In this document: piece by piece, positions 1-64,000 of the stretch
How the letters are laid out: every line of letters begins with the position of its first letter
Position numbering within the stretch: position 1 is the first letter of the stretch
Assembly (NCBI GenBank): GCA_003225175.1
Contig: QIBA01000039.1
Location: 62,001-126,000, forward strand
DNA: 64,000 bases
Source: Acidobacteriota bacterium
GTDB taxonomy: Bacteria; Acidobacteriota; Terriglobia; Terriglobales; Acidobacteriaceae
Reading direction: 5' to 3'
Position numbers and translations under genes: made by a program
Notes under the pieces: model-generated
Database searches by the model: none
Told to the model about the DNA's origin: nothing
The model's input: only the letters and a program-made list of their open reading frames with translations

Positions 1-625
1 ACCGCATCGAGGTTCCGCTTGCCTGCTTCGCGTGACTGCTCTGAATCGACGGTTTCGTAACCCCTGTCCCCTCAGCCGTACCAGGTGCGGCCGCGCCAGC
101 AGGAGCCTGCATCGCCGGCAATCCTTTCTGAACGACAGCCTGCATCGCTTGCGTAATTGGGATGTTCACCTTCCCGGAGTTCTTGTCCAGAACGAAATAC
201 TGATTCAGATAAATATCTTCCGCTTCACGCATCACTGCCAGATCGTGTACATCATCATCCTGCAGGCGCGGCTGCGGAAAGCGGCTCACGCGAATGCGCG
301 ATTCCGAGTCGGCCATCTCCATCGAGGCCGGTTCCTTGGACTTGTTCTCTGGCGTGCGCAGCTTCTTTGCCGCTTGCTCTACCTGAGTTTCCGTGCTCTG
401 CACCCACGGATCACGCTTATCGAGCTCGTCCTGCTTGGCCGCATAGCTGGTTGCAAAATGGAACACGCCCCAGAGCACCACGAAGATCACAAGGCCACAG
501 AACGCCAACGCAAGGATGAACGCGACGACACCGGTAAGACTGATATCCGTTGTCTCATGCGCGAGATTCGGATCCGTGGTTTTCAGCGCGCCGCCCTGCG
601 GCTTCATCGGTTTAGGCGGTTGCAT
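1..625 (-). CDS. Membrane protein at the distal end of the ACIII operon (partial)
   Basis: The reading frame starts at an ATG at 625, preceded by GGAG about seven bases upstream, and is open to the window edge, giving at least 208 residues with the C-terminus missing. It overlaps the 3' end of actF by 14 bases, which implies translational coupling. One hydrophobic segment lies at about residues 31-53, after a Pro/Lys-rich head. The rest is hydrophilic and ends in an Ala/Gly/Thr-rich stretch. An internal ATG at 606 is the alternative start, but it has no Shine-Dalgarno. I do not recognise a named family. In acidobacterial operons a single-pass protein often separates actF from SCO1 and oxidase genes, so an accessory respiratory role is inferred. 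Confidence 0.75.
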   Translation of the reverse strand, partial: MQPPKPMKPQGGALKTTDPNLAHETTDISLTGVVAFILALAFCGLVIFVVLWGVFHFATSYAAKQDELDKRDPWVQSTETQVEQAAKKLRTPENKSKEPASMEMADSESRIRVSRFPQPRLQDDDVHDLAVMREAEDIYLNQYFVLDKNSGKVNIPITQAMQAVVQKGLPAMQAPAGAAAPGTAEGTGVTKPSIQSSHAKQASGTSMR

Positions 626-1856
626 GTTCAGGCTCCAAAAGCTCTTCCATCTGCGGATCGTAGGCCACCAGAACCGGCCGCGATTTCAGGCTGCGCATAA
701 AGAAAAAGACCCAGAATCCACCGATGGCCAGCGGCGCCACCAGATACATCCAGTTGAACACGATCTGGCGTTCCGCGGAGATGAAGTTCGGTTCCACCAT
801 CCAGTACAAATCCACCATGCGGACAAAGATGATGAAGGCACACAGAGGCACCATGAAGGCCGGCTGTTTCTTCAGTCTTCGCGAGAGCAGCAACGCAAAG
901 GGCACAGCAAACTCGAACAGGATCAGGAATCGTCCCAGATTAATCCAATTGCCAGCGAGACGACTCATGTACCAGTTGGCCTCGTCGGGCATGTTTCCTG
1001 ACCAGATGATGAGCCACTGCGAGAACGACAAGTACGCATACAGCATGACGAAGGCAAACAGCAGCTTGCCGATGTCGTGCATCTCGGTCTTGCGCAGCAT
1101 CGTCCGCATCGGTTCTTCCTGTGAGAGCAACAGCACCGTGATGATGCAGATCGAGAATGCCGTCAGCCCCTGGCCTGCGAGGTAAATCAGCCCATAGATG
1201 GTTGAGAACCAGGTCGCGTCGAGCGACATGATCCAATCGACAACCGCGAAGGTCATCGTGAGCGCATAGACAACAATGCCGATGCCGCTTACGTTTTCGA
1301 GAATACGCTGCCAGTCGCGGCCCTGAGGGTTCCGGTCGCGCTCGATCGACCAGCGTCGCAGAGTTGCCGAGAAGGCCCACCAGATGAAGAAGTAGATCGG
1401 CACGCGGATCAGGAAGAACGTTTTGTTCAGCAGCATGGCCTTGTGCTGCATGATCGTGTGCGCGTCCGAGTTCGCTTGCACCCAGCGCGGGCTGTCGGGA
1501 ATCCACGGAAAGAGATGGTTCATTCCGATAGCGATCGGAATGAAAAGCAAGAACATCAGAGGAAACTGCGCGGCTCCTGCTTCAAGAATCCGGCGAATGA
1601 TCAGACCCCACTTGCCGGCTGAAAGGTGATTCACCATCAGCAGCGCCATGCATCCCAGACTCGCGCCCGTCCAGAGGACAAATCCAGCAAGATAGGCGCT
1701 CAAAAAATGATCGTAGCCATGGGGAGTTACAAAGGCGCCGATGATCAGCAGGATCGTGAATAGACCACCCACAATAAGCGCGCGGCTCTGGTAGCGATCG
1801 AACAGCCATGCGGGACCGTTCAGCTCCGCAGGGAATTGTTTGTCGTGAGTTTCCAT
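612..1856 (-). CDS. actF: Alternative complex III membrane subunit ActF
   Basis: A 414-residue polytopic membrane protein with about ten hydrophobic segments. It resembles the ActF subunit of quinol:cytochrome c oxidoreductase, which is related to ActC/NrfD and is thought to anchor the complex and contact quinol. I place the start at the ATG at 1856, two bases after the actE stop and behind a purine-rich GAAGAAG. A GTG at 1862 in the same frame would add two residues. It is the sixth gene of an uninterrupted minus-strand operon. The C-terminal tail is acidic (EELLEPE). Confidence 0.88.
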   Translation of the reverse strand: METHDKQFPAELNGPAWLFDRYQSRALIVGGLFTILLIIGAFVTPHGYDHFLSAYLAGFVLWTGASLGCMALLMVNHLSAGKWGLIIRRILEAGAAQFPLMFLLFIPIAIGMNHLFPWIPDSPRWVQANSDAHTIMQHKAMLLNKTFFLIRVPIYFFIWWAFSATLRRWSIERDRNPQGRDWQRILENVSGIGIVVYALTMTFAVVDWIMSLDATWFSTIYGLIYLAGQGLTAFSICIITVLLLSQEEPMRTMLRKTEMHDIGKLLFAFVMLYAYLSFSQWLIIWSGNMPDEANWYMSRLAGNWINLGRFLILFEFAVPFALLLSRRLKKQPAFMVPLCAFIIFVRMVDLYWMVEPNFISAERQIVFNWMYLVAPLAIGGFWVFFFMRSLKSRPVLVAYDPQMEELLEPEHATA

Positions 1857-1858
1857 GC

Positions 1859-2602
1859 TCACTTCTTCTGGGGTCCTTCCTGCGGCTGGGACGGATTAGG
1901 CTGAGGTGGCGCGGTTGGACTTGCCTCCGCGGGCACACTCTGCGGGCCGCCTTTACCGCCGGACGCAATCGCCCTCTGCAGGGGAATCCCTTCCTTCGTA
2001 GTGATCTCCGCTTGATCTTTCAGCTGGCCGCGCTGATCGGCAGGCACATCGGTCATTCTCCCAGTTTGGGCATACTGCAGCGCGCGAATGTAGGCTGCAA
2101 TTGCCCAGCGGTCAGCAGGCTCGATTTGCGCCGCATAGTCCGGCATCGCGCCGGAGCCATGCGAAATCACGTCATAATAGTGACCGACTGTTTGGCTTGC
2201 ATACTTCTGGTCGTGGAAGTTGGCGGCTTGCCGGTATCCGCGCTTCACGATCATGCCGTTCCCATCGCCTACGCGGGAGTGGCAGGGTGAGCAGTAAATA
2301 TCGTAGCGCTCGCGTCCGCGCTCCATTACCGCCTGGGTAATTGGAAACGGGAAGCGGTCTCCCTCTTTTGTGCCAACCTTGCCGGTGTATAGGTATGCAT
2401 CTTCGTGCAATTCACCGCGCGCCACGGTATTGACAAGCTGCTGCCGTTCCGAGAGCCCGTCCTGGAAAAACTCGCTGCTTCGGTAGGGGACATACTTCGG
2501 CTGGTTATGCATGTCTTGTCTGCAGCCAGACAGGGCGAGAAGGGCACTCGCAGCCAATAGCAGGAGAGAAGACTTAACGTAAGCTTGGAGACGGCGGTTC
2601 AA
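1859..2602 (-). CDS. actE: Alternative complex III monoheme cytochrome c lipoprotein ActE
   Basis: A 247-residue exported lipoprotein. The hydrophobic signal ends in a lipobox LSGC near residue 27. A single CSPCH heme c motif sits near residue 104, with candidate distal Met residues downstream (GAMPDY). This matches ActE, the small monoheme cytochrome c of alternative complex III, which faces the periplasm and passes electrons to a soluble carrier or the oxidase. The tail after about residue 200 is rich in Pro, Gln and Lys and probably disordered. The start overlaps the actD stop by four bases. Confidence 0.9.
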   Translation of the reverse strand: MNRRLQAYVKSSLLLLAASALLALSGCRQDMHNQPKYVPYRSSEFFQDGLSERQQLVNTVARGELHEDAYLYTGKVGTKEGDRFPFPITQAVMERGRERYDIYCSPCHSRVGDGNGMIVKRGYRQAANFHDQKYASQTVGHYYDVISHGSGAMPDYAAQIEPADRWAIAAYIRALQYAQTGRMTDVPADQRGQLKDQAEITTKEGIPLQRAIASGGKGGPQSVPAEASPTAPPQPNPSQPQEGPQKK

Positions 2603-3131
2603 TTCGATACCTCCGTCACAACTCGCGGATCAGTCTCCTCAAGGAACCGACGTGTCCTGCTCAAGTCGAATTGCGGATCGGCGGCTTCGATACAGAGAAA
2701 CAATTTGTCCTTGCTGGCTGCGGTGAAGTTTGGCGCGTTGAACACCGGGTGATACGGCATCGGCAGTCCATTCATTGCCAGCATTCCTATGAATGCAGAA
2801 ATCGCGGCTCCCAGAACCGTGCATTCGAACGTAACGGGAATGAATGCCGGCCAGGAGTGCAAGGGCTTGCCGCCAACATTGATCGGATAAGCGAGCACTG
2901 AAACCCAATATTCAAGCGAATATCCGCCCAGTCCTCCAAGTAATCCGCCGAGCAGAACTACCAGCGCGACACGATTCTTGTGGAAGCCAATCGCCTCTGC
3001 AGCAGGCTCGATTGGGAACGGCGAGTAAGTATCCATACGCCGATAGCCGAGCTCATGCGCGCGTTCCGCCGCCTCTATGAGACCGGGAACGGTATCGTAT
3101 TCCGCCAGCAGTCCATAGATTCCCGGTTCGA

Positions 3132-3135
<4 letters not shown>
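2599..3135 (-). CDS. actD: Alternative complex III subunit ActD (DUF3341)
   Basis: A 178-residue protein with an N-terminal soluble segment ([19 protein letters not shown]) followed by two transmembrane helices, the usual layout of ActD/DUF3341. The family is a small integral subunit of alternative complex III; its exact role is unknown. The ATG at 3135 overlaps the actC stop as ATGA, and its own stop overlaps actE, so translation is coupled at both ends. Confidence 0.9.
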
Positions 3136-4547
<1,412 letters not shown>

Positions 4548-4549
4548 GA

Positions 4550-7500
4550 TTACGATTCGGCTCCAGTGGTGATGTAACTCTTGCCCGGCGCTCCAGTGCG
4601 ATCGCCGATCTCCATATTGGGATTGATCACATTCGCAATGTACGTGGTGCGCGGCCGCGTGTTGATGTCCGTGAGCGCGCCATAATTCCGCGGCTGCCCC
4701 TTCGCTTTTGCCACGCGACTGTTCGCATCGTTGATGTCACCGAAGACGATCGCTTCGGTCGGACAAGCCTGCTGGCATGCCGTTACTACTTCACCGTCCC
4801 GAATCGTGCGCTTCGCGTTCGGATCCGACTGCTGCAGGTGAACTTCTTCGACTTCAGCCTGAATTCGCGCAGCATTGATGCGCTGGATACAGAACGTGCA
4901 CTTTTCCATCACGCCGCGGCTGCGCACCGTGACATCAGGATTTCGCAGCGGTTTAAGACTCGCCGTCTCGTAATCGGAGAACAACAGGAAGTTGAATCGC
5001 CTTACTTTGTACGGACAGTTGTTCAGGCAATAACGTGTCCCGACGCAGCGGTTGTAAACCATCATGTTGATGCCTTCGGGCGTGTGCGTCGTGGCGCCGA
5101 CCGGGCATACAGGTTCGCAAGGTGCATTCTCGCAGTGCTGGCACAACATCGGCTGGAAGAAGGCGCGAGGATTATGGAGATCGCCGGTGAAGTATGCGTC
5201 GATGCGCAGCCACTTCATGTCGCGACCGATCTTGACCTGCTCCTTACCCACTACGGGACTATTGTTCTCCGCTTGACATGCAATCACGCAGGCATTACAG
5301 CCCACGCACGAATTCATGTCGATGGCCATGCCCCATTGATATCCCTTGCTGTAGTCATACGGCGTATAAAGGGTTTCGTGAGGCTTCGGATCCTCCAGGT
5401 AGTACTCGTCGTGTGCGAAGTGCGGATTCTTCTTGAACTCGTCGTATGAAGCCACACGAATCAGATCGCGGCGCAGCGCCTCTGAGCCCTGCACCGAGCG
5501 GCTCTCGTATTCCTTTTTTCCCTGAGCATCGATCAGCGTGAAATTCTGGACGATCGCCAGCTTGTAGGTGTCGCCGGTCTTCTCGATCTTGTCGACCTTC
5601 GCGATCCACGGCGTCTTGCTGCTACGAATCGCGTAGGCATTGAAACCGTAGCCGTTGCCGACGCGCCCGGCGAACGCGCGGCCATAACCCAGATGCAGCG
5701 TGATGCTGTTGTTGGGCATACCGTACACAATCATCACCGGAGCTTCGATCGTGCGCCCATCGACCGTAATGCGGACGATATCTTCCTGATTGAAGCCCTT
5801 AGTCGCAGCGGTGTCGAGGCTCATCATCGCTGCGTTATCCCACTCCAATCGCAACACTGGTTTCGGACATTCCTGCAGCCAGGCATTGTTGGTGTAGCGG
5901 CCGTCGTAAATCGTGGGATCTGGCCGGAACACCACCTCGATCGCATTTTTGTCGAGCGGCTGCACGCTAGAAGCTCCACCACGGGGAGAGAGAGACTTCG
6001 CCGCGGATGCCGTATTGGGAATGAGTCCGTCGTGCAGCCACTTGCGGAAATTGGAGTCGAAGTCTCCCGAGGTTTTCCCATTCTGGCGCCAATACCCGGT
6101 TAGCGCATCGTAAGGTGTTGTGTCCGGATTATCGGAGAAAAGCGCGACGATCTCATGCGCGGTGCGTCCGGCATAAAGCGGAGCGATCAGTGGTTGCACG
6201 ATCGAGCAGGTTCCGTCGTAGGCTCGCGCATCGCTCCAGCTCTCGAGATAGTGAGTGCCGTGGATATGCCACTGGGAGAAGCGCGTCGTTTCGTTGCGAT
6301 AGCAGCTCAGGTGAATGTTGGTCGCCACCTTGCTCATCGCAGTCTGGAAGTCCAGATCCACAGGCGCGGTGTATACCGGATTGCCCTCCAGGATCACCAG
6401 CAAGTCAATCTTTCCGGCGTTCATGTCGCCGACAAGCTGCCTTAACCCGCCGGGCTGATCGCTGGGAACGAGTTCGACGGTATCCGAATAGACAATCGTT
6501 TTCCCAACATTTCCCAGCGCCTGGTTGATCTGGGCAGCGAGTACGTGGAGCTCAGGCGCCTGCTGGTCTCCAGCAATGACAATGGATGCGCCGGGATTCG
6601 CCTTCAAATCCTTCGCCAGAGCTTCCAGGAATTTTTGTTCTTCTGCGCTAATTCCCTGAGTCGCCGCTCCCGAGCCGCCGCCGAGCATTCCAGCGAGGAT
6701 CGCGGCAAAAGGTACGATATCCGAGGCGCGCATCGGCAAGCGGTTGTCTGAGAGAGCGCCGGTAGTGGTCGAGAAACTCTCCACCACGTAGAGGCGGTTC
6801 ATTGGAGCGTCAGTATTTAGCTTCCGGCGAGCGATGAAGTCGCGGGAATAACGAACAAATCCCGGGAAATGCGAGCCGGAGAGGAAGTCCGCGTCAAGCG
6901 AGAGCACTACATTCGCCGCTTCGAACTTATAAACCGGCTCAGCATACTGACCGAAAAGGGTTTGCGAACTCGCACGCGCGGAATCGCGATTTATCGGCTC
7001 CCACTGATACCACTTTGCAGCCGGAAATTTCTTCAGCACCGCCTGTATCTGAGAAGCCAAAGTTGGCGATGTCACCGTCTCCGATAAGAAGCGCAACCCT
7101 GCGCCCCCCGAAGCTGCCGCCTTCACCTTGTACTGATCGATAGCTGTGTGGAAATCGCCCCAGTTGCGATGCTCGCCACGATAGCTCGAGGCCTGCGAAC
7201 GATCCGGATCGTACAGATCAAGAATGGAAGCCTGCGCGAAAACATCTGTCGCGCCATGAGAAGCCGGATGCTGCGGATTTCCCTCGATCTTCGTCGGACG
7301 AAATTCATTGCTCTTCACCAGCAGCGGAATCGCTCCCGTGGGGAACGGCATGGTGGTAGCGAAGAACTTCGGAATCCCTGGAATCAACTCCTCAGGCTGC
7401 TTTACGTAAGGAACGATTGGCTCGTCGGGTTGACGCGTGCACGCCGTCATTCCGGCAAGGGCCATGGACGCGCCCATCAGCTTCATGAAGTTGCGGCGCG

Positions 7501-7711
7501 AGACTCCATCGTTCTGATATTCAACGGCCCCAGCCGGGAATTCATTCTCCAGCAATTCCTCAAATCCGGGCTCATCGACCAGCTCCTCGAGGCTCCGCCA
7601 ATACTTTTTCCCACTCGCGGCAGACAGCCGCTGGCGCACTTCCTGCAAGGTCAGCTTCGGCTTCTTCGGCGAAGCCTTGATCTGCACCAACTCTTCGGGG
7701 CGATTCTCCAT
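4550..7711 (-). CDS. actB: Alternative complex III iron-sulfur subunit ActB (molybdopterin-oxidoreductase fold fused to ferredoxin domain)
   Basis: A 1053-residue fusion. Residues 70-92 hold a twin-arginine signal (SRRNFMK then a hydrophobic run), which suggests Tat export to the periplasmic side. The middle is the molybdopterin-oxidoreductase-like ActB1 fold; in characterised ActB this part has no molybdenum cofactor. From about residue 795 the ActB2 part carries four cysteine clusters ([35 protein letters not shown] and CTFCIQR with CQQACPTEA), typical of three 4Fe-4S and one 3Fe-4S centres. It moves electrons from the ActC quinol site toward the ActA/ActE hemes. It lies 37 bases after actA. 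Confidence 0.93.
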
Positions 7712-7748
7712 GTCTCTCTTCAGCGTTTCAGCTCAGTTGCGCCACGCA

Positions 7749-8516
7749 TCAGCGATGGCAGGTTTCGCAGCTCTGAATCTCATTCGGAGTGCGGATGTGA
7801 TATTGCTTGACCAGGTAATTGCCCATGCTCATCTGGTCAATAAATTTTTGCGGATGCTGCATCTGCTGACCGGTGACCTGATAGTAAGGACCATTCAGCG
7901 AGCAGTTGCCTGTCCCCTGCTCACAGTAAACAGGATTGTCCGAGTTCGGGCCTCTCCATCCGATGTTGAAGATCGGATCGCCCGTCGGACGAATGTTCTT
8001 CGCCGGATTACGATGACAGTCGAGACACCACTCCATTTGCAGACTCGCATGCGCATATGTGAGCGGCATCTCGTCCACAGGTCCATGGCACGATGCGCAA
8101 CCAATTCCTTTATTAACGTGGATCTCGTGATTGAAATACACGTAGTCTGGCAAGTCGTGGAGCTTCGTCCACCAGATCGGAGTGTTGTTGCGATAGCTGG
8201 CGCGCACTGGCTCGAGGATGTCGGCATTCGTCCAGATTTCGGAGTGGCAGTTCATACAGGTTTTGGTAGGCGGAATTCCAGCAAAGCTCGAATTTTCCAC
8301 CGACGTGTGACAGTACCGGCAATCGAGTCCGAGACCTGCAACGTGGTGCTGATGGCTGAACGGAACCGGCTGCTCCAACCGCTCACCCTGCTTGGTAAGG
8401 TAGGGAGAACGCTGCAGTTCGTTCAGCGTGAGCGCCAAGCTAGTGACGACGAGCCCCAGGATGACAAGGCTCATCCGTGCAAGCCCGTTGGCACCTCGAT
8501 TAAAAACTTGTGGCAT
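7749..8516 (-). CDS. actA: Alternative complex III pentaheme cytochrome c ActA
   Basis: A 255-residue protein with an N-terminal membrane anchor at about residues 13-32, followed by five CxxCH heme c motifs: CRYCH, CMNCH, CASCH, CLDCH and CETCH, the last at the extreme C-terminus. This matches ActA, the first subunit of alternative complex III, which relays electrons in the periplasm. It is the promoter-proximal gene of the operon. The upstream region to 8774 has a plausible promoter. Confidence 0.93.
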   Translation of the reverse strand: MPQVFNRGANGLARMSLVILGLVVTSLALTLNELQRSPYLTKQGERLEQPVPFSHQHHVAGLGLDCRYCHTSVENSSFAGIPPTKTCMNCHSEIWTNADILEPVRASYRNNTPIWWTKLHDLPDYVYFNHEIHVNKGIGCASCHGPVDEMPLTYAHASLQMEWCLDCHRNPAKNIRPTGDPIFNIGWRGPNSDNPVYCEQGTGNCSLNGPYYQVTGQQMQHPQKFIDQMSMGNYLVKQYHIRTPNEIQSCETCHR

Positions 8517-8641
8517 CGAAACGTGTCCTGACTCTCATGTAAGGGGCACGGTGAGGCCGCGCAAGACTGACGTCAGCCAATAGGAGTGCACCAGTTGAAA
8601 CTGCGACCAGTTAGTTACAATACTCAGGAATAAAACGGACG

Positions 8642-8669
8642 ATTATAACAGGCGAGAATTTTCTGCAAA
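8642..8669 (-). promoter_or_regulatory. Candidate sigma70-type promoter for the act operon
   Basis: On the minus strand, TTTGCA (8669-8664), a 16-base spacer and a perfect TATAAT (8647-8642) lie about 125 bases upstream of the actA start. This is the best -35/-10 pair in the 260-base gap. No operator could be assigned. Confidence 0.45.
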
Positions 8670-8774
8670 GCGTTTGCGAAAAGTTTTTGCGGACTACGAA
8701 CGTCACGAAGCGTCAAGTTTCACTCCGTGACCTTCGCTGTTTCCTTCGTGAACTTCGTGTTCGCCTCTCGTTTC

Positions 8775-10220
8775 TTACAGGCCAGAGATCATGAGCAGCT
8801 TGCGCTCGGTCATTTCCTCCATCGCGTAGCGAATACCCTCTCGCCCAAGTCCCGAATCCTTCACACCGCCGTATGGCATCGGATCTACGCGGAAGGTCGG
8901 CACATCGCCCACGATCACACCTCCTACATCGAGCTTCTCGAATGCACGAAAGATCAATCCAGCGTCCCGCGTGAAGAGTCCCGCTTGCAGCCCATAACGA
9001 GTCTGGTTCGCTTGTGCGAGAGCAGCATCGAAGTCCTGGTAGCGCTCGATGGTCGCAACCGGTCCAAACAGTTCCTCGCAGTTGACTTTCATCTGCGCCT
9101 TGGTCGCGGAAAGCAGTGTAGGCTGCAGAATCGAACCTTTGGCCTTGCCTCCGCAAAGCAATTTCGCTCCACCAGAGATGGCTTCCTGAATCCATTGCTC
9201 CACACGCTGTACATCAGACGCTCGAATCATCGGACCGACTTCCGTCTTCTGATCCGCCGGATCTCCAACGCGTAGTCGACCGGCGGCATCGACCATCTGC
9301 GCAGTGAACTGGTCAAAGATCTCGGCATGCACCAAGATGCGCTGAACGGAAATGCAGCTCTGTCCAGCGTAGGTGAAGGCTCCAGATACGCACCGCGAAA
9401 CCGCCTGCTCGAGGTCGGCGTCATGATGAACAACGACCGCAGCGTTGCCGCCCAGCTCGAGCAGCACACGCTTCTTTCCCGCATTTCTCTTGAGCTGCCA
9501 ACCAACAGCCGCACTGCCTGTAAAACTTAACAGTTTGATCCGCTCGTCTGCGACAAGAACTCCCGCGTCCTCATTAGTCAGAGGGAGAACACTCAGCGCG
9601 GCTGACGGCCATCCCGCTTCCAGGATCAACTTAGCCAACAGAAACGAGCAGAACGGAGTCTGTGGCGCCGGCTTGAGCACGACCGGACAGCCCACCGCGA
9701 TCGCTGGTGCAAGCTTGTGCGCCACCAGGTTGAGGGGAAAATTAAAAGGCGTGATCGCAGCGATCGGCCCGACAGGAAAGCGGCGAACGATCCCCCAGCG
9801 TCCCTCCGCAGCAGGAATGAAGTCGAGTGGCAGGTACTCCCCGTAAATTCTGACAGCCTCTTCAGCCGCAGTCGTGAAGGTCAGCACCGCGCGATCGACC
9901 TCTGCTCGCGCAGCCCTCACCGGCTTGCCGGCTTCGAGGACCATCAGTCGCGCGAAAGTATCCGCCTGAGAGCGGATCCCTTCCGCGACTTTAAGCAAAA
10001 TGTCTTTTCGCTTGAACGAAGGAAGCTCGCGCACTTGAGCGAAGGCTTGCACAGCAGACGCGATCGCATTTTCCAAGTACTTGCGGCTGGCAAGGCGGGT
10101 TACACCAATCTCACGAGCATCGTATGGAGACCGGATACTGACGAGCGCACCGTCATCGATCCACTCTCCAGCAATCAGAAATCCCGATTGGGCAGGAAGC
10201 TCAGCTCCGAAGTTCGTCAT
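8775..10220 (-). CDS. NAD(P)-dependent aldehyde dehydrogenase
   Basis: A 481-residue ALDH-superfamily enzyme, full length for the family. The general base Glu is at about residue 255 (LLELGGNAA) and the nucleophile Cys at about 289 (GQSCIS); the 34-residue spacing is typical. The Rossmann part has PFNFPLN. It would oxidise an aldehyde to the acid with NAD(P)+. Resemblance is closest to lactaldehyde, succinate-semialdehyde or non-phosphorylating glyceraldehyde-3-phosphate dehydrogenase types; the substrate cannot be read from sequence. It is a single gene, divergent from the hpnI-like gene with 45 bases between the starts. Confidence 0.88.
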   Translation of the reverse strand: MTNFGAELPAQSGFLIAGEWIDDGALVSIRSPYDAREIGVTRLASRKYLENAIASAVQAFAQVRELPSFKRKDILLKVAEGIRSQADTFARLMVLEAGKPVRAARAEVDRAVLTFTTAAEEAVRIYGEYLPLDFIPAAEGRWGIVRRFPVGPIAAITPFNFPLNLVAHKLAPAIAVGCPVVLKPAPQTPFCSFLLAKLILEAGWPSAALSVLPLTNEDAGVLVADERIKLLSFTGSAAVGWQLKRNAGKKRVLLELGGNAAVVVHHDADLEQAVSRCVSGAFTYAGQSCISVQRILVHAEIFDQFTAQMVDAAGRLRVGDPADQKTEVGPMIRASDVQRVEQWIQEAISGGAKLLCGGKAKGSILQPTLLSATKAQMKVNCEELFGPVATIERYQDFDAALAQANQTRYGLQAGLFTRDAGLIFRAFEKLDVGGVIVGDVPTFRVDPMPYGGVKDSGLGREGIRYAMEEMTERKLLMISGL

Positions 10221-10265
10221 GGCCTATCCGGCTGATGTTACCTGCGATAATCGGAGCCACGCCAG

Positions 10266-11477
10266 TTGCCAATGCTGCATCTCGCCCTCGAAGCCGCGCT
10301 TGCACTGCTCACTCTCTGTGGGATTGCGTTCTACCTGATCGCTTTGTGGAGCGCTCGCGAGTTTCAGCGCGAAAAGGCGCCAATACTCGCCTCAACTTCA
10401 CTTCCACGGATTTCTATTTTGAAGGCATTGAAAGGTGCAGACAGTCACACGTACTCCGCGCTTCGGAGCCATTGCCAACAGGAGTATGGAACCTATGAAA
10501 TTCTATTCGGCGTCAATGACGCGGATGACGATGCGGCTCAGCTAGTCCGCAAGCTGGCTGCGGAATTCCCGAATCGAGATATCACTCTCTTAGTCTGCGA
10601 AGAGGTATTTGGCTCAAATCGCAAAGTCAGCAATCTGATCCATCTCTTGCGCCGCGCGAAATATGAATACATCGTGGTGAACGATGGCGACATCAAGGTT
10701 TCGCCTACTTATCTGCAAACAGTAATCGCGGGTTTCCGTGATCCCAAAGTAGGAATGGTTACCTGTCTTTACAAAGGCGCTCCTGCTGAGACACTCGGCT
10801 CCAGGTTAGAGGCCCTTGGGATCGCGACCGACTTCGCTCCTGGAGTGCTGACAGCGCGGCTTCTCGATCACGCGCTCAGGTTCGGCCTCGGCTCAACACT
10901 AGCCATGAGCCGCTCAGCTCTCGAAAGGATCGGCAGCTTCCCTGCCGTGGTTGACTTCCTGGCTGATGACTACGAGCTTGGGAAGCGTGTCGCCGACGCC
11001 GGATTCAAAGTGGAACTCTCCCAAGAGGTGGTTGAGACCTCGATCCCGGCTTACTCTTTCCCAGAATTCTGGCAGCATCAACTCCGCTGGGCGCGGACTA
11101 TGCGCGTCTCCCGTCCTTCGGGCTATCGCGGACTGATATTCACCTACGCTCTGCCCTGGGCAATTCTTCTCGCCATGATTACTCCGAACAATTGGTGGTG
11201 CTGGACGCTGCTCGCGACGGCTCTAGTTACACGTTGTGCAGTTGCACTGAGCGTCGGCATTGGAATCTTGCATGATCAGAAAGTAATTCGGAATCTATGG
11301 CTACTGCCTGTTCGAGATTTTTTCGGAGTAGCAATCTGGTTTGCGAGCTACGCAGGTAATAAGGTCACTTGGAGAGGTCGAGAATTCCGCCTTGAACAAG
11401 GTCGTATGTACCCAAGCTCAGAGGCGCCGAGTATGGAGACCACCAAGTCGGCGGTGCACTCGGAGAATCAGCGATAG
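10266..11477 (+). CDS. hpnI: Family 2 glycosyltransferase, HpnI-like (hopanoid side-chain glycosylation)
   Basis: A 403-residue membrane glycosyltransferase of the ceramide-glucosyltransferase/HpnI type. An N-terminal transmembrane segment (residues 5-27) precedes a GT-A domain with the DxD-type motif NDGD at residues 139-142, a conserved DDYELG and a QLRWARTMR motif near 272. C-terminal hydrophobic segments follow. HpnI adds an N-acetylglucosamine-type sugar to bacteriohopanetetrol on the way to glucosaminyl hopanoids. No other hopanoid gene is adjacent, so the symbol rests on sequence resemblance; a ceramide-type glycosyltransferase is the alternative. Confidence 0.75.
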   Translation: MPMLHLALEAALALLTLCGIAFYLIALWSAREFQREKAPILASTSLPRISILKALKGADSHTYSALRSHCQQEYGTYEILFGVNDADDDAAQLVRKLAAEFPNRDITLLVCEEVFGSNRKVSNLIHLLRRAKYEYIVVNDGDIKVSPTYLQTVIAGFRDPKVGMVTCLYKGAPAETLGSRLEALGIATDFAPGVLTARLLDHALRFGLGSTLAMSRSALERIGSFPAVVDFLADDYELGKRVADAGFKVELSQEVVETSIPAYSFPEFWQHQLRWARTMRVSRPSGYRGLIFTYALPWAILLAMITPNNWWCWTLLATALVTRCAVALSVGIGILHDQKVIRNLWLLPVRDFFGVAIWFASYAGNKVTWRGREFRLEQGRMYPSSEAPSMETTKSAVHSENQR

Positions 11478-11686
11478 CGTTCAGGTGGCAGTATGACCAC
11501 CTGCCGGCGCGTGTTTCCGCTGCAAGCCCACGCAAAGCACGCGATCCAGCCAATGATGGACCAGCCGAGCAACAAATTGACTAGAAAGATGCCGCCCGAG
11601 CTCTCATGCCGCCGATGATGAGCGACGATCGCGGGCGCGAAGTACAGCACCACGGCGCAGAAGAATGCGAACAGACTGAACATCAC
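11468..11686 (-). CDS. Small membrane protein resembling the superinfection-immunity family
   Basis: A 72-residue protein with two hydrophobic segments. The pattern NLLLGWSIIGWIACFAWA is typical of the Imm_superinfect family, named after the T4 Imm protein but common on bacterial chromosomes as a gene of unknown role. Its last ten bases overlap the 3' end of the convergent hpnI-like gene. No phage gene is nearby, so a phage-exclusion role is not supported by context. Confidence 0.7.
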   Translation of the reverse strand: MMFSLFAFFCAVVLYFAPAIVAHHRRHESSGGIFLVNLLLGWSIIGWIACFAWACSGNTRRQVVILPPERYR

Positions 11687-11772
11687 ACATCTCCTATCAT
11701 GTTACGCAGCCCACCTCATGATTGTTCCCGCGGCTGGCAAAGCCCACCTCTTCAATCTGATATGTTCACTTG

Positions 11773-14202
11773 ATGTCCGACTCCGCGCTGGTCGCTCCGG
11801 CAGAACCCACGACCACAGCCACCGCGAGTCTTCGCCTTCCGCTGGTTATTGCGGTCGTTAGTTGCGCCAGCTTGCTGCTTGAACTCGCGCTTACACGACT
11901 ATTTTCAGTCGTGCTCTTCTATCACTTTGCATTCCTCGCCATTTCGGTGGCACTGCTCGGACTCGGCGCAGGCGGAGTCTTTGCGCATCTTTTCCGCACC
12001 ACACTTTCACAATGGAGCATCGAGCGACTGGGCAGCAGTTTGCTGGCAACGAATTCAGTCATCATGCTTGTGGTTCTTGAAGTGGTGCTGCACTCGGCGG
12101 TGTCGTTAAGTCTGGAGCTGCGCAATTTCGAGAAGCTTACTGTGATTTACCTGGTGTCAGCGGTTCCCTTCTTCATTACCGGCCTGCTCTTCTCGGTGGT
12201 CTTCGCGCGGGAAACTGCGCAAATATCGCGTCTGTATGGATTTGACCTCATCGGAGGCGCGCTTGCCTGCCTGATGCTTGTGCCAATACTTAACGTTCTC
12301 GGAGCACCGAACGCTGTGCTCTGTGCAGCCGTTCTAATGGCCATTGCTGCGAGGCTGTTCAGTGGCACTGATCGACAGAAAACAGTCTCCATCGTCATTG
12401 CAGTTGCTTACGCCGTGCTCATCGCAGCAAACCACAGCGGCAAAATCATCGACATCATCTATGCCAAGGGACTGCGCCGCGACGCCTCCTGGGTGCAGTT
12501 TGCCCGCTGGAACGCTTTATCGCGCGTCGAGGTTGACCAGGTTGGGCTCGCCAAATACATCGTCATCGATGCAGACGCTTCGACCGCCATCATGAATGTT
12601 GATCCGGGGCTATGGGCCAAGGACGTGCCTGTGGGTTCCAATCCGGGAACCTGGAAGCAGTCTTCCCCGTTCAACTGGAAGACCGACCTCATGAACGCGG
12701 CTCCTTCACTCGCTAACGTACTGCGCCCGCGCGGCGACTTCGCCATCATCGGCCCAGGCGGAGGAGTTGACGTGCTGCGCGCCATCGCGAATGGCAGCAG
12801 GAACGTAACCGGCATCGAGATAAATCCCCTCATCGCGAACACGATCATGCGGAATCGGTACGCTGACTATGCCCACCATCTCTACCAACTCGCAGACGTT
12901 CACATTCATGTCGCCGATGGGCGCTCGTATTTACGCAGCAGCCGCGATCAATATGACGTTGTGCAAATGACGCTGGTCGACACCTGGGCCTCAACGGCCG
13001 CGGGAGCGTATGCGCTGAGCGAGAACAATCTGTACACGGTAGAAGCGTTCCGCGAATATTTCGATCACCTGCGTCCGGACGGAATGATCGCGATTACACG
13101 TTGGGAGTTTCGCCAGCCTCGCGAAGCCCTGCGCGTTGTCTCGCAGGCAACGGAAGCATTGCATCAACTCGGCGTTACAGATCCGCGAGAAAACTTCATC
13201 GTCGCCTCCGACGGGCCGCTCGATCAGGACGGCCGTCCCGTGATTGTGCTCGCGAAGAAAGCTCCCTTCACCGCAGGGGAAGTCAATGCAGTTCGAGCGC
13301 ACGTGACTTCACATCCGAAGCTCGTGAGCCTCTATCTTCCCGGCAATGAAAACCCCGAGAATGCCTTTGCCCGGCTCATACGCTCCAACGATCCCCGAGG
13401 ATTCGCTGCCAACTATCAATACAACGTAGCTCCAGTTTTCGACTCCTCTCCATTCTTCTTCTTCACGCTCAAGACGGCGAACGCGATCGCAGATTTGCGC
13501 GGTACGCGTGGAGGCATGGACTGGCGCGTAAACCTCGGCATTGTCATTCTGGGAATGGTGCTGCTGATCTCTCTGCTTGCAGTTCTTGCTTTTCTTCTGA
13601 TTCCACTGGCCTATGAACCGCAGGCGTCCCATCCCAGAATCCTGCGGTTGAGTTATTTCATCGCCGTAGGACTCGGTTACATCCTCGTGGAAATTACGCT
13701 GATCCAGCGCTTCGTTCTTTTCCTTGGACACCCCACGTATGCGCTCACAGTCGTCATCTTTCTTATGCTGCTGGCCAGCGGCGCCGGAAGTCTCACTGCG
13801 CGACGCCTGGACGTGGGAACACGCGCTCTCAAGCCCATCCTGCTGATCATTGTTATCGCGGTAGTCGTCTATCTGTCGCTTCTGCCCATTATCCTGAGAT
13901 CGCTGGTGGGCCTGAACTTCGCCGTGAAGCTTCTGGTGAGCGGAGCGCTAATCGTCCCGCTGGGCTTCGTAATGGGCATGCCCTTTCCGACGGGACTGCG
14001 ATTGCTCGACCAGTCCTCAATTGGGACAACTGGACTCACCGAGTGGGCGTGGGCCATGAATGCATCTGCCAGCGTTCTGGGATCGGTGCTGGCGATGGTG
14101 ATCGCCCTTCACTTCGGGCTGAACGTTACATTTTTCTGCGGCGCATTGGCCTACACTCTGGCAGGTCTGCTGATTCCAGCCCTATCTCTTCAGCGCGCTT
14201 AG
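11773..14202 (+). CDS. Membrane-embedded spermidine-synthase-like protein
   Basis: An 809-residue protein in three parts: about six transmembrane helices (to residue 220), a soluble Rossmann methyltransferase/aminopropyltransferase-like domain (residues 310-440), and about seven C-terminal helices. The nucleotide-binding signature is FAIIGPGGGVDVLRA followed by GIEINP and an acidic VADGRSYL motif. The fold is that of spermidine synthase, but such membrane fusions have no established substrate. The start is the ATG at 11773; a TTG lies one codon upstream. It is transcribed alone. Confidence 0.75.
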   Translation: MSDSALVAPAEPTTTATASLRLPLVIAVVSCASLLLELALTRLFSVVLFYHFAFLAISVALLGLGAGGVFAHLFRTTLSQWSIERLGSSLLATNSVIMLVVLEVVLHSAVSLSLELRNFEKLTVIYLVSAVPFFITGLLFSVVFARETAQISRLYGFDLIGGALACLMLVPILNVLGAPNAVLCAAVLMAIAARLFSGTDRQKTVSIVIAVAYAVLIAANHSGKIIDIIYAKGLRRDASWVQFARWNALSRVEVDQVGLAKYIVIDADASTAIMNVDPGLWAKDVPVGSNPGTWKQSSPFNWKTDLMNAAPSLANVLRPRGDFAIIGPGGGVDVLRAIANGSRNVTGIEINPLIANTIMRNRYADYAHHLYQLADVHIHVADGRSYLRSSRDQYDVVQMTLVDTWASTAAGAYALSENNLYTVEAFREYFDHLRPDGMIAITRWEFRQPREALRVVSQATEALHQLGVTDPRENFIVASDGPLDQDGRPVIVLAKKAPFTAGEVNAVRAHVTSHPKLVSLYLPGNENPENAFARLIRSNDPRGFAANYQYNVAPVFDSSPFFFFTLKTANAIADLRGTRGGMDWRVNLGIVILGMVLLISLLAVLAFLLIPLAYEPQASHPRILRLSYFIAVGLGYILVEITLIQRFVLFLGHPTYALTVVIFLMLLASGAGSLTARRLDVGTRALKPILLIIVIAVVVYLSLLPIILRSLVGLNFAVKLLVSGALIVPLGFVMGMPFPTGLRLLDQSSIGTTGLTEWAWAMNASASVLGSVLAMVIALHFGLNVTFFCGALAYTLAGLLIPALSLQRA

Positions 14203-14206
14203 AAGT

Positions 14207-14656
14207 TCAGATTGAGAGAAGTTGCAAACTTTTCACTTTCCCGCGAAATCCCTGGTCGAAGCTGACGAGCTGTAATTCTGCAACCGAGGCGAATGCGGCT
14301 AGGTAAGCATCGGCCCAGTCTTTGGGGGCCGAATGGCCCTGTTTGGTAAGGGCCCTAAAGGGCGAGTCTATGTTTGGAGGTTCCGCCAACAGAGACACCC
14401 GATCATCCGCTAGCCATTGATCGTAAGCTTTCCAGGCTTCGACTGGGCTCAAAACATCCGCTGCGCCCATGACCGCTTCCGTAGTGAGAAGTCGCAGCAG
14501 GCTCACTTGAGTAACGCGGCAAAAATGCAAGCGATCGTCATCTCCGAGGCTCGCCAGCCACCGAGCCGCCGCTTCATGATGTGTGTGTCGTTGATACGTC
14601 AGCGCAACCCAAACATTTACGTCAGGGAAAAGGAATGAGGTCGAAGATCTTGGCAT
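14207..14656 (-). CDS. vapC: PIN-domain toxin, VapC-like ribonuclease
   Basis: A 149-residue PIN-domain protein. Acidic metal-binding positions are visible: Asp12 in FPDVNVWVAL, Asp116 in WADAYLAA and Asp134 in FDQGF. It belongs to the VapC subgroup with HTHHEAAARW after the first strand. VapC toxins cleave specific RNAs, often initiator tRNA or the 23S rRNA sarcin-ricin loop; the target here is unknown. Its start lies 35 bases inside the upstream antitoxin gene, the usual coupled arrangement. The usual middle Glu of the PIN catalytic set is not obvious. Confidence 0.8.
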   Translation of the reverse strand: MPRSSTSFLFPDVNVWVALTYQRHTHHEAAARWLASLGDDDRLHFCRVTQVSLLRLLTTEAVMGAADVLSPVEAWKAYDQWLADDRVSLLAEPPNIDSPFRALTKQGHSAPKDWADAYLAAFASVAELQLVSFDQGFRGKVKSLQLLSI

Positions 14657-14852
14657 TATCGAGTTCCAATTTGCCTGGTTGTTTGGACTTAATGATAGGA
14701 ACCACTACACGATGCTTCCTCTTCTTCGCGGTTGCGCCTAATTCGTGCTCGACGCCCCGCAGGATAAGTTCCTTTACGGAGCGACCCTCGCTCGCTGCCT
14801 TGCTTTTTAGCTGGCGGTACACAGGATCGGGGATGTCGACTGTAGTACGCAT
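14622..14852 (-). CDS. vapB: Ribbon-helix-helix antitoxin, VapB-like
   Basis: A 76-residue protein beginning MRTTVDIPDPVYRQLK, the beta strand and first helix of a ribbon-helix-helix DNA-binding domain, followed by a lysine-rich linker and a hydrophobic C-terminal tail expected to block the toxin. It precedes and overlaps the PIN toxin gene by 35 bases, fitting an antitoxin-first operon. Such antitoxins usually repress their own promoter; I could not pick an operator. Confidence 0.8.
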   Translation of the reverse strand: MRTTVDIPDPVYRQLKSKAASEGRSVKELILRGVEHELGATAKKRKHRVVVPIIKSKQPGKLELDNAKIFDLIPFP

Positions 14853-14942
14853 GCCAGTATTCTGCCATATTTATGGCTGCAGAGCTAGACGAGCTCAAAT
14901 CTCCCCTAACCCCTTCCTCCCGAAGCTGGTCTAATCCTGCGA

Positions 14943-15548
14943 ATGGAGCTTACCGACCGGGCGGCCGTTGATGAGGTGCTCGCCGGCAAACACGAGTCGT
15001 TCCGTGTGCTGGTGGACCGTCACGGACGCAAGGTCTTCGGCTTGGCATATCGCATGACCGGCAATGAACACGACGCGGATGAAGTAGTGCAGGAGACCTT
15101 CCTGCGCTGTTACAAGCGACTCGATAGCTTCGAGGCCCGCTCCACCTTCTCTACTTGGCTCTATCGCATCGCCTCGAACTGCGCCCTCGATCTGCTCGCC
15201 AAGCGGAAGCAGGACAAGACTCACATCGTGGAGAGCGACGCCCGCGACGACGATGCCAATCCAGAGGAGCGGACGCTTGACTATGCCAGTCCGCAGCCTG
15301 GACCGGAGCGCATGCTGCTCAGCTCCGAGCTGCGACAGCGTGTGGCCGGCGCCATGAAGCGTCTTACCGATGTCGAGCGCACGGCATTCGTCCTCCGCCA
15401 TTTTGAGGGCCGCTCGATCGCCGAGATCGGCGCTGTGTTGAAAGTTCGCGAGGAAGCAGTGAAGAACACAATTTTTCGTGCAGTCAAAAAAATGCGTACC
15501 GAACTAGAACCACTCGTGACTCCCGGCTTGCGAGGAGGCTCGCGATGA
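14943..15548 (+). CDS. ECF-type RNA polymerase sigma factor
   Basis: A 201-residue sigma70-family factor with region 2 at residues 18-85 (FRVLVDRHGRKVFGLAYRM then HDADEVVQETFLRCY) and a region 4 helix-turn-helix near 135-185 (MKRLTDVERTAFVLRHF). Regions 1 and 3 are absent, the ECF layout. The stop codon overlaps the start of the anti-sigma gene by four bases, so the two are coupled. It directs polymerase to a stress or envelope regulon that cannot be defined here. Confidence 0.92.
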   Translation: MELTDRAAVDEVLAGKHESFRVLVDRHGRKVFGLAYRMTGNEHDADEVVQETFLRCYKRLDSFEARSTFSTWLYRIASNCALDLLAKRKQDKTHIVESDARDDDANPEERTLDYASPQPGPERMLLSSELRQRVAGAMKRLTDVERTAFVLRHFEGRSIAEIGAVLKVREEAVKNTIFRAVKKMRTELEPLVTPGLRGGSR

Positions 15549-16324
15549 ACCACCCCAGCGAGCAGAATCTGGTTCTCTACTTCTACGGCGACGCTCCGAG
15601 AGCCGCGGCCCTCGATCGTCATCTTGCTGAGTGCAAAGAGTGTGCCGCCGAGTTCGCGCAGCTTCGAGCAACACTCTCCGCGATCGATTATCCGGTGCCT
15701 GACCGTCCGGCAGATTACGAAGCTCAGCTTTGGAGCACGTTGCGACCACGGCTCGAGCAAAGCGAGGCTCCAAGGCGCTCGGCATGGGCAGCTGTTCTTC
15801 AACCTCGCCGTTGGGCGATTGCCGGGGCACTGGCGGCGATCATCGTTGGTGCGTTCCTCCTTGGCCGAATTTCGGGACCTAAGCAGCCCGGCTCAACCCA
15901 GGTTGTTAACAAACAATCGCCGTCAGGCAAGGACCGGGTGCTCATGGTCGCGGTGGGCGATCACCTCGATCGTACAGAAATGATTCTGGTGGAGCTGGCC
16001 AACACTCGCGCCGAAGGCAAAGTCGATATCTCCGCGGAGCGCGATTTTGCCCAGACCCTGGTCAACGAGAACCGGCTCTACCGGCAGACCGCCCAGCGTG
16101 ACAAGGATCCCGAGATCGCCAATGTGCTCGATCAGGTAGAGCGCGTGCTGATCGATATCGCCCACCATCCTGATTCCGTTTCGGGAAAAGAACTGGAAGA
16201 GCTTCAGCAGCGGATCGAGTCGCAGGGGGTGCTGTTCAAGGTGCGTGTCATTGAATCGAAAGTTAAGGCGCGCAGCCGAGCGGAATCGGGAAAGCCGAAG
16301 AGCGCAGGAGATGCGAGGTTATGA
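15545..16324 (+). CDS. Membrane-anchored zinc-finger anti-sigma factor
   Basis: A 259-residue protein. The N-terminus has the anti-sigma zinc-binding motif with His25 followed by CKEC (HLAECKEC), the ASD that clamps the cognate ECF factor. A single transmembrane helix lies at about residues 92-110 (WAIAGALAAIIVGAFLLG), followed by a periplasmic, largely helical domain of about 150 residues. It overlaps the sigma gene by ATGA. Release would follow a periplasmic signal, possibly one involving the exported HEAT proteins downstream. Confidence 0.85.
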   Translation: MNHPSEQNLVLYFYGDAPRAAALDRHLAECKECAAEFAQLRATLSAIDYPVPDRPADYEAQLWSTLRPRLEQSEAPRRSAWAAVLQPRRWAIAGALAAIIVGAFLLGRISGPKQPGSTQVVNKQSPSGKDRVLMVAVGDHLDRTEMILVELANTRAEGKVDISAERDFAQTLVNENRLYRQTAQRDKDPEIANVLDQVERVLIDIAHHPDSVSGKELEELQQRIESQGVLFKVRVIESKVKARSRAESGKPKSAGDARL

Positions 16325-16380
16325 GGATGGCATTACGACACCCCATCTTCAAGACTGTCATCGTGAGGCCCGCGTTAGCA

Positions 16381-16482
16381 GAACCGGCGGCGGTAGCCGC
16401 TGGGTCAGTGAGTCAAAACCAGCATCGCATCAGTCAAGCAGTTCCATGCATAGACGCACCCAGCGGCTACCGCCGCTGGTTC
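16381..16482. repeat. Inverted pair of a 25-base dispersed repeat (CAGCGGCTA family)
   Basis: Two 25-base arms, 16381-16405 and 16458-16482, are reverse complements at 24 of 25 positions, separated by 52 bases. Each arm contains the core CAGCGGCTACCGCCGC. The pair can form a long hairpin between the anti-sigma gene and the HEAT gene. A related single copy lies at 48690-48714 just upstream of rnpB. It resembles a REP/BIME-type element. Confidence 0.75.
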
Positions 16483-16526
16483 TGTTCAGCTTCGCGCATA
16501 CATCTGTATTACAAGGCAACCACTAA

Positions 16527-18035
16527 ATGAAAAAAACAACATCATTCATAATTTTCATCCTGATTCTCACTATCACGCTCGGCGGCGCCGCCGCAGCGCA
16601 AACCGACGATCTTCCACCCGGCGCGATCTCCAGTTTTCAGCCGCAGAAGAGCGGAGATCGCGTCGACGACGCGCTTGCAGCCGGTAAGGATGCCATCTAC
16701 CAGGAACAGTGGCAAAAGGCGCTCGACTCTTATTCCCAAGTTGTAAAGGCCGGGCGCGCCCATGTGGACGAAGCGTTGTACTGGCAAGCCTATGCACAAG
16801 ACAAGCTTGGGCAGGACCCGCAAGCACTCAAAACCATTGCACAACTAAGACGAGAGTACCCACGCAGCCAATGGATCAAAGATGCGGGAGCCCTCGAGCA
16901 GGAAATCCTTCGTAAACAAGGAAAGACAGTAAAACCGGATCAAGAGTCTGATTGCGACCTGAAGCTGCTGGCCGTCAACAGCCTCATGAACAGCGATCCT
17001 GACCGCGCGGTACCGATTATCGAAAAGCTTCTAAATAACGGCGGGAATTCAGGGCAATGCGAAGGCCAGGTTCTGGACAAAGCGCTCTTTGTTCTTTCAC
17101 AGAGTGACAGTCAGCGCGCTCGCGATCTGATGCTCCAGATCGCAACCGGCAAACTTCATCCTGAGCTGCAGAAGAAAGCAATTCACTATCTCGGCATCAG
17201 CGGGAACCACGACACCCTGATGAAGATTTACCAGGGAAGCAGCAGCGTCGAAGCCAAGAAGACTGCCCTTCACAGCCTGGGTATCTCCGGCGGCTGCACC
17301 GAATTGCTGACTTTGTCTGCTCCTGAAAAGGATCCGCAGCTGGTGAAAGAAGCGATCCACTCCATGGGCATCGCCGGCTGCAAAAGCGAGGTCCGCGATC
17401 TCTATAACAAAGTGACTGATTCCGAAGTAAAACGCGATCTTCTGCATTCTACGATCGTTTCTGGCGACACTGAGCTGCAACAGAAAGTCGCGATGAGCGA
17501 TCCCGATCCGAAGATGCGGGCTGAGGCGCTCAAGGATCTCGGTGTCTCCGGCGGCTGCACTCAACTTTCAGGGTTTTCTGCAAACGAAAAGGACCCTGAA
17601 GTGGTTCATGCAGCCATTAAGGCCATGGGAGTTGGCGGTTGCCAGCAGCAGTTGCGAGATCTTTACAACAAAACCACCAATCCCGATATGAAACGCGAGG
17701 TCCTGCACTCGACGATCGTCTCCGGCGATACCGAGTTGCAGGAGAAGGTCGCGCTCAGCGATTCCGATCCCAAGCTGAGGATGGAAGCGATCAAGGATCT
17801 TGGTATTTCCGGCGGCAGCAGCGCCACGCTGACGAAGATCTATCAGAACGATCAGAACCCCGATGTCCGCAGTGTGGTAATCAACGCCCTCTTCATCAAG
17901 GGCGATGCACATTCGCTGGTGGAACTGGCCCGCAAAGAGACTAATCCGGAACTGAAGCGCGAGCTGGTACAGAAGATGTCGGTGATGGGCAACCGCGAGG
18001 CTACCGATTATTTGATGGAGATCCTGAACAAGTAA
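16527..18035 (+). CDS. Exported TPR/HEAT-repeat protein with an internal duplication
   Basis: A 502-residue protein with a signal peptide (residues 1-24, ending AAAQ), a TPR-like N-terminal part (DDALAAGKDAIYQEQWQKAL) and many HEAT-like repeats from about residue 145 to the end. Residues around 305-391 and 392-430 are near-copies of the same 87-residue unit (LHSTIVSGDTEL); at the DNA level the copies begin near 17440 and 17701, 261 bases apart. HEAT solenoids bind other proteins. Its position after the sigma/anti-sigma pair suggests a role in envelope signalling, which is inference. Confidence 0.8.
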   Translation: MKKTTSFIIFILILTITLGGAAAAQTDDLPPGAISSFQPQKSGDRVDDALAAGKDAIYQEQWQKALDSYSQVVKAGRAHVDEALYWQAYAQDKLGQDPQALKTIAQLRREYPRSQWIKDAGALEQEILRKQGKTVKPDQESDCDLKLLAVNSLMNSDPDRAVPIIEKLLNNGGNSGQCEGQVLDKALFVLSQSDSQRARDLMLQIATGKLHPELQKKAIHYLGISGNHDTLMKIYQGSSSVEAKKTALHSLGISGGCTELLTLSAPEKDPQLVKEAIHSMGIAGCKSEVRDLYNKVTDSEVKRDLLHSTIVSGDTELQQKVAMSDPDPKMRAEALKDLGVSGGCTQLSGFSANEKDPEVVHAAIKAMGVGGCQQQLRDLYNKTTNPDMKREVLHSTIVSGDTELQEKVALSDSDPKLRMEAIKDLGISGGSSATLTKIYQNDQNPDVRSVVINALFIKGDAHSLVELARKETNPELKRELVQKMSVMGNREATDYLMEILNK

Positions 18036-18046
18036 GGAGAGACATC

Positions 18047-19138
18047 ATGCAAAGGCTATTTGCGTTCGCCATTCTAATTAGCTCCTGCTTGGTTACCGCC
18101 CAGGTTGCGCACTTGGAAGGTTCACAGACCCAACCTTCGCAAATTCGCAATGCCAAGCTGGAAACGGTTTCCGCTTCCGGGCACCTGCAGCAGCAAATCT
18201 CAACTTATGCCGCCGCCCAGAACGGGATCGCGTGGATCGGCTACGCGGTTCCTGCCGTTGCGGGGCACGGCACGATCTGCTGCTTCGATGGAGGCTGGCA
18301 GGAGCGCGGATGCTGCGGAACCTGTCGCCTCGAATCCGAGCACAACAGCTTTTCGGGGTCACGCGATGATTGCGACGACGCCGACACGAAGAGCCTTACC
18401 GTGCTGTATCGCGTGGAAGATAAGAAGATCGGCAGTATTCGCCTGTTCAGTGAAAACTGCGCGATCGACGCCGGCGGCGTTCCTGTGACGATCGTGACCG
18501 GAGCTGATCCGAAGCAGAGCATCGCGTACTTAGGCACGTTGGTGACGAGAGATGGGGATAGCCACTTGGGTAAACGCGCACTCGACGGCATTGCCGAGCA
18601 CGCCGATGCCTCTGCCGATACGACTCTCGATCGGTTTACCGCAGCGGACTATCCGGAGAAGATTCGCGAGCACGCTGCCTTCTGGCTGGGAGTCGCACGC
18701 GGAGCACATGGATATGCAACTCTGAAAAAGCTGATCGAATCGGATCCCGATGATCATTTCCGCGACAAACTAACTTTCCCCCTGAGCCAGAGCAAGGAAC
18801 CGCAAGCCGAAGAAGAGCTAATCCACGTCGCGAAGCAAGATTCCAGCTCACGTGTCCGTGGACAGGCGCTCTTTTGGCTGGCACAGAAGGCGGGAAGGAA
18901 AGTCGCGGGAGTCATCAACGATTCCATCGAAAACGATCCCGATACAGACGTGAAGAAGAAAGCAGTGTTCGCGCTATCGCAGCTTCCCGATCATGAGGGC
19001 GTTCCGAAGCTGATCGAGGTGGCGAGAAATAACAGGAATCCGGTGGTGAGGAAGCAGGCGGTGTTCTGGCTGGGACAATCGAACGATCCTAGGGCGTTGG
19101 ATTTCATTACGAGCGTTCTTGTCGGCAATAGACAATAG
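18047..19138 (+). CDS. Exported HEAT-repeat protein with a cysteine-rich N-terminal region
   Basis: A 363-residue protein with a signal peptide (about residues 1-18) and an N-terminal region containing a cysteine cluster near residues 78-92 (ICCFDGGWQERGCCGTC), which suggests disulfides or metal binding. HEAT repeats fill residues 185-360 (FWLGVARG, FALSQLPDHEG). It starts 12 bases after the previous HEAT gene behind a good AAGGAGAG Shine-Dalgarno, so the two are one operon. Its last codons and stop (GNRQ) are made from a dispersed CAATAGGCGATAGGC repeat, so the original C-terminus may have been altered. Confidence 0.8.
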   Translation: MQRLFAFAILISSCLVTAQVAHLEGSQTQPSQIRNAKLETVSASGHLQQQISTYAAAQNGIAWIGYAVPAVAGHGTICCFDGGWQERGCCGTCRLESEHNSFSGSRDDCDDADTKSLTVLYRVEDKKIGSIRLFSENCAIDAGGVPVTIVTGADPKQSIAYLGTLVTRDGDSHLGKRALDGIAEHADASADTTLDRFTAADYPEKIREHAAFWLGVARGAHGYATLKKLIESDPDDHFRDKLTFPLSQSKEPQAEEELIHVAKQDSSSRVRGQALFWLAQKAGRKVAGVINDSIENDPDTDVKKKAVFALSQLPDHEGVPKLIEVARNNRNPVVRKQAVFWLGQSNDPRALDFITSVLVGNRQ

Positions 19139-19164
19139 GCGATAGGCAGTGGGATTCCCCACTG
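19131..19164. repeat. Dispersed CAATAGGCGATAGGC repeat with adjoining small hairpin
   Basis: GACAATAGGCGATAGGCAGT at 19131-19150 recurs in variant form at 23352-23373 and, in reverse orientation, at 19494-19530, 23430-23455 and 33578-33600. It overlaps the stop codon of the HEAT gene. It merges into a perfect 7-base stem, CAGTGGG / CCCACTG with an ATTC loop (19147-19164), which may act as a weak terminator. Confidence 0.65.
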
Positions 19165-19175
19165 AGGAGAGATAA

Positions 19176-19451
19176 AGGCTGACGAGCCAGATACGGCGCT
19201 GCTGCGTTTCCGTTGAAGCAAACATTGCGGAGGGTTGCGGAAGAGGAGGAGATCCCGATTTCCGACGTTTTCTTCAAATTGCCTTGGGATCTGCATCCGA
19301 GCTTGATTGCGAATTGCTGATTGCTCGCGACCTCGGATTTGTGAGATCGGAAAGATACGAGGCGTTATCTAGAGAGCTGCGTTCAATCAAGGCAATGTTA
19401 TCGACGCTTATCGAAAAATCATCTCCGACGATACACGCTCATAAGAAGGTT
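19176..19451 (+). pseudogene. Truncated four-helix-bundle protein gene (S23 / 23S rRNA intervening-sequence protein family)
   Basis: The frame reads LTSQIRRCCVSVEANIAEG, then FRRFLQIALGSASELDCELL and ARDLGF, the central and C-terminal core of the S23-type four-helix-bundle family (usual core GLTSQIRRAAVSIPANIAEG). The normal first 30 or so residues, containing the YRDLxVW signature, are absent: an in-frame TAA lies at 19173-19175, immediately upstream, and no ATG, GTG or Shine-Dalgarno precedes the homologous part. After about 19425 the frame continues open to 19685 into repeat DNA. I read it as a 5'-deleted remnant, possibly cut by the repeat at 19131-19164. Confidence 0.7.
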
Positions 19452-19493
19452 AGCCACACCGGCTCGATCACGCCTTGGTCCGATTTGCTTTTG

Positions 19494-19545
19494 CCTTTCG
19501 CCTATTGCTTACTGCCTCTTGCTTACTGCCCTTCTCCGCAAATGC
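19494..19545. repeat. Degenerate TTGCCTATTGCTTACTGCC repeat at the 3' end of oxyR
   Basis: Short units of the type TTTCGCCTATTGCTTACTGCC and CTTGCTTACTGCCC are repeated in tandem. In reverse complement they resemble the CAATAGGC family at 19131 and 23352. The oxyR stop codon and its last residues (RRRAVSKRQ) lie inside this element. Confidence 0.6.
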
Positions 19546-20396
19546 TCCAGCAGTGCGACTTGCGCCCTCGTGGGATATCGATACTTCAGGCGCACAACGC
19601 CAATGCGTCGCTGGCTGCGCTTGTCGCTGATCTTGACGAATCGGCAGCCAGGCGTAACGCTCACCGCCATCTGCGGGACAACTGAGACTCCCATCCCAGC
19701 CGAAACCATCGCAAGAATCGTCGCGAACTGCCCGCTCTCGAAGACCACTTTGGGATTGATCCGAGATTGACGGCACGCCTGTAGCGCGTTCTCACGGAAG
19801 CAATGTCCTTCCTTGAGCAAGAGGAATGACTCGTCTCGCAGATTATCAAGCGTAAGTGAGCGTCGGCTTGCTAATGAATGCTTCTCCGGCAAAACAGCGT
19901 ATAGCCACTCCTGCATCAACTCGTTGCAAATCAACTCGTCGCCTAAGACTGGCAGCGCCAGCAATGCCAGATCGATTGTTCCTTTGTGCAAACGTTCCAG
20001 CAGCGTCGGTGTAATCTCCTCCACTACGCTGACGGAAACGCTGGGGTGCTGACGCGCGAAGCTGCTCAGCATCGGCGGAAGCAGATACGGCGCAATGGTT
20101 GGGATCGCTCCCAGCACGACTTCTCCACTCTCTGCGCTGGCCATCTCTCGAATCTCGACACGAGCTTCGCCAATCTGCCGCAGAATGGCCTGAGCTTTTG
20201 GAAGAAAGGCCCGACCGAATTGGGTTAGACGCGCCGATCGCGGCAGGCGGTCAAAGAGCTTCGCTCCAAGTTCATCTTCGAGTTTGTGAATCTGCTGTGA
20301 GAGCGAGGGCTGAGAGACTCGCGTCGCCTCTGCAGCGCGCGTGAAGTTGCCGGATTCAGCAACCGCACAAAAATAACGAAGTTGATGAACTTCCAT
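19509..20396 (-). CDS. oxyR: OxyR-type peroxide-sensing LysR regulator
   Basis: A 295-residue LysR-family protein. The N-terminal winged helix-turn-helix is MEVHQLRYFCAVAESGNFTR onward. The sensor domain has GHCFRENALQAC, placing cysteines at residues 199 and 208, exactly the positions and spacing of the redox pair in E. coli OxyR, so a peroxide-driven disulfide switch is strongly suggested. I chose the ATG at 20396; a longer frame reaches 20444 but adds 16 unrelated residues. It is divergent from a ferritin-like gene with an OxyR-type operator between them. The last few residues derive from a repeat element. Confidence 0.9.
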   Translation of the reverse strand: MEVHQLRYFCAVAESGNFTRAAEATRVSQPSLSQQIHKLEDELGAKLFDRLPRSARLTQFGRAFLPKAQAILRQIGEARVEIREMASAESGEVVLGAIPTIAPYLLPPMLSSFARQHPSVSVSVVEEITPTLLERLHKGTIDLALLALPVLGDELICNELMQEWLYAVLPEKHSLASRRSLTLDNLRDESFLLLKEGHCFRENALQACRQSRINPKVVFESGQFATILAMVSAGMGVSVVPQMAVSVTPGCRFVKISDKRSQRRIGVVRLKYRYPTRAQVALLEHLRRRAVSKRQ

Positions 20397-20452
20397 GAAT
20401 TCCAATCTGACGGGTGAAGAAGCACTATGCTGCTTCTCTACCAAATCTACCG

Positions 20453-20489
20453 ATGTGTTTTGCCTATGACAAACATAGTAACGATATAT
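20453..20489. promoter_or_regulatory. Candidate OxyR operator between oxyR and the ferritin-like gene
   Basis: The OxyR consensus is four tetramers, ATAG-N7-CTAT-N7-ATAG-N7-CTAT. Here the spacing is exact: ATGT (20453), CTAT (20464), ATAG (20475) and ATAT (20486), each separated by seven bases, 13 of 16 core matches with the two central tetramers perfect. The site overlaps a plausible promoter (TTGCCT at 20460, GATATA at 20483, 17-base spacer) for the ferritin-like gene. It could also autoregulate oxyR. Confidence 0.75.
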
Positions 20490-20536
20490 TAGACCTATCG
20501 TGGCCCGGCTTTTAGTCTCTTGTGCGGAGGAAAGTT

Positions 20537-21148
20537 ATGGCTAAAGGCGCAGTCGTCAAACACGGCGATGTTTCCGCGCGCGTCGGCGTGGAGGTAATAC
20601 GCGCACGCGGTGTCGATGTCGATAAACTGATCAAGATGCTGATCGCGAATGCAGCCGCAGAGTTCGCCAGCACCTATTACTACTACACAATTCTGCGTAT
20701 GCACCTGGCCGGGTACGAAGACTACAAAGAAATTTGCGAGGATGCCCGCCTGGAAGATCGCGCCCACTGGGAACTGATCGTCCCGCGCATTTACGAACTC
20801 GGCGGCGAATTGCCCAACGATCTGCCCGCATTCCACGACCAGGCAGGATGCGAGGCGGCAAAGCTGCCCAATCCGCCCACGGTAGTAAACATTCTCACGT
20901 TGTTACTCGAATCGGAACGTTGCGCAATCCGTAGCTGGAGCGAAATCTGCGATATGACCTTCGGCAAAGACCCGCGCACATACGATATGGCGGCCCGGAT
21001 CCTCAATGAAGAAGTCGAGCACGAGGCTTGGTTTATCGAGCTGCTGGCGCACGAACGCGACGGGAAGTCGATTCCATCAGGACACTTCCGTCGCGGCACG
21101 CCCGGCGACGCTCCGTATAGCAAGAATCGTGGATTTTACAATCCATAA
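20537..21148 (+). CDS. Dps-like (DPSL-type) ferritin-superfamily protein
   Basis: A 203-residue ferritin-like four-helix protein. Likely diiron ligands come from AAAEFAS (Glu42), RLEDRAHWE (Glu73, His77) and [12 protein letters not shown] (Glu158/159, His162). Cys129 and Cys138 lie in the third helix, reminiscent of the cysteine pair in Dps-like DPSL proteins, which use peroxide to oxidise and store iron and protect DNA. The start is the ATG at 20537 with GGAGG seven bases upstream. Control by the divergent OxyR fits a peroxide defence role. A strong terminator follows. Confidence 0.82.
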
Positions 21149-21169
21149 GGCTTCGATTTGAAGAAAAGA

Positions 21170-21203
21170 AACGCGCTGCTCAGGAGAGCAGCGCGTTTTA
21201 TTT
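21170..21203 (+). terminator. Rho-independent terminator after the ferritin-like gene
   Basis: A perfect 12-base stem AACGCGCTGCTC (21170-21181) and GAGCAGCGCGTT (21186-21197) with loop AGGA is followed by TTTATTTT. It lies 21 bases after the stop and also serves the convergent gene side. Confidence 0.9.
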
Positions 21204-21217
21204 TCTCATCTGCCGGA

Positions 21218-21943
21218 CTACTGCTGTCCTTGCGGCTTGGTAGTGAACTGTCGAACGCTGCTCGCAGCTGAAGTGCCCGTGCCTTGTCCCTGGCCCGAGT
21301 CGACCGTGAAGTAATAGGTCGTATTGGGCTGCAGGCCGGTGATGCGCACGCGATGACGCGTTTCATTCGTGCCTTGAGCATATGGCGATTGCGCGACTTG
21401 GCTCAGACTGTTGGCGTCAGTGCCATAGTGCACGACCGAGCTGCCTCCGGTGCTGGTCGTCCAGGTTACGACCGCCCAGGTATCGCCTATGCGCGGTATA
21501 TTCGGGGTCTGGGTGATCTGCAGGTTGCCCGATGATGCGCCTTGCCCATTTTGGGACGGCTGTCCGGGTTGATTCGTCGTAAATTGGCCGGTGTTGCTGC
21601 TGGCCGTGGTTCCAGACTGCTGTCCCTGGCCAGAATCCACCTTGAAGTAATAGGTCGTGCCGGGCTGCAGGTTATCGATTCGTACGCGGTGATTAGCTCC
21701 CTGTGACGAATCTGATTTTTGGTAGTCCTGCTGTGCGGTCTGGCTCAGATTGTTTTGATCAGTTCCATAATGGAGCACGGAACTGGAGCCTTCGTTCGTG
21801 GTCCAGGCCACTATCGCCCAGTTGTCTCCCACTCCTTCTATAGTCGGTCCATTTGTGATTTGTAGTTGCTGGCTGGTGCTTTGCGCGAGTCCTAATCCAC
21901 ACAAACCGAAGGTCAGAGCTAGCGCGAGGATCGCATTCCTCAT
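21218..21943 (-). CDS. Exported protein with two fibronectin type III domains
   Basis: A 241-residue protein with a signal peptide (MRNAILALALTFGLCGLGLA) and two FnIII-like repeats of about 85-95 residues. Each begins ITNGP/ITQTP, carries WTT and VVHYGT/VLHYGT, and ends with HRVRI...LQPxTTYYF.VDSGQG. They are joined by a Gln/Ser/Gly-rich linker. This repeat resembles the N-terminal domain of purple-acid-phosphatase-type exported proteins, but no catalytic domain is present. The start is the ATG at 21943 with GGGGAGG upstream. An adhesive or binding role is inferred. Confidence 0.8.
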   Translation of the reverse strand: MRNAILALALTFGLCGLGLAQSTSQQLQITNGPTIEGVGDNWAIVAWTTNEGSSSVLHYGTDQNNLSQTAQQDYQKSDSSQGANHRVRIDNLQPGTTYYFKVDSGQGQQSGTTASSNTGQFTTNQPGQPSQNGQGASSGNLQITQTPNIPRIGDTWAVVTWTTSTGGSSVVHYGTDANSLSQVAQSPYAQGTNETRHRVRITGLQPNTTYYFTVDSGQGQGTGTSAASSVRQFTTKPQGQQ

Positions 21944-22097
21944 GAGTAAACCTCCCCAACGAAATATTCCGAGCTGGCGCTCGGGTCCCTGCTCGAGATA
22001 AGGGGCTACATGGTTAGATTTGGCACAAGTTGGCGGAGTGGTCAGGAATCGAAAGCTGCGGGCCGGCAGCAAAGGAACAGAGCTATGTAAAGAAGGC

Positions 22098-22117
22098 GGG
22101 GCCGCTGCCGCAGCCCC
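22098..22117 (-). terminator. Possible terminator after pal
   Basis: A GC-rich hairpin, GGGGCCGC / GCAGCCCC with a four-base loop and one wobble pair, lies 19 bases beyond the pal stop. The following T-rich stretch on the minus strand is short (CTTCTTTAC). Confidence 0.45.
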
Positions 22118-22135
22118 TTTTACTGGAGAAATGGT

Positions 22136-22873
22136 TTACTGCGGGACTGTGAAGTGGCCGCGTCGATTCAAATGCCAGCACTCCTCATTGGAATCGGTGC
22201 AGAACGGCTGCTCCTTGCCAACGCTGTTGGTTGCGATCCGGTTGCCGCCAACACCATGCTTCACCAGCGCTTGCTTCACCGCTTCAGCGCGGCTGGCGCC
22301 CAGAGCCAGATTGTATTCTTCCGATCCGCGCTCGTCGCAATGGCCTATTACCGTGAACGTCAGCTCCGGATGTTCCTGCAGGAAGTTCGCGTTTGAGGAA
22401 AGCATCTGCGACGTTTCAGAGTCGATGTCATACGAGTCATAGGCGAAGAAAGCGTCTTTCACATTGCGCTCGAAGAGTTCACGCAAGCTTGGCTGCACAA
22501 CCGCGGTTACTGGAGCAGGCGGAACGCTGACTGTCAGCCGAGCGGTGGCATCGGAACTTCCGCCCGGACCTTTGGCAACGATGTGATAGGTCGTGGATTC
22601 GGCCGGATTCACGGACATCGAACCGTTCAGGTCGATCGAACCAAGCGACTCGATCGTGACATCGGTAGCATTCTTAGCTTCCCACGTGAGCTTTGCCGAT
22701 TCTCCCTTCTTAATCTCTTGCGGATAGACGCTTAAGCTGACGCTCGGCTGTGGCTGCGGCGGCGGAGGCGCCTCAACTTTGGCAGCCACCGGCTTCTTGG
22801 CGCAGCCAGTGACCAGAAGCAGTGCGGCTGCGAGAGTTAAAACAAATGTAGATAACGACGCGCGGAACTTCAT
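22136..22873 (-). CDS. pal: Peptidoglycan-associated lipoprotein (Pal/OmpA family)
   Basis: A 245-residue lipoprotein with signal and lipobox VTGC (Cys at about residue 24), a Pro/Gln-rich linker, an immunoglobulin-like segment (residues 45-125, PQEIKKGESAKLTWEAKNA) and a C-terminal OmpA domain. The latter has FAYDSYDIDSE and the peptidoglycan-binding pattern VIGHCDERGSEEYNLALGAS. Pal ties the outer membrane to peptidoglycan with the Tol system. The start is the ATG at 22873. The Ig-like insertion before the OmpA domain is a common acidobacterial variant. TolA/B/Q/R genes are not in the window. Confidence 0.88.
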   Translation of the reverse strand: MKFRASLSTFVLTLAAALLLVTGCAKKPVAAKVEAPPPPQPQPSVSLSVYPQEIKKGESAKLTWEAKNATDVTIESLGSIDLNGSMSVNPAESTTYHIVAKGPGGSSDATARLTVSVPPAPVTAVVQPSLRELFERNVKDAFFAYDSYDIDSETSQMLSSNANFLQEHPELTFTVIGHCDERGSEEYNLALGASRAEAVKQALVKHGVGGNRIATNSVGKEQPFCTDSNEECWHLNRRGHFTVPQ

Positions 22874-22957
22874 AAAACCTCTCCTTTGGATCAGACAGAT
22901 CCAGTTGGTTACGGGCATAAAACAATGGCCAGAGAACAACAGTTCAGAGATGCTGGA

Positions 22958-23251
22958 TCAGCAGCGCAAGCTGCAACTTAAATGCGGCGGCGGACTCGAT
23001 AACTCCAAAGTGATATTTGCCCGCTCCAGAGTCGTTCCCAGACCCCGAAGCGCGAAGAGCGAGCCGACGAAAAGCGAGGCGCATGCACTGAGGATCGCGT
23101 TGAACAGCGCTGCCGCGCGTTGAGCGCGAAGCGCAGTCATCGGTCCGTGTAACACGATGTATGGAACGTGCACAACCGGCGTGATGAGGAGCACCAGAAC
23201 GGCAATACCCACGGCCAGCAACAGTCCGACTATCATTTGCCGCGAGTTCAT
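22958..23251 (-). CDS. Small membrane protein of unknown function
   Basis: A 97-residue protein with two hydrophobic segments, at about residues 5-30 (MIVGLLLAVGIAVLVLLITP) and 50-70 (LFNAILSACASLFVGSLFAL). I do not recognise a family. An upstream GTG at 23275 would add eight residues. It is separate from pal by 84 bases on the same strand. Confidence 0.55.
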   Translation of the reverse strand: MNSRQMIVGLLLAVGIAVLVLLITPVVHVPYIVLHGPMTALRAQRAAALFNAILSACASLFVGSLFALRGLGTTLERANITLELSSPPPHLSCSLRC

Positions 23252-23275
23252 GAACAAAGTATCCCGCCGAGCCAC

Positions 23276-23907
23276 GCGGAAATCAATCCAGAGTCGCTGA
23301 ATTAGGTAACAGGAGGAGTAGCACGTTAGGTGAAGACTTTAGGGTAGGTACTAGACAATAGGCGATCGGCAACGGGCTAAAGACTGCATCCAGCCCTCAG
23401 CGATAGCCGATCCATGGAGATAGCTAATTTTTTGCCTATTGGCTATCGCTATTTGCATATTTTTACGTTTTCCACAACTTTTTTAGAGCAACGGATGAAA
23501 TTCCGTCGTTCTAAATGGGGACTCTAACCCACTTCGATTCAATCACCTGCCTAACGGGCATATCACCGAGCAACGGACACTTCCCCAACTGCTTTATTTT
23601 CTAGAGCTGATTCCCGAGATGGAACGACGGATTGTGGGAGTAGAACGTCTTGACCAGTCTCCTCGATTCGAAGTACCAATGCGGAATGGCTTCGATTTTG
23701 GTTCAAGGCCAGGAGCAAAGGATGGCATCAGTCGAGTTCTACAGGACTCGCCAGCAGCAAAGTGATATGGAATCAAAGGGCCAATCTCGCATCGGTCCAC
23801 CGTCGCACTCGCGCCTGAGGCCGCCGCATCGTCATCAGTCACCATTGAATGCAGTGAGAACGTGACTGTGGGCAAACCGATGAACCGCTAACAGGAAGGA
23901 GACAACG
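23276..23907. other. 632-base stretch with repeats but no convincing gene
   Basis: It holds a CAATAGGCGATCGGC repeat copy at 23352-23373 and its inverted partner (TTGCCTATTGGCTATCGC) at 23431-23449, able to pair as a large imperfect hairpin. An AT-rich tract follows at 23453-23485. Short frames on both strands (for example 23594-23875 minus) lack family features or a ribosome site. A small RNA is possible but unproven. The Shine-Dalgarno of the next gene (AAGGAG) lies just before 23908. Confidence 0.5.
23352..23449. repeat. Inverted pair of the CAATAGGCGATAGGC repeat family
   Basis: TAGACAATAGGCGATCGGCAAC (22 bases, written here as its two halves TAGACAATAGG and CGATCGGCAAC) lies at 23352-23373. 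A reverse-oriented copy, TTGCCTATTGGCTATCGC, lies at about 23432-23449. The first copy matches the 19131 repeat at most positions. The intervening 58 bases contain another CGATAGCCGAT. Confidence 0.6.
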
Positions 23908-24447
23908 ATGTCGGATGATCAGTTGGTTACCGAAAACGCGGAGAACCTCAACACCGAGGAAGACTACGAATCCTTGGCAAAGCTGGTGGGAGTGGATGCC
24001 GAGGCTGCGGCGCGTCTCGACGAGATGTCAGCCGAGGAGGTGGATGAATTTCTCGACGAACTAAATGACTGCGAGCTTTTCCTCGCGGAGATCGACCGCG
24101 CGAAAGCAAAGCTTGTTCGTCTTGCAAATCAAAGACGCAAGCTGAAGCTTGCGGACGAAGCGCCCCGATGCGAGCACATCAAGACAAATGGCGAGCAGTG
24201 TGGTTCACCCGCCATCAAGAGCACGCAACTCTGCTACTTCCATGGTGAAACGCGGAAACATCGCGAGTCTGAGGCTGCAGCCAAGGCGGCAGAACTGCCT
24301 GTGCTCGAAGACATGCAGAGCATCCAGCTTGCCGTGATGCGAGTTTGCGGACTGCTCGCCAGTAAAGCTATCGAAGAGAAGACTGCCCGCGTGCTGTTTG
24401 ACGGACTACGCCTCGCCCAGAAGACGCTCAAGGAGAATAATCTTTGA
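23908..24447 (+). CDS. CxxH zinc-finger-like protein beside a hexamer array
   Basis: A 179-residue protein with a strongly acidic helical N-terminal half (residues 1-75) and a compact putative zinc site, Cys88-X9-Cys98-X10-Cys109-X2-His112 (RCEHIKTNGEQCGSPA, then LCYFH), followed by a charged helix and a C-terminal helical segment. The Cys/His spacing resembles small DUF5763-like zinc motifs. I do not recognise a characterised homologue. It starts behind AAGGAG. Its stop codon shares bases with the first of eleven ATCCCC/GGGGAT hexamers downstream. A DNA- or RNA-binding role is inferred from the motif and the array. Confidence 0.75.
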   Translation: MSDDQLVTENAENLNTEEDYESLAKLVGVDAEAAARLDEMSAEEVDEFLDELNDCELFLAEIDRAKAKLVRLANQRRKLKLADEAPRCEHIKTNGEQCGSPAIKSTQLCYFHGETRKHRESEAAAKAAELPVLEDMQSIQLAVMRVCGLLASKAIEEKTARVLFDGLRLAQKTLKENNL

Positions 24448-24594
24448 TCCCCGAAGCGCAAACAGGATCCCCGCTGAATCCCCGGAGTGTTCGGGGATTA
24501 ATCCCCGGAGATCCCCGGAGCTTCGGGGATCAATCCCCAGGAGGCTGGGGATTGCTTGGGGATTCTGGCTTGTAAGTCCTTTGAACACGGGGAT
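24447..24594. repeat. Array of eleven ATCCCC/GGGGAT hexamers
   Basis: In 148 bases there are six ATCCCC (starting 24447, 24467, 24478, 24501, 24511, 24533) and five GGGGAT (starting 24493, 24525, 24547, 24558, 24589). Several form perfect palindromes such as CGGGGATTAATCCCCG (24492-24507). Spacing is irregular (10-31 bases). The array begins at the stop of the CxxH gene and ends 64 bases before the stop of the convergent lipid kinase gene. Confidence 0.85.
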
Positions 24595-24657
24595 TGATCG
24601 AAATTCTGAATTCCTCGATGCAGACACGAAGGGCGGGCCCAGGGCGCCGGATCCACG

Positions 24658-25602
24658 TCACTGCGTTGGCATCAGCAGGCTGAACGCATTTGGTTGGATC
24701 GAGATGCGCACCGGCAGCCGCCACAGGCATTCGCCGTCGGCTTCACAGTACACGCGCCGGTCTTCGCGGCCGGGAATGGCGCGGCAGATGATCTCGCGGG
24801 CGTCGATGAGTTCCACTCCGGGAATGCGGATTTGCAGTCCGAAGAGAGCTGAAAGCAAATACGCCGGATAAGAGAGACGAACGCCGCCGCGGAAGACGAT
24901 CACGCGCAGATGGTTACGGCTCAGCTGGGCGCCTTGAGCAAACTTTTTGAGCGGACCGCCGAAGTCTTCGATGCGCACCGCCATTACCTGCGCTGTATTG
25001 ATTTGCTCCTGGCTGCCGTCGACGCGAGTCACAGTCATTTCATACGGAGCATGGCGGTAGGTGATGTATTCCCAAAGTGAATTGGCTACATAGGCAGCGA
25101 CTCCGAAACGAGACTTGGCTTCGGCTGATAGTGAGTACACCAGTAGCGCATCCGGTCCAACGCCGGCCATCACCGTGAAATAACGATGACGCTTCGGCGA
25201 CTTGTCGTTACAGTGCTCGATCATTCCCGCCGCTATCGTCCTGGGCCGATATTGCAACTGCTGCTGGATAGCGCGCATAGGATCGCACGGGATTTTCAAG
25301 TCGGCAGCCAGAGCATTCGCGGTTCCTAGCGGTATGACTCCAAGCGCGGCTTCGGTATGGCCGACCATGCCTTGGAGGACGTCATGAATGGTGCCGTCAC
25401 CGCCGCAGGCGAAGATGGTGTCGTATCCAGCCTCAAGGGCTTCCTTGGCCTGGGCGCCGGCTTTGGAAGGACCTCTTGATGGGAGGATCTTCGCTTCAAC
25501 TCCGGAGCGGCGCAGCTCATCCGCGGCGGCTTCGACCTGATGAACGCGCCGATGCCGCCGGAATCCAGAGAACGGGTTGTAGATGAGCAGAGCCTTGTTC
25601 AT
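24658..25602 (-). CDS. Diacylglycerol-kinase-family lipid kinase (YegS/LCB5 type)
   Basis: A 314-residue protein with the catalytic GGDGT motif near residue 67 (FACGGDGTIHDV), the upstream NPFSG phosphate-binding loop at residues 9-13 and the LGTANALAADL motif. The family phosphorylates diacylglycerol, sphingoid bases or related lipids using ATP. The specific lipid cannot be read here. It is a single gene convergent with the CxxH protein gene. Confidence 0.88.
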   Translation of the reverse strand: MNKALLIYNPFSGFRRHRRVHQVEAAADELRRSGVEAKILPSRGPSKAGAQAKEALEAGYDTIFACGGDGTIHDVLQGMVGHTEAALGVIPLGTANALAADLKIPCDPMRAIQQQLQYRPRTIAAGMIEHCNDKSPKRHRYFTVMAGVGPDALLVYSLSAEAKSRFGVAAYVANSLWEYITYRHAPYEMTVTRVDGSQEQINTAQVMAVRIEDFGGPLKKFAQGAQLSRNHLRVIVFRGGVRLSYPAYLLSALFGLQIRIPGVELIDAREIICRAIPGREDRRVYCEADGECLWRLPVRISIQPNAFSLLMPTQ

Positions 25603-25694
25603 GCCAATCAGCTTCGAAGCTGCGCGGCCTCGAAGCTCCGAAAGTTACTGCGTGTTAGCATCGAAATTGCCAGATTTCTAGAGGAGAAGTGTTC

Positions 25695-25901
25695 ATGGAA
25701 GCATTGCCCGCCACGTTTGGCTCCCGGCGCAACGAAGATATCGCACTCGACATGATGAAATTCATCGCCTCCACTACACAGTATGGACGCATTACTACTC
25801 CGGGGTTCACAGGAATAACATCTCCCAAACCTGAAGATTACGCCGCGCAATTAATTGAGCTATACGGACGTTGCCTCAACGCCGTTCAAGGCAAACGCTA
25901 A
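25695..25901 (+). CDS. Small conserved-looking protein of unknown function
   Basis: A 68-residue protein starting MEALPATFGSRRNEDIALDM, with a near-perfect GAGGAGAAG Shine-Dalgarno (25681-25689) before the ATG and a good terminator after the stop, so it is very likely expressed. The middle (FIASTTQYGRITTPGFTGI) and the C-terminal helix (EDYAAQLIELYGRCLNAVQ) give no known family. It has no signal peptide or membrane segment. Confidence 0.75.
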   Translation: MEALPATFGSRRNEDIALDMMKFIASTTQYGRITTPGFTGITSPKPEDYAAQLIELYGRCLNAVQGKR

Positions 25902-25932
25902 CGCGATCGGAAAAGACATTCTGCAAAAGAAG

Positions 25933-25964
25933 AAGCCGCGACGTAAATCGCGGCTTTTGCTTTT
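25933..25964 (+). terminator. Rho-independent terminator after the 68-residue protein gene
   Basis: The nine-base stem AAGCCGCGA / TCGCGGCTT with loop CGTAAA is followed by TTGCTTTT, 31 bases after the stop. Confidence 0.9.
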
Positions 25965-26014
25965 GACTCAGATTGTTCAACAGCACGGTAATATTACAGA
26001 TCTGTTAGGAGTGT

Positions 26015-26038
26015 AGAGACACAGCAAGCTGCGACTCT
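26015..26038. repeat. Imperfect copy of the GAGACGCAGC palindrome family
   Basis: AGAGACACAGCAAGCTGCGA followed by CTCT is a 24-base imperfect palindrome. It matches the perfect copy at 36971-36994 with a few changes and lies just past the stop of the histone-like gene. Confidence 0.6.
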
Positions 26039-26065
26039 GCACACGGTCGCTCGGAACTCAGCAGC

Positions 26066-26503
26066 CTATTTCTTCTTGCGACCTTTGCTGGCTTTCTTCT
26101 TTCCGCCGCGCGAAGCAGATTTCTTCCTTGCCCCGCCGGAACTGCGACGTGCTGCCGATTTTTTCTTCGCAGCTTTCTTCTTGGCCGGAGCCTTTTTCTT
26201 CGCACTCTTCTTCTTTGCCGCCTTCTTGGCCGGGCTCTTCTTCTTTGCTGCTGGTCGGGCACCTCCACCGCCGCCGCTTGCACCACCGCCGCCAGGAGCA
26301 CCCACTCCGGATGATTCCGTCATTCCTCCGCCGCCGCTGGAGCGAGGAGCCATTGCACCACCGCCGGCTCCGCCGGCCACCTCCTCTTCCTCTTCTTCTT
26401 CGTCATAGCCTTCCTCCATGGACTCTTCGTCCAGGCCGGAATCGCCGTAATCGTCCATTTCATCTTCACTACGGCCATAGAGTGTCTGATCGTCGAAGCT
26501 CAT
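26066..26503 (-). CDS. Histone H1-like lysine-rich protein with an acidic N-terminal domain
   Basis: A 145-residue low-complexity protein in three blocks: an acidic head (residues 1-41, with a run of Glu), a Gly/Ser/Ala linker (42-82) and a basic tail made of AKKK-type repeats (PAAKKKSPAKKAAKKKSAKK and onward) ending GRKKK. The tail resembles bacterial histone H1/Hc1-like DNA-compacting proteins. The acidic head is unusual and could self-inhibit or recruit partners. The start is the ATG at 26503, behind AGGAG. An upstream ATG at 26557 in frame lacks a ribosome site. Nucleoid binding is inferred. Confidence 0.72.
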   Translation of the reverse strand: MSFDDQTLYGRSEDEMDDYGDSGLDEESMEEGYDEEEEEEEVAGGAGGGAMAPRSSGGGGMTESSGVGAPGGGGASGGGGGARPAAKKKSPAKKAAKKKSAKKKAPAKKKAAKKKSAARRSSGGARKKSASRGGKKKASKGRKKK

Positions 26504-26645
26504 TTCTCCTCCTGAATTTTGGAGCCCATCATGACAGCGATGAATGCTCGCCCACAAAAATGATGCAGGCGCGGATTATAGCAACTCATTCTGTTTCGGT
26601 GTCAACTTGAATGCAGTTGAAGATATAGGAATTACTAATAACTTC

Positions 26646-28532
26646 CTAGCGCAGACCAGCCGAAGTGCTTGTTGTAGCAGCGCGCTGCGAACCGTCAGAG
26701 GAAGAGCTCTTAGCCGAGGTACTCTTCTGGGAAGCGGATTGGGACGCCGTGGTCGCATTTTTGTGGGTCGATTTGGGCGCGCCGTGGGCCGAAGAGGTGG
26801 ACTTGCGGCGGGCTTTCGAGTGACGCGAAGGACTGTTAATCACGACAGACTGTTCGGCAGCTACGGGTCGATAGATTACGAGCATTCTTCCGTGAGTCAG
26901 GTGATTGCCCTTCAGACCGTTCCAGCGCCGCAAACGGTCGGCAGGCACGCCAAAATCATCCGCAACCGAAGCTACGGTGTCACCTGTGCGGACTCTGTAA
27001 TGGGTCGCCTTCCTGGAGTAAGCCAGCGCCCCAGTTCCGGCGATTCTGCCCACGGTGACCGGGATAATAATCTTGCTTTCGGCGCGAAGTTGCTCACTTG
27101 GGAGTTGATTAACCCCCCGAATCGCAGTCGGAGTGGTGTGGTATTGCCGCGCAATGCTGTCCAGCGTGTCGCCGGAGTTTACATGGTGATATCGCCAGGA
27201 GACGCGTTTATCCAACGGGATCGCCGCAATCGCATGGGCAAATTTCTCCTTCGTTCCGGCGGGAAGACGGAGGTCGTAGACGGAATCCTTGGGCGTAGTT
27301 AAGCGCAGAAGGCTGGGATTCAGCTCAGTCAGGCGGCCGATGTCGCTGTCAACGCACTCCGCGATGAGCCTAAGATCGACTGGATAATCGATACGGACGC
27401 TATCAGTTTCAAGCGGCAGGGCTGGCTGGACGTCATCAAGTCCGTACTGCTTGGGGTTCTTAGCCATAACAGTAAAGGCCAGAATGATGGGAACATAATT
27501 CTTGGTCTCTCTCGGAAGGACATTGCGGCGGTATAGCTCCCAGAAGTCGGCGTAACCGGTTCTGCGCACAGCCTGCTGAACATTGCCGGGACCGGAGTTG
27601 TAGGCCGCTATGGCCAGATACCAGTCTCCAAACTGGTTGTAGAGGTCCTTTAAATGACGTGCCGCCGCTCGGGTGGCCTTCTCGGGATCCTGGCGCTCGT
27701 CGATCCACCAGCTTCGCTGTAAACCGTATCCGTTAGCCCGGCTGGCCATAAACTGCCACATTCCGCGCGCTCCAGCCCGTGACAGCGCAAGCGGTTCAAA
27801 ACCAGATTCGGCTTCGGCAAGGTAAAGCAGGTCCTGTGGAACGCCCTCTTCCTTGAGAACGCGCAGGATCATGTCGCGATATCGTCCAGATCGCACTAAC
27901 GCGCGTTCGACAGTTCCGTGTCCGCGAGTGGAGTAGAAATTGATGTATCCGGCAACATAATCGTTCATTACCAGGGGCAGATCAGAGCGGGTTTCCTTCA
28001 CCTGCGCTTCCGCCTTGGCCTTTATGTTCTGGTCAACCGGGAAAGTTAAATCGTTCGCTTCGTCGATTGGAGCTGGCTGAGCCCTTTGCTCTGTGAATCC
28101 GTCACCCTGCTGTAAGGCGGCAACTTCGAGCTGATTGATCCCTTCCGTGATCTTATCGAGCTCACGCTGGAGGCGTTCGTCGGAACGGACGTCGATCTCA
28201 CCCTCAAGCAATACGTTTACAGCCTTATCAAAACTTTGTTTCGCGCCTTCAAGATGTCCGGCAGCGTATTCCTGCTGGCCCTGCTGGTACTGCTTTTCGG
28301 CTTGCTGGATGATTCGGTCGACGGGATCAAGTACTGGCTTTGGCGCGGTTGCCGCTGGAGCAGGAGGCCTGGCCTGAGGATTCTTGGCTTGAGCGACAAG
28401 CGTTGGAGCCTGCGCCCGGGCTACTGGCGTTGTACGTGGTTTGGTCTTTTCCGAAGTCTCGCACGCTGTAGCAAGCAGCGTTAACACAACGCTAATGGCC
28501 AGCAAGGTGCACTCCCGAGTTATCTTCTTCAT
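26646..28532 (-). CDS. mltD: Membrane-bound lytic murein transglycosylase, MltD-like, with LysM domains
   Basis: An exported lipoprotein of about 628 residues with lipobox LLATAC. A helical region (TPR-like, residues 65-150) precedes an SLT transglycosylase domain (catalytic Glu in YLAEAESGFEP, then GARGMWQFM and AYNSGPGNVQQAV). Two LysM peptidoglycan-binding domains follow (VNSGDTLDSIARQYH and YRVRTGDTVASVADDFGV). It cleaves glycan strands to 1,6-anhydro products. The tail of about 55 residues is Ser/Thr/Ala/Lys-rich and probably disordered. I prefer the third in-frame ATG (MKKITREC) as start; one at 28565 is possible. Confidence 0.88.
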   Translation of the reverse strand: MKKITRECTLLAISVVLTLLATACETSEKTKPRTTPVARAQAPTLVAQAKNPQARPPAPAATAPKPVLDPVDRIIQQAEKQYQQGQQEYAAGHLEGAKQSFDKAVNVLLEGEIDVRSDERLQRELDKITEGINQLEVAALQQGDGFTEQRAQPAPIDEANDLTFPVDQNIKAKAEAQVKETRSDLPLVMNDYVAGYINFYSTRGHGTVERALVRSGRYRDMILRVLKEEGVPQDLLYLAEAESGFEPLALSRAGARGMWQFMASRANGYGLQRSWWIDERQDPEKATRAAARHLKDLYNQFGDWYLAIAAYNSGPGNVQQAVRRTGYADFWELYRRNVLPRETKNYVPIILAFTVMAKNPKQYGLDDVQPALPLETDSVRIDYPVDLRLIAECVDSDIGRLTELNPSLLRLTTPKDSVYDLRLPAGTKEKFAHAIAAIPLDKRVSWRYHHVNSGDTLDSIARQYHTTPTAIRGVNQLPSEQLRAESKIIIPVTVGRIAGTGALAYSRKATHYRVRTGDTVASVADDFGVPADRLRRWNGLKGNHLTHGRMLVIYRPVAAEQSVVINSPSRHSKARRKSTSSAHGAPKSTHKNATTASQSASQKSTSAKSSSSDGSQRAATTSTSAGLR

Positions 28533-28565
28533 AGGCGGCTTCATAGGCGGCGCAACGTTAAACAC

Positions 28566-28937
28566 TCCAAACCAGGTTCAGCTCACCTCAGAGCTGAATG
28601 GTTAGACGGCCTCAAGCCTTGGCGCGATTTCCAGCACAATAAAAATCTGAGCCGCTCGATTTCCCGCTACAAAAGGAAAGCCAACCGTCAGGCCGAGACA
28701 CCTCGGCATGCCAGTAGCTCCGTAGAGTATAGCTGCTCAGCTTTCATACGTTTGTAACTTCAGGTCTTGTACCTCGGGGAGTGAATATGGGTAGAAAGCA
28801 GCGAAAAACAGGCGGGAAACGGTAAAAACACAAACTAAATACCCTATTTTCAAGCAGAACGGGGTGATTGGATCGGAACCGAGGGGCGCACTTCCCGCTA
28901 TCGCAGTCCGAATCCGAGGTAACTAGTTACAATCCCT
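28566..28937. other. 372-base gap with no gene seen
   Basis: It holds the upstream region of mltD on the minus strand and the 3' side of the next minus-strand gene. The only frame with a ribosome-like sequence (GGGGAGTGAATATG near 28779) encodes about a dozen residues. No clear terminator, known repeat or riboswitch was seen. Confidence 0.5.
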
Positions 28938-29282
28938 TCAGTTTGCCGGAATCAGCCTCGGCCTGCCCATGACGCGCTTCTGCCTCCTTGCACTCGCCGG
29001 CTGGCAAGTCGTCATTCCCACCGGTTCGGGAGCAAAGCCATTACGCCGTTGAAAGAGGTAAGTCCGCATTGTGAAGCAGAGGTTCTGACCTTCAATTTGA
29101 TCGTCAGTGTCGATCAGGATTCGGCGCGGCACCACGGCGACGTCCTTTGAAGGCGACAAAAGGGTAAAGCTGGGATGATTCAAAACGGCAGATTCGCCGA
29201 CCTGAGTCGATTGCTCGAGAGGACTAGATTGTTGGGCGAACTGGGCGAAGCCAAGTAACAGGATCGGAAGAAGAGCGACCAT
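28938..29282 (-). CDS. Small exported protein of unknown function
   Basis: A 114-residue protein with a short signal peptide (MVALLPILLLGFAQFA) and a mature part containing two cysteines that could form a disulfide (NLCFTM and TTCQPA). A good GGAG lies upstream of the ATG. I recall similar short exported proteins as common in Acidobacteria, but no function is known. It is divergent from the peptidase gene. Confidence 0.65.
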   Translation of the reverse strand: MVALLPILLLGFAQFAQQSSPLEQSTQVGESAVLNHPSFTLLSPSKDVAVVPRRILIDTDDQIEGQNLCFTMRTYLFQRRNGFAPEPVGMTTCQPASARRQKRVMGRPRLIPAN

Positions 29283-29350
29283 GGCGAACTCCTTTTCCGA
29301 CAGAAAGTATAGACCACCTCAATCGCCTTTGTGTACCTGGCGATTCGGTG

Positions 29351-29370
29351 AGCTGCCACCGATGGCAGCT
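29351..29370. other. Perfect small hairpin upstream of the peptidase gene
   Basis: AGCTGCCA / TGGCAGCT with loop CCGA forms an eight-base perfect stem in the gap between divergent genes. It could be an operator or part of the peptidase leader. Confidence 0.4.
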
Positions 29371-29417
29371 GCGCTTGCTACACTTTTGCGTTCCACTTCG
29401 TTCGGCCCAAGGAGTCA

Positions 29418-31745
29418 ATGCCCTTGACGTCACTTCGATTGATAGCAGTCGTCTTCATTTCTGTTATTTCTGCGGCACAAGAAGCACGAAGGCTCCCAAG
29501 CATTCCGGAGATCTTCGCTCCGGGCGGAGTTACGGGCCGTGAACCGGAAACAGTGAAATGGAGTCCTGATGGAACTCGCGTGTCCTATGTTTTGCGTGAC
29601 GATTCCGGAGAGCATGGACAGCTTTACTACATCGATGTCGCAAACGGGAAACCCGCAGTTCTGGTTGCAACCGAAAAGCTGGCGTCACTTTCGCCTCCAG
29701 AGACTACCGTCGGCAAGCAGAACAAAGACGATCGTGACCGCGAGCGGCGCAGCCGTTACTCCATCGCTGGGTACCATTGGGCCCCCGATTCCAAGCACCT
29801 GCTCTTCGACTCCAAAGGCCAGCTTTGGTACTACACGCTTGAATCCGGAACCGGCGTAGAGGTTACCTCGGGAGCCGATCCGAGCAGCGATCCCAAGTTT
29901 TCTCCCGATGGCAAGCGGATTTCTTATGTACGCAAGCACAACCTCTACGTGCGTTCCATTTCGGGAGACTCGAAAGAGAACCAACTAACCTTCAGCAACG
30001 AGAACGATGGCGACAACATCCTGAATGGCGAGGTGGATTGGGTCTACGAAGAAGAACTAGGAGTGCGCAGCAACTGCTTCTGGTCACCTGATGGAAAGCG
30101 TATTGCATACCTGCAGATGAATGAGGCTCAGGTTCCCGAATATCCGATCACGGACTACATTCCCGATCATCCGACGGTCGATCATCAGAAGTATCCCAAT
30201 GCGGGAGATCCAAATCCGGAGGTGCGAGTAGGTGTGATCGACTCCAACGGCGGCAGGACGCATTGGATCAACATCCCCGGCCTCGCGGGCAAGCAGAACA
30301 AGAACGACTACTACATTCCCCGCTTTGGATGGGTGAACAAAGATGTGCTTTACGTGCAAGTTCTAAATCGCGATCAGAACCAGCTCGATATCTATTTTGT
30401 GGATACACCCACTGGGCATTCGCAGCTCATGCTGTCAGAGAAAGACGACGCATGGGTCATGTGGAATGACACGTTTCGGGTTCTCAAATCAGGTGACCAG
30501 TTTCTGTGGGAGAGCTGGCGCGACGGTCACACTCATCTTTATCTATACAGCTTCAACAAAAGCAATCCGCTGAACTCGGCGGCCAAGCTTGAGCATCAGC
30601 TGACGAGCGGCAACTACGAAGTCACCGGCGTGGACGGCATAGATGAGGAGAGTAGCACCATCTTCTACACCTCGAATGAGGGCGATGATCGGCAGCAGAA
30701 CCTGTTTTCTATAAGATTGGATGGAACAGGCAAGCAGCGAATCTCCCACGAAGACGGGGCGCACAAAGCCAGCTTCCCTGAGCAAGGCCGGTACTACGTC
30801 GATACATACTCCGCGCTTCTCACCCCACCGCGAATGCAGTTGTGTTCCTTTTCGGGAACATGCAATGCGTTCTGGACTTCGCGTCCGCTCACATCCTATG
30901 AAATCCTGCGACCGCAGTTCGTGGACTTCACCGCCGATGATGGGACAGTTCTTCATGGTGAGCTGATAATGCCGCCGGGAGCATCGGCCGATCAGAAAGT
31001 CCCGCTCCTGATGAATCCATACGGCGGCCCTGAAGCACAGGAGGTTCACGATCGTTGGGGAGCAGCCACGTTCTTCTTCGATCAGATTTTGGCTCATGAC
31101 GGCGTAGCGGTGCTGCGCGTCGATAATCGCGGTATGGGATACCGGGGAAGGAAGTTCGCCACAGCTCTGCGACATGAATTCGGCAAAGTGGAACTCAACG
31201 ATCAGCTCACTGCACTTGACCAGGCACTGAATCGTTTCCCGCAACTGGATGGCAACCGCCTGGGCTGGTGGGGCTGGAGTTATGGCGGATTCATGACGAG
31301 CTATGCCCTCACTCACTCCAAGCGTTTCAAAGCGGGTGTCGCAGTGGCTCCGGTAACCGACTGGCACAACTACGATTCGATTTATACCGAGCGCTACATG
31401 GGATTGCCTAAAGATAATCCGGATGGATACCGCGCAGGCTCCGTACAACTTGCAGCTCCGAATCTCTCCGGCCGGTTGCTCATTGTGCATGGCACCAGCG
31501 ACGACAACGTGCACATGCAGAACACCATGCAATTGGCGCAGGCATTTATCAATTCGGGAAAGCAGGTCGAAGTGTTGCTGTTTCCCCGCAAGACTCACGG
31601 CATTGCCGGCCCCGCTCCGCGAACGGTCCTATTCGAACGCATTCGCGCCGTTTTCGATAGCGAGCTGCTAGGCTGGTCGTCCGACAAGATAGCCGCCTCC
31701 AACCCGCCGTTCTCGCCTTCTGCTTCGCAGGGGAGTGGTCGTTGA
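29418..31745 (+). CDS. Dipeptidyl-peptidase-IV-type serine peptidase (family S9)
   Basis: A 775-residue exported enzyme with a signal peptide (ending AAQEA, about residue 22), a beta-propeller domain (residues 40-500) and a C-terminal alpha/beta-hydrolase domain. The triad is Ser621 (GWSYGG), Asp695 (HGTSDDNVH) and His727 (KTHGI), with spacing matching human DPP4 (630/708/740). The propeller contains DWVYEEEL, the double-Glu motif that binds the substrate N-terminus. It removes dipeptides, typically Xaa-Pro, from peptide N-termini. It is coupled to the downstream hydrolase gene by a four-base overlap. Confidence 0.92.
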   Translation: MPLTSLRLIAVVFISVISAAQEARRLPSIPEIFAPGGVTGREPETVKWSPDGTRVSYVLRDDSGEHGQLYYIDVANGKPAVLVATEKLASLSPPETTVGKQNKDDRDRERRSRYSIAGYHWAPDSKHLLFDSKGQLWYYTLESGTGVEVTSGADPSSDPKFSPDGKRISYVRKHNLYVRSISGDSKENQLTFSNENDGDNILNGEVDWVYEEELGVRSNCFWSPDGKRIAYLQMNEAQVPEYPITDYIPDHPTVDHQKYPNAGDPNPEVRVGVIDSNGGRTHWINIPGLAGKQNKNDYYIPRFGWVNKDVLYVQVLNRDQNQLDIYFVDTPTGHSQLMLSEKDDAWVMWNDTFRVLKSGDQFLWESWRDGHTHLYLYSFNKSNPLNSAAKLEHQLTSGNYEVTGVDGIDEESSTIFYTSNEGDDRQQNLFSIRLDGTGKQRISHEDGAHKASFPEQGRYYVDTYSALLTPPRMQLCSFSGTCNAFWTSRPLTSYEILRPQFVDFTADDGTVLHGELIMPPGASADQKVPLLMNPYGGPEAQEVHDRWGAATFFFDQILAHDGVAVLRVDNRGMGYRGRKFATALRHEFGKVELNDQLTALDQALNRFPQLDGNRLGWWGWSYGGFMTSYALTHSKRFKAGVAVAPVTDWHNYDSIYTERYMGLPKDNPDGYRAGSVQLAAPNLSGRLLIVHGTSDDNVHMQNTMQLAQAFINSGKQVEVLLFPRKTHGIAGPAPRTVLFERIRAVFDSELLGWSSDKIAASNPPFSPSASQGSGR

Positions 31746-32596
31746 GCGCCGCCGATCGCCCCACACGCAAATTAGGGGACTTTGAACTGACAATCATTTC
31801 CGACGGCACCTATTACCTTGATGCAGGTGGAATGTTCGGCGTGGTTCCCAAACTATTATGGGAAAAAAAGGTGCGGGCAGATGCTCTGAATCGAATCGCC
31901 TGTGGCACGAATGCGGTCTTGGTCCGCGCCTTTGGACGATTGGTGCTCATTGAAACCGGTATCGGCAACAAACTTCCGGAGAAGCTCGCAAAGATCTACG
32001 ACGCCAAGGCTCAGCTGCTGCGCGAATTGGAGGCTGTTGGTGTAAGGCGGCAAGAGATCGAGGTCGTCATCAACTCGCATCTACATTTCGATCATTGCGG
32101 CTGGAACACCTTTCGCAACGAGCGCGGCGAAGTGGAGCCCACCTTCCCGAACGCCACCTACTACGTGCAGAGAGGCGAGTGGGAGCACGGGAGCAGACAA
32201 CTGGAACGCGATCGCGTGAGCTACATAAGCGATAACTACGATCCACTGATCCGAAATGGGCAGATGCGGTTGCTCGATGGGGAGGGCGACGTCATGCCAG
32301 GAATCTCAGTCGTTATCTATCCCGGGCATACGAGAAATATGCAGGCAATCATTCTGGAAAGTGAAGCGCAAAAAGCCTGCTACATCTCCGACTTAATTCC
32401 GACCACCAGGCACCTCGACCTCACTTGGGTAATGGCCTACGATCTATATCCACTCGAAACGATCGAGAGCCGCAAACGCTTTTACGAGCAGGCGATTCCG
32501 GAGAAATGGCTCACGATTTTCACTCACGATCACGAGACGCCCTGGGCATACCTCGAACGCGAGTGGGGGAGCAAGGTCATCGCCAAGCCAGCCTAA
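31742..32596 (+). CDS. Metallo-beta-lactamase-fold hydrolase
   Basis: A 284-residue protein with the zinc-binding signature HLHFDHCGWN near residue 115 and a later GHTRNMQAI and DLIPTTRHL, consistent with the MBL hydrolase fold. Substrates in this branch include lactones and other esters and cannot be assigned. It starts at a TTG whose last bases overlap the peptidase stop (TTGA), giving translational coupling. There is no signal peptide, so it acts in the cytoplasm. Confidence 0.85.
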   Translation: MSAADRPTRKLGDFELTIISDGTYYLDAGGMFGVVPKLLWEKKVRADALNRIACGTNAVLVRAFGRLVLIETGIGNKLPEKLAKIYDAKAQLLRELEAVGVRRQEIEVVINSHLHFDHCGWNTFRNERGEVEPTFPNATYYVQRGEWEHGSRQLERDRVSYISDNYDPLIRNGQMRLLDGEGDVMPGISVVIYPGHTRNMQAIILESEAQKACYISDLIPTTRHLDLTWVMAYDLYPLETIESRKRFYEQAIPEKWLTIFTHDHETPWAYLEREWGSKVIAKPA

Positions 32597-32662
32597 GCAG
32601 CTGAAATCAAGAGGTTTCCCAGCAGTAATCTTGCTGCCTGAAAGCACTCGGGCTACCCTCCC

Positions 32663-33502
32663 GTGGCAGTGGCTTCTTCAGACACTATCCACGAAACGAT
32701 CTATTCCGGTCCAATTCCCGGATCGCGCCCTGAGCGTGTCCCCGATCTTCCGGCGTCAGACCTGGAGCCGATAGAAACCGCGCTGCACAAATTCATCGCG
32801 AACGTATTTGGCTGGATTTCCGCATCGCTCTTGATCTCCGCATTCTTCGCCAGTTACTCCGACCAGTGGGACCAGTCCTCTGCCTCCATGATGCTTGGAA
32901 AAATGCTACTGGCACTGACCGGGGGAATGTTCGTGCTGGCCTACGCAATCTCGCGAAAGGTCGACAAAATGGTCCCGAGCGTAGCGGTGGCAACGCTGAT
33001 TGGTTATGCCAGTCTGCAAGGTATCGTATTCGGCCTAAGCTATCGCGAAGTTTACGACGCGCCGCTCGCGCCGGTTTATCTGTGTATGTGCATCTTGTTT
33101 GGACTGCTCGCCTGCTACGGTCGGTACAGCGGAATCGATCTCACATCAGTGCACGGTTTCTTGATTGGGACTCTACTCGCTCCAGTCCTGGCCTTTATTC
33201 TCAAGGGCGTGTTTGGCATGCAGATCGTCTCGACCCTGGCTGTCTGCGTCTGCTCCTGGCTCATGCTGGCCATTGCCGGATATCATCGCCAGTTTTTGCG
33301 CGATCTTCCATCGTCGTTCGACGACGATTCTCAGTGGCTCAAAGCCGCCGCGGTCGGCGCTCTTCAAGTCTGCCTCGACGTGGTAAACATCCTGCTCATC
33401 GTGATTCAGCTGCGATGGTTGCAGGAGTTCGTCGAAGATGATCGGCGGCAGACGCTGGAGTCAGAAAGAAGCCTTAGAGTCTCTCTCTTCCGAAAAAACT
33501 AA
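32663..33502 (+). CDS. Bax-inhibitor-1-like (YccA family) membrane protein
   Basis: A 279-residue protein with a hydrophilic N-terminal 45 residues and seven hydrophobic segments. The C-terminal pattern AVGALQVCLDVVNILLIVIQ resembles the BI-1/YccA signature (ALxLYLDFINLFL). YccA-type proteins act as calcium-leak channels or FtsH modulators; which applies here is unknown. The start is a GTG with a weak ribosome site, so it could be shorter. Confidence 0.72.
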   Translation: MAVASSDTIHETIYSGPIPGSRPERVPDLPASDLEPIETALHKFIANVFGWISASLLISAFFASYSDQWDQSSASMMLGKMLLALTGGMFVLAYAISRKVDKMVPSVAVATLIGYASLQGIVFGLSYREVYDAPLAPVYLCMCILFGLLACYGRYSGIDLTSVHGFLIGTLLAPVLAFILKGVFGMQIVSTLAVCVCSWLMLAIAGYHRQFLRDLPSSFDDDSQWLKAAAVGALQVCLDVVNILLIVIQLRWLQEFVEDDRRQTLESERSLRVSLFRKN

Positions 33503-33577
33503 TCCTGTCTCTACCAACTTGGGGTATAACTGTCCCGCCAGAATCCGCCATAATCTTTGAACTAGTTGCACGCCGAT

Positions 33578-33600
33578 TTGCGTATTGGCTATTGGCAATC
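33578..33600. repeat. Copy of the CTATTGGC repeat family before the YIP1 gene
   Basis: GTATTGGCTATTGGCAATCA lies just upstream of the YIP1-family gene. It is the reverse-orientation form of the CAATAGGC family seen at 19131 and 23352. Confidence 0.5.
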
Positions 33601-33623
33601 AGCCTCATCTTCGAAGGAGAATC

Positions 33624-34391
33624 ATGAGCACCGCTTCTTTTTCCCCTGCAGTTCCCGAAATGAACCAGCAACCCGGACTGTCAGAGCCTGAACGCATCAT
33701 GAATGTATTCGTTGCGCCGTCGAAGACATTCGCCGACATTCGCCGCAGTTCCCGCTGGTGGGTTCCATTTCTGCTCAGCTGTATCTTTGGTTACGCGCTG
33801 ATATTTACCGTAGGCCAGAAAGTTGGATGGGAGCAGGTTACTGAGAATCAGATGAAACTGAATCCCAAAGCGGTCGAGCGCATGGACCAACTTTCGCCTG
33901 AAGAACGAGCGCGCCGGATGAGCTTCGCCGTCGCGATCACAAAAGGCATTTCTTATGCGATACCCGTCGTAGTGCTGCTCGTCGATCTGGTTATCGCAGC
34001 GGTACTCATGGCCACATTCAACTTTGGCGTCGGCACCCAGATCACCTTCGGCCAGTCGTTCGCCATCGTGATGTATGCGTGGCTGGTGGGCATAGTGAGA
34101 TCGCTACTCGCAGTCATCACACTCTTCGCGGGCAGCAACGTTGAGGCATTCAACTTCAGCAATCCGGTGGGAACCAACCCAGCCTATTACATGTCGATCA
34201 CCGATGTTCCGGGATGGCTCTATAGAATGTGCAGCTGGTTCGACCTCATTACCATTTGGCTCTTCGTGTTAATGGGTATCGGCTTCGCGGTAGTCGGACG
34301 CAAGAAGATCTCAACCGGCATCGCCGTTATGGCCGGTTGGTTCATTGTGATGGTTCTGGTGACCACGGGCTGGGTGGCAGTCACCTCCTAG
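33624..34391 (+). CDS. YIP1-family membrane protein
   Basis: A 255-residue protein with a soluble N-terminal segment (residues 1-50) and five predicted transmembrane helices: FLLSCIFGYALIFTVG, AIPVVVLLVDLVIAAVLM and later ones. Its features match the YIP1 family, whose bacterial members have no defined role. The start is the ATG at 33624 with GAAGGAGA upstream; a longer frame from 33585 lacks this. It is apparently monocistronic. Confidence 0.82.
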   Translation: MSTASFSPAVPEMNQQPGLSEPERIMNVFVAPSKTFADIRRSSRWWVPFLLSCIFGYALIFTVGQKVGWEQVTENQMKLNPKAVERMDQLSPEERARRMSFAVAITKGISYAIPVVVLLVDLVIAAVLMATFNFGVGTQITFGQSFAIVMYAWLVGIVRSLLAVITLFAGSNVEAFNFSNPVGTNPAYYMSITDVPGWLYRMCSWFDLITIWLFVLMGIGFAVVGRKKISTGIAVMAGWFIVMVLVTTGWVAVTS

Positions 34392-34525
34392 TCGTCGAAC
34401 ACTCTCTCAAGACACTCAGCAGCGATGGCTCGCAAGTCAGCGGGCTATCATTACCATTCGATGCCCGAAACTTACCGCTCAACGGTACTCTCTCGAAAGC
34501 TTGTAACTCTATGCTTAAATAGAAG

Positions 34526-35590
34526 ATGAACGAGATGCCAGAGAGACCGACTCCCCCAATGCCGCCGTCGCGAGTGCGGCGCGACTTTGCCGGCGCCACC
34601 CGGCGAGTCCGCGAACTTTGGATGATCGGCAAGGCTCTCGCAAACACCGACCATCCCGTAATGGCACACATTGTGCCCATGCGGCGCTGCAATCTCTCCT
34701 GCGCATACTGCAACGAATACGACGACGTCTCAAAACCGGTTCCCGTAGAGACGATGTACGGCCGCATTGATCGTCTCGCGGAACTGGGAACGACAATCAT
34801 CACCATCAGCGGCGGCGAGCCGTTGCTCCATCCGGAACTTGATCTGATCATCTCCCGAATCCGGCAGCACGGAATCATTGCGGGAATGATCACTAACGGC
34901 TATCTGCTGACGGCTGAACGCATCCATGGGTTGAATAAGGCCGGACTCGATCACCTCCAGATTTCGATCGATAACGTGAAGCCGGACGACATCTCGAAGA
35001 AGAGTCTGAAGGTGCTCGACAAAAAGTTGCAGCTTCTCTCACAGCACGCTGTATTTCACGTGAACATCAACTCGGTGGTTGGCGGCGGCATTCACAATCC
35101 GCAGGACGCAGTTGTTGTTGGAACGCGCGCCCTGGAACTCGGGTTCACTTCGACCATCGGCATCATCCATGATGGCAGCGGGCAGTTAAAGCCGCTGCAG
35201 CCGGAAGAGCGCGAAGTGTATCGCCGGATGAAGTCGTTCGAGAAGAAAAACTACTCGCGCTTTAATCATTTCCAGGACGCGATTGCCGATGGCAGGCCGA
35301 ACAAGTGGCGTTGCCGCGCCGGCTCGCGCTACTTGTACGTCTGCGAGGATGGGCTGGTGCACTACTGCTCACAACAGCGCGGATATCCTGCCAAGCCGCT
35401 GGACGAATACACGATCGCCGATGTCCGCCGGGAATTTCTGACCGAGAAGGGCTGTGCCCCGCACTGCACTATTTCGTGCGTTCACCAGATCTCCTACATC
35501 GACCACTGGCGTGCTCCCCAGACCATATCAGCGATGCCCGCACCGCAAGAGATCGACGTCGATGTCCGGGAACTGGTGCAAATCGAATAG
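34526..35590 (+). CDS. Radical SAM enzyme of unassigned specificity
   Basis: A 354-residue protein with the radical-SAM cluster motif CNLSCAYC near residue 55, the SAM-binding GGEP ([12 protein letters not shown]) and a C-terminal cysteine-rich region ([19 protein letters not shown] and CAPHCTISC) that could ligate an auxiliary iron-sulfur cluster, SPASM/twitch-like. No peptide precursor or pathway genes are adjacent, so I do not assign a product. HpnH was considered because of the HpnI-like gene, but the motifs differ. The ATG is at 34526. Confidence 0.85.
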
Positions 35591-35659
35591 CCTATAACTC
35601 CTCCCCGTAGTAAGTCTTCAGTAGCCTCGAGAGCTGCGCCTCCGGTACCCTGGAAGTTA

Positions 35660-35688
35660 TTGACCCTTACTAACTTATGACCTAGAAT
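35660..35688 (+). promoter_or_regulatory. Sigma70-type promoter for the GGDEF gene
   Basis: TTGACC (35660-35665), a 17-base spacer and TAGAAT (35683-35688) are a close consensus match in the gap before the diguanylate cyclase gene. Confidence 0.7.
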
Positions 35689-35752
35689 CAATTAAGGAAA
35701 CTCTTCAGCTCCTGTGCACTTCCCCGGCCTCGCGAGTTGGCGGCCAGGGCTG

Positions 35753-36964
35753 ATGATGAATGGCCTATTCGGGTTCCGGATGGAACTGACTACCATCATC
35801 GCCACCGTCGCCTTTCTGGCAGGAGCCGCCCTTCTGGGAATTTTTTGGGCTCTCCCATACGTTTACCATTCTCGTCGCAAAGCTCAAGAGCAGGATGCGA
35901 AGCTCAAAGCCGCGCTGGAAAACATCCGTCAGTTACAGGAAGAGCACAACCGCGCCGAATATCTGGCATTCCTGAACAATGTCTCAAAGGCTGCCATCAC
36001 CAGCAAGAAGCCTGTCGAATTGCTCAACCAGGTCGTGGACGAGGTGGAACGCACGTTCCAGTTTGATCACATCAGTATCGGACTGGTCGATTACGATCGC
36101 AAAGAAATCGAGGTTCGCGGCGAGGGTGGACGTGATGAGTACCGTCTCGGCCTAGGCAAGCGCGTGCCCCTCGAGGCAGGAGTCTTGGGAATCGCTGCGC
36201 AGAGGAATGAGCTGCGCCCCGGAGGACTTGCAAGCGGCCAGCCTGAGCAGCAGGAGCACGCGGTTCTTTGCCACCCGATTACTTATGGCGAAACTCTTCT
36301 GGGAGTTCTGACGGTTGAGTCTTTCTCACGCCAAGTATTTGCCCAGGAAGAAATCCTCACGCTCGGCACCTTGGCCGACGTGCTGGCAACCGCACTTCAT
36401 AACGCGATGACTTTCGAGGAAATGGAGTACCAGTCGATCACGGACTGCCTCACCGGTTTGAAGACCCGCCGGTACTTCCTCGAATCCATCGAAGCCGAAT
36501 GGAGCCGGGCCTCACGCTCAGGACGCGCGTTCTCTGTAGTGCTCATAGATCTCGACAAATTCAAAGCGGTCAACGACAACCTGGGACACCTCGAAGGCGA
36601 TCTGGTATTAGCGCGCGTAGGACGAATTCTCGAACAGAAGTGCCGCCACTCGAATGTTGTGGCTCGGTATGGAGGCGACGAGTTCATCGTGCTGATGCCG
36701 GAGACATCGCTGGATCAGGCACAAAAGCTGAGTGAGCGCTTACGAAGCGCGCTAGCAAGCGATGCTTTATTAAGTCAAAGGAAAGTGACTGGAAGTTGCG
36801 GGATTGCAAGCTTTCCCGGGCACGGTGCCACAATCGAAGAGCTCATCCGCGAAGCCGATCAAGCCATGTACCGCTCCAAGACCGCTGGCGGAAATCGCGT
36901 CTCGCTGCCGGCGGAGTCGCGCGAATCTTCCAGTGAGCGGAACGAAGCTCGCGTGAGCATCTAG
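35753..36964 (+). CDS. GAF-GGDEF diguanylate cyclase with a membrane anchor
   Basis: A 403-residue protein with an N-terminal transmembrane helix (ELTTIIATVAFLAGAALLGI), a short coiled coil, a GAF domain (about residues 80-235) and a GGDEF domain (RYGGDEF, about residue 308) with the A-site intact. It makes c-di-GMP from two GTP. The upstream product-inhibition I-site, normally RxxD, reads RHSN, so feedback inhibition may be weak. I chose the ATG at 35753; GTG at 35714 or ATG at 35780 are alternatives. Confidence 0.9.
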   Translation: MMNGLFGFRMELTTIIATVAFLAGAALLGIFWALPYVYHSRRKAQEQDAKLKAALENIRQLQEEHNRAEYLAFLNNVSKAAITSKKPVELLNQVVDEVERTFQFDHISIGLVDYDRKEIEVRGEGGRDEYRLGLGKRVPLEAGVLGIAAQRNELRPGGLASGQPEQQEHAVLCHPITYGETLLGVLTVESFSRQVFAQEEILTLGTLADVLATALHNAMTFEEMEYQSITDCLTGLKTRRYFLESIEAEWSRASRSGRAFSVVLIDLDKFKAVNDNLGHLEGDLVLARVGRILEQKCRHSNVVARYGGDEFIVLMPETSLDQAQKLSERLRSALASDALLSQRKVTGSCGIASFPGHGATIEELIREADQAMYRSKTAGGNRVSLPAESRESSSERNEARVSI

Positions 36965-36970
36965 TTCAAT

Positions 36971-36994
36971 AGAGACGCAGCATGCTGCGTCTCT
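36971..36994. repeat. Perfect 24-base palindrome of the GAGACGCAGC family
   Basis: AGAGACGCAGCA followed by its exact reverse complement fills 24 of the 41 bases between two convergent genes. It could serve as a bidirectional terminator, although no strong T-run follows. Related copies lie at 26015, 41605, 53193 and 56454. Confidence 0.8.
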
Positions 36995-37005
36995 GTTACA
37001 CCGCC

Positions 37006-38730
37006 TCAGAAAGCATCGCCGCCACCACCACCGAAACCGCCGCCTGAGAATCCTCCTCCACTGGAACCCCCACCACTAGTGAATCCGGAGCTGTCGTAGC
37101 TGGCGCGTGGAGTAGAGACGAACGCCGAAGTCGTATCTGATGTCATCGCGCTCAAATCGTGCATGAACATCCACGTGTTGAAGTTTGGACCGTAGCCGCC
37201 CTCGTACCAAGTTGGGGGATTCTGCACGATGCCTTGAAATGCTTTCGCCCAGCGATGTTCGACTCCCAAGGCCATGGCGTAAGGCAGAAACTTCTCGAAG
37301 GTGTCGGGTGGCATGCGTTTCAGTCGGTCAGCGTCCACCCGATTCATGAACTCCTGGAATCCAAGTATCTCGACCCGTGTGCGCACGCCTTTCAAACTCT
37401 TGGCCGTCATCAGGCGCGAAAACAGAAAGATGATGAGGACAGCGAGAAAGATCGAACCGAACATCCATAGCCCTGATTGCGTGAAATCAATATGGAAAAA
37501 ATAGCCTGCGAGCACGAACGGAGCGGCCGTGATGACAGCTCCCAGAATCCAGTAGCCATGCGCACTTTCCGGATCGAGCGTGTACATACCTTTGTCCTTC
37601 AGAGACGACATCACGTAACTCTTGATCGGCCGAATGGCTACGTAAAACCGATTCCGCAGATCGGCGATATGAGTCTCGCTCGTGCCCTCCGCAAACAGGT
37701 TCTCCATCATGGCGCGCTCAAACGGCGCGAGATCGCCCCATCGGTCCGGACCCTTGAGCTGAACAAAAATGTAGTCCTTTTTCTTGAAGACAACGAGCTG
37801 CGAGACTTGCTCTTCACGAATCTTGATATATCCGCGCACGGCAAGATCCACGAGGGTAGAGGTGATGTCGCGTGGATCGGTGCTGTCGTCGACGAGTGTC
37901 CCCACCTCGGCAGGACTCATGCCCTTGGGAGGCTCGTACATTGGAGCCACTGAGAGTCCACCGTGCGGATCGCGCCCCTTGTTCCACCACAGCGAGAACA
38001 TCACGACAAACGCAAAGATCGGCAACAGGAGAATCGGATTACTGCCAAGAAACCACGACGCCCTGGTGAACGGGCCAGGCGAATCGAGGATTCCTTTGGG
38101 TAGGAATACATCGACGGTAAGTCCACCGCGGGCAGGGAGCGGATTCAGAGTCTGAACCATGACATTCGAAGCTTGAATGTCGGTCATGGCCTTTTCGCTG
38201 GAGTGAAAGACACCCTCGAATGACTGTGCTCTCAGCTTCCCTTCCGCATCAGCAGGAAAGCGGACATATGCTGCGGCTGCGTCGATGGGCACAGACCATC
38301 CATTGCCGGTCACGTTCCAGTAGAACTCGTCGTGATCTTCGAAGAACTTCGCCGCATTGCGGAGGGAATAGATGATGTGAATCCGCTTGCTTGTGTCGGT
38401 GGCGCCCGGAATCATGATTGTCAGAACGCGGAAACCATTCTCGGTCTTACTCGAATACTTCAGTGCCTGACTTTCTTCGTCTGTGACTTTTTGCACTTTC
38501 AGAAAAAGTGAGTAGTTGCTGCCCTCTGGCCCGGTGTAATCCACCGGAATGTAGCGATGAATTCCGTGAAAAGGTCCGATGAAGACCAGGGAGAGGCGTT
38601 CGTTTACATCGGCAGAACCATCTTTGTGAACTTCGATGTCAGCGCTGAAGTCGGAGATACGCCAACTGCGCTGTTGTGCATCTGCGGGGATGGCATAGCA
38701 CAGAACAACTATAGACAGCAGGAGGCACAT
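37006..38730 (-). CDS. DUF2207 membrane protein
   Basis: A protein of about 574 residues with a signal peptide (LLLSIVVLCYAIPADAQQ) and an N-terminal DUF2207 beta-rich domain (WRISDFSADIEVHKDGSADV). Transmembrane segments near the middle and after about residue 390 follow, and a Gly-rich C-terminus (GGGFGGGGGDAF). The Gly-rich tail is common in this family. It follows lemA, the usual pairing; the job of the pair in the envelope is unknown. I use the ATG at 38730; a frame open to 38949 would add 73 Arg-rich residues with no family similarity. Confidence 0.82.
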   Translation of the reverse strand: MCLLLSIVVLCYAIPADAQQRSWRISDFSADIEVHKDGSADVNERLSLVFIGPFHGIHRYIPVDYTGPEGSNYSLFLKVQKVTDEESQALKYSSKTENGFRVLTIMIPGATDTSKRIHIIYSLRNAAKFFEDHDEFYWNVTGNGWSVPIDAAAAYVRFPADAEGKLRAQSFEGVFHSSEKAMTDIQASNVMVQTLNPLPARGGLTVDVFLPKGILDSPGPFTRASWFLGSNPILLLPIFAFVVMFSLWWNKGRDPHGGLSVAPMYEPPKGMSPAEVGTLVDDSTDPRDITSTLVDLAVRGYIKIREEQVSQLVVFKKKDYIFVQLKGPDRWGDLAPFERAMMENLFAEGTSETHIADLRNRFYVAIRPIKSYVMSSLKDKGMYTLDPESAHGYWILGAVITAAPFVLAGYFFHIDFTQSGLWMFGSIFLAVLIIFLFSRLMTAKSLKGVRTRVEILGFQEFMNRVDADRLKRMPPDTFEKFLPYAMALGVEHRWAKAFQGIVQNPPTWYEGGYGPNFNTWMFMHDLSAMTSDTTSAFVSTPRASYDSSGFTSGGGSSGGGFSGGGFGGGGGDAF

Positions 38731-38951
38731 TAGCCCGCTTCGCCAATTCGCCCCAAATGGACAGTTATGCTTCGTTCCGCCGCGATGCCATTTTGACTGC
38801 GAGAAGTCAATCGCGGAGCGAGGGATCTCCTGTTTCTTTGACACTGCGCTGAAGAGCAGCCGATCCCGCGCGCGAGAACCGCGCACAAGGGATGACAGTG
38901 TGTTGAAATGACGTCGCTCGTAATTTCCAAAACCCCTGGCCGGTCGCACGA

Positions 38952-39500
38952 TCAGAATTTGACGACCGGTGTGGCCCGATCTTCAGTTGTTTCGGTTTGG
39001 AAAAACTGACGTGGATGAAAACTGAACATCCCCGCGATGATGTTGCCGGGGAAAGTCGCGATTTTTGTATTTAGATCGCGCACGACTGCGTTGTAGTAAC
39101 GGCGCGAATTCTGGATGGCGTCTTCGGTCTGGTTCAGTGACGATTGCAGTGAAGTGAATTGCTCGGACGCCTGAAGCTGCGGATAGTTCTCCGCAACCGC
39201 GAGCAGACCACGCAAAGCCTGGGTCAACTGGCCCTCGGCTTGAGCCTTCTCATCCACCGTTGTTGCCGACATAGCTGCAGACCGATAGCGAGCGATGTTC
39301 TCAAACGTGCCCTTCTCATGGGAAGCATATCCCTTGACGGTCTCTACCAGGTTGGGAATCAGATCATGCCGCCGCTTCAGTTGCACGTCGATGTCGCTCC
39401 ACGCGCCATCCGCGCGCACTCGCAGTCCAGCCAGGCTGTTGTAAAGAACGATCAGAACGAAGACCACGAGAACGATGATCGCAATCAGAGCAATGCCCAT
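38952..39500 (-). CDS. lemA: LemA family membrane protein
   Basis: A 182-residue protein with an N-terminal transmembrane helix (IIVLVVFVLIVLYNSL) and the LemA signature RADGAWSDIDVQLKRRHDLI followed by a helical bundle (SASEQFTSLQ-type pattern, NSRRYYNAVVRDLNT, FPGNIIAG). The start ATG has GGAGG upstream. It is adjacent to the DUF2207 gene, as in many bacteria. The function is unknown. Confidence 0.92.
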   Translation of the reverse strand: MGIALIAIIVLVVFVLIVLYNSLAGLRVRADGAWSDIDVQLKRRHDLIPNLVETVKGYASHEKGTFENIARYRSAAMSATTVDEKAQAEGQLTQALRGLLAVAENYPQLQASEQFTSLQSSLNQTEDAIQNSRRYYNAVVRDLNTKIATFPGNIIAGMFSFHPRQFFQTETTEDRATPVVKF

Positions 39501-39624
39501 TCATTTCCTCCGGGTTGCAGCTTTCAGAAGCTGGACACTTATTGATAAACGCATGCAGTTGGGCGGAAGTTATCACACGCGGGAAAGCTCCGGCAAATCA
39601 AATGATGGCAATGAATCCGATTGC

Positions 39625-39787
39625 CTATCGTTTCATCGGAGGAGTTGGGCCGGGTTCACGAACCGGAGCGGGAGGCTCAGTTTGCGGCTTGGCAGGAGGA
39701 TCTTTGATGGGAACCGGAGGTGAGTCCGGAGGATCCGGTTCACCTCCATTTCCTTGAGTCCTGGCGCTAAGCAGCCTTGCGTCCATG
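39625..39787 (-). CDS. Short proline-rich ORF downstream of the Arg/Ser-rich gene
   Basis: About 53 codons. The product ends in repeated proline pairs (PPDSPPVPIKDPPAKPQTE then PPAPVREPGPTPP). The Pro-rich pattern is unlike chance coding. It overlaps the 3' end of the upstream frame by 21 bases in a different frame, so it may be a separate small gene or the frame-shifted tail of the preceding protein. No ribosome site is clear. Confidence 0.4.
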
Positions 39788-40549
39788 CGACGATCCGCCG
39801 CGGCTTCGTCTCGATCTTGGCGAAGCGCCCGTTTTCTTTTGTGCTGCTCGCGAATTGCTCCTGGTGCTGCTTGAACGTTGACGGGATCTGGATGAATTCG
39901 AGAGAGAGCGACTTCTGCGTGAAGCCGAACTGCGCACGCCAGTGCTCCTGTTCCGAGATGTACTCCCGCGAGAGGTTCGAGTCCGAGTTTCGCTCGCTCC
40001 TCTTGGACGAGATGAATTTCGTTTTCGGCGAGACTTGCCGGCACGTGTTGATGCTGAACGCGAAGAAACCCGGCCAACACCTTCGCTCGCTCGTGACATA
40101 GTGGTTCGACGCGAAGAGCGCCCCTCTTCTCTATTTTGATTTCGAGCGCGTGTGCTGCCGCTGGTGCGTGATCGAAGGTTGGAACTACGCGATCCGCGAC
40201 TGCCTGATCTTCCAGCCGTCGCTCGGGTAGTGTTGCGGTGCCCTCTGCCGCGTGGCTGCTCAGCAGTGTCGCGATTTACGATCTTGTTGAAGTTGCTGCG
40301 CTGGCCGTTCGCAGTGGTTTCCTGATATAGCAGTGCGAGACCGTGTTTATCGAACTTGTCGAACCACTCGTCCCAGGAGATCCCCTCTAATGAATCTTCC
40401 CCGCTGTAGCCAGGGAAATCGATGCGCAATATTCCTGGATCGTCCGGATTTCCCGTGCGTTTTACGTGCGCCGGTCGACCTCCACGCTGTTCGGCCCAGC
40501 GGCGAATCTCGTCATGATCGGTGGTCACTTGGCTTGTTGCAGATGGCAT
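39767..40549 (-). CDS. Protein with a conserved-looking N-domain and a long Arg/Ser-rich tail
   Basis: A 260-residue protein. Residues 1-95 (DHDEIRRWAEQRGGRPAHVK, then RIDFPGYSGEDSLEGISWDE and LALLYQETTANGQRSNFNKI) look like a small conserved protein family of roughly 100 residues that usually ends after the NKIV/NRD region. From residue 96 the chain is almost only Arg, Ser, Thr and Gly, like an intrinsically disordered nucleic-acid-binding tail. No function is known. A sequencing frameshift near 40250 or a real extension are both possible. Confidence 0.6.
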   Translation of the reverse strand: MPSATSQVTTDHDEIRRWAEQRGGRPAHVKRTGNPDDPGILRIDFPGYSGEDSLEGISWDEWFDKFDKHGLALLYQETTANGQRSNFNKIVNRDTAEQPRGRGHRNTTRATAGRSGSRGSRSSNLRSRTSGSTRARNQNREEGRSSRRTTMSRASEGVGRVSSRSASTRAGKSRRKRNSSRPRGASETRTRTSRGSTSRNRSTGVRSSASRRSRSLSNSSRSRQRSSSTRSNSRAAQKKTGASPRSRRSRGGSSHGRKAA

Positions 40550-40631
40550 GAGCTCTCATCTCCTTTCACGTTCATTCCAATAGATGCGCGCACCATTTTC
40601 GTGCCGCCTGAGATTTGTGGGTTGCGCCAAC

Positions 40632-41585
40632 TCACGCCGCAGTCGTTTCACCACCCATGATCGAGAGCACTTCTCCGGTAATGTAGCTGGAGCAGGATTC
40701 TGCAGCGAAGAATACATACGCCGGAGCCACTTCCTCCGGCTGTGCGGGACGGCCGAGCGGCGTGTCCTGGCCATGCTTGCCTGCTTCTTCCGCCGGCTTG
40801 TCGGCGATGTTCAGTGGAGTCCAAACTGGACCTGGCGCTACAGCATTCACGCGTATTCCCTTGTCGGCCAGGTTTTGTGCCAATGACTTGGAAAACGCAT
40901 TGATCGCTCCTTTTGTCGCGGAGTAGTCGAGCAACTGCTTGTTGCCTTCAAGACCCGTTTCGGAACTGGTATTGACGATCGCACTGCCCCGCTTCATGTG
41001 CTGGATCGCTGCCTTAGCCATATAGAAGTAGCCGAAGATATTTGTGCGGAACGTCTTCTCCCACTGTTCTTCCGTGAGCTTCTCGAGTCCTTCCTGACGA
41101 TGCTGGTAAGCGGCGTTATTTACGAGAATGTCGAGCTGCCCGAGCCGGCGAACCGTCTGCGAAACTGCACGACGGCAGAATCCGGCATCGCTGACATCTC
41201 CCGAAATCAGCAGGCATTCGCGTCCTTCATTCTCGACAGCTCGCTTGGTTTCTTCGGCGTCCTGCTGCTCCTCGGGGAGATACACGATCGCCAGATCCGC
41301 GCCTTCGCGTGCGTAGAGCACAGCTACAGCTCGGCCGATTCCCGAGTCGCCGCCAGTGATGAGAGCCACCTTGTCCTTGAGCTTCTGCGAACCCTTATAG
41401 AGAGGAGCTTCGTATCGAGGACGTGGTTTCATTTTGGTTTCGATCGCCGGACGCGGCTGATGCTGCGCTGGAAAAGGAGGCTTTGGCTCCTGTTGCTGAC
41501 CTGAGCTGCGGGACGGAAACTGCATCAGGCTTCCTCTTCTTTTTTCGTTTTTCGTGCTGACTTTGCGGGGCGACTTGGTAGGCAT
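40632..41585 (-). CDS. NAD(P)-dependent short-chain dehydrogenase, YghA-like
   Basis: A 317-residue SDR with a Pro/Gln/Lys-rich N-terminal extension of about 65 residues before the nucleotide-binding motif TGGDSGIGRA. NNAAYQH and the catalytic Ser, Tyr and Lys (TSSETG, YSATKGA) follow. The extension and the motif TPLGRPAQPEEVAPAYVF resemble YghA/stress-type SDRs that reduce aldehydes or ketones. The substrate is unknown. The start may be internal (MQFPSRSS at about 41525). Confidence 0.85.
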   Translation of the reverse strand: MPTKSPRKVSTKNEKRRGSLMQFPSRSSGQQQEPKPPFPAQHQPRPAIETKMKPRPRYEAPLYKGSQKLKDKVALITGGDSGIGRAVAVLYAREGADLAIVYLPEEQQDAEETKRAVENEGRECLLISGDVSDAGFCRRAVSQTVRRLGQLDILVNNAAYQHRQEGLEKLTEEQWEKTFRTNIFGYFYMAKAAIQHMKRGSAIVNTSSETGLEGNKQLLDYSATKGAINAFSKSLAQNLADKGIRVNAVAPGPVWTPLNIADKPAEEAGKHGQDTPLGRPAQPEEVAPAYVFFAAESCSSYITGEVLSIMGGETTAA

Positions 41586-41604
41586 AGGGATCTCGCTGGA
41601 GAGC

Positions 41605-41628
41605 AGAGATGCAGTGGGCTGCGTCTCT
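41605..41628. repeat. Imperfect copy of the GAGACGCAGC palindrome family
   Basis: AGAGATGCAGTG then GGCTGCGTCTCT is a 24-base imperfect palindrome between two short-chain dehydrogenase genes, three to four changes from the perfect copy at 36971. Confidence 0.65.
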
Positions 41629-41648
41629 ACATACGTGCTTTGGAGGGG

Positions 41649-42734
41649 CTATGCCGGTGTCTGGTTGTAGCGTCTCGCTGCCATTTGTCCGAGTGCGGTC
41701 AGCGCGGACTTGGTGACGGCATTCTCGCTGTCTTTGCCCTTACGTTTTTCGTCTGATTCGCCAGCACTCGGCAGAGTGCGGCTCACGAGTCCAAGGATCT
41801 CAGTTGTGAGTTCCGGAGCAATGCCGTGGAAGCGCGCCAGCAGCTCAGCCTGCCAGCTGATGATCAGCTCTGACCTGCCACTTGCCGTCGCATCAGCAAT
41901 CTGTTTCGCTGCGCGACTCACGCTGATCGATGTCATTGGATTTGTTCCACTCAGGCTGAACCAGGTGAATTCCTGACTGTGCTTGCCTTTGAATTCCGCA
42001 TTGATGTGTGAGCCCGTTCGCATGAGTCCGGGAACGACCGTCACAACTTTGATCCCGGTGTTTCCCAGTTCGGCTCGCAGCCCTTCGGAAAGGGCGACTG
42101 CGGCGAATTTCGAGCAGCTGTACGGGAGGAGGTGTGGAACGCTAACTTTGCCGCCGATCGAGGTGATGTTCACAATGCGAGCTTCAGGATGTCGACGCAT
42201 TTCTGGGAGCACAGCCAATGTAGCGTAGACCTGACTCCAGAAATTCACCTTCATCGCCTCTTCAAAATCTTCGAGCGTCTGATTCTCGATTGGGCCAACC
42301 GCAATGATGCCGGCATTGTTTACCAGTACGTCGATTGTGCCAAAATGGTTTTGGACGTCCTGAACAGTGCTCTCGACTTGAGCACGGTCAGAGACATCGC
42401 AGACAAAAGTCATGACTGTTACGCCGGTTTCGCGCTCGATGCATTGCCGCGCTCTTACCAGTTCGTCCGAGTCGCGGGCACATATAGCGACCTTAGCTCC
42501 ACGACGCGCGAACTCTTCCGCCATGGCCAGACCAAGCCCACGGGATCCGCCGGTGATGAAGACTACTTTGCCTGAGAGCGAGAAGCTGCGTCTGCTGCGC
42601 AGAAAAGCCGAGGCTGCTAGCCCTGCTGCCGCTGCGCCCAGCACAACGCCGCCCACTGTCACAACTGCGGCGCCAATCAGGAATTTCTTGCTGCGAGGAG
42701 AGAGGTGGAAATCCAGGCGGTCGAGCAGATCCAT
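41649..42734 (-). CDS. Membrane-anchored short-chain dehydrogenase
   Basis: A 361-residue SDR with an N-terminal helix (IGAAVVTVGGVVLGAAAAGL, about residues 20-40) and a classical SDR core: TGGSRGLGLA, NNAG, the catalytic Ser/Tyr/Lys (TSIGG and PYSCSKFAA) and a C-terminal tail. It differs from the adjacent SDR by its membrane anchor and long C-terminus. The substrate is unknown. It is separated from the upstream gene by a palindromic repeat. Confidence 0.85.
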   Translation of the reverse strand: MDLLDRLDFHLSPRSKKFLIGAAVVTVGGVVLGAAAAGLAASAFLRSRRSFSLSGKVVFITGGSRGLGLAMAEEFARRGAKVAICARDSDELVRARQCIERETGVTVMTFVCDVSDRAQVESTVQDVQNHFGTIDVLVNNAGIIAVGPIENQTLEDFEEAMKVNFWSQVYATLAVLPEMRRHPEARIVNITSIGGKVSVPHLLPYSCSKFAAVALSEGLRAELGNTGIKVVTVVPGLMRTGSHINAEFKGKHSQEFTWFSLSGTNPMTSISVSRAAKQIADATASGRSELIISWQAELLARFHGIAPELTTEILGLVSRTLPSAGESDEKRKGKDSENAVTKSALTALGQMAARRYNQTPA

Positions 42735-42757
42735 GGGTACCTCCGAGGTGTATGGAG

Positions 42758-45214
42758 TCAGCTGACGAGAGCCATTTGCGGTTCGGGAACATCCTTTACC
42801 GGTTCCACGCGAATTCGCAGTTCGCTCCCTAGTTTAAGGAAATCGTTGGACCACTCAGTCGAGACCGCCCCCGATTTCACCAACTCCGGATAGGTGCTTC
42901 TCGACATCTGGTAATAGAGATTTTCAACCTTCCAGAGATTTACTGCAAACGGCAGGTCTTTCAGGAGCTCACGCAGTGAGAGAATTTTGCGCAGAAGACC
43001 TAAATTTTGCGGATGCCGGAAGAAGTGCAGCATCAGAGCGTTCAATTTACGCTCCATCAGATAGGCAAGCCCCGCCGAGTCCAACGGAACGCGCTCTTCT
43101 TTGGCTTCGTTCAGCAATTTGTGAGCTTCGCGCAGGTCGAGAAATTCCTTACGAAACTCTCGACGCAGCGCAGCATTGAGAACAAATTCCGCCGCTAGCG
43201 CCAGAGGCTTTGGCCGGGGGAAATTTGTGCCTGACAGAAAACGCATCAACGGCGCATGGTGCTCGTAGATGGTTCGCAAGCTCGCTTCCGTCTCCTGCAT
43301 AGTGGATTCCAGAATGTGATCGACAATGCGCCGCTGCTCGTCTCGGAACAACGACTTGAGCGAGTAGATCGCACCGCCAAAGCGCTGATCGAGCACTCGA
43401 AGAACCGCTGGAACATCGGCCCGCGAGAACACCTCGTTCAATTCCTGCACCGTTTGGTCGTAGGAATCTCCCTCGGCGCCTTTCCGTACGCCGGCACTGA
43501 GCGTGTGATCTCCCATGTGCAGGACAGCGAAAGTGAATCGATCGCATTCCTGCGTAATACGCGAACAAACTCCCGCTTGGCCTAATGCAAGCTGCATCTT
43601 GCCGGAGACGAGAGTCCGGTAATCGCTCGGCTCAATCGTGTAGCAGTACTTCGAAGCGCCAGCTTCAAAGAGTGAACTTATGGCATAGTGTGCCGCCACC
43701 TGCTCAAGTCCAACCGCCGAAGGAATGATCCACTTCCTGTAGATCTCCGCTCCATTCTGATGTTCAGGAAGGTTGCTCTTTGCCTGCTCGAGGCGCTCAA
43801 GCAAGCCCTGCTCAACAGAGTTGCCCTCTTCACCGGCGAGCTTCTTCATCAGCTGGATGACACGCCCGGCATAGGCAATCACTTGAACGGTCTCGATGCC
43901 CGAGAGTTCGTCAAAGAACCAGCCGCAGCTCGTGTACATGAGCATGGCGTGTCGTTCCATCTCGAGAAGCTCGAGTGCCGTGACACGTTCTTCGCCTGAA
44001 ACCTGATGGGAGGCATTTTGGGCAAGGAAGCGGTCCACGCTCTCAGACGAGCGATCCAGAATCACCGATATGTATTCATTGCGCGCTTTCCACACGTCTG
44101 CGAAGAATATTGCAGCTCGCTGCTCGTAGAACGGCAGCGCCGTGTCGCGGAGCCAATCGAGCGCATTGCGCAATGGCGTGCGCCATTCCTGGTTCCACCC
44201 ATTGCTAGCTCCGGAATTGCAGCCGCAGTTCTCGCGCCAGCGTGCGACGCCGTGCGAGCAACTCCAGGAACTGTTCTCGATGATCTGCGCTTCATGCTGA
44301 GGTGGATGTTTCTCCAGGTACTCGCCGTAGTTCGTGAGCTTGGCGATTCCCTTTTCTTCGATGTACTGGAGCGCATAAGCAAGGGCCATGTCTCCGTGTG
44401 CGTGATGATGTCCGTAACTTTCGCCATCGGTGGCGATATGCATCAGCTGTGGCCAGTCGCGGGCGTCGGAAAAGCCTCCGGCCAGGCGATGCGCGAATTG
44501 CTCGCCGCTGTTGAGCAGCTTCTCGAATGCCACTGCCTGCGAAATGGGTGCGTCGTAGAAAAATACGGTGATGCTGCGCCCGTCGCGCAGGCGCACGATG
44601 TACGGACGACTGGGATCGATCTTCGCTCCACTCGCATCACGGTAGGCGCGGGAGCCAATCCGGCGGAAACGCCAAGCCTGATACGGCGACAAAATCGTAA
44701 ATTTGATCCCAAGCTGGGCCATTAGGTCGAGCGACTGCAGATCCACGGCGGTCTCGGGCAGCCACATACCTTCCGGCTTTCGCTGAAAACGAGATTCAAA
44801 GTCACGCATTCCCCAGTAGATCTGCGTGTAGCGATCATGGTTATTCGCTAACGGCAGAATCATGTGGTTATACGCTTGAGCAATGGCAGAGCCATGCCCT
44901 GAGAATCGCTCCTGACTCATCCGATCAGCGTCAAGGATCGAACGGTAGACCTCTGGCTCTTGCTCCTCGAGCCAAGACAAGAGCGTTGGACCAAAATTGA
45001 AGCTGACACGCGCATAGTTGTTGGTGATTTTAGAAATGCAGCCCTGATCGTCGAGGATGCGTGCGGCCGCATTCGGCGCATAGCACTCGTTGGTGATCCG
45101 CTGGTTCCAATCGTGGAAGGGATAAGCGGAGTCCTGCACCTCCACAGTCTCGAGCCAGGGATTCTCGCGGGGCGGCTGATAGAAATGAGCGTGAATACAG
45201 ATGTAGCGTTCCAT
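42758..45214 (-). CDS. Glycoside hydrolase family 57 enzyme with a DUF3536 domain
   Basis: An 818-residue GH57-type protein starting MERYICIHAHFYQPPRENPW, the first family motif. Other motifs seen are PEGMWLPETAVDLQSLDLM (catalytic Glu region), DGESYGHHHAHGD (with the putative catalytic Asp) and the ASYGYSS-like later motif. GH57 enzymes act on alpha-1,4 and related glucans; the DUF3536-linked branch has no assigned product. The start is the ATG at 45214, because the longer frame from 45238 adds residues not typical of the family. Confidence 0.85.
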   Translation of the reverse strand: MERYICIHAHFYQPPRENPWLETVEVQDSAYPFHDWNQRITNECYAPNAAARILDDQGCISKITNNYARVSFNFGPTLLSWLEEQEPEVYRSILDADRMSQERFSGHGSAIAQAYNHMILPLANNHDRYTQIYWGMRDFESRFQRKPEGMWLPETAVDLQSLDLMAQLGIKFTILSPYQAWRFRRIGSRAYRDASGAKIDPSRPYIVRLRDGRSITVFFYDAPISQAVAFEKLLNSGEQFAHRLAGGFSDARDWPQLMHIATDGESYGHHHAHGDMALAYALQYIEEKGIAKLTNYGEYLEKHPPQHEAQIIENSSWSCSHGVARWRENCGCNSGASNGWNQEWRTPLRNALDWLRDTALPFYEQRAAIFFADVWKARNEYISVILDRSSESVDRFLAQNASHQVSGEERVTALELLEMERHAMLMYTSCGWFFDELSGIETVQVIAYAGRVIQLMKKLAGEEGNSVEQGLLERLEQAKSNLPEHQNGAEIYRKWIIPSAVGLEQVAAHYAISSLFEAGASKYCYTIEPSDYRTLVSGKMQLALGQAGVCSRITQECDRFTFAVLHMGDHTLSAGVRKGAEGDSYDQTVQELNEVFSRADVPAVLRVLDQRFGGAIYSLKSLFRDEQRRIVDHILESTMQETEASLRTIYEHHAPLMRFLSGTNFPRPKPLALAAEFVLNAALRREFRKEFLDLREAHKLLNEAKEERVPLDSAGLAYLMERKLNALMLHFFRHPQNLGLLRKILSLRELLKDLPFAVNLWKVENLYYQMSRSTYPELVKSGAVSTEWSNDFLKLGSELRIRVEPVKDVPEPQMALVS

Positions 45215-45321
45215 GATGACGAAGTGGGAAGGCGGCAAAGCCAGAGAACCGCGTGATTAGATGCAGGAAGAGCAGGCCGCTGCTGGCCTAAGGAACAATC
45301 TTTTCGTCACGCAGCAGCCGG

Positions 45322-46581
45322 TTATTCATATCGCAGAGCTTCGATTGGGTCCAGATTCGCGGCCTTCCACGCAGGGTAGATCCCAAACAGCAGCCCAATC
45401 GAGCATGAGACGCTGAACGCCGCGACGGTCCAATATACCGACATCGTTGCCGGAAGCGCCTGGAAAGCAGCACGGATGCCCCAGGTGATCATCCCGCCGA
45501 TGACGATACCAATCACACCGCCCAAGGCACACAAGGTTATGGCCTCCAGCGTGAACTGGAAGAGGATGTTCCGTTTTGTGGCTCCAATAGCCTTTCGCAC
45601 ACCAATCTCACGCGTCCGTTCGGTAACAGAGACCAGCATAATGTTCATCACGCCCACGCCGCCGACAATCAAACCGACGCTGGATACAGCAAACATGAAT
45701 ACAAAGATGCCGCCGGTTAGTTGTGCCCAGAGATCAGACAGCGCGTCTGGCGTGAAGATCGCAAAATTATCCGGCTGATTGAACTTCACGTGCCGACGCC
45801 GGCGCAGAACCTCGCGAATTTCGTCTTTAACGGCGTCGACGGTAGCGTGGGAATCGGCCTTAACGCTCACCCAATGATCTTTCAGTTCCGGATGAATCTT
45901 CTTAAAGGTTTGCAGTGGGAAATACACGATATTGTCGTCGGGATTCTTGCCTCCGCCAACGCCAGACTTCCGCTTATCAGCAACGGCGATCACTGAAAAC
46001 AACTCGCCTTCGATATTGATTTCCTTCCCGAGCGGGGACTCTGCTCCAAACAGCTCTTCAGCCGTGTCGTACCCGACCGCGATCACATCCGCGCGACGCT
46101 GATCTTCTTCCTCAGTGAAGAAACGGCCTTCTCTGAGAGCGATGTCGTAGACGTCCTTGATCGAAGCGGTGTCGCCTTCAAGGATCACGTTGCTTGCCTT
46201 ACGGCCCTTGTACTTGACCGAGTACGTACCGGAACCGAACTGCGGCATGAACATCCGGATACCGGCCCCAACAGAGTTCACGTGTGGGAGATCGCGCAAC
46301 GCAAGTGCATCTTCGAGTGCCAGCTCCTTGCGGGTGAGAAGCTCTGTGGAAGGACGCCCAAACTGAAAGACATCGAAACGATAGACCCAGACTACGTTCG
46401 ATCCCATCTCCGCGACCTGCTCTTGAATTCGGGAATTCAGGCCGCGAACCACCGAAGAGATGGCAATCACTGTCATCACGCCGATGACAATTCCAAGCAC
46501 AGTGAGCCCGGAGCGCAGCTTATTCTTGGCAATGGTGTCCATCGCCATGTTGATCGTCTCAAGATGGTCTTTCTTCAGCAT
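45322..46581 (-). CDS. MacB-type ABC transporter permease
   Basis: A 419-residue permease with an N-terminal transmembrane helix ([20 protein letters not shown]), a large periplasmic MacB_PCD domain (residues 45-280) and three C-terminal FtsX-type helices ([19 protein letters not shown] loop). It starts three bases after the upstream permease gene, so the pair forms one operon. No ATPase gene is present in the window; one must be supplied elsewhere, or the permeases are mechanotransmission relics. Confidence 0.88.
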
Positions 46582-46583
46582 GC

Positions 46584-47816
46584 TTAGAGCTCCGACCTCA
46601 GCGCCACAATGGGATCCAGCATTGCTGCCTTTCTCGCCGGATAGACCCCAAAGAAAACGCCCACGCTGGCAGACACCACTAAAGCTGCTGCAACCGCCCA
46701 AAGGGCAATCGAGGAAGGCATGCCAATCAGCAGCGTGACTGTCTTGGCAATGAATATCCCGCCCACAGTGCCAATCACGCCGCCCACCAACGCCATGGTC
46801 CCAGACTCGATGAGGAACTGGCTGAGCACATCCCGTCGCTTCGCGCCAAGCGCTTTGCGGATGCCGATCTCGCGTGTCCGCTCCGTCACCGAGACCAGCA
46901 TGATATTCATGATCACGATGCCGCCCACGATCAACGAAATCGAAGCGATGGCAACCGTCACCATAAAGAAGTTCTCACTAATGCTCGCCCACAAGCTAAT
47001 GAATGTTTCATTCGTGTCAATCACGAAGCTGTCTGGCGCACTTGGAGCATCGTGACGCCGGGTTCGCAGGATCACGCGTACCTGGTCCATCGCATTCGTC
47101 ATGGGAACGCCAACGTCGAAGCCCTTGCCCCAGATCCGAATGCTGTTGTTGTGAGCTCCGTATTTGCGAACATAAGTGGTGATGGGCATCATTACCCAAT
47201 TGTCGCGACTCTGCCCGAGCGTCTTCCCTTCTTTCTTGGCTACTCCGATGATCGTGTATGTATCACCGTCAACGCGAATCTCTTTGCCGACAGGATCAGT
47301 CGCACCGACGAGGTTTTCCATAATGTCGTTTCCGATAATGACCACCTGCGTGGCAGAGCGTTCGTCGGCGTCTGTAATGCTGCGACCATTCACCACATCG
47401 AGGTCATAGATCCGACCCATGCTCGGAGTCCAGCCGCGCACCTGAGTATCGGCGCTTGACGTTTGAGCGAACTTCACCACTCCAGTGAGTTTGGCGAGCG
47501 AGGCCCCGACAACTTTGCAGTTCGTACATTGGTCGCGAACGGCCTCATAATCATCGAGCTGGAAGTTCTTACGCCTCTGCCCGGCCATCCAGTCCTCGAT
47601 GTTGGTGATGACGTTCTTCTGCTTATTAACGATGAACACGTCAGCGCCAAGATTGAATACTTTCTCAGCAACGTAGCCGTTGATGCCGTTCACGAAAGTC
47701 ATAACGGCAATTACCGAAGACACGCCAATCACGACTCCAAGCAGCGTAAGGACAGAGCGGAGCTTGTTTGCCCAAAGAGATTGCAGGGCAATGCGCATGG
47801 CTTCAGTAATGTTCAT
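46584..47816 (-). CDS. MacB-type ABC transporter permease, upstream copy
   Basis: A 410-residue protein of the same family, with N-terminal helix [20 protein letters not shown], a MacB_PCD periplasmic domain and three C-terminal helices with [19 protein letters not shown]. The two permeases are related but not identical. As MacB-type permeases usually work as homodimers or heterodimers, this pair could be the two halves of one heterodimeric exporter. The start ATG is at 47816. Confidence 0.88.
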
Positions 47817-47834
47817 CGGATCGAGGCCGGGTAG

Positions 47835-48167
47835 CTCGTCTAAGTGTACGGGAATGAGTAGGTAATTGTTTCAGAGAACGCAGTGTTCTACGGCGGTGAA
47901 TTCAGGCGGGGCACGAGAGTCAAATTCACTGCTAACAGGGAATTTAACAGTGAATTTTTTTGAGTTTCATCGAATTCCGCCGAAAACCTGCAAAATTCGT
48001 AAAGGGAACAGTGAAGAACAGCGAATTAGCAGTGAATTTGCTAACGCCCGTTGCAGCGTCCCTGGATGTCGGCTACCTGATGCTGATCTTACTCGGCTGC
48101 CTGATGCTGATCCTATGACGAAAAGGGCGGCCTGCAGCCGCCCTCTTTCCTTATTTCTTTGCTGATC
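47835..48167. other. 333-base gap with short repeats and a terminator, no gene seen
   Basis: It carries several short CAGTGAATT-type repeats (47943-48043), a tandem pair of a 24-base unit GGCTACCTGATGCTGATC (48071-48094 and 48095-48118, about 20 of 24 identical) and a terminator at 48121-48150. Frames here have no family features. Confidence 0.6.
48121..48150 (-). terminator. Rho-independent terminator after the ABM-domain gene
   Basis: The stem AGGGCGGC / GCCGCCCT with a five-base loop is followed on the minus strand by TTTTC. It lies about 20 bases after the stop of the ABM-domain gene. Confidence 0.8.
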
Positions 48168-48491
48168 TTAAGCTGCCTTGCCGGCCACGATTCTGTGGGA
48201 AGTTGAGGTATCCACGTCGTAGGTTTCCACTTGGGGTTCGGTGTCCAGCTGGTTGCGGATCAGGCTGGTAATGTTCTGGAACTGCTGGCTGTGATACTGC
48301 TGCGCATCCTCCCGCGTCTTCCAGAAGCTGATCGCCAACACCCGGTTGGGATCGTTGGTCGAGACGAGGGTGAACTCATCCACAAATCCATTCTGGTTTT
48401 TCAGGATGGGGAGGGCTTTGTCCCGAATGGTATTGCAAACTTCCCGGGCTTTGCCGCTTTTGGTTGTTACTTGAACGACTCTGGTGAACAT
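48168..48491 (-). CDS. Antibiotic-biosynthesis-monooxygenase (ABM) domain protein
   Basis: A 107-residue protein with a beta-alpha-beta ferredoxin-like fold pattern (MFTRVVQVTTKSGKAREVCN, FWKTREDAQQYH) and a disordered end. ABM proteins are small dimeric oxygenases or heme-binding-type proteins; the substrate is not evident. It lies upstream of the macB-type pair but is separated from it by a terminator. Confidence 0.8.
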   Translation of the reverse strand: MFTRVVQVTTKSGKAREVCNTIRDKALPILKNQNGFVDEFTLVSTNDPNRVLAISFWKTREDAQQYHSQQFQNITSLIRNQLDTEPQVETYDVDTSTSHRIVAGKAA

Positions 48492-48689
48492 CCTAGCGCT
48501 CCTTTCGTGGTTGGGGGTTGAAAGGGACTTACGAGTGCAGAACGCACTCCGAAACGAAGCTTCTAAGTGCCACCCAAGCTACGCCCACTCGGAGGCACGG
48601 GTCAACGACCGAAAACGATGCAGACTGACGGCCAATAGCTGCCGGGTAAATAGTGGATGTCCTGAGTTGCCGGATTGTTAGTCTCCTGC

Positions 48690-48714
48690 ACCCAGCGGCT
48701 ATCGCCGCCAGTTC
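48690..48714. repeat. Single copy of the CAGCGGCTA dispersed repeat in the rnpB promoter region
   Basis: ACCCAGCGGCTATCGCCGCC followed by AGTTC matches the 16458-16482 arm with three changes in 25. It lies just upstream of the rnpB -10 box, so it occupies the expected -35 area. Confidence 0.7.
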
Positions 48715-48718
48715 CGAT

Positions 48719-48724
48719 TATAAT
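48719..48724 (+). promoter_or_regulatory. -10 element of the rnpB promoter
   Basis: A perfect TATAAT at 48719-48724 lies about 8-10 bases before the predicted RNA 5' end. No consensus -35 is seen at the usual distance, because the CAGCGGCTA repeat lies there. Confidence 0.6.
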
Positions 48725-48731
48725 GGTTAAA

Positions 48732-49124
48732 GAGGCAAGTGGACCGGATGGTCGCCCCGGCTTGCCGGGGAGGAAAGTCCGAACTCCGCAGAGCAGTGTG
48801 CCGGATAACGTCCGGGATTCCAGCGTCAAGGCTGGAAGACGGCCAGTGCCACAGAAAACATACCGCCCCGGCCTGCCGGGGTAAGGGTGAAAAGGTGCGG
48901 TAAGAGCGCACCGCCTGCGCAGCAATGTGCAGGGCATGGTAAACCCCACACGGAGCAAGACCAAATAGGGAGGGAGCCCCCGGCTTGCCGGGGACACGCA
49001 CCGGCTCGGCGCGTTACAACCTCCGGGTAGGTCGCACGAGCCTGGCAGCAATGTCAGGCCCAGAGGAATGACCGTCACTCCGTGCAAGCGGAGTACAGAA
49101 TTCGGCTTACAGGTCCACTTACTT
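48732..49124 (+). ncRNA. rnpB: RNase P RNA, bacterial type A
   Basis: The conserved blocks of the catalytic RNA of ribonuclease P are in order: GAGGAAAGTCCGAACTCC, ACAGAAAACATACCGC, AGGGTGAAAAGGTGCGGTAA with GAGCGCACCGC, CACACGGAGCAAGACCAAAT, GAATGACCGTC and ACAGAATTCGGCTTACAGG. The terminal P1 helix pairs AAGTGGACC (48737-48745) with GGTCCACTT (49112-49120). It processes tRNA 5' ends with the RnpA protein. Three near-identical hairpins CCCCGGCTTGCCGGGG at 48755, 48866 and 48978 (the middle copy with one base changed) are unusual. Confidence 0.95.
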
Positions 49125-49126
49125 TC

Positions 49127-49434
49127 ACTCTGCTACTGTTCAATTTGCTGACTGCGCAGCACGGGCCGCATCACGCTCCCAACCATGAAATTTGACAACC
49201 AACCATTCGAATAGCACACTCGCGCCCCAATCTCAAAAGACGACTCTGGGACAAGCAGGAATCCGATTTCCTGCACACTTCGGGGGCACTCGTATGCTCA
49301 GCACGATCAAGCGCGTCTATGTAATGTGGGCCATTTCAGTACTGCTGCTCTCGTCTTCCGGAGGCGCCTTCGCTCAGGTAACGCGACGAGGCGATGGACA
49401 TCCTTTTGCCCATCGCCTCTCTTTAAGTTGACGT
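49127..49434. other. Gap between rnpB and the SYLF gene; a doubtful small ORF
   Basis: The only candidate is a plus-strand frame at 49294-49431 starting MLSTIKRVYVMWAISVLLLS with a signal-like segment ending AFAQ, 45 residues in total. It reads through the hairpin at 49388-49419 and has no clear ribosome site or family, so I do not call it a gene. Nothing else was seen. Confidence 0.45.
49388..49425 (+). terminator. Rho-independent terminator on the plus strand
   Basis: The stem GAGGCGATGG / CCATCGCCTC with a 12-base loop is followed by TCTTTAAG. It could end an rnpB-strand transcript and lies in front of the convergent SYLF gene end. Confidence 0.7.
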
Positions 49435-50118
49435 TTATCTGGTGGCTATGGTTTGAGCGCGAGCGACTGTGTTGAGAAAGCCTCTTGCTTCGGGCGGTGG
49501 CGGCACCTGGCCTGCCAGCAGCTGCTGGCTGGTCATGTCCTGGCCGTAAAGAGCCTTCGTCGCATCCTTGTCTTGACGGATCGCTGATCCGTTGAGCGAG
49601 ATTCCGGCGAACGCGCCCTTGCTGCGCGAGTAGGTCAGGATTGGAGCTTTCAGCTTCCAATCAGTTCCGGCTGCAGCGTCCCGGCCTACTGGACCGGCAG
49701 CTGCAGATGCTTCTCCGCCGACCTGGAACTTGTCGGAAAGCAGCGCCTGCATACCCTTTTCATTCATGACCAGCATGACCAGGTCCACACCTTCGGCGCC
49801 TAGCTGTAATCCAAAACTTCCACCCGAGATGGTGAAGAACGAGGGCGCACTCCAGCCTTGCGTGTTCTTGCAGGTGGCCACGCCCTTGCCATGCTGGCCG
49901 CCGATGCCAAATCCAGCTTTCACCATGTGCGGAACGATCGCAACGCACTGCGCGCTGTTGAGTACATTTTCGGGAATTCCTTTATCGGGAGCCGCAGTAA
50001 TTTCCTGCAGAACGGTAGCAGCATTGTCCAGCCGCTTCTGCACGTCAGATTTGTCTTCTGCGGCCGCAGCAAAGCCGGACAAACTTACGGTTAACAGAAG
50101 CGAAAGCAGCTTCTTCAT
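49435..50118 (-). CDS. Exported SYLF-domain (YSC84/DUF500) lipid-binding protein
   Basis: A 227-residue protein with a signal peptide (LLSLLLTVSLSGFAAAAE) and a SYLF domain: CVAIVPHMVKAGFGIGGQHG, then GFFTISGGSFGLQLGAEGVD-like segments and an Ala-rich strand at residues 165-185. The domain binds phospholipids; bacterial members are periplasmic and of unclear role. The ATG at 50118 follows AAAGGAGG. An in-frame frame open to 50235 is not family-like. Confidence 0.85.
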   Translation of the reverse strand: MKKLLSLLLTVSLSGFAAAAEDKSDVQKRLDNAATVLQEITAAPDKGIPENVLNSAQCVAIVPHMVKAGFGIGGQHGKGVATCKNTQGWSAPSFFTISGGSFGLQLGAEGVDLVMLVMNEKGMQALLSDKFQVGGEASAAAGPVGRDAAAGTDWKLKAPILTYSRSKGAFAGISLNGSAIRQDKDATKALYGQDMTSQQLLAGQVPPPPEARGFLNTVARAQTIATR

Positions 50119-50260
50119 AGAACTTCCTCCTTTTGAATTCGCAAGTTGAATCGTGGAACGTCTGAGAACAACAGATTGTCCGCGGTTGGTTGCTGAAGAT
50201 AAGGAGGCCGGTAAAGATGCGGGAGGTTGCTCCACTAATCTCAGAGTTGCTCAACCTGCA

Positions 50261-50431
50261 GCATGCATCAGAGCAGCTTCGCGCGATCCAGAGCCTCTGA
50301 TGCGTGCAGCTCCCACAAAGGACACAGTTGCTGGATGGGAAAGACGAGAGAGTGATGCCACTCCCTGAGCAGCTGAGTGCGGCATCGGGTCGAAGAATCA
50401 GGCTCTAATCAGGCTCTAATCAGGCTCTAAT
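50261..50431. repeat. Hairpin and 11-base tandem repeat in front of the ADOP gene end
   Basis: GCATCAGAG...CTCTGATGC arms (50261-50309) form a hairpin. CAGGCTCTAAT is repeated three times without change at 50399-50431. The 343-base gap 50119-50461 has no gene. Confidence 0.75.
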
Positions 50432-50461
50432 ACGGTGAATGATTGTAGCGGGATAAGAAAG

Positions 50462-52906
50462 TTACTCGCATCGCAGCGCAATCAGCGGATCGAGAGTCGA
50501 GGCGCGTCGAGCTGGGACGTAGCAGGCCAGAAGCGCGACTGCGATCAACAGAAGGAGTACTGCCGCAAACGTTAGGGGATCGGTGGCGCTGGTACCGAAG
50601 AGCATTGTCTTTATCAAACGTGTAAGAGCCAGAGCAGCGACAAATCCCACACCGACGCCGAGCAGCACTGCTCTCATTCCCTGGCTGATCACCAGTCGCA
50701 GCACATCTCCTCGATTCGCGCCTAATGCCATGCGGAGTCCCATCTCCTGTGTACGTTGCGCGGCCGAACAGGTGACCACGCCGTAGATTCCGATGGCTGT
50801 CAGCAATAGAGCGAGCAGGGCGAAAGTTCCAGTGAACTGAGCTGTGAGGCGCGACTGGCTCAAGCGTCCGGAGGAGGCGATGACTTCTTTCATGCTGGCT
50901 ACAGCGGCGAGCGGCTGATCGGGATCGAGTTGGACGATCTTCTTTCGTGCGGCGCTGAGCATCATCGCCGGATCACCCTGACCGCGGACTATGACTCTCA
51001 TCGTGGAGCTTGGACTCTGCTCGAGCGGCTGATACATCTCCACTGGTGCGGAAGCTCCAACTCCGAATGACTTTACGTCTGCTACGAGGCCGACGATTTC
51101 CATCGGTATCTTCTCGCGAGTGCCGGTGATGTGCAGTCCGATTGGGTCGCGTCCGGAGAAGTGACGACTTGCTGTGGTTTCGTTGATGATCACTACTGGA
51201 TTGCTGCCGGCGACATCATGGTCATCGAAGAAGCGGCCGCGAAGCAGCGGAATGTGCATGGTCTTGAAATAGTCGGGAGTGATGATTTGCGTCGAGATAA
51301 ATGGATCTTTGCCAAGTCCCTGGCATACGGCGCCTTCTGGACAGAAGTAGATGAAGAGTCCGCCGGGCGAGACCGGAAGATGTTGCACCGCAGCGATCGA
51401 CTGAACGCCGGGAATCGTCTTCATTTCTTCGATCAGGCGTCGAAAGAATTCCGACCTCTGCGCCGGTTGCGGATAGCGCGTCTCAGAAAGCTTCAGAGAG
51501 AACGTAGTGATGTTGTCCGCATCGAAGCCGGGATTCACGCCGGTTAACTTCGCGAAACTCTTGATCAGCACTCCGGCGCCGATTACGAGCAATGCTGCAA
51601 CCGCAACCTCCGCCATCACGAGCAGCGCCTGCGAACGACCACCGCGTCGACTTTGCGTTGAACTGCCTCGTGCTTCATTGAGCGTTTCATTCACGTTCTG
51701 CCGTGAGCTCGTGACCGACGGTAACAGCCCAAATCCAATGCCGGTGACGAGGCAAAGAACGGCTGTGAACGCGAGCACCGGAAGGTTCAGGCCGATAGCG
51801 TTTGTGTGAGGCAACACTGAGTCGGGGAGTACATCGAGTAAGCGCACTCCGACGTATGCCAGCAAAATGCCAAGCGCGCCACCCATCAGCGAGAGCACGA
51901 CACTTTCAGTAAGGAGCTGCCGGATCAGCCGAATGCGGGAAGCTCCGATCGCGGTGCGAATCGCAACTTCTCGCCGGCGTGCGGTGGCGCGGGCGAGAAG
52001 CAGACTGGCAACATTTGCGCAGCCGATGAGCAGCACGACTCCGACTGCCGCAAGCAGAACAAGCAAAGGTTTCCGCACGTCTCCAACGATCGCTTCCTTG
52101 GCGGATTCAACCGCAAGCTCGAATTTCAGAGCGTCGGCAAAGCCAGGAAAATCGCGTTTATATGCTGCATTAATCGAGGCTAACTCAGACTCTACCTGAT
52201 TGATCGAAACACCACGCTTCATCCGCGCAACCGTGGAGACGAATGAGGCTCCGGTTCGCACGCGTACCGGACCCATCAGAGAATGCTTGAAGACACGCGG
52301 AAGCCACACGCCGGGCTCCTCAGTTTGCAAAAAAGGAAAACGGAAATTTGGCGGGAGGACTCCGACCACGATCACATTGCGTCCATCGAGAGGAATCGGC
52401 TGCCCGATAGCATCGCGACTCGCGCCGAGGTGCCGGTGCCAGAAGGCGTCGGTCACGACGGCCACATCGCCTCCGCCTTCTTCGTCCTCCTGCGGCAGAA
52501 ACCCGCGGCCGATCGCAGGTTCAACTCCTAGCACTTCGAAGAGATTGCGCGTGGTGTGTGCGGCGTTAACCTGCTCCGGCGTGCCATGCATCGCGAGGCT
52601 GAGAGGCAGTGGATAGTATCCGGCGGTGCCTTCGAGCAGCTGCGACTGGGACTGGATTCTTTGCAGCTTGGTGTAGGAGATGACGAAGTTGCGGGATTTC
52701 GTGGATACATCCTGCAATGCGATGGCGACAAGCCGGTCGGAATCCGGATAGGGGAGCGGGCGCAGAAGTACAGCGTCGATTACTGAGAACAACGCAGTGT
52801 TAGCGCCGATTCCGAGGGCGAGGGTCAGGACCGCAACGACGGTGAATCCTGCATTCTTTCGCAGAACGCGAATTCCGAAGCGAATATCTTGCCAAAGAGT
52901 TTCCAT
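50462..52906 (-). CDS. ADOP-type duplicated MacB/FtsX permease
   Basis: An 814-residue permease with two MacB/FtsX halves: an N-terminal helix and periplasmic domain, three central helices ([20 protein letters not shown]), a second MacB-like domain with helix ([14 protein letters not shown]), and a final set of FtsX helices ([19 protein letters not shown]). This acidobacterial duplicated orphan permease layout is a lineage hallmark. It has no ATPase partner nearby and its function is unknown. I place the start at the ATG at 52906 ([18 protein letters not shown]); an ATG at 52927 is possible. Confidence 0.9.
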
Positions 52907-53064
52907 GCACCAGTTGGACGTAAGCATTCTATGTGGCGTGAGCAGGCCGGTGAGTCGAACCTACCACCTACTTGTGGCACAGTTGCCCTAGCCTGTGGCT
53001 CTGCCCAAAGCGAACAGGCGAAATCACTCGCGCGATAGGTTAGAATTCGCTCTTTACAAGAGTC

Positions 53065-55953
53065 ATGACTCAATTTTCGTTTTTCCCCGCTCTCAGCCTT
53101 CGACTTACTTTCAAGGCATGCGCAGTCGCCTGTCTTATCTTCGGCTCTTTTGTTATCGCGCCTGCGCAAACAGCTGCGCCGTCCGCAGCAGGGAAGCAAC
53201 ATGCTGCGTCTCTACCGCGCAGCATTGCTGCACGCTCCGCGAATCCTGGCCGTTATGATCCGGTTGCTGATCCGAAAGCTGTCGTTCGCATTGGAAGTGT
53301 GCGGTTCACTGTCCTAACACCGCAGTTAATTCGCATGGAGTGGACGGCTGACGGCAAGTTCGAGGATCATGCGTCTTTTGTATTCCTGAATCGGCACTTA
53401 CCGGCGCCGAAGTTCACAGTCTCCAGTGCAGATGGCGGGAACCGGCACATCATCAAGACTGACGCACTGTCGCTCTCCTACACCGTCGCTCAGGACAGCA
53501 GCGGCAAGTTCAGCGCTGACAATCTTCGCGTCGACTTCATGCTGAACGGCAAACAGATGAGCTGGCGTCCCGGCATGGAGGATAAGGGTAATCTGATGGG
53601 AACGACGCGCACGCTCGATGGCGCGCTTGGTGGGAAGACACGCGAACCCATCGATCCGGGATTGATCTCGCGCGATGGCTGGGTTCTCGTGGATGATTCT
53701 TCACGCCCTCTCTTCGATTCCGCCGACTTCAGCTTCACGCAAGGCGAACACAGTCCCTGGCCGTGGGTGATGCAGCGGCCGGCGGGCGATCGCCAAGACT
53801 GGTACTTTTTCGGATACGGGCACGACTACAAGCAGGCGCTCAGCGACTTCACGAAGGTTGCGGGACAGATTCCCTTGCCTCCGCGATTCGCATTCGGCAC
53901 ATGGTGGTCGCGTTACTGGGCGTACAGCGATCAGGAGTTCGAAGACCTGGTTCGCGGATTCCACGACAACGATGTTCCACTCGACGTGCTGGTCATCGAC
54001 ATGGACTGGCACCTAACCTTTCATCAGAATTGGTTCAGTTCTGAGAACGATCAATCCGGGCATCGGCTCGGCTGGTCAGGATATAGCTGGAACAAGCTTC
54101 TCTTCCCCGATCCTGACGCTTTCCTGAGGAAGATTCGATCCGAAGGACTGAAGACCACTCTGAATCTGCATCCGGCCTCCGGCGTACAGCCGTGGGAAGA
54201 TGCTTACGCAGAGATGGCGAGGCGGATGGGCATTGATCCGGCGACGAAGAAGTACGTGCCCTTCGACATCACCAACAAAAAATTTGCGGCCAATTACATG
54301 GACCTCCTGCACCATCCACTGGAAAAGCGCGGCATCGATTTCTGGTGGCTCGATTGGCAGCAGGAGGCGAACACGAAAACGGCGGGCGTGAATCCGACGT
54401 GGTGGCTGAACTACGTTCACTTCAGCGATCAGGCGCGCGAGGGCAAGCGTCCACTGCTATTCCACCGCTGGGGCGGGCTTGGCAATCACCGCTATCAGAT
54501 TGGATTCTCGGGCGACACGATCTCAGTTTGGGACTCTCTCGCCTTTCAGCCGTGGTTCACCGCCACGGCAGCGAACGTCGGCTATGCGTACTGGAGTCAC
54601 GACATTGGCGGCCATATGCCGGGCGCGGTCGATCCGGAGCTGTACACACGCTGGATCCAATTCGGCACCTTCAGTCCTATCCTGCGCACGCACACAACCA
54701 AGAATCCCGATTCGGAACGACGTATCTGGGCTTATCCCGAACCTTACGCGGACATCATGCGTGATCAGTTTCACTTTCGTTACGCGCTTGTTCCCTACAT
54801 CTACACCGAAGCCCGTCGCACCTACGACACCGGCATCGCTTTCCTGCGTCCTCTTTATTACGACTGGCCGGAAGCCGAGCAGGCCTATACGGCGAAGAAC
54901 GAATACGTGTTTGGCGATAACATGATCGTGGCGCCCGTAACCTCTCCCATCGAGAAGGCAAGCGGTTTGGCGACCGAACAGATCTGGCTTCCGTCGGGAG
55001 AGTGGATCGAATGGGATACGGGCCGGCATTTTAGCGGCCCCGCCCAACTCACGCGCAGGTTCTCCATTCGCGAGACTCCCGTGTATGTACGCGCCGGAGC
55101 CATTGTGCCCATGGCTCCAAAGATGCGCTATACGAACGAGAAGCCGGTGGATCCACTCATTCTGACGGTATTTCCTCTCTCATCGGGACAGAAGTCCTTC
55201 TACACGCTTTATGAGGACTCTGGCAAAGGTCGTGAGTACCAGACTGGGAAAGCGGCATGGACGGACATTCGAGCCACAGAATCGAACGGGCAGCTGACCA
55301 TCGCCATCGCGCCTCCGAGAAAGAGCTTTGCTGGAATGCCGGCGCGAAGAGCGTACGAGCTGCGCCTGCCGGGCGATTGGCCGCCGCAAACGGTAACCGT
55401 AAATGGCCGGCCTCTTGCTCTGATTGCAGAAGAGAACAAAGCAGGTTGGCGCTACGACGGCAACACGCTCACCACGATTCTGCGCACTCCTCAGCTGGCG
55501 GTCTCCGATGTTGTGACTATTCGCGTGAGTAGAAACACTGAGTTGATGGCACGACGAGGAGAGCTGGACGGCTTCGCCGGAGCCATGACTCGTTTGCGCG
55601 AGACTTACGATTCCCTGAATGAAAACTGGCCGCTGGGCTGGTCTCCTGACGAGTTGATCGATGGCATGCAGAGTGGCGACCGTCTCACCTACCATCCCGA
55701 GACTGCGGCCAGGGAACTCTCGCATTATCACGACGTTCTTCCCCAGGCACAGAATCAAGTACAGGCCATGACCAAAGGCCTTACGCAGGAGCAGATGGAA
55801 AAGGTCGCGGCACGCGTAGGACAGGACTGGAGATCAGACGTGGTGAAGAAAAAGATGGGCGAATATAACGAGCGCGTCGGCCGCGCCGCGAACGAGATCA
55901 ATGATATCAACGCGCAATCGAGATCTCAGGCTACAGCGAGTGCGGCGCAATAA
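53065..55953 (+). CDS. Glycoside hydrolase family 31 enzyme, exported
   Basis: A 962-residue protein with a signal peptide (about residues 1-37, ending APAQ), an N-terminal beta domain and a (beta/alpha)8 GH31 domain. The nucleophile is Asp430 in WWLDWQ, and the candidate acid/base is Asp484 in GFSGDTIS. GH31 includes alpha-glucosidases, alpha-xylosidases and related enzymes; the substrate is unassigned. A helical extension of about 130 residues follows the usual C-terminal domain. Part of a GAGACGCAGC-family palindrome lies in the coding sequence at 53193-53213, between signal peptide and mature domain. Confidence 0.88.
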   Translation: MTQFSFFPALSLRLTFKACAVACLIFGSFVIAPAQTAAPSAAGKQHAASLPRSIAARSANPGRYDPVADPKAVVRIGSVRFTVLTPQLIRMEWTADGKFEDHASFVFLNRHLPAPKFTVSSADGGNRHIIKTDALSLSYTVAQDSSGKFSADNLRVDFMLNGKQMSWRPGMEDKGNLMGTTRTLDGALGGKTREPIDPGLISRDGWVLVDDSSRPLFDSADFSFTQGEHSPWPWVMQRPAGDRQDWYFFGYGHDYKQALSDFTKVAGQIPLPPRFAFGTWWSRYWAYSDQEFEDLVRGFHDNDVPLDVLVIDMDWHLTFHQNWFSSENDQSGHRLGWSGYSWNKLLFPDPDAFLRKIRSEGLKTTLNLHPASGVQPWEDAYAEMARRMGIDPATKKYVPFDITNKKFAANYMDLLHHPLEKRGIDFWWLDWQQEANTKTAGVNPTWWLNYVHFSDQAREGKRPLLFHRWGGLGNHRYQIGFSGDTISVWDSLAFQPWFTATAANVGYAYWSHDIGGHMPGAVDPELYTRWIQFGTFSPILRTHTTKNPDSERRIWAYPEPYADIMRDQFHFRYALVPYIYTEARRTYDTGIAFLRPLYYDWPEAEQAYTAKNEYVFGDNMIVAPVTSPIEKASGLATEQIWLPSGEWIEWDTGRHFSGPAQLTRRFSIRETPVYVRAGAIVPMAPKMRYTNEKPVDPLILTVFPLSSGQKSFYTLYEDSGKGREYQTGKAAWTDIRATESNGQLTIAIAPPRKSFAGMPARRAYELRLPGDWPPQTVTVNGRPLALIAEENKAGWRYDGNTLTTILRTPQLAVSDVVTIRVSRNTELMARRGELDGFAGAMTRLRETYDSLNENWPLGWSPDELIDGMQSGDRLTYHPETAARELSHYHDVLPQAQNQVQAMTKGLTQEQMEKVAARVGQDWRSDVVKKKMGEYNERVGRAANEINDINAQSRSQATASAAQ
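53193..53213. repeat. Partial copy of the GAGACGCAGC palindrome inside the GH31 gene
   Basis: GAAGCAACATGCTGCGTCTC followed by T is the 3' half of the palindrome family plus a degenerate 5' half. It encodes GKQHAASL in the linker after the signal peptide. Confidence 0.55.
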
Positions 55954-55956
55954 AAT

Positions 55957-56424
55957 TCAAAAATAGGTGCTCATCAATTCCTTCGCCCATCGCGGCTGGC
56001 GAACATTCTTGCTCTCTGGAAGAAATTCCGCCATCACTGGCTTGATGTCGAGCACCGGCGAGCCGTTGAAGGCATCCAGACCATGCACGTGAAGGGAGAG
56101 TCCTTCGACAGATACGATCTCGCAGATCGTGGCGCCGATACGGTTGGGACGCTTACGGCCGCGTTGAGCGAAGATGCCCACTTTGGGCCAACTTGGATTT
56201 TCTCGCGGATGTCTGGCCTTGGTTTCTTCCTCCGATTCGGGAAGCTGATCGAATTGAAACAAGATTTCCACGTGTGAGAACTCATGCAATCCATTCAGAG
56301 CCACAGGTTCAAAGCGGGTCTCATCGAGACGAATTTCGGCAACGATCTCGCCCCAGCGCTCGTCACGTTGATTCCGGATTTCAGAAATTACATTGCCGAT
56401 CGGCTCAATCTGGATCGTTTTCAT
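55957..56424 (-). CDS. trmO: tRNA m6t6A methyltransferase TrmO (UPF0066)
   Basis: A 155-residue protein with the family motifs GIFAQRGRKRPNRIGATIC and LDAFNGSPVLDIKPV. TrmO uses SAM to methylate N6-threonylcarbamoyladenosine at position 37 of certain tRNAs. The catalytic beta-barrel fits the length. The ATG at 56424 overlaps nothing. It is convergent with the GH31 gene, with three bases between the stops. Confidence 0.9.
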   Translation of the reverse strand: MKTIQIEPIGNVISEIRNQRDERWGEIVAEIRLDETRFEPVALNGLHEFSHVEILFQFDQLPESEEETKARHPRENPSWPKVGIFAQRGRKRPNRIGATICEIVSVEGLSLHVHGLDAFNGSPVLDIKPVMAEFLPESKNVRQPRWAKELMSTYF

Positions 56425-56453
56425 GCTGTCATTATCGCCCGGCGGGAGCGGCC

Positions 56454-56476
56454 GAGACTGAGAATGCTGCGTCTCT
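56454..56476. repeat. Imperfect copy of the GAGACGCAGC palindrome family
   Basis: GAGACTGAGAATGCTGC followed by GTCTC is an imperfect palindrome between trmO and the next minus-strand gene. Confidence 0.55.
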
Positions 56477-56492
56477 GTTAGCTTCCGAAGTC

Positions 56493-56900
56493 CTACACCG
56501 CCGGACGATCCTTCACCAGCGATTGAAGATCCCGAGATTTTTCATACGCAGTGCGGATTAAGCTCTCCGCGTCGGCTGGCAGATTGAGGTTCTTTGTCAC
56601 CAGAACCTGAAGGCTGGTGTGGAGTACAACCGCCCTCGCCTCGTACTCCTGATGAAAGTGTCTGAGAACTTCCATCAGCTTGCGCACGTTGCGCTCGCGA
56701 TCATTGTTTCGCCATAGAAGCCATCCAATAAAGAGTCCGAAGAAGATAAACAGGAAGCGGTACAGCATCATGCCAGGATGGAGCGCCACTTCGGCCAGAA
56801 ATCCCTGGCCTTCGGACTTAGCGTCCATCACGGTGTCCAGCAGGAGCGCTATCAAACCGAAAACTGCGCCATACACAATTTCTCTGTAGGTGCTGAGCAT
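56493..56900 (-). CDS. Small membrane protein with a soluble C-terminal helix region
   Basis: A 135-residue protein with two hydrophobic segments (IVYGAVFGLIALLLDTVM and MMLYRFLFIFFGLFIGWLLW) followed by a charged, probably cytoplasmic, helical tail of about 75 residues. I do not recognise a family. The ATG at 56900 is the only start in the frame. Confidence 0.6.
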   Translation of the reverse strand: MLSTYREIVYGAVFGLIALLLDTVMDAKSEGQGFLAEVALHPGMMLYRFLFIFFGLFIGWLLWRNNDRERNVRKLMEVLRHFHQEYEARAVVLHTSLQVLVTKNLNLPADAESLIRTAYEKSRDLQSLVKDRPAV

Positions 56901-57136
56901 CGGGCTTCACTCCAATGAGAATGCTCAAGGTACAGGATGCTCCAGCGTGTGTCCAACCACGCTGAATTGAAACAAGGGACCCTTTATGGCGGGGAAGCCC
57001 AGTGGCTAAAGCCAGAAGTGTGCCTGGCTTGTGCCGGCACAGCTAACAATTCCATGCCCTCTCAAAGCAGCTTGCATAGAGTTCTGGGTTGATCGAATGC
57101 TGTAACCTGTTGGCAAGCTGCAGGAGAGCTTGAGCT

Positions 57137-57448
57137 GTGATTAATCCTTTCGCCCCAGGCAACGTGGTCGTCGTCACGTTGAACATGCCACGCGAGAAGT
57201 TTTGGGGCACGTTGCTTGCGCTTACTCCTGCCGGCGCCAGCCTGCGTGGAATTGATCTGAATTCCCTTGACGACTTTGCCCGACAAGTCCGGGACGGCGA
57301 TCAGGTAGACGCGAATATCGTGTTCTTCCCGATGCACCGTATCGAGCGCATCGAAAGCGATGACCGCAATGGCGAGATCCCTTCTCTCCAAGAACGTTTC
57401 CAGAACAAAGCGGGACGCACGTTCAAGTCGCTCTCCGGCTCGGAGTAG
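57137..57448 (+). CDS. Small cytoplasmic protein of unknown function
   Basis: A 103-residue protein, beginning at a GTG, with segments VVVVTLNMPREKFWGTLLAL and SLRGIDLNSLDDFARQV and a PMHRIERIE motif. The first half has the strand pattern of a small beta-barrel. I believe similar proteins occur in Acidobacteria without a named function. There is no signal peptide. The weak ribosome site (GGAGAGC) favours the GTG at 57137. Confidence 0.6.
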   Translation: MINPFAPGNVVVVTLNMPREKFWGTLLALTPAGASLRGIDLNSLDDFARQVRDGDQVDANIVFFPMHRIERIESDDRNGEIPSLQERFQNKAGRTFKSLSGSE

Positions 57449-58612
57449 CTACATTCTTCCTGCGGCGGCTGCCGCGACTGCCGGCTTGGCTTTTGGCTTT
57501 GGTCGCAGCTTGCTTCGCGCTGGTTCTTCGATGAATCGGTAAATGAGTATCGAGATCGCGAGCACGATCGCGAGGCACTCTGCCAGACCTAGAAAATTGG
57601 CGTTGCGGACCTCTCCTTTTTGAGTGCGGAAGAAACTGAAAAGGACAGTAACGTGAATCAGGTACATGCTGTAACTGGCGTCCCCGAAGAGAATGAGGAG
57701 TCGATTCTCGAGAATAGAGCTCCAGCGCGAGCCCAGGGCTACGCCATAGATGATGGCTGCAAAGGCCGGCGAGAGCAGCGCGGTATGAATGATTGCGTAT
57801 GGAATCTTGGTCGAAAAAACCGCGACAACAACCATTGCAATCGCGCCGATCGCGATCAATGGCAGTGCAACCACCCCTTTATTGCGTTCTGTCCGAAGAA
57901 AAACAAACCCGGCAGCCATGCCCATAAGAAATTCAGGCAGGCGCGCGACGGGGAAGAACTTCACGGCATTCATCCATGACGTGTAGACCTGCGAATCGGG
58001 ATTCACAATCCCGTCCGGCCGGAGTACGGCGTAGCTGGTCGAGATCAGATTGCTTGCAACCCAACAGGCAACCATAATCCCGAACAGTTGTTTGACCGAC
58101 AGACGGCTGTAGCGAAGAAGCAGAAACGGGAATACCAGATAGAAAAACGCCTCCACGGAAAGACTCCAGCCCACCGCATTCCACGACAGCGCCGCCGGAG
58201 GTACCCAGGACTGCAGCAGCAGAATCTCAAGCGCAGCTGCCACTTTGGTGTGTGCCGCCTGAAATGCCATGAACGGTAGCTGAATCAGGTTGTAGTGCTG
58301 AACCGCGAAGATGAAGAAAGGAGTCGTTAAGAGAAGTGCAACGGCGTATGCCGGATATACCCGCGCAAACCGAGCGCGCCAAAAATCACGCGCGCTGATC
58401 GGCTTTCCGGCATAGGTGTAGACCAGGATGAACCCGGAGAGGACAAAGAAAAAGCTCACACCGACATAGCCAATCGACGCAAGCCGCTGATACCAAATCG
58501 GTCCAAAGACTGCCGCGATCGCCTGCACGTGGAACATGTAGACGTGAAGAGCAGCGAAAAAGCGCAAAGAAGTAAGCGCCGGCAGACGCGGACGACGAAC
58601 TTCGATAGTCAT
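57449..58612 (-). CDS. Acyltransferase family 3 (OafA/YrhL-type) membrane protein
   Basis: A 387-residue protein with about ten transmembrane helices and the family start motif SLRFFAALHVYMFHV, with the conserved His at about residue 24. Acyltransferase-3 proteins transfer acetyl or other acyl groups onto surface polysaccharides, sterols or secondary metabolites; the acceptor is unknown. The C-terminus is Lys/Pro/Ala-rich. It is convergent with the upstream small gene, with no gap. Confidence 0.9.
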   Translation of the reverse strand: MTIEVRRPRLPALTSLRFFAALHVYMFHVQAIAAVFGPIWYQRLASIGYVGVSFFFVLSGFILVYTYAGKPISARDFWRARFARVYPAYAVALLLTTPFFIFAVQHYNLIQLPFMAFQAAHTKVAAALEILLLQSWVPPAALSWNAVGWSLSVEAFFYLVFPFLLLRYSRLSVKQLFGIMVACWVASNLISTSYAVLRPDGIVNPDSQVYTSWMNAVKFFPVARLPEFLMGMAAGFVFLRTERNKGVVALPLIAIGAIAMVVVAVFSTKIPYAIIHTALLSPAFAAIIYGVALGSRWSSILENRLLILFGDASYSMYLIHVTVLFSFFRTQKGEVRNANFLGLAECLAIVLAISILIYRFIEEPARSKLRPKPKAKPAVAAAAAGRM

Positions 58613-58672
58613 TTGAATGAAACCGGGCTGAAGAGTTCAGAGAATTCTATTACGATTTACTGCTCAGCGCGA

Positions 58673-59584
58673 CTAGCTTCGTGCAAAAGCGGGAGCAGCC
58701 TCTTCTGCTTCCTTCAAACTTCTGCTCGTCTCTTCATAAGAAACGTGCGCCTCATCCCACAAAGAATGATCTCGCAGCAGGCGCGATACAAGTGCAGTGT
58801 GCATTGCGTGTCCGGCGCGGTTGGCCACAACCTTACCGAGGATGCGATGACCGAGGAGAGCCAGGTCTCCGATCAGGTCGAGGATTTTGTGGCGAACAAA
58901 CTCATCCGGAAAGCGCAGTGGACCGTTTTTCACTCCGGCGTCGGTTAGAACAATCGCGTTTGCTTCTGATGCTCCACGAATCAGGCCCATATTGCGCAAT
59001 GCGCCCTCATCGCGAAGAAATCCAAATGTGCGCGCAGGAGCGATTTGCGATTCGTAGGCGTCTCCCGTGAGATCGAGATCGAACGTCTGCAGCCCGATGG
59101 GTCGAGGAAAATCGATGGTGTAGGAAATCGAGTAGTGGTCCGCAGGATAGACCGCGAGAAACTTATCGCCTTCGACGATCTCGACGGGCCTTGTGATACG
59201 CCAGTAAACCCGCTGTCTTCGCTGGCGCTTGATGCCCACGCGGTGAATGGCATCAAGAAATGGCTTGGCGCTGCCGTCGAGGATCGGCAGTTCGAGTTGA
59301 TCCAGCTCAATGATTGCGTTGTCGATGCCGGTGCCCATTAGCGCCGACAACGCGTGCTCCGTGGTTGAAATGAGTACGCCGCGCTTCATCAAGCTGGTGG
59401 CGTAACTCACTTTGGCTACATTACGGCCAACGGCTTCGATGGAAAAGCCCTCAAGGTCCACGCGGCGGAAACAAATGCCGGTGCCCACGGGTGCGGGCAG
59501 GACGCGCATCTTCACTGCCGCGCCGCTGTGCAGGCCGACGCCACTAAAGCTGATCGGCTCTCGGATTGTTTGCTCTTGAACCAA
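58673..59584 (-). CDS. lpxC: UDP-3-O-acyl-N-acetylglucosamine deacetylase LpxC
   Basis: A 303-residue zinc deacetylase with the signature EHALSALMGTGIDNAIIEL (first zinc His), the VRHKILDLIGDLAL motif (His/Asp zinc ligands) and GHAMHTALV (catalytic His region). It performs the committed step of lipid A synthesis in the cytoplasm. The first in-frame codon before the conserved N-terminus is a TTG at 59584; no ATG is available, which suggests weak initiation or a different true start. Confidence 0.95.
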   Translation of the reverse strand: MVQEQTIREPISFSGVGLHSGAAVKMRVLPAPVGTGICFRRVDLEGFSIEAVGRNVAKVSYATSLMKRGVLISTTEHALSALMGTGIDNAIIELDQLELPILDGSAKPFLDAIHRVGIKRQRRQRVYWRITRPVEIVEGDKFLAVYPADHYSISYTIDFPRPIGLQTFDLDLTGDAYESQIAPARTFGFLRDEGALRNMGLIRGASEANAIVLTDAGVKNGPLRFPDEFVRHKILDLIGDLALLGHRILGKVVANRAGHAMHTALVSRLLRDHSLWDEAHVSYEETSRSLKEAEEAAPAFARS

Positions 59585-59697
59585 CTGCAGTCCGTAAGAT
59601 GCTGGTAACTAAAAGCATAACTCGCATCCTTCAAGACAGACTGTGGCAAATAGGAGACAGTGGCTGGCCGTTTTGACGCAGCCATGTACCTTCGGGA

Positions 59698-60531
59698 CTA
59701 TTTCTTTTTGGCCTCGAAGGCAGTCGGGGGAACAAAGAGGTTGTCGGAAAGTCCCTGGTTATACACGACTTTCGTCAGAAAACGCTGCGACACCATTTCG
59801 TCATTCTTCATGCGCGTAATCACGAAGGGAGTCTGGATTCCCTGCACCAGCCGATATTCGGAATAAATATCGGAGTAAGTATCCTTCTCTTTATACGTTG
59901 GATCCCGCACGGTGAAGCTCTTGCGAATTGGCAGGTATTTGAAGGAGTCGATGCTGAATGTCGCCTGCTGGTTCTTCGCGTTCGCAATGGTCACGGTCTC
60001 GACTTGATGATTGTCGGTGAAGCCGGCTCCGCCGTAGAAGAAGGTCGTGCCTGGCGCATCCAGCCAAGTGCGCAGCACTTTTTCCATTGAGTACTGATCG
60101 CGAAGCTGGAAGTCGCGATGGATATCGTCGTCCTCGGGCTTGGTGCCGTGAAACGTTGTCTCCGTGCCACGATCCCCGTTGTGAATGACGATCCAGTCGC
60201 GCTGCTTGGTGAGCTCGATCCGTTCCTTATCGGGAAACTTGTAGAATCGCCAGAACGGCGCCGTTCCACCGGTGGGCTGGCCGTGGTAGAAGCTGTTCGT
60301 GCGGCCGTCCTGCTCGACGTCGGTGTAGTGGAGATAGGCATCTCCGCCCAGAGCCTGAACCATTTTGGAAACAAGCTCTTTGGCCTTAATCTCGCCGGAG
60401 TCGGCAGAGGCGGCTTTTGTTGCAGTTTGAGAAGCGGTATCAGGAGCCGGAGTCGACCGGCAGCCAGAGGTTTGCGCTGAGCTCGCCAGGCTGGCGAGGC
60501 AAAGACAGAGTAGAAGAAATCTCATAACCAC
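59698..60531 (-). CDS. Exported LolA-like protein
   Basis: A 277-residue protein with a signal sequence (MRFLLLCLCLASLASSAQ) and possibly a lipobox-like TSGC. The mature part begins KAKELVSKMVQALGGD and has repeated strand patterns, similar to the outer-membrane lipoprotein-sorting (LolA/LppX-like) fold family that is abundant in Acidobacteria. The ligand is unknown. The start could be the ATG at 60525. Confidence 0.6.
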   Translation of the reverse strand: MVMRFLLLCLCLASLASSAQTSGCRSTPAPDTASQTATKAASADSGEIKAKELVSKMVQALGGDAYLHYTDVEQDGRTNSFYHGQPTGGTAPFWRFYKFPDKERIELTKQRDWIVIHNGDRGTETTFHGTKPEDDDIHRDFQLRDQYSMEKVLRTWLDAPGTTFFYGGAGFTDNHQVETVTIANAKNQQATFSIDSFKYLPIRKSFTVRDPTYKEKDTYSDIYSEYRLVQGIQTPFVITRMKNDEMVSQRFLTKVVYNQGLSDNLFVPPTAFEAKKK

Positions 60532-60564
60532 GGAATTATGTTACCAAGCCACGAAAAATAGGCC

Positions 60565-61362
60565 TCATCCCACGAGAACAGCCCCACCGTTGACATTCAG
60601 GATCTCCCCCGTAATAAAGCCTGCGTGGTCAGTGCATAGGAAAAGGATTGGAGCAGCGATCTCCTCCGGCTTACCGACCCTGCCGAGGGGAATCGTCGCG
60701 AATACTCTGTCTCGCGTCTTAGGATTTTCCAGCGCCGGGGCTGCCATGTCCGTTGCTACCCACCCGGGAGCGACGCAGTTCACATAGATTTCATCGCGAG
60801 CAAGCTCCGTACTGAGCCCTTTGACCATGCTAATGACTGCGCCTTTGCTGGCGGCGTAATCGCAGTGAAAGGCTTCGCCACGTTGTCCCGCAGTGGAACT
60901 GATGATCACGATGCGGCCTGCTGCCTGCCCTGGCCCTCGCCGCTGGCTTTTCATCTGTGCCACGCCATGCTTGATCAGACCAAAAACGCTGTCCAGGTTC
61001 ACGGCAATTGTCCGCCGCCATTGATCATCAGGCATCTCATCAACAGGCGCGTCGTCAGGAGGCCAGATGCCGTGGTTTGCGACCAGGCAATCCAAGCGTC
61101 CAAGATTTCCAACGACCACTTTGATAAGTTGTTCAGCATCGCCTGGCGATGATAGGTCCGACTGAATCGCGCAGACATTCGTTCCGCACTCGGCAATCAC
61201 TCGATCAGCCGCATCTTTTGCCTTCTTGTAATTGAAGGCAACTTTTGCGCCCGCGGCGCAGAACATCTTCACCGTAGCCGCGCCGATGCCTCGCGAGCCG
61301 CCAGTAATCAGCGCGACCTTACCAGCGACTGAAAGCTGTACTCCATTTTGGAAATTGGACAT
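60565..61362 (-). CDS. Short-chain dehydrogenase, FabG-like
   Basis: A 265-residue SDR with TGGSRGIGAA, NHGIWPP in place of the usual NNAG loop, catalytic SSTAG and Tyr/Lys (YAASKGAV) and the SDR C-terminal ITGEILNVNGG. It likely reduces a beta-keto group with NADPH or NADH; the substrate is unknown. It sits two bases downstream of ridA, so the two are probably one operon. Confidence 0.88.
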   Translation of the reverse strand: MSNFQNGVQLSVAGKVALITGGSRGIGAATVKMFCAAGAKVAFNYKKAKDAADRVIAECGTNVCAIQSDLSSPGDAEQLIKVVVGNLGRLDCLVANHGIWPPDDAPVDEMPDDQWRRTIAVNLDSVFGLIKHGVAQMKSQRRGPGQAAGRIVIISSTAGQRGEAFHCDYAASKGAVISMVKGLSTELARDEIYVNCVAPGWVATDMAAPALENPKTRDRVFATIPLGRVGKPEEIAAPILFLCTDHAGFITGEILNVNGGAVLVG

Positions 61363-61364
61363 GA

Positions 61365-61751
61365 TCAGAGAAAGGCAATTATTTCGATCTCGACAAGCGC
61401 GTCCTTGGGCAGACGCGACACTTCCACGGTCGACCGCGCAGGAGCGACTTTGCCGTCTCCGGAAACATAACGGCCGTAAATCTCATTCATCTTCGCGAAA
61501 TCACCCATGTCTTTGAGGAAAACTGTGGACTTGATTATCTTGTCGAAACTCGTGCCCGATGCCTCGAGCACCGCCGCAATGTTCTTCATCACGCGTTCGG
61601 TCTGTTCGACGATGCCGCCCGCGACGATGCCGCCAGTAGCCGGGTCGAGCGCAACTTGCCCTGAAGCAAACAGTAACCCGCCGCTCTTGACAGCTTGTGA
61701 GTAGGGACCAATGGCCTGCGGAGCGCCCTGCGTTCTTACCTGTTCTTTCAT
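61365..61751 (-). CDS. ridA: RidA family reactive-intermediate deaminase
   Basis: A 128-residue protein starting MKEQVRTQGAPQAIGPYSQA, with the family core LFASGQVALDPATGGIV and the conserved Arg in PARSTVEVSRLP. RidA hydrolyses reactive enamine/imine intermediates released by PLP enzymes. The start is the ATG at 61751. A longer frame to 61829 adds 26 unlikely residues. Confidence 0.92.
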   Translation of the reverse strand: MKEQVRTQGAPQAIGPYSQAVKSGGLLFASGQVALDPATGGIVAGGIVEQTERVMKNIAAVLEASGTSFDKIIKSTVFLKDMGDFAKMNEIYGRYVSGDGKVAPARSTVEVSRLPKDALVEIEIIAFL

Positions 61752-61810
61752 AGCGAACCAGATTACAACACGAAGTCGGGGTTCGGCGGTCGGCTTCAGG
61801 ATCGTCGCTT

Positions 61811-62908
61811 TCATTCGATCAGCATGCAATCACCGTAAGAAAAAAATCGGTAGCGCGTGTCGATCGCATGCGCATACGCCTTCAGCACATGATCTCGTCC
61901 GGCAAACGCTGAAACCAGCATCAGCAGCGAGGATCTTGGCAGATGGTAATTAGTAAGCAGTGCGCCGACTACGCGAAACTCAAATCCAGCGTAAAGAAAG
62001 ATGTTGGTTTCAGTCTTGCCGGACACGATCCTTCCGCTGCCCTGCTGCGCGGAATGTTCCAGAGCGCGGACGACGGTCGTACCCACAGCAACGATCCGGC
62101 GATGATCAGAGATCGCCTGATTGAGGATGTTGGCAGTGGCGGCGCTAATCTCGTAGTTCTCAAAGTGTAGAGTGTTCTTCTCTACAACTTCTTCGCGCAG
62201 CGGCTGAAAAGTGCCGAGGCCGACATGCAGGGTGAGCTCGACGATTTCAACCTGTTTGGCTCTGATCTCGTCAAGAATCTGCGGCGTGAAATGCAGCCCG
62301 GCAGTAGGAGCAGCCGCCGATCCTCGATCGCGGGCGAAGACGGTCTGGTAGCGCTCGCGATCGGACGATTCATCTTCGCGGTTGATGTATGGTGGCAGAG
62401 GTATGTGACCGAGGCGTTCAAGTTTCTCGAAGAATGCCGGTTGCGAATGGAAGCGCAGTCGACGCTCACCATAATCTCCTCGGCCAACAATCTCAGCTTC
62501 AAGCAGAGGAGCTCCCGCTTCATCTTCCCCGAAATGCAGTTTCTCCCCGACTCCGAGCTTTCGCCCCGGGCGAACCAGCCCCTCCCACTCGCTATTGCCG
62601 AGCTGCCGCGTCAAAAGAACTTCCACGCGTCCTTTCAGGAATTCGCGAGAAGCTGGGTTCCGTGGGCTGAGCGGCTGCGCACGTTCACCGGAGCGATGTC
62701 CGAAAAGCCGGGCGGGAAAAACTCGGCTGTTGTTGAGTACCAGGACATCGCCGGCGTGCAGATGCTCGGGGAAATTCCGGAATTGATCATCTCTAAATGC
62801 CCCGGTGCACCTGTTCAGCATGAGCATTCGCGAAGCCGCCCGATCCGCGAGCGGCTCCTGTGCGATGAGTTCTTCAGGAAGATGAAAATCGAAGTCGGAG
62901 ACGAGCAC
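61811..62908 (-). CDS. queA: tRNA preQ1 S-adenosylmethionine ribosyltransferase-isomerase QueA
   Basis: A 365-residue protein beginning [18 protein letters not shown], with the motifs [19 protein letters not shown] and [18 protein letters not shown]. QueA transfers the ribose of SAM to 7-aminomethyl-7-deazaguanine in tRNA to make epoxyqueuosine, late in queuosine synthesis. No preQ1 riboswitch is seen upstream (62909-63048). The start codon is the first ATG of the frame. Confidence 0.95.
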
Positions 62909-63048
62909 GTTTCGTCGATTCTAATTCCAGGAGAAAGGGCATTTCACCACAGAGACGCATTTTTGAGGCTTCTCGCACTACACTTCAGTAAATGAGATTG
63001 CCGCTTTTTTCCTGCTCCGTCTCTCTGTATCTCCGTGGCTAACCGGTT
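62909..63048. other. Gap between queA and the TPP enzyme gene with a large inverted repeat
   Basis: ACCACAGAGACG (62946-62957) is inverted with respect to CGTCTCTCTG and CTCCGTGG (63018-63038), giving a loose hairpin. No promoter or terminator is convincing. Confidence 0.45.
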
Positions 63049-64000
63049 TCAAACCAGCTCTCTGACTCGGTCCTCCACGATGTTCTCCCATGCGATCTTG
63101 CCTCGGTTGGGTTCACCTCGCAGGAGCGACTGCGCAAATTTCGTAGCCTGCTCCGCTTTGACTTTGCCTGGCATCGGCGCCGTCAGTGGATCCACGACTG
63201 CTTCAATCAGGACGGGTCCATCGACTTTGAGGGCTTCGTTCAGGATTGACCCGCACTGTTTTGGGTCCTCGATGGTGAACCCATCGGCGCCGCACGCGCG
63301 CGCGAATGCAGCAAAGTCAATCGGATGCAGCTCGACTCCGTATTCGGGATTGCCCAGGAACACCATTTGCTCCCACTTAATCTGCCCGAGCACATTGTTC
63401 TTAATCACCACCACCCGGATAGGAAGCTGGTACTTCACTGCAGTCACCAAATCGGCCATTAGCATCGAAAACCCACCATCTCCGACGAATGCAAATACTG
63501 GGCGATCGGGATGTGCAGCAGCCGCTGCAATTGCATAGGGCAAGCCACAGGCCATGGTCGCCAGATTCCCGGAACAGGAATGCATCTGACCTCGCTTCGC
63601 TGGAATATGCCGAGCCCACCAGGTAGTAATTGTGCCGCTGTCGCTGGTGACGATGGCATTGGAAGGCAGTCGCTTCCCTAATTCATAGGCAATCACCTGC
63701 GGACGCATTGGTTTATCGCTAGTCGTCGCCTGCTCCTGCATCCGCTTATTCCACTCCCGCATTCCCTTCTGCGCCTTCTGCAGGAAACTGCGATCCGACT
63801 TGCGTTTGAGCAGCTTGTTCAGCTCGGCCAAGCAACGTGAGCTGTCTCCGATGAGTCCGACATCGATTGGATACCGCAAGCCGATCCGCTTCGGATCCAA
63901 ATCGATCTGGATGGCTTTCGCCTCTCCCGGTTTGGGATAAAACTCGATGTAGGGGAAAGATGTGCCGACGATTAGCAGCGTCTCGCAGCTCTCCATCGCC
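63049..64000 (-). CDS. Thiamine-diphosphate-dependent enzyme, pyruvate oxidase/acetolactate synthase-like (partial)
   Basis: The C-terminal part of a TPP enzyme; the N-terminus lies beyond the right edge. The middle domain has FYPKPGEAKAIQIDLDPKRIG, and the TPP-binding motif is GDGGFSMLMADL followed about 20 residues later by KNN. The region resembles pyruvate dehydrogenase (quinone) PoxB and acetolactate synthase. The C-terminus (PMPGKVKAEQATKFAQSLLR) resembles PoxB-like members, but the substrate cannot be fixed from a partial sequence. It lies upstream of queA on the same strand. Confidence 0.85.
   Translation of the reverse strand, partial: AMESCETLLIVGTSFPYIEFYPKPGEAKAIQIDLDPKRIGLRYPIDVGLIGDSSRCLAELNKLLKRKSDRSFLQKAQKGMREWNKRMQEQATTSDKPMRPQVIAYELGKRLPSNAIVTSDSGTITTWWARHIPAKRGQMHSCSGNLATMACGLPYAIAAAAAHPDRPVFAFVGDGGFSMLMADLVTAVKYQLPIRVVVIKNNVLGQIKWEQMVFLGNPEYGVELHPIDFAAFARACGADGFTIEDPKQCGSILNEALKVDGPVLIEAVVDPLTAPMPGKVKAEQATKFAQSLLRGEPNRGKIAWENIVEDRVRELV

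Follow-up and report, generated by a model that had tools for sequence, protein, structure and literature searches.

In a probably uncultured soil acidobacterium, a gene for a zinc-finger-like protein runs directly into a dense array of one short word and its complement, which raises the question of whether gene and array belong together and, if so, whether the protein reads the word. The stretch under study, here called the window, is 64 kb long (C39:62001-126000 of a 5.73-Mb draft genome, G000), and the genus set comprises six genomes (G000, G054, G108, G120, G121 and G122). A hexamer count confirmed the claim of an earlier, sequence-only reading that eleven ATCCCC/GGGGAT words lie within 148 bp, beginning at the stop codon, whose final base is also the start of word one; 11 of the window's 24 copies are packed into 24447-24594, with no over-representation over the 64 kb as a whole (24 seen vs. 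26.1 expected). That reading also held such a density to be rare and described a 179-residue protein with a Cys-X9-Cys-X10-Cys-X2-His site. Both points stand: a 200-bp scan for repeated 6-mers found never more than 5 copies elsewhere in the window, and the protein is encoded by the open reading frame listed in Table 1.

Table 1. Parts of the gene-bearing element, in window coordinates
Feature	Position	Strand	Remarks
5' inverted repeat TAGAGCAACGGAT..ATTCCGTCGTTCTA	23484..23513	+	AGCAACGGA marks the left end of many type A solos too
Second 5' word GAGCAACGGA	23568..23577	+	82 bp from the first word; in 14 solos the distance is 72 bp
Promoter-like TTGACC-N18-TACCA	23650..23678	+	of the type TTG[AC][ACG]..TA[GC]CA; 5' of 11/17 genus relatives
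Zinc-finger-like protein gene	23908..24447	+	179 aa ORF; AAGGAG a few bases 5' of ATG
C-X9-C-X10-C-X2-H segment	24169..24243	+	residues 88-112; alignment of sequences picked with the motif
Array of eleven ATCCCC/GGGGAT words	24447..24594	+	order +++-++-+---
Conserved tail TAAGTCCTTTG	24573..24583	+	before the last word; common to solos of other words

The element seems to be larger than the gene and array first reported, and its parts suggest that it spans about 23484-24605 and includes the 5' inverted repeat, the promoter-like site and the tail. A sigma-70 consensus scan of the window element returned no promoter. Between the left flank and the element, at 23360-23470, lie more short repeated words (CGATAGCC / GGCTATCG), and the G120 sequence differs at the counterpart of this stretch.

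All four Cys/His ligand residues (C88-X9-C98-X10-C109-X2-H112 in the window protein) are invariant across 41 aligned sequences, although this invariance is partly by construction, because these relatives were picked by a regular expression for the Cys/His motif. The G120 and G054 gene orthologues show purifying selection (dN/dS 0.07 over 115 codons). The predicted structure of the window protein (mean pLDDT 88, pTM 0.54) runs from a long N-terminal helix through the zinc segment to three helices. Several longer relatives (L006, L035-L039 and L043) carry an N-terminal extension that is absent from the window protein and seemingly repeated in L038 and L039; in a second structure model, that of the longer G054 orthologue, the N-terminal part is of low confidence. 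Zinc sites of this sort often bind nucleic acids.

Neither family nor fold searches gave a significant match that would tell the protein's activity. No Pfam or NCBIfam model reached its curated cut-off with the window protein (zf-primase 16.0 bits vs. a cut-off of 28.8; HGG_STG 15.1 vs. 29), so that whole-protein scores do not support membership of the HGGxSTG or zf-primase zinc domains; among the 41 relatives there are weak matches at E ≤ 0.1 (zf-primase 17, DUF5763 14, HGG_STG 8). Scans of PHROGs, PADLOC and the 41-member family gave weak matches only; among five family proteins run against the PADLOC models of anti-phage defence systems, the window protein and L038 had no match at E ≤ 0.1 and the other three had partial matches (E ≥ 0.0039). 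The window protein matched no PDB sequence, Foldseek with its model found nothing at E ≤ 0.001 in the PDB and viral sets, and the VIA rows (208 chains) were all under Z 8 and look generic for helices. A search of PLSDB plasmids gave no match and a search of viral contigs no protein relative; the phage matches consist of a 35-residue zinc-site stretch in three Thermus phages (E 8e-3).

Sampling of 120 genomes of the family turned up relatives of the gene in 57, and all 6/6 genomes of the genus have them. Over the 200 bp that start at the stop codon, one 6-mer is present at least 4 times in 13/17 genus relatives vs. 26/449 background windows (5.8%), and at least 5 times in 9/17 vs. 7/449, the 17 being those of 18 known genus loci that the regular expression caught. 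Outside the genus, arrays follow 6/52 relatives, vs. 6.3% of 1649 background windows (a gene end was obtained for 69 of the 87 loci tested). The expectation that homologues would be followed by arrays thus held within the genus and fell to background level in other genera; likewise, gene and array belong together within the genus, yet the array is also common without the gene, so that both findings named beforehand as counting against the idea, homologues without an array and arrays without the gene, were in part made. The gene-array pairing is nevertheless a property of the genus relatives and not of one odd locus.

The hexamer itself is not conserved: ATCCCC in the window is replaced elsewhere by ATCCCAT, ATCCCAC, ATCTCAT or GGGGTTAACCCC, and the array word varies among subfamilies, to which we gave the type names A-E, and among species. 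Type A gene words are ATCCCC (window), ATCCCAT (G054), ATCCCAC/G (G120), ATCTCAT (G122) and ATGGGATATCCCATAGGGACC (G121). Type B words read GGSGT(T)AACSCC with GTGGAAA spacers; type C arrays follow L003 and L046; type D arrays consist of inverted CGCAAGATGTTGCG-like words; and type E is represented by gene L007 of G108, with the word GATGAGAT. In many gene-bearing loci the array starts at or overlaps the stop codon. At L051, G000 has a type D array with the tail and without the zinc-finger gene, although a search of that genome found no type D gene; the words of L051 are those that follow gene L040 in G120.

What is conserved across type A is the order and orientation of the words and the tail, TAAGTCCTTTAGAT..GGGATC. 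The tail pattern occurs at 47 places in five of the six genomes (G000 10, G120 7, G121 8, G122 4, G054 18 and G108 0), vs. 1 for a reversed-pattern control. Forty-six of these places were read, all save one in G121 (G121:C469); 3 have a gene upstream, and 43, in five genomes, have none. Most of these gene-less copies, or solos, have their own one-word array 5' of the tail, a few being degenerate (e.g. L109 and L116); L110 of G120 joins type B words to a type A tail, and L061 (= L090) of G000 carries the window's own word. The left end, TAG directly followed by AGCAACGGATTGC.., is common to many type A elements, fourteen of which have another AGCAACGGA 72 bp further along, and the left parts differ in the G121 and G122 elements and in some others. 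Type A genes and solos are found together in five genomes and are both absent from G108. Flanking genes follow no clear rule of orientation among the 36 cases with both flanks called (14 convergent, 13 tandem and 9 divergent).

Types B and E have solos as well, which brings the subfamilies with gene-less copies to at least three. A search of G108 for the B words with their spacer gave 47 matches at 20 places, namely gene L047, one chance match and 18 solos, 17 of which show the full word; B solo places number two to three each in G000, G120, G121 and G054, with none in G122. B solos occur in G054 without a B gene, and a B gene occurs in G122 without solos detectable by the pattern. The B gene words of G108 are GTTAAC, as are those of 13/16 G108 solos with at least two full words (the other three have GTAAC); in the other genomes, all nine B solos with a full word have GTAAC, likewise the three B genes read there. 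The E words form eight solos and the gene, in G108 only, the four matches outside it being one type A element and three chance matches. Four composite solos of G108 (L279 and L281-L283), which enter the E counts as well as the B counts, consist of one promoter-like site, an E array and then a B array. Two B solos retain pieces of the 5' part of the gene (L264, tblastn E 5e-10; L248, E 7e-8), and L264 also retains the gene's 3' end. We take this to mean that some solos at least probably arose from gene-bearing units that lost the coding sequence and kept promoter and array, because promoter-like sites are shared with the genes and gene remnants persist in these two. More generally, the gene-less copies look like derivatives of gene-bearing ones and not an unrelated repeat, since the two groups have tails, promoter-like sites and words in common and fragments of the gene survive in two B copies.

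The promoter-like sites are one-sided. We searched for TTG[AC][ACG]-N15-19-TA[GC]CA (typically TTGAC-N17-TAGCA), a pattern that fixes the hexamers, so that the hexamer conservation in a comparison of 16 hand-picked matches of equal length is by construction. A site reading into the array was found in 8/8 E solos (antisense 0/8) and in 17/22 B solos (antisense 1/22; B flank windows 1/269), of which one positive, L244, looks like a chance match; four of the five B misses are the E+B composites, whose site stands before the E array. Type A solos have it less often: 7/39 with the TA[GC]CA form (antisense 0/39) and 13/39 with CATCAT allowed (antisense 0/39), vs. 5/499 A flank windows, leaving 32/39 and 26/39, respectively, without a site. 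The genus genes have it in 11/17 cases in the sense direction and in 2 antisense. The spacers of these sites are alike in a gene and its solos: CGTCATAGCA closes the spacer in L007 and in most E solos, and the end TGTGGTAGCA is common to genes L002 and L045 and the B solos L232, L238 and L248.

Words are more alike within than between elements (identity 0.308 vs. 0.124 in 45 elements); 0/500 permutations were as high and none exceeded 0.145, values that are not probabilities from independent samples, as the elements share ancestry. Orthologous loci, paired by comparison of their flanks, show that one species may have a set of words unlike that of another. In L086 (G120), ATCCCA is followed by C7 G2 T1, vs. 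T11 C1 in its orthologue L112 (G054); in an orthologous trio the next letter is C6 G3 in L096 (G120), T7 A1 in L105 (G000) and T9 C3 in L122 (G054); and the window element and L035 of G120 are one locus with ATCCCC vs. ATCCCA. Such change is not the rule everywhere, because L115 (G000) and L127 (G054), at a common locus, both have ATCCCAT, and L095 (G000) and L101 (G120), which are 96% identical over 3 kb, have equal words. Other stretches compared between G000 and G120 show about 80% identity, far below the L095/L101 pair, whose likeness may reflect recent transfer or a binning error.

How well solos agree with their own genome's gene varies from genome to genome. The best match was to the own gene's word in 4/4 solos of G120, 3/3 of G122, 3/7 of G121 (the other four being a near tie with the similar G054 word), 7/17 of G054 and 2/10 of G000; over these 41 solos, 3 of 120 permutations of the genome labels, the true labelling included, reach the true mean. 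The simple proposal that every genome's solos carry its gene's word failed in G000 and G054.

We propose a gene/satellite family in which the zinc-finger protein of each subfamily would recognise the word of that subfamily in transcribed array RNA, a reading to which we give slightly less than an even chance. The window would be a gene-bearing member, with a promoter-like site, the zinc-finger gene, an array of words in both orientations and a tail; the gene-less members, dispersed in the genome, would have kept the array, often with a similar promoter-like site. The array would be transcribed both as the 3' end of the protein's mRNA and as short solo RNAs, and the protein, recognising the word of its own subfamily, would bind these RNAs, controlling its own mRNA and meeting the solo RNAs as decoys or effectors, so that the words would have to match the protein and change together with it. 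The one-sided promoter-like sites favour a transcribed array, in which word recognition is, we think, more likely to take place. A trans-acting reader is favoured by words that are uniform and change as a set; the conserved protein encoded beside the array would be its natural candidate, and the set-wise changes fit the earlier suggestion that the protein may bind the array. Csr/Rsm small RNAs such as CsrB and RsmZ, which hold many copies of one short protein-binding word and titrate CsrA, offer an analogy in manner of working only, that of an RNA with many copies of one word; here, the window protein has no CsrA-family match in Pfam or NCBIfam, the words stand in both orientations, and the array doubles as the 3' end of the gene that encodes the protein.

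A fixed RNA fold of the array drew no support from the RNA-structure tests. Array folding is strong and equal on both strands (mean z -3.8 sense and -4.1 antisense in 44 elements). G-T mispairs outnumber A-C at stem-closing, inner positions (30 vs. 14), a point in favour of RNA, and at outer positions (94 vs. 80), and are outnumbered in stem cores (16 vs. 27). Stack partners agree hardly more often than do other words within the same element (84/192, permutation mean 78.9), and B words show no covariation within or between words (49/112, expected 55.8; 42/84, expected 41.2). RNAalifold on 32 arrays gave 11 pairs, 6 of them with two-sided changes, a result that homogeneity of the words alone can produce. 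Rfam at the gathering score, over 25 sources, matched only rRNA, tRNA and RNase P and nothing in the arrays, Acido-1 included; a class A RNase P RNA gene lies at 48736-49125 of the window.

The word spacings of type A (10-11, 22, 31 and 41 bp) and type B (20-23 bp) look like helical DNA phasing. In the strongest alternative, which we regard as unlikely, the array would be a set of double-stranded binding sites, the gene unit an autonomous, or formerly autonomous, transposon-like element with subterminal arrays of such sites, the zinc-finger protein the factor that binds its ends, and the solos internally deleted copies that keep both ends. Apart from such spacing of words in both orientations (10-11, 22 and 31 bp, and 20-23 bp), it is favoured by the sharp left end of 14 type A elements (TAG directly followed by AGCAACGGAT), a right end soon after the tail, the gene remnants in two solos and one presence/absence difference between species. 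The last concerns the type A solo L053/L100 of G000, missing from the spacer that corresponds to its locus in G054 and G120; that spacer, however, holds other sequence and is replaced, not simply empty, with no clean join and no recognisable target duplication. At this place the G054 and G120 spacers (L227 and L228) have a GTAGAGACGCAGCATGCTGCGTCTCTAC palindrome that resembles GTAG-tagged REPs. For L061 of G000, no neighbouring counterpart of the right flank was found that could show an empty site, and the window element has no empty site in G054 because its left flank there runs into other sequence. The suggestion that the array may be a mobile element is partly supported, by dispersed copies and one presence/absence difference; neither a clean empty site nor a target duplication was seen. 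Ac/Ds, En/Spm and Tn7, which have subterminal arrays of hexamers or 22-bp sites, are similar in their short sites that point both ways close to an end and in their deletion derivatives; here, there is no transposase match, and no terminal inverted repeats or target duplications were recognised at the elements. Moreover, some solos are orthologous in two or three species and yet differ in word as a set, which would be unexpected of dead insertions, and the promoter-like sites nearly always point towards the array. Weighing the RNA form against this DNA form, we keep the former a little below even and the latter at unlikely because of the two-strand folding, the missing G-T bias in stem cores, the lack of covariation and the DNA-like spacing.

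A more improbable account is that the words are kept alike neutrally, by template switching or gene conversion, and that the neighbouring protein gene is unrelated. Homogeneity is indeed global within an element and not tied to pairing partners, and many solos mismatch the gene word of their own genome; a second dispersed word family (TTCACTGTT / TTCCCTGTT / TTCGCTGTT) also looks alike, and to our knowledge it has no gene. Against this, the arrays are tied to one gene family in the genus, the subfamilies each have their own gene and word with promoter-like sites reading into the arrays, and distant loci of one genome agree in word (G120 and G122). The second family occurs in both orientations at L061 769-986, a stretch with about 20 matches in G000 alone, and also to the right of the tails in L095, L099, L104, L108, L117 and L123.

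A system of the REP/RAYT type, in which a Y1 (HUH) tyrosine transposase encoded at another locus would mobilise the arrays, is very improbable: Y1 transposases are present in 6/6 genomes (52 matches), the 5' GTAGAGC.. palindrome resembles GTAG-tagged repeats, and PMC3733652 reports acidobacterial RAYT-like genes with inverted repeats on their flanks, but G108 lacks type A elements despite its 12 Y1 matches, the 30 Y1 loci fetched show the tail in 0/30 and AGCAACGGA in 2/30, and the array-adjoining protein has no Y1 match, Y1_Tnp being absent from the Pfam matches listed at E ≤ 0.1 for the window protein and 40 relatives.

The proposed gene/satellite family nonetheless shares with REP/REPIN and RAYT (TnpA-REP) a gene beside a short palindromic repeat that is also dispersed in the genome (PMC3116915 and PMC3733652). 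It differs from those systems in that the protein is zinc-finger-like and without a Y1 match, each repeat unit comprises an entire array of 6-12-nt words together with a tail and often a promoter-like site, there are at most about 20 places per genome, and species differ in their sets of words. One short word also makes up the intergenic arrays known as TAACTGA repeats, for which a binding regulator was proposed (PMC4679880), and as staphylococcal STAR elements (PMC3532100), going by the accessible portions of both; the TAACTGA repeats are one word in direct repeats, mostly before start codons, and the portion of PMC4679880 available names no linked gene family. The Acido RNAs (PMC2864571, partly accessible) are among the nearest literature, with no Rfam match in the arrays searched. 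In the open-access papers searched, no such pairing of a zinc-finger gene with a word array was found described.

Protein family, repeat and arrangement fit none of the systems compared. Tentatively, and with the balance somewhat against us, we suggest a protein/satellite system unrelated to transposases, in which every zinc-finger protein has a recognition word of its own that evolves, and transcribed arrays of that word, derived from the gene by loss of its coding part, stay at the same loci in different species and follow the specificity of the protein; functional evidence could still place it under the gene-plus-dispersed-repeat kind of REP/RAYT. Taken together, the observations point to an undescribed protein-repeat partnership in uncultured soil Acidobacteria. 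If true, it would add a second kind of gene-satellite partnership to REP/RAYT and would provide a natural series of protein/word pairs for following changes of specificity, with orthologous proteins beside different words and orthologous loci with a switched word, and the co-evolution of a binding protein with its many sites would become directly testable.
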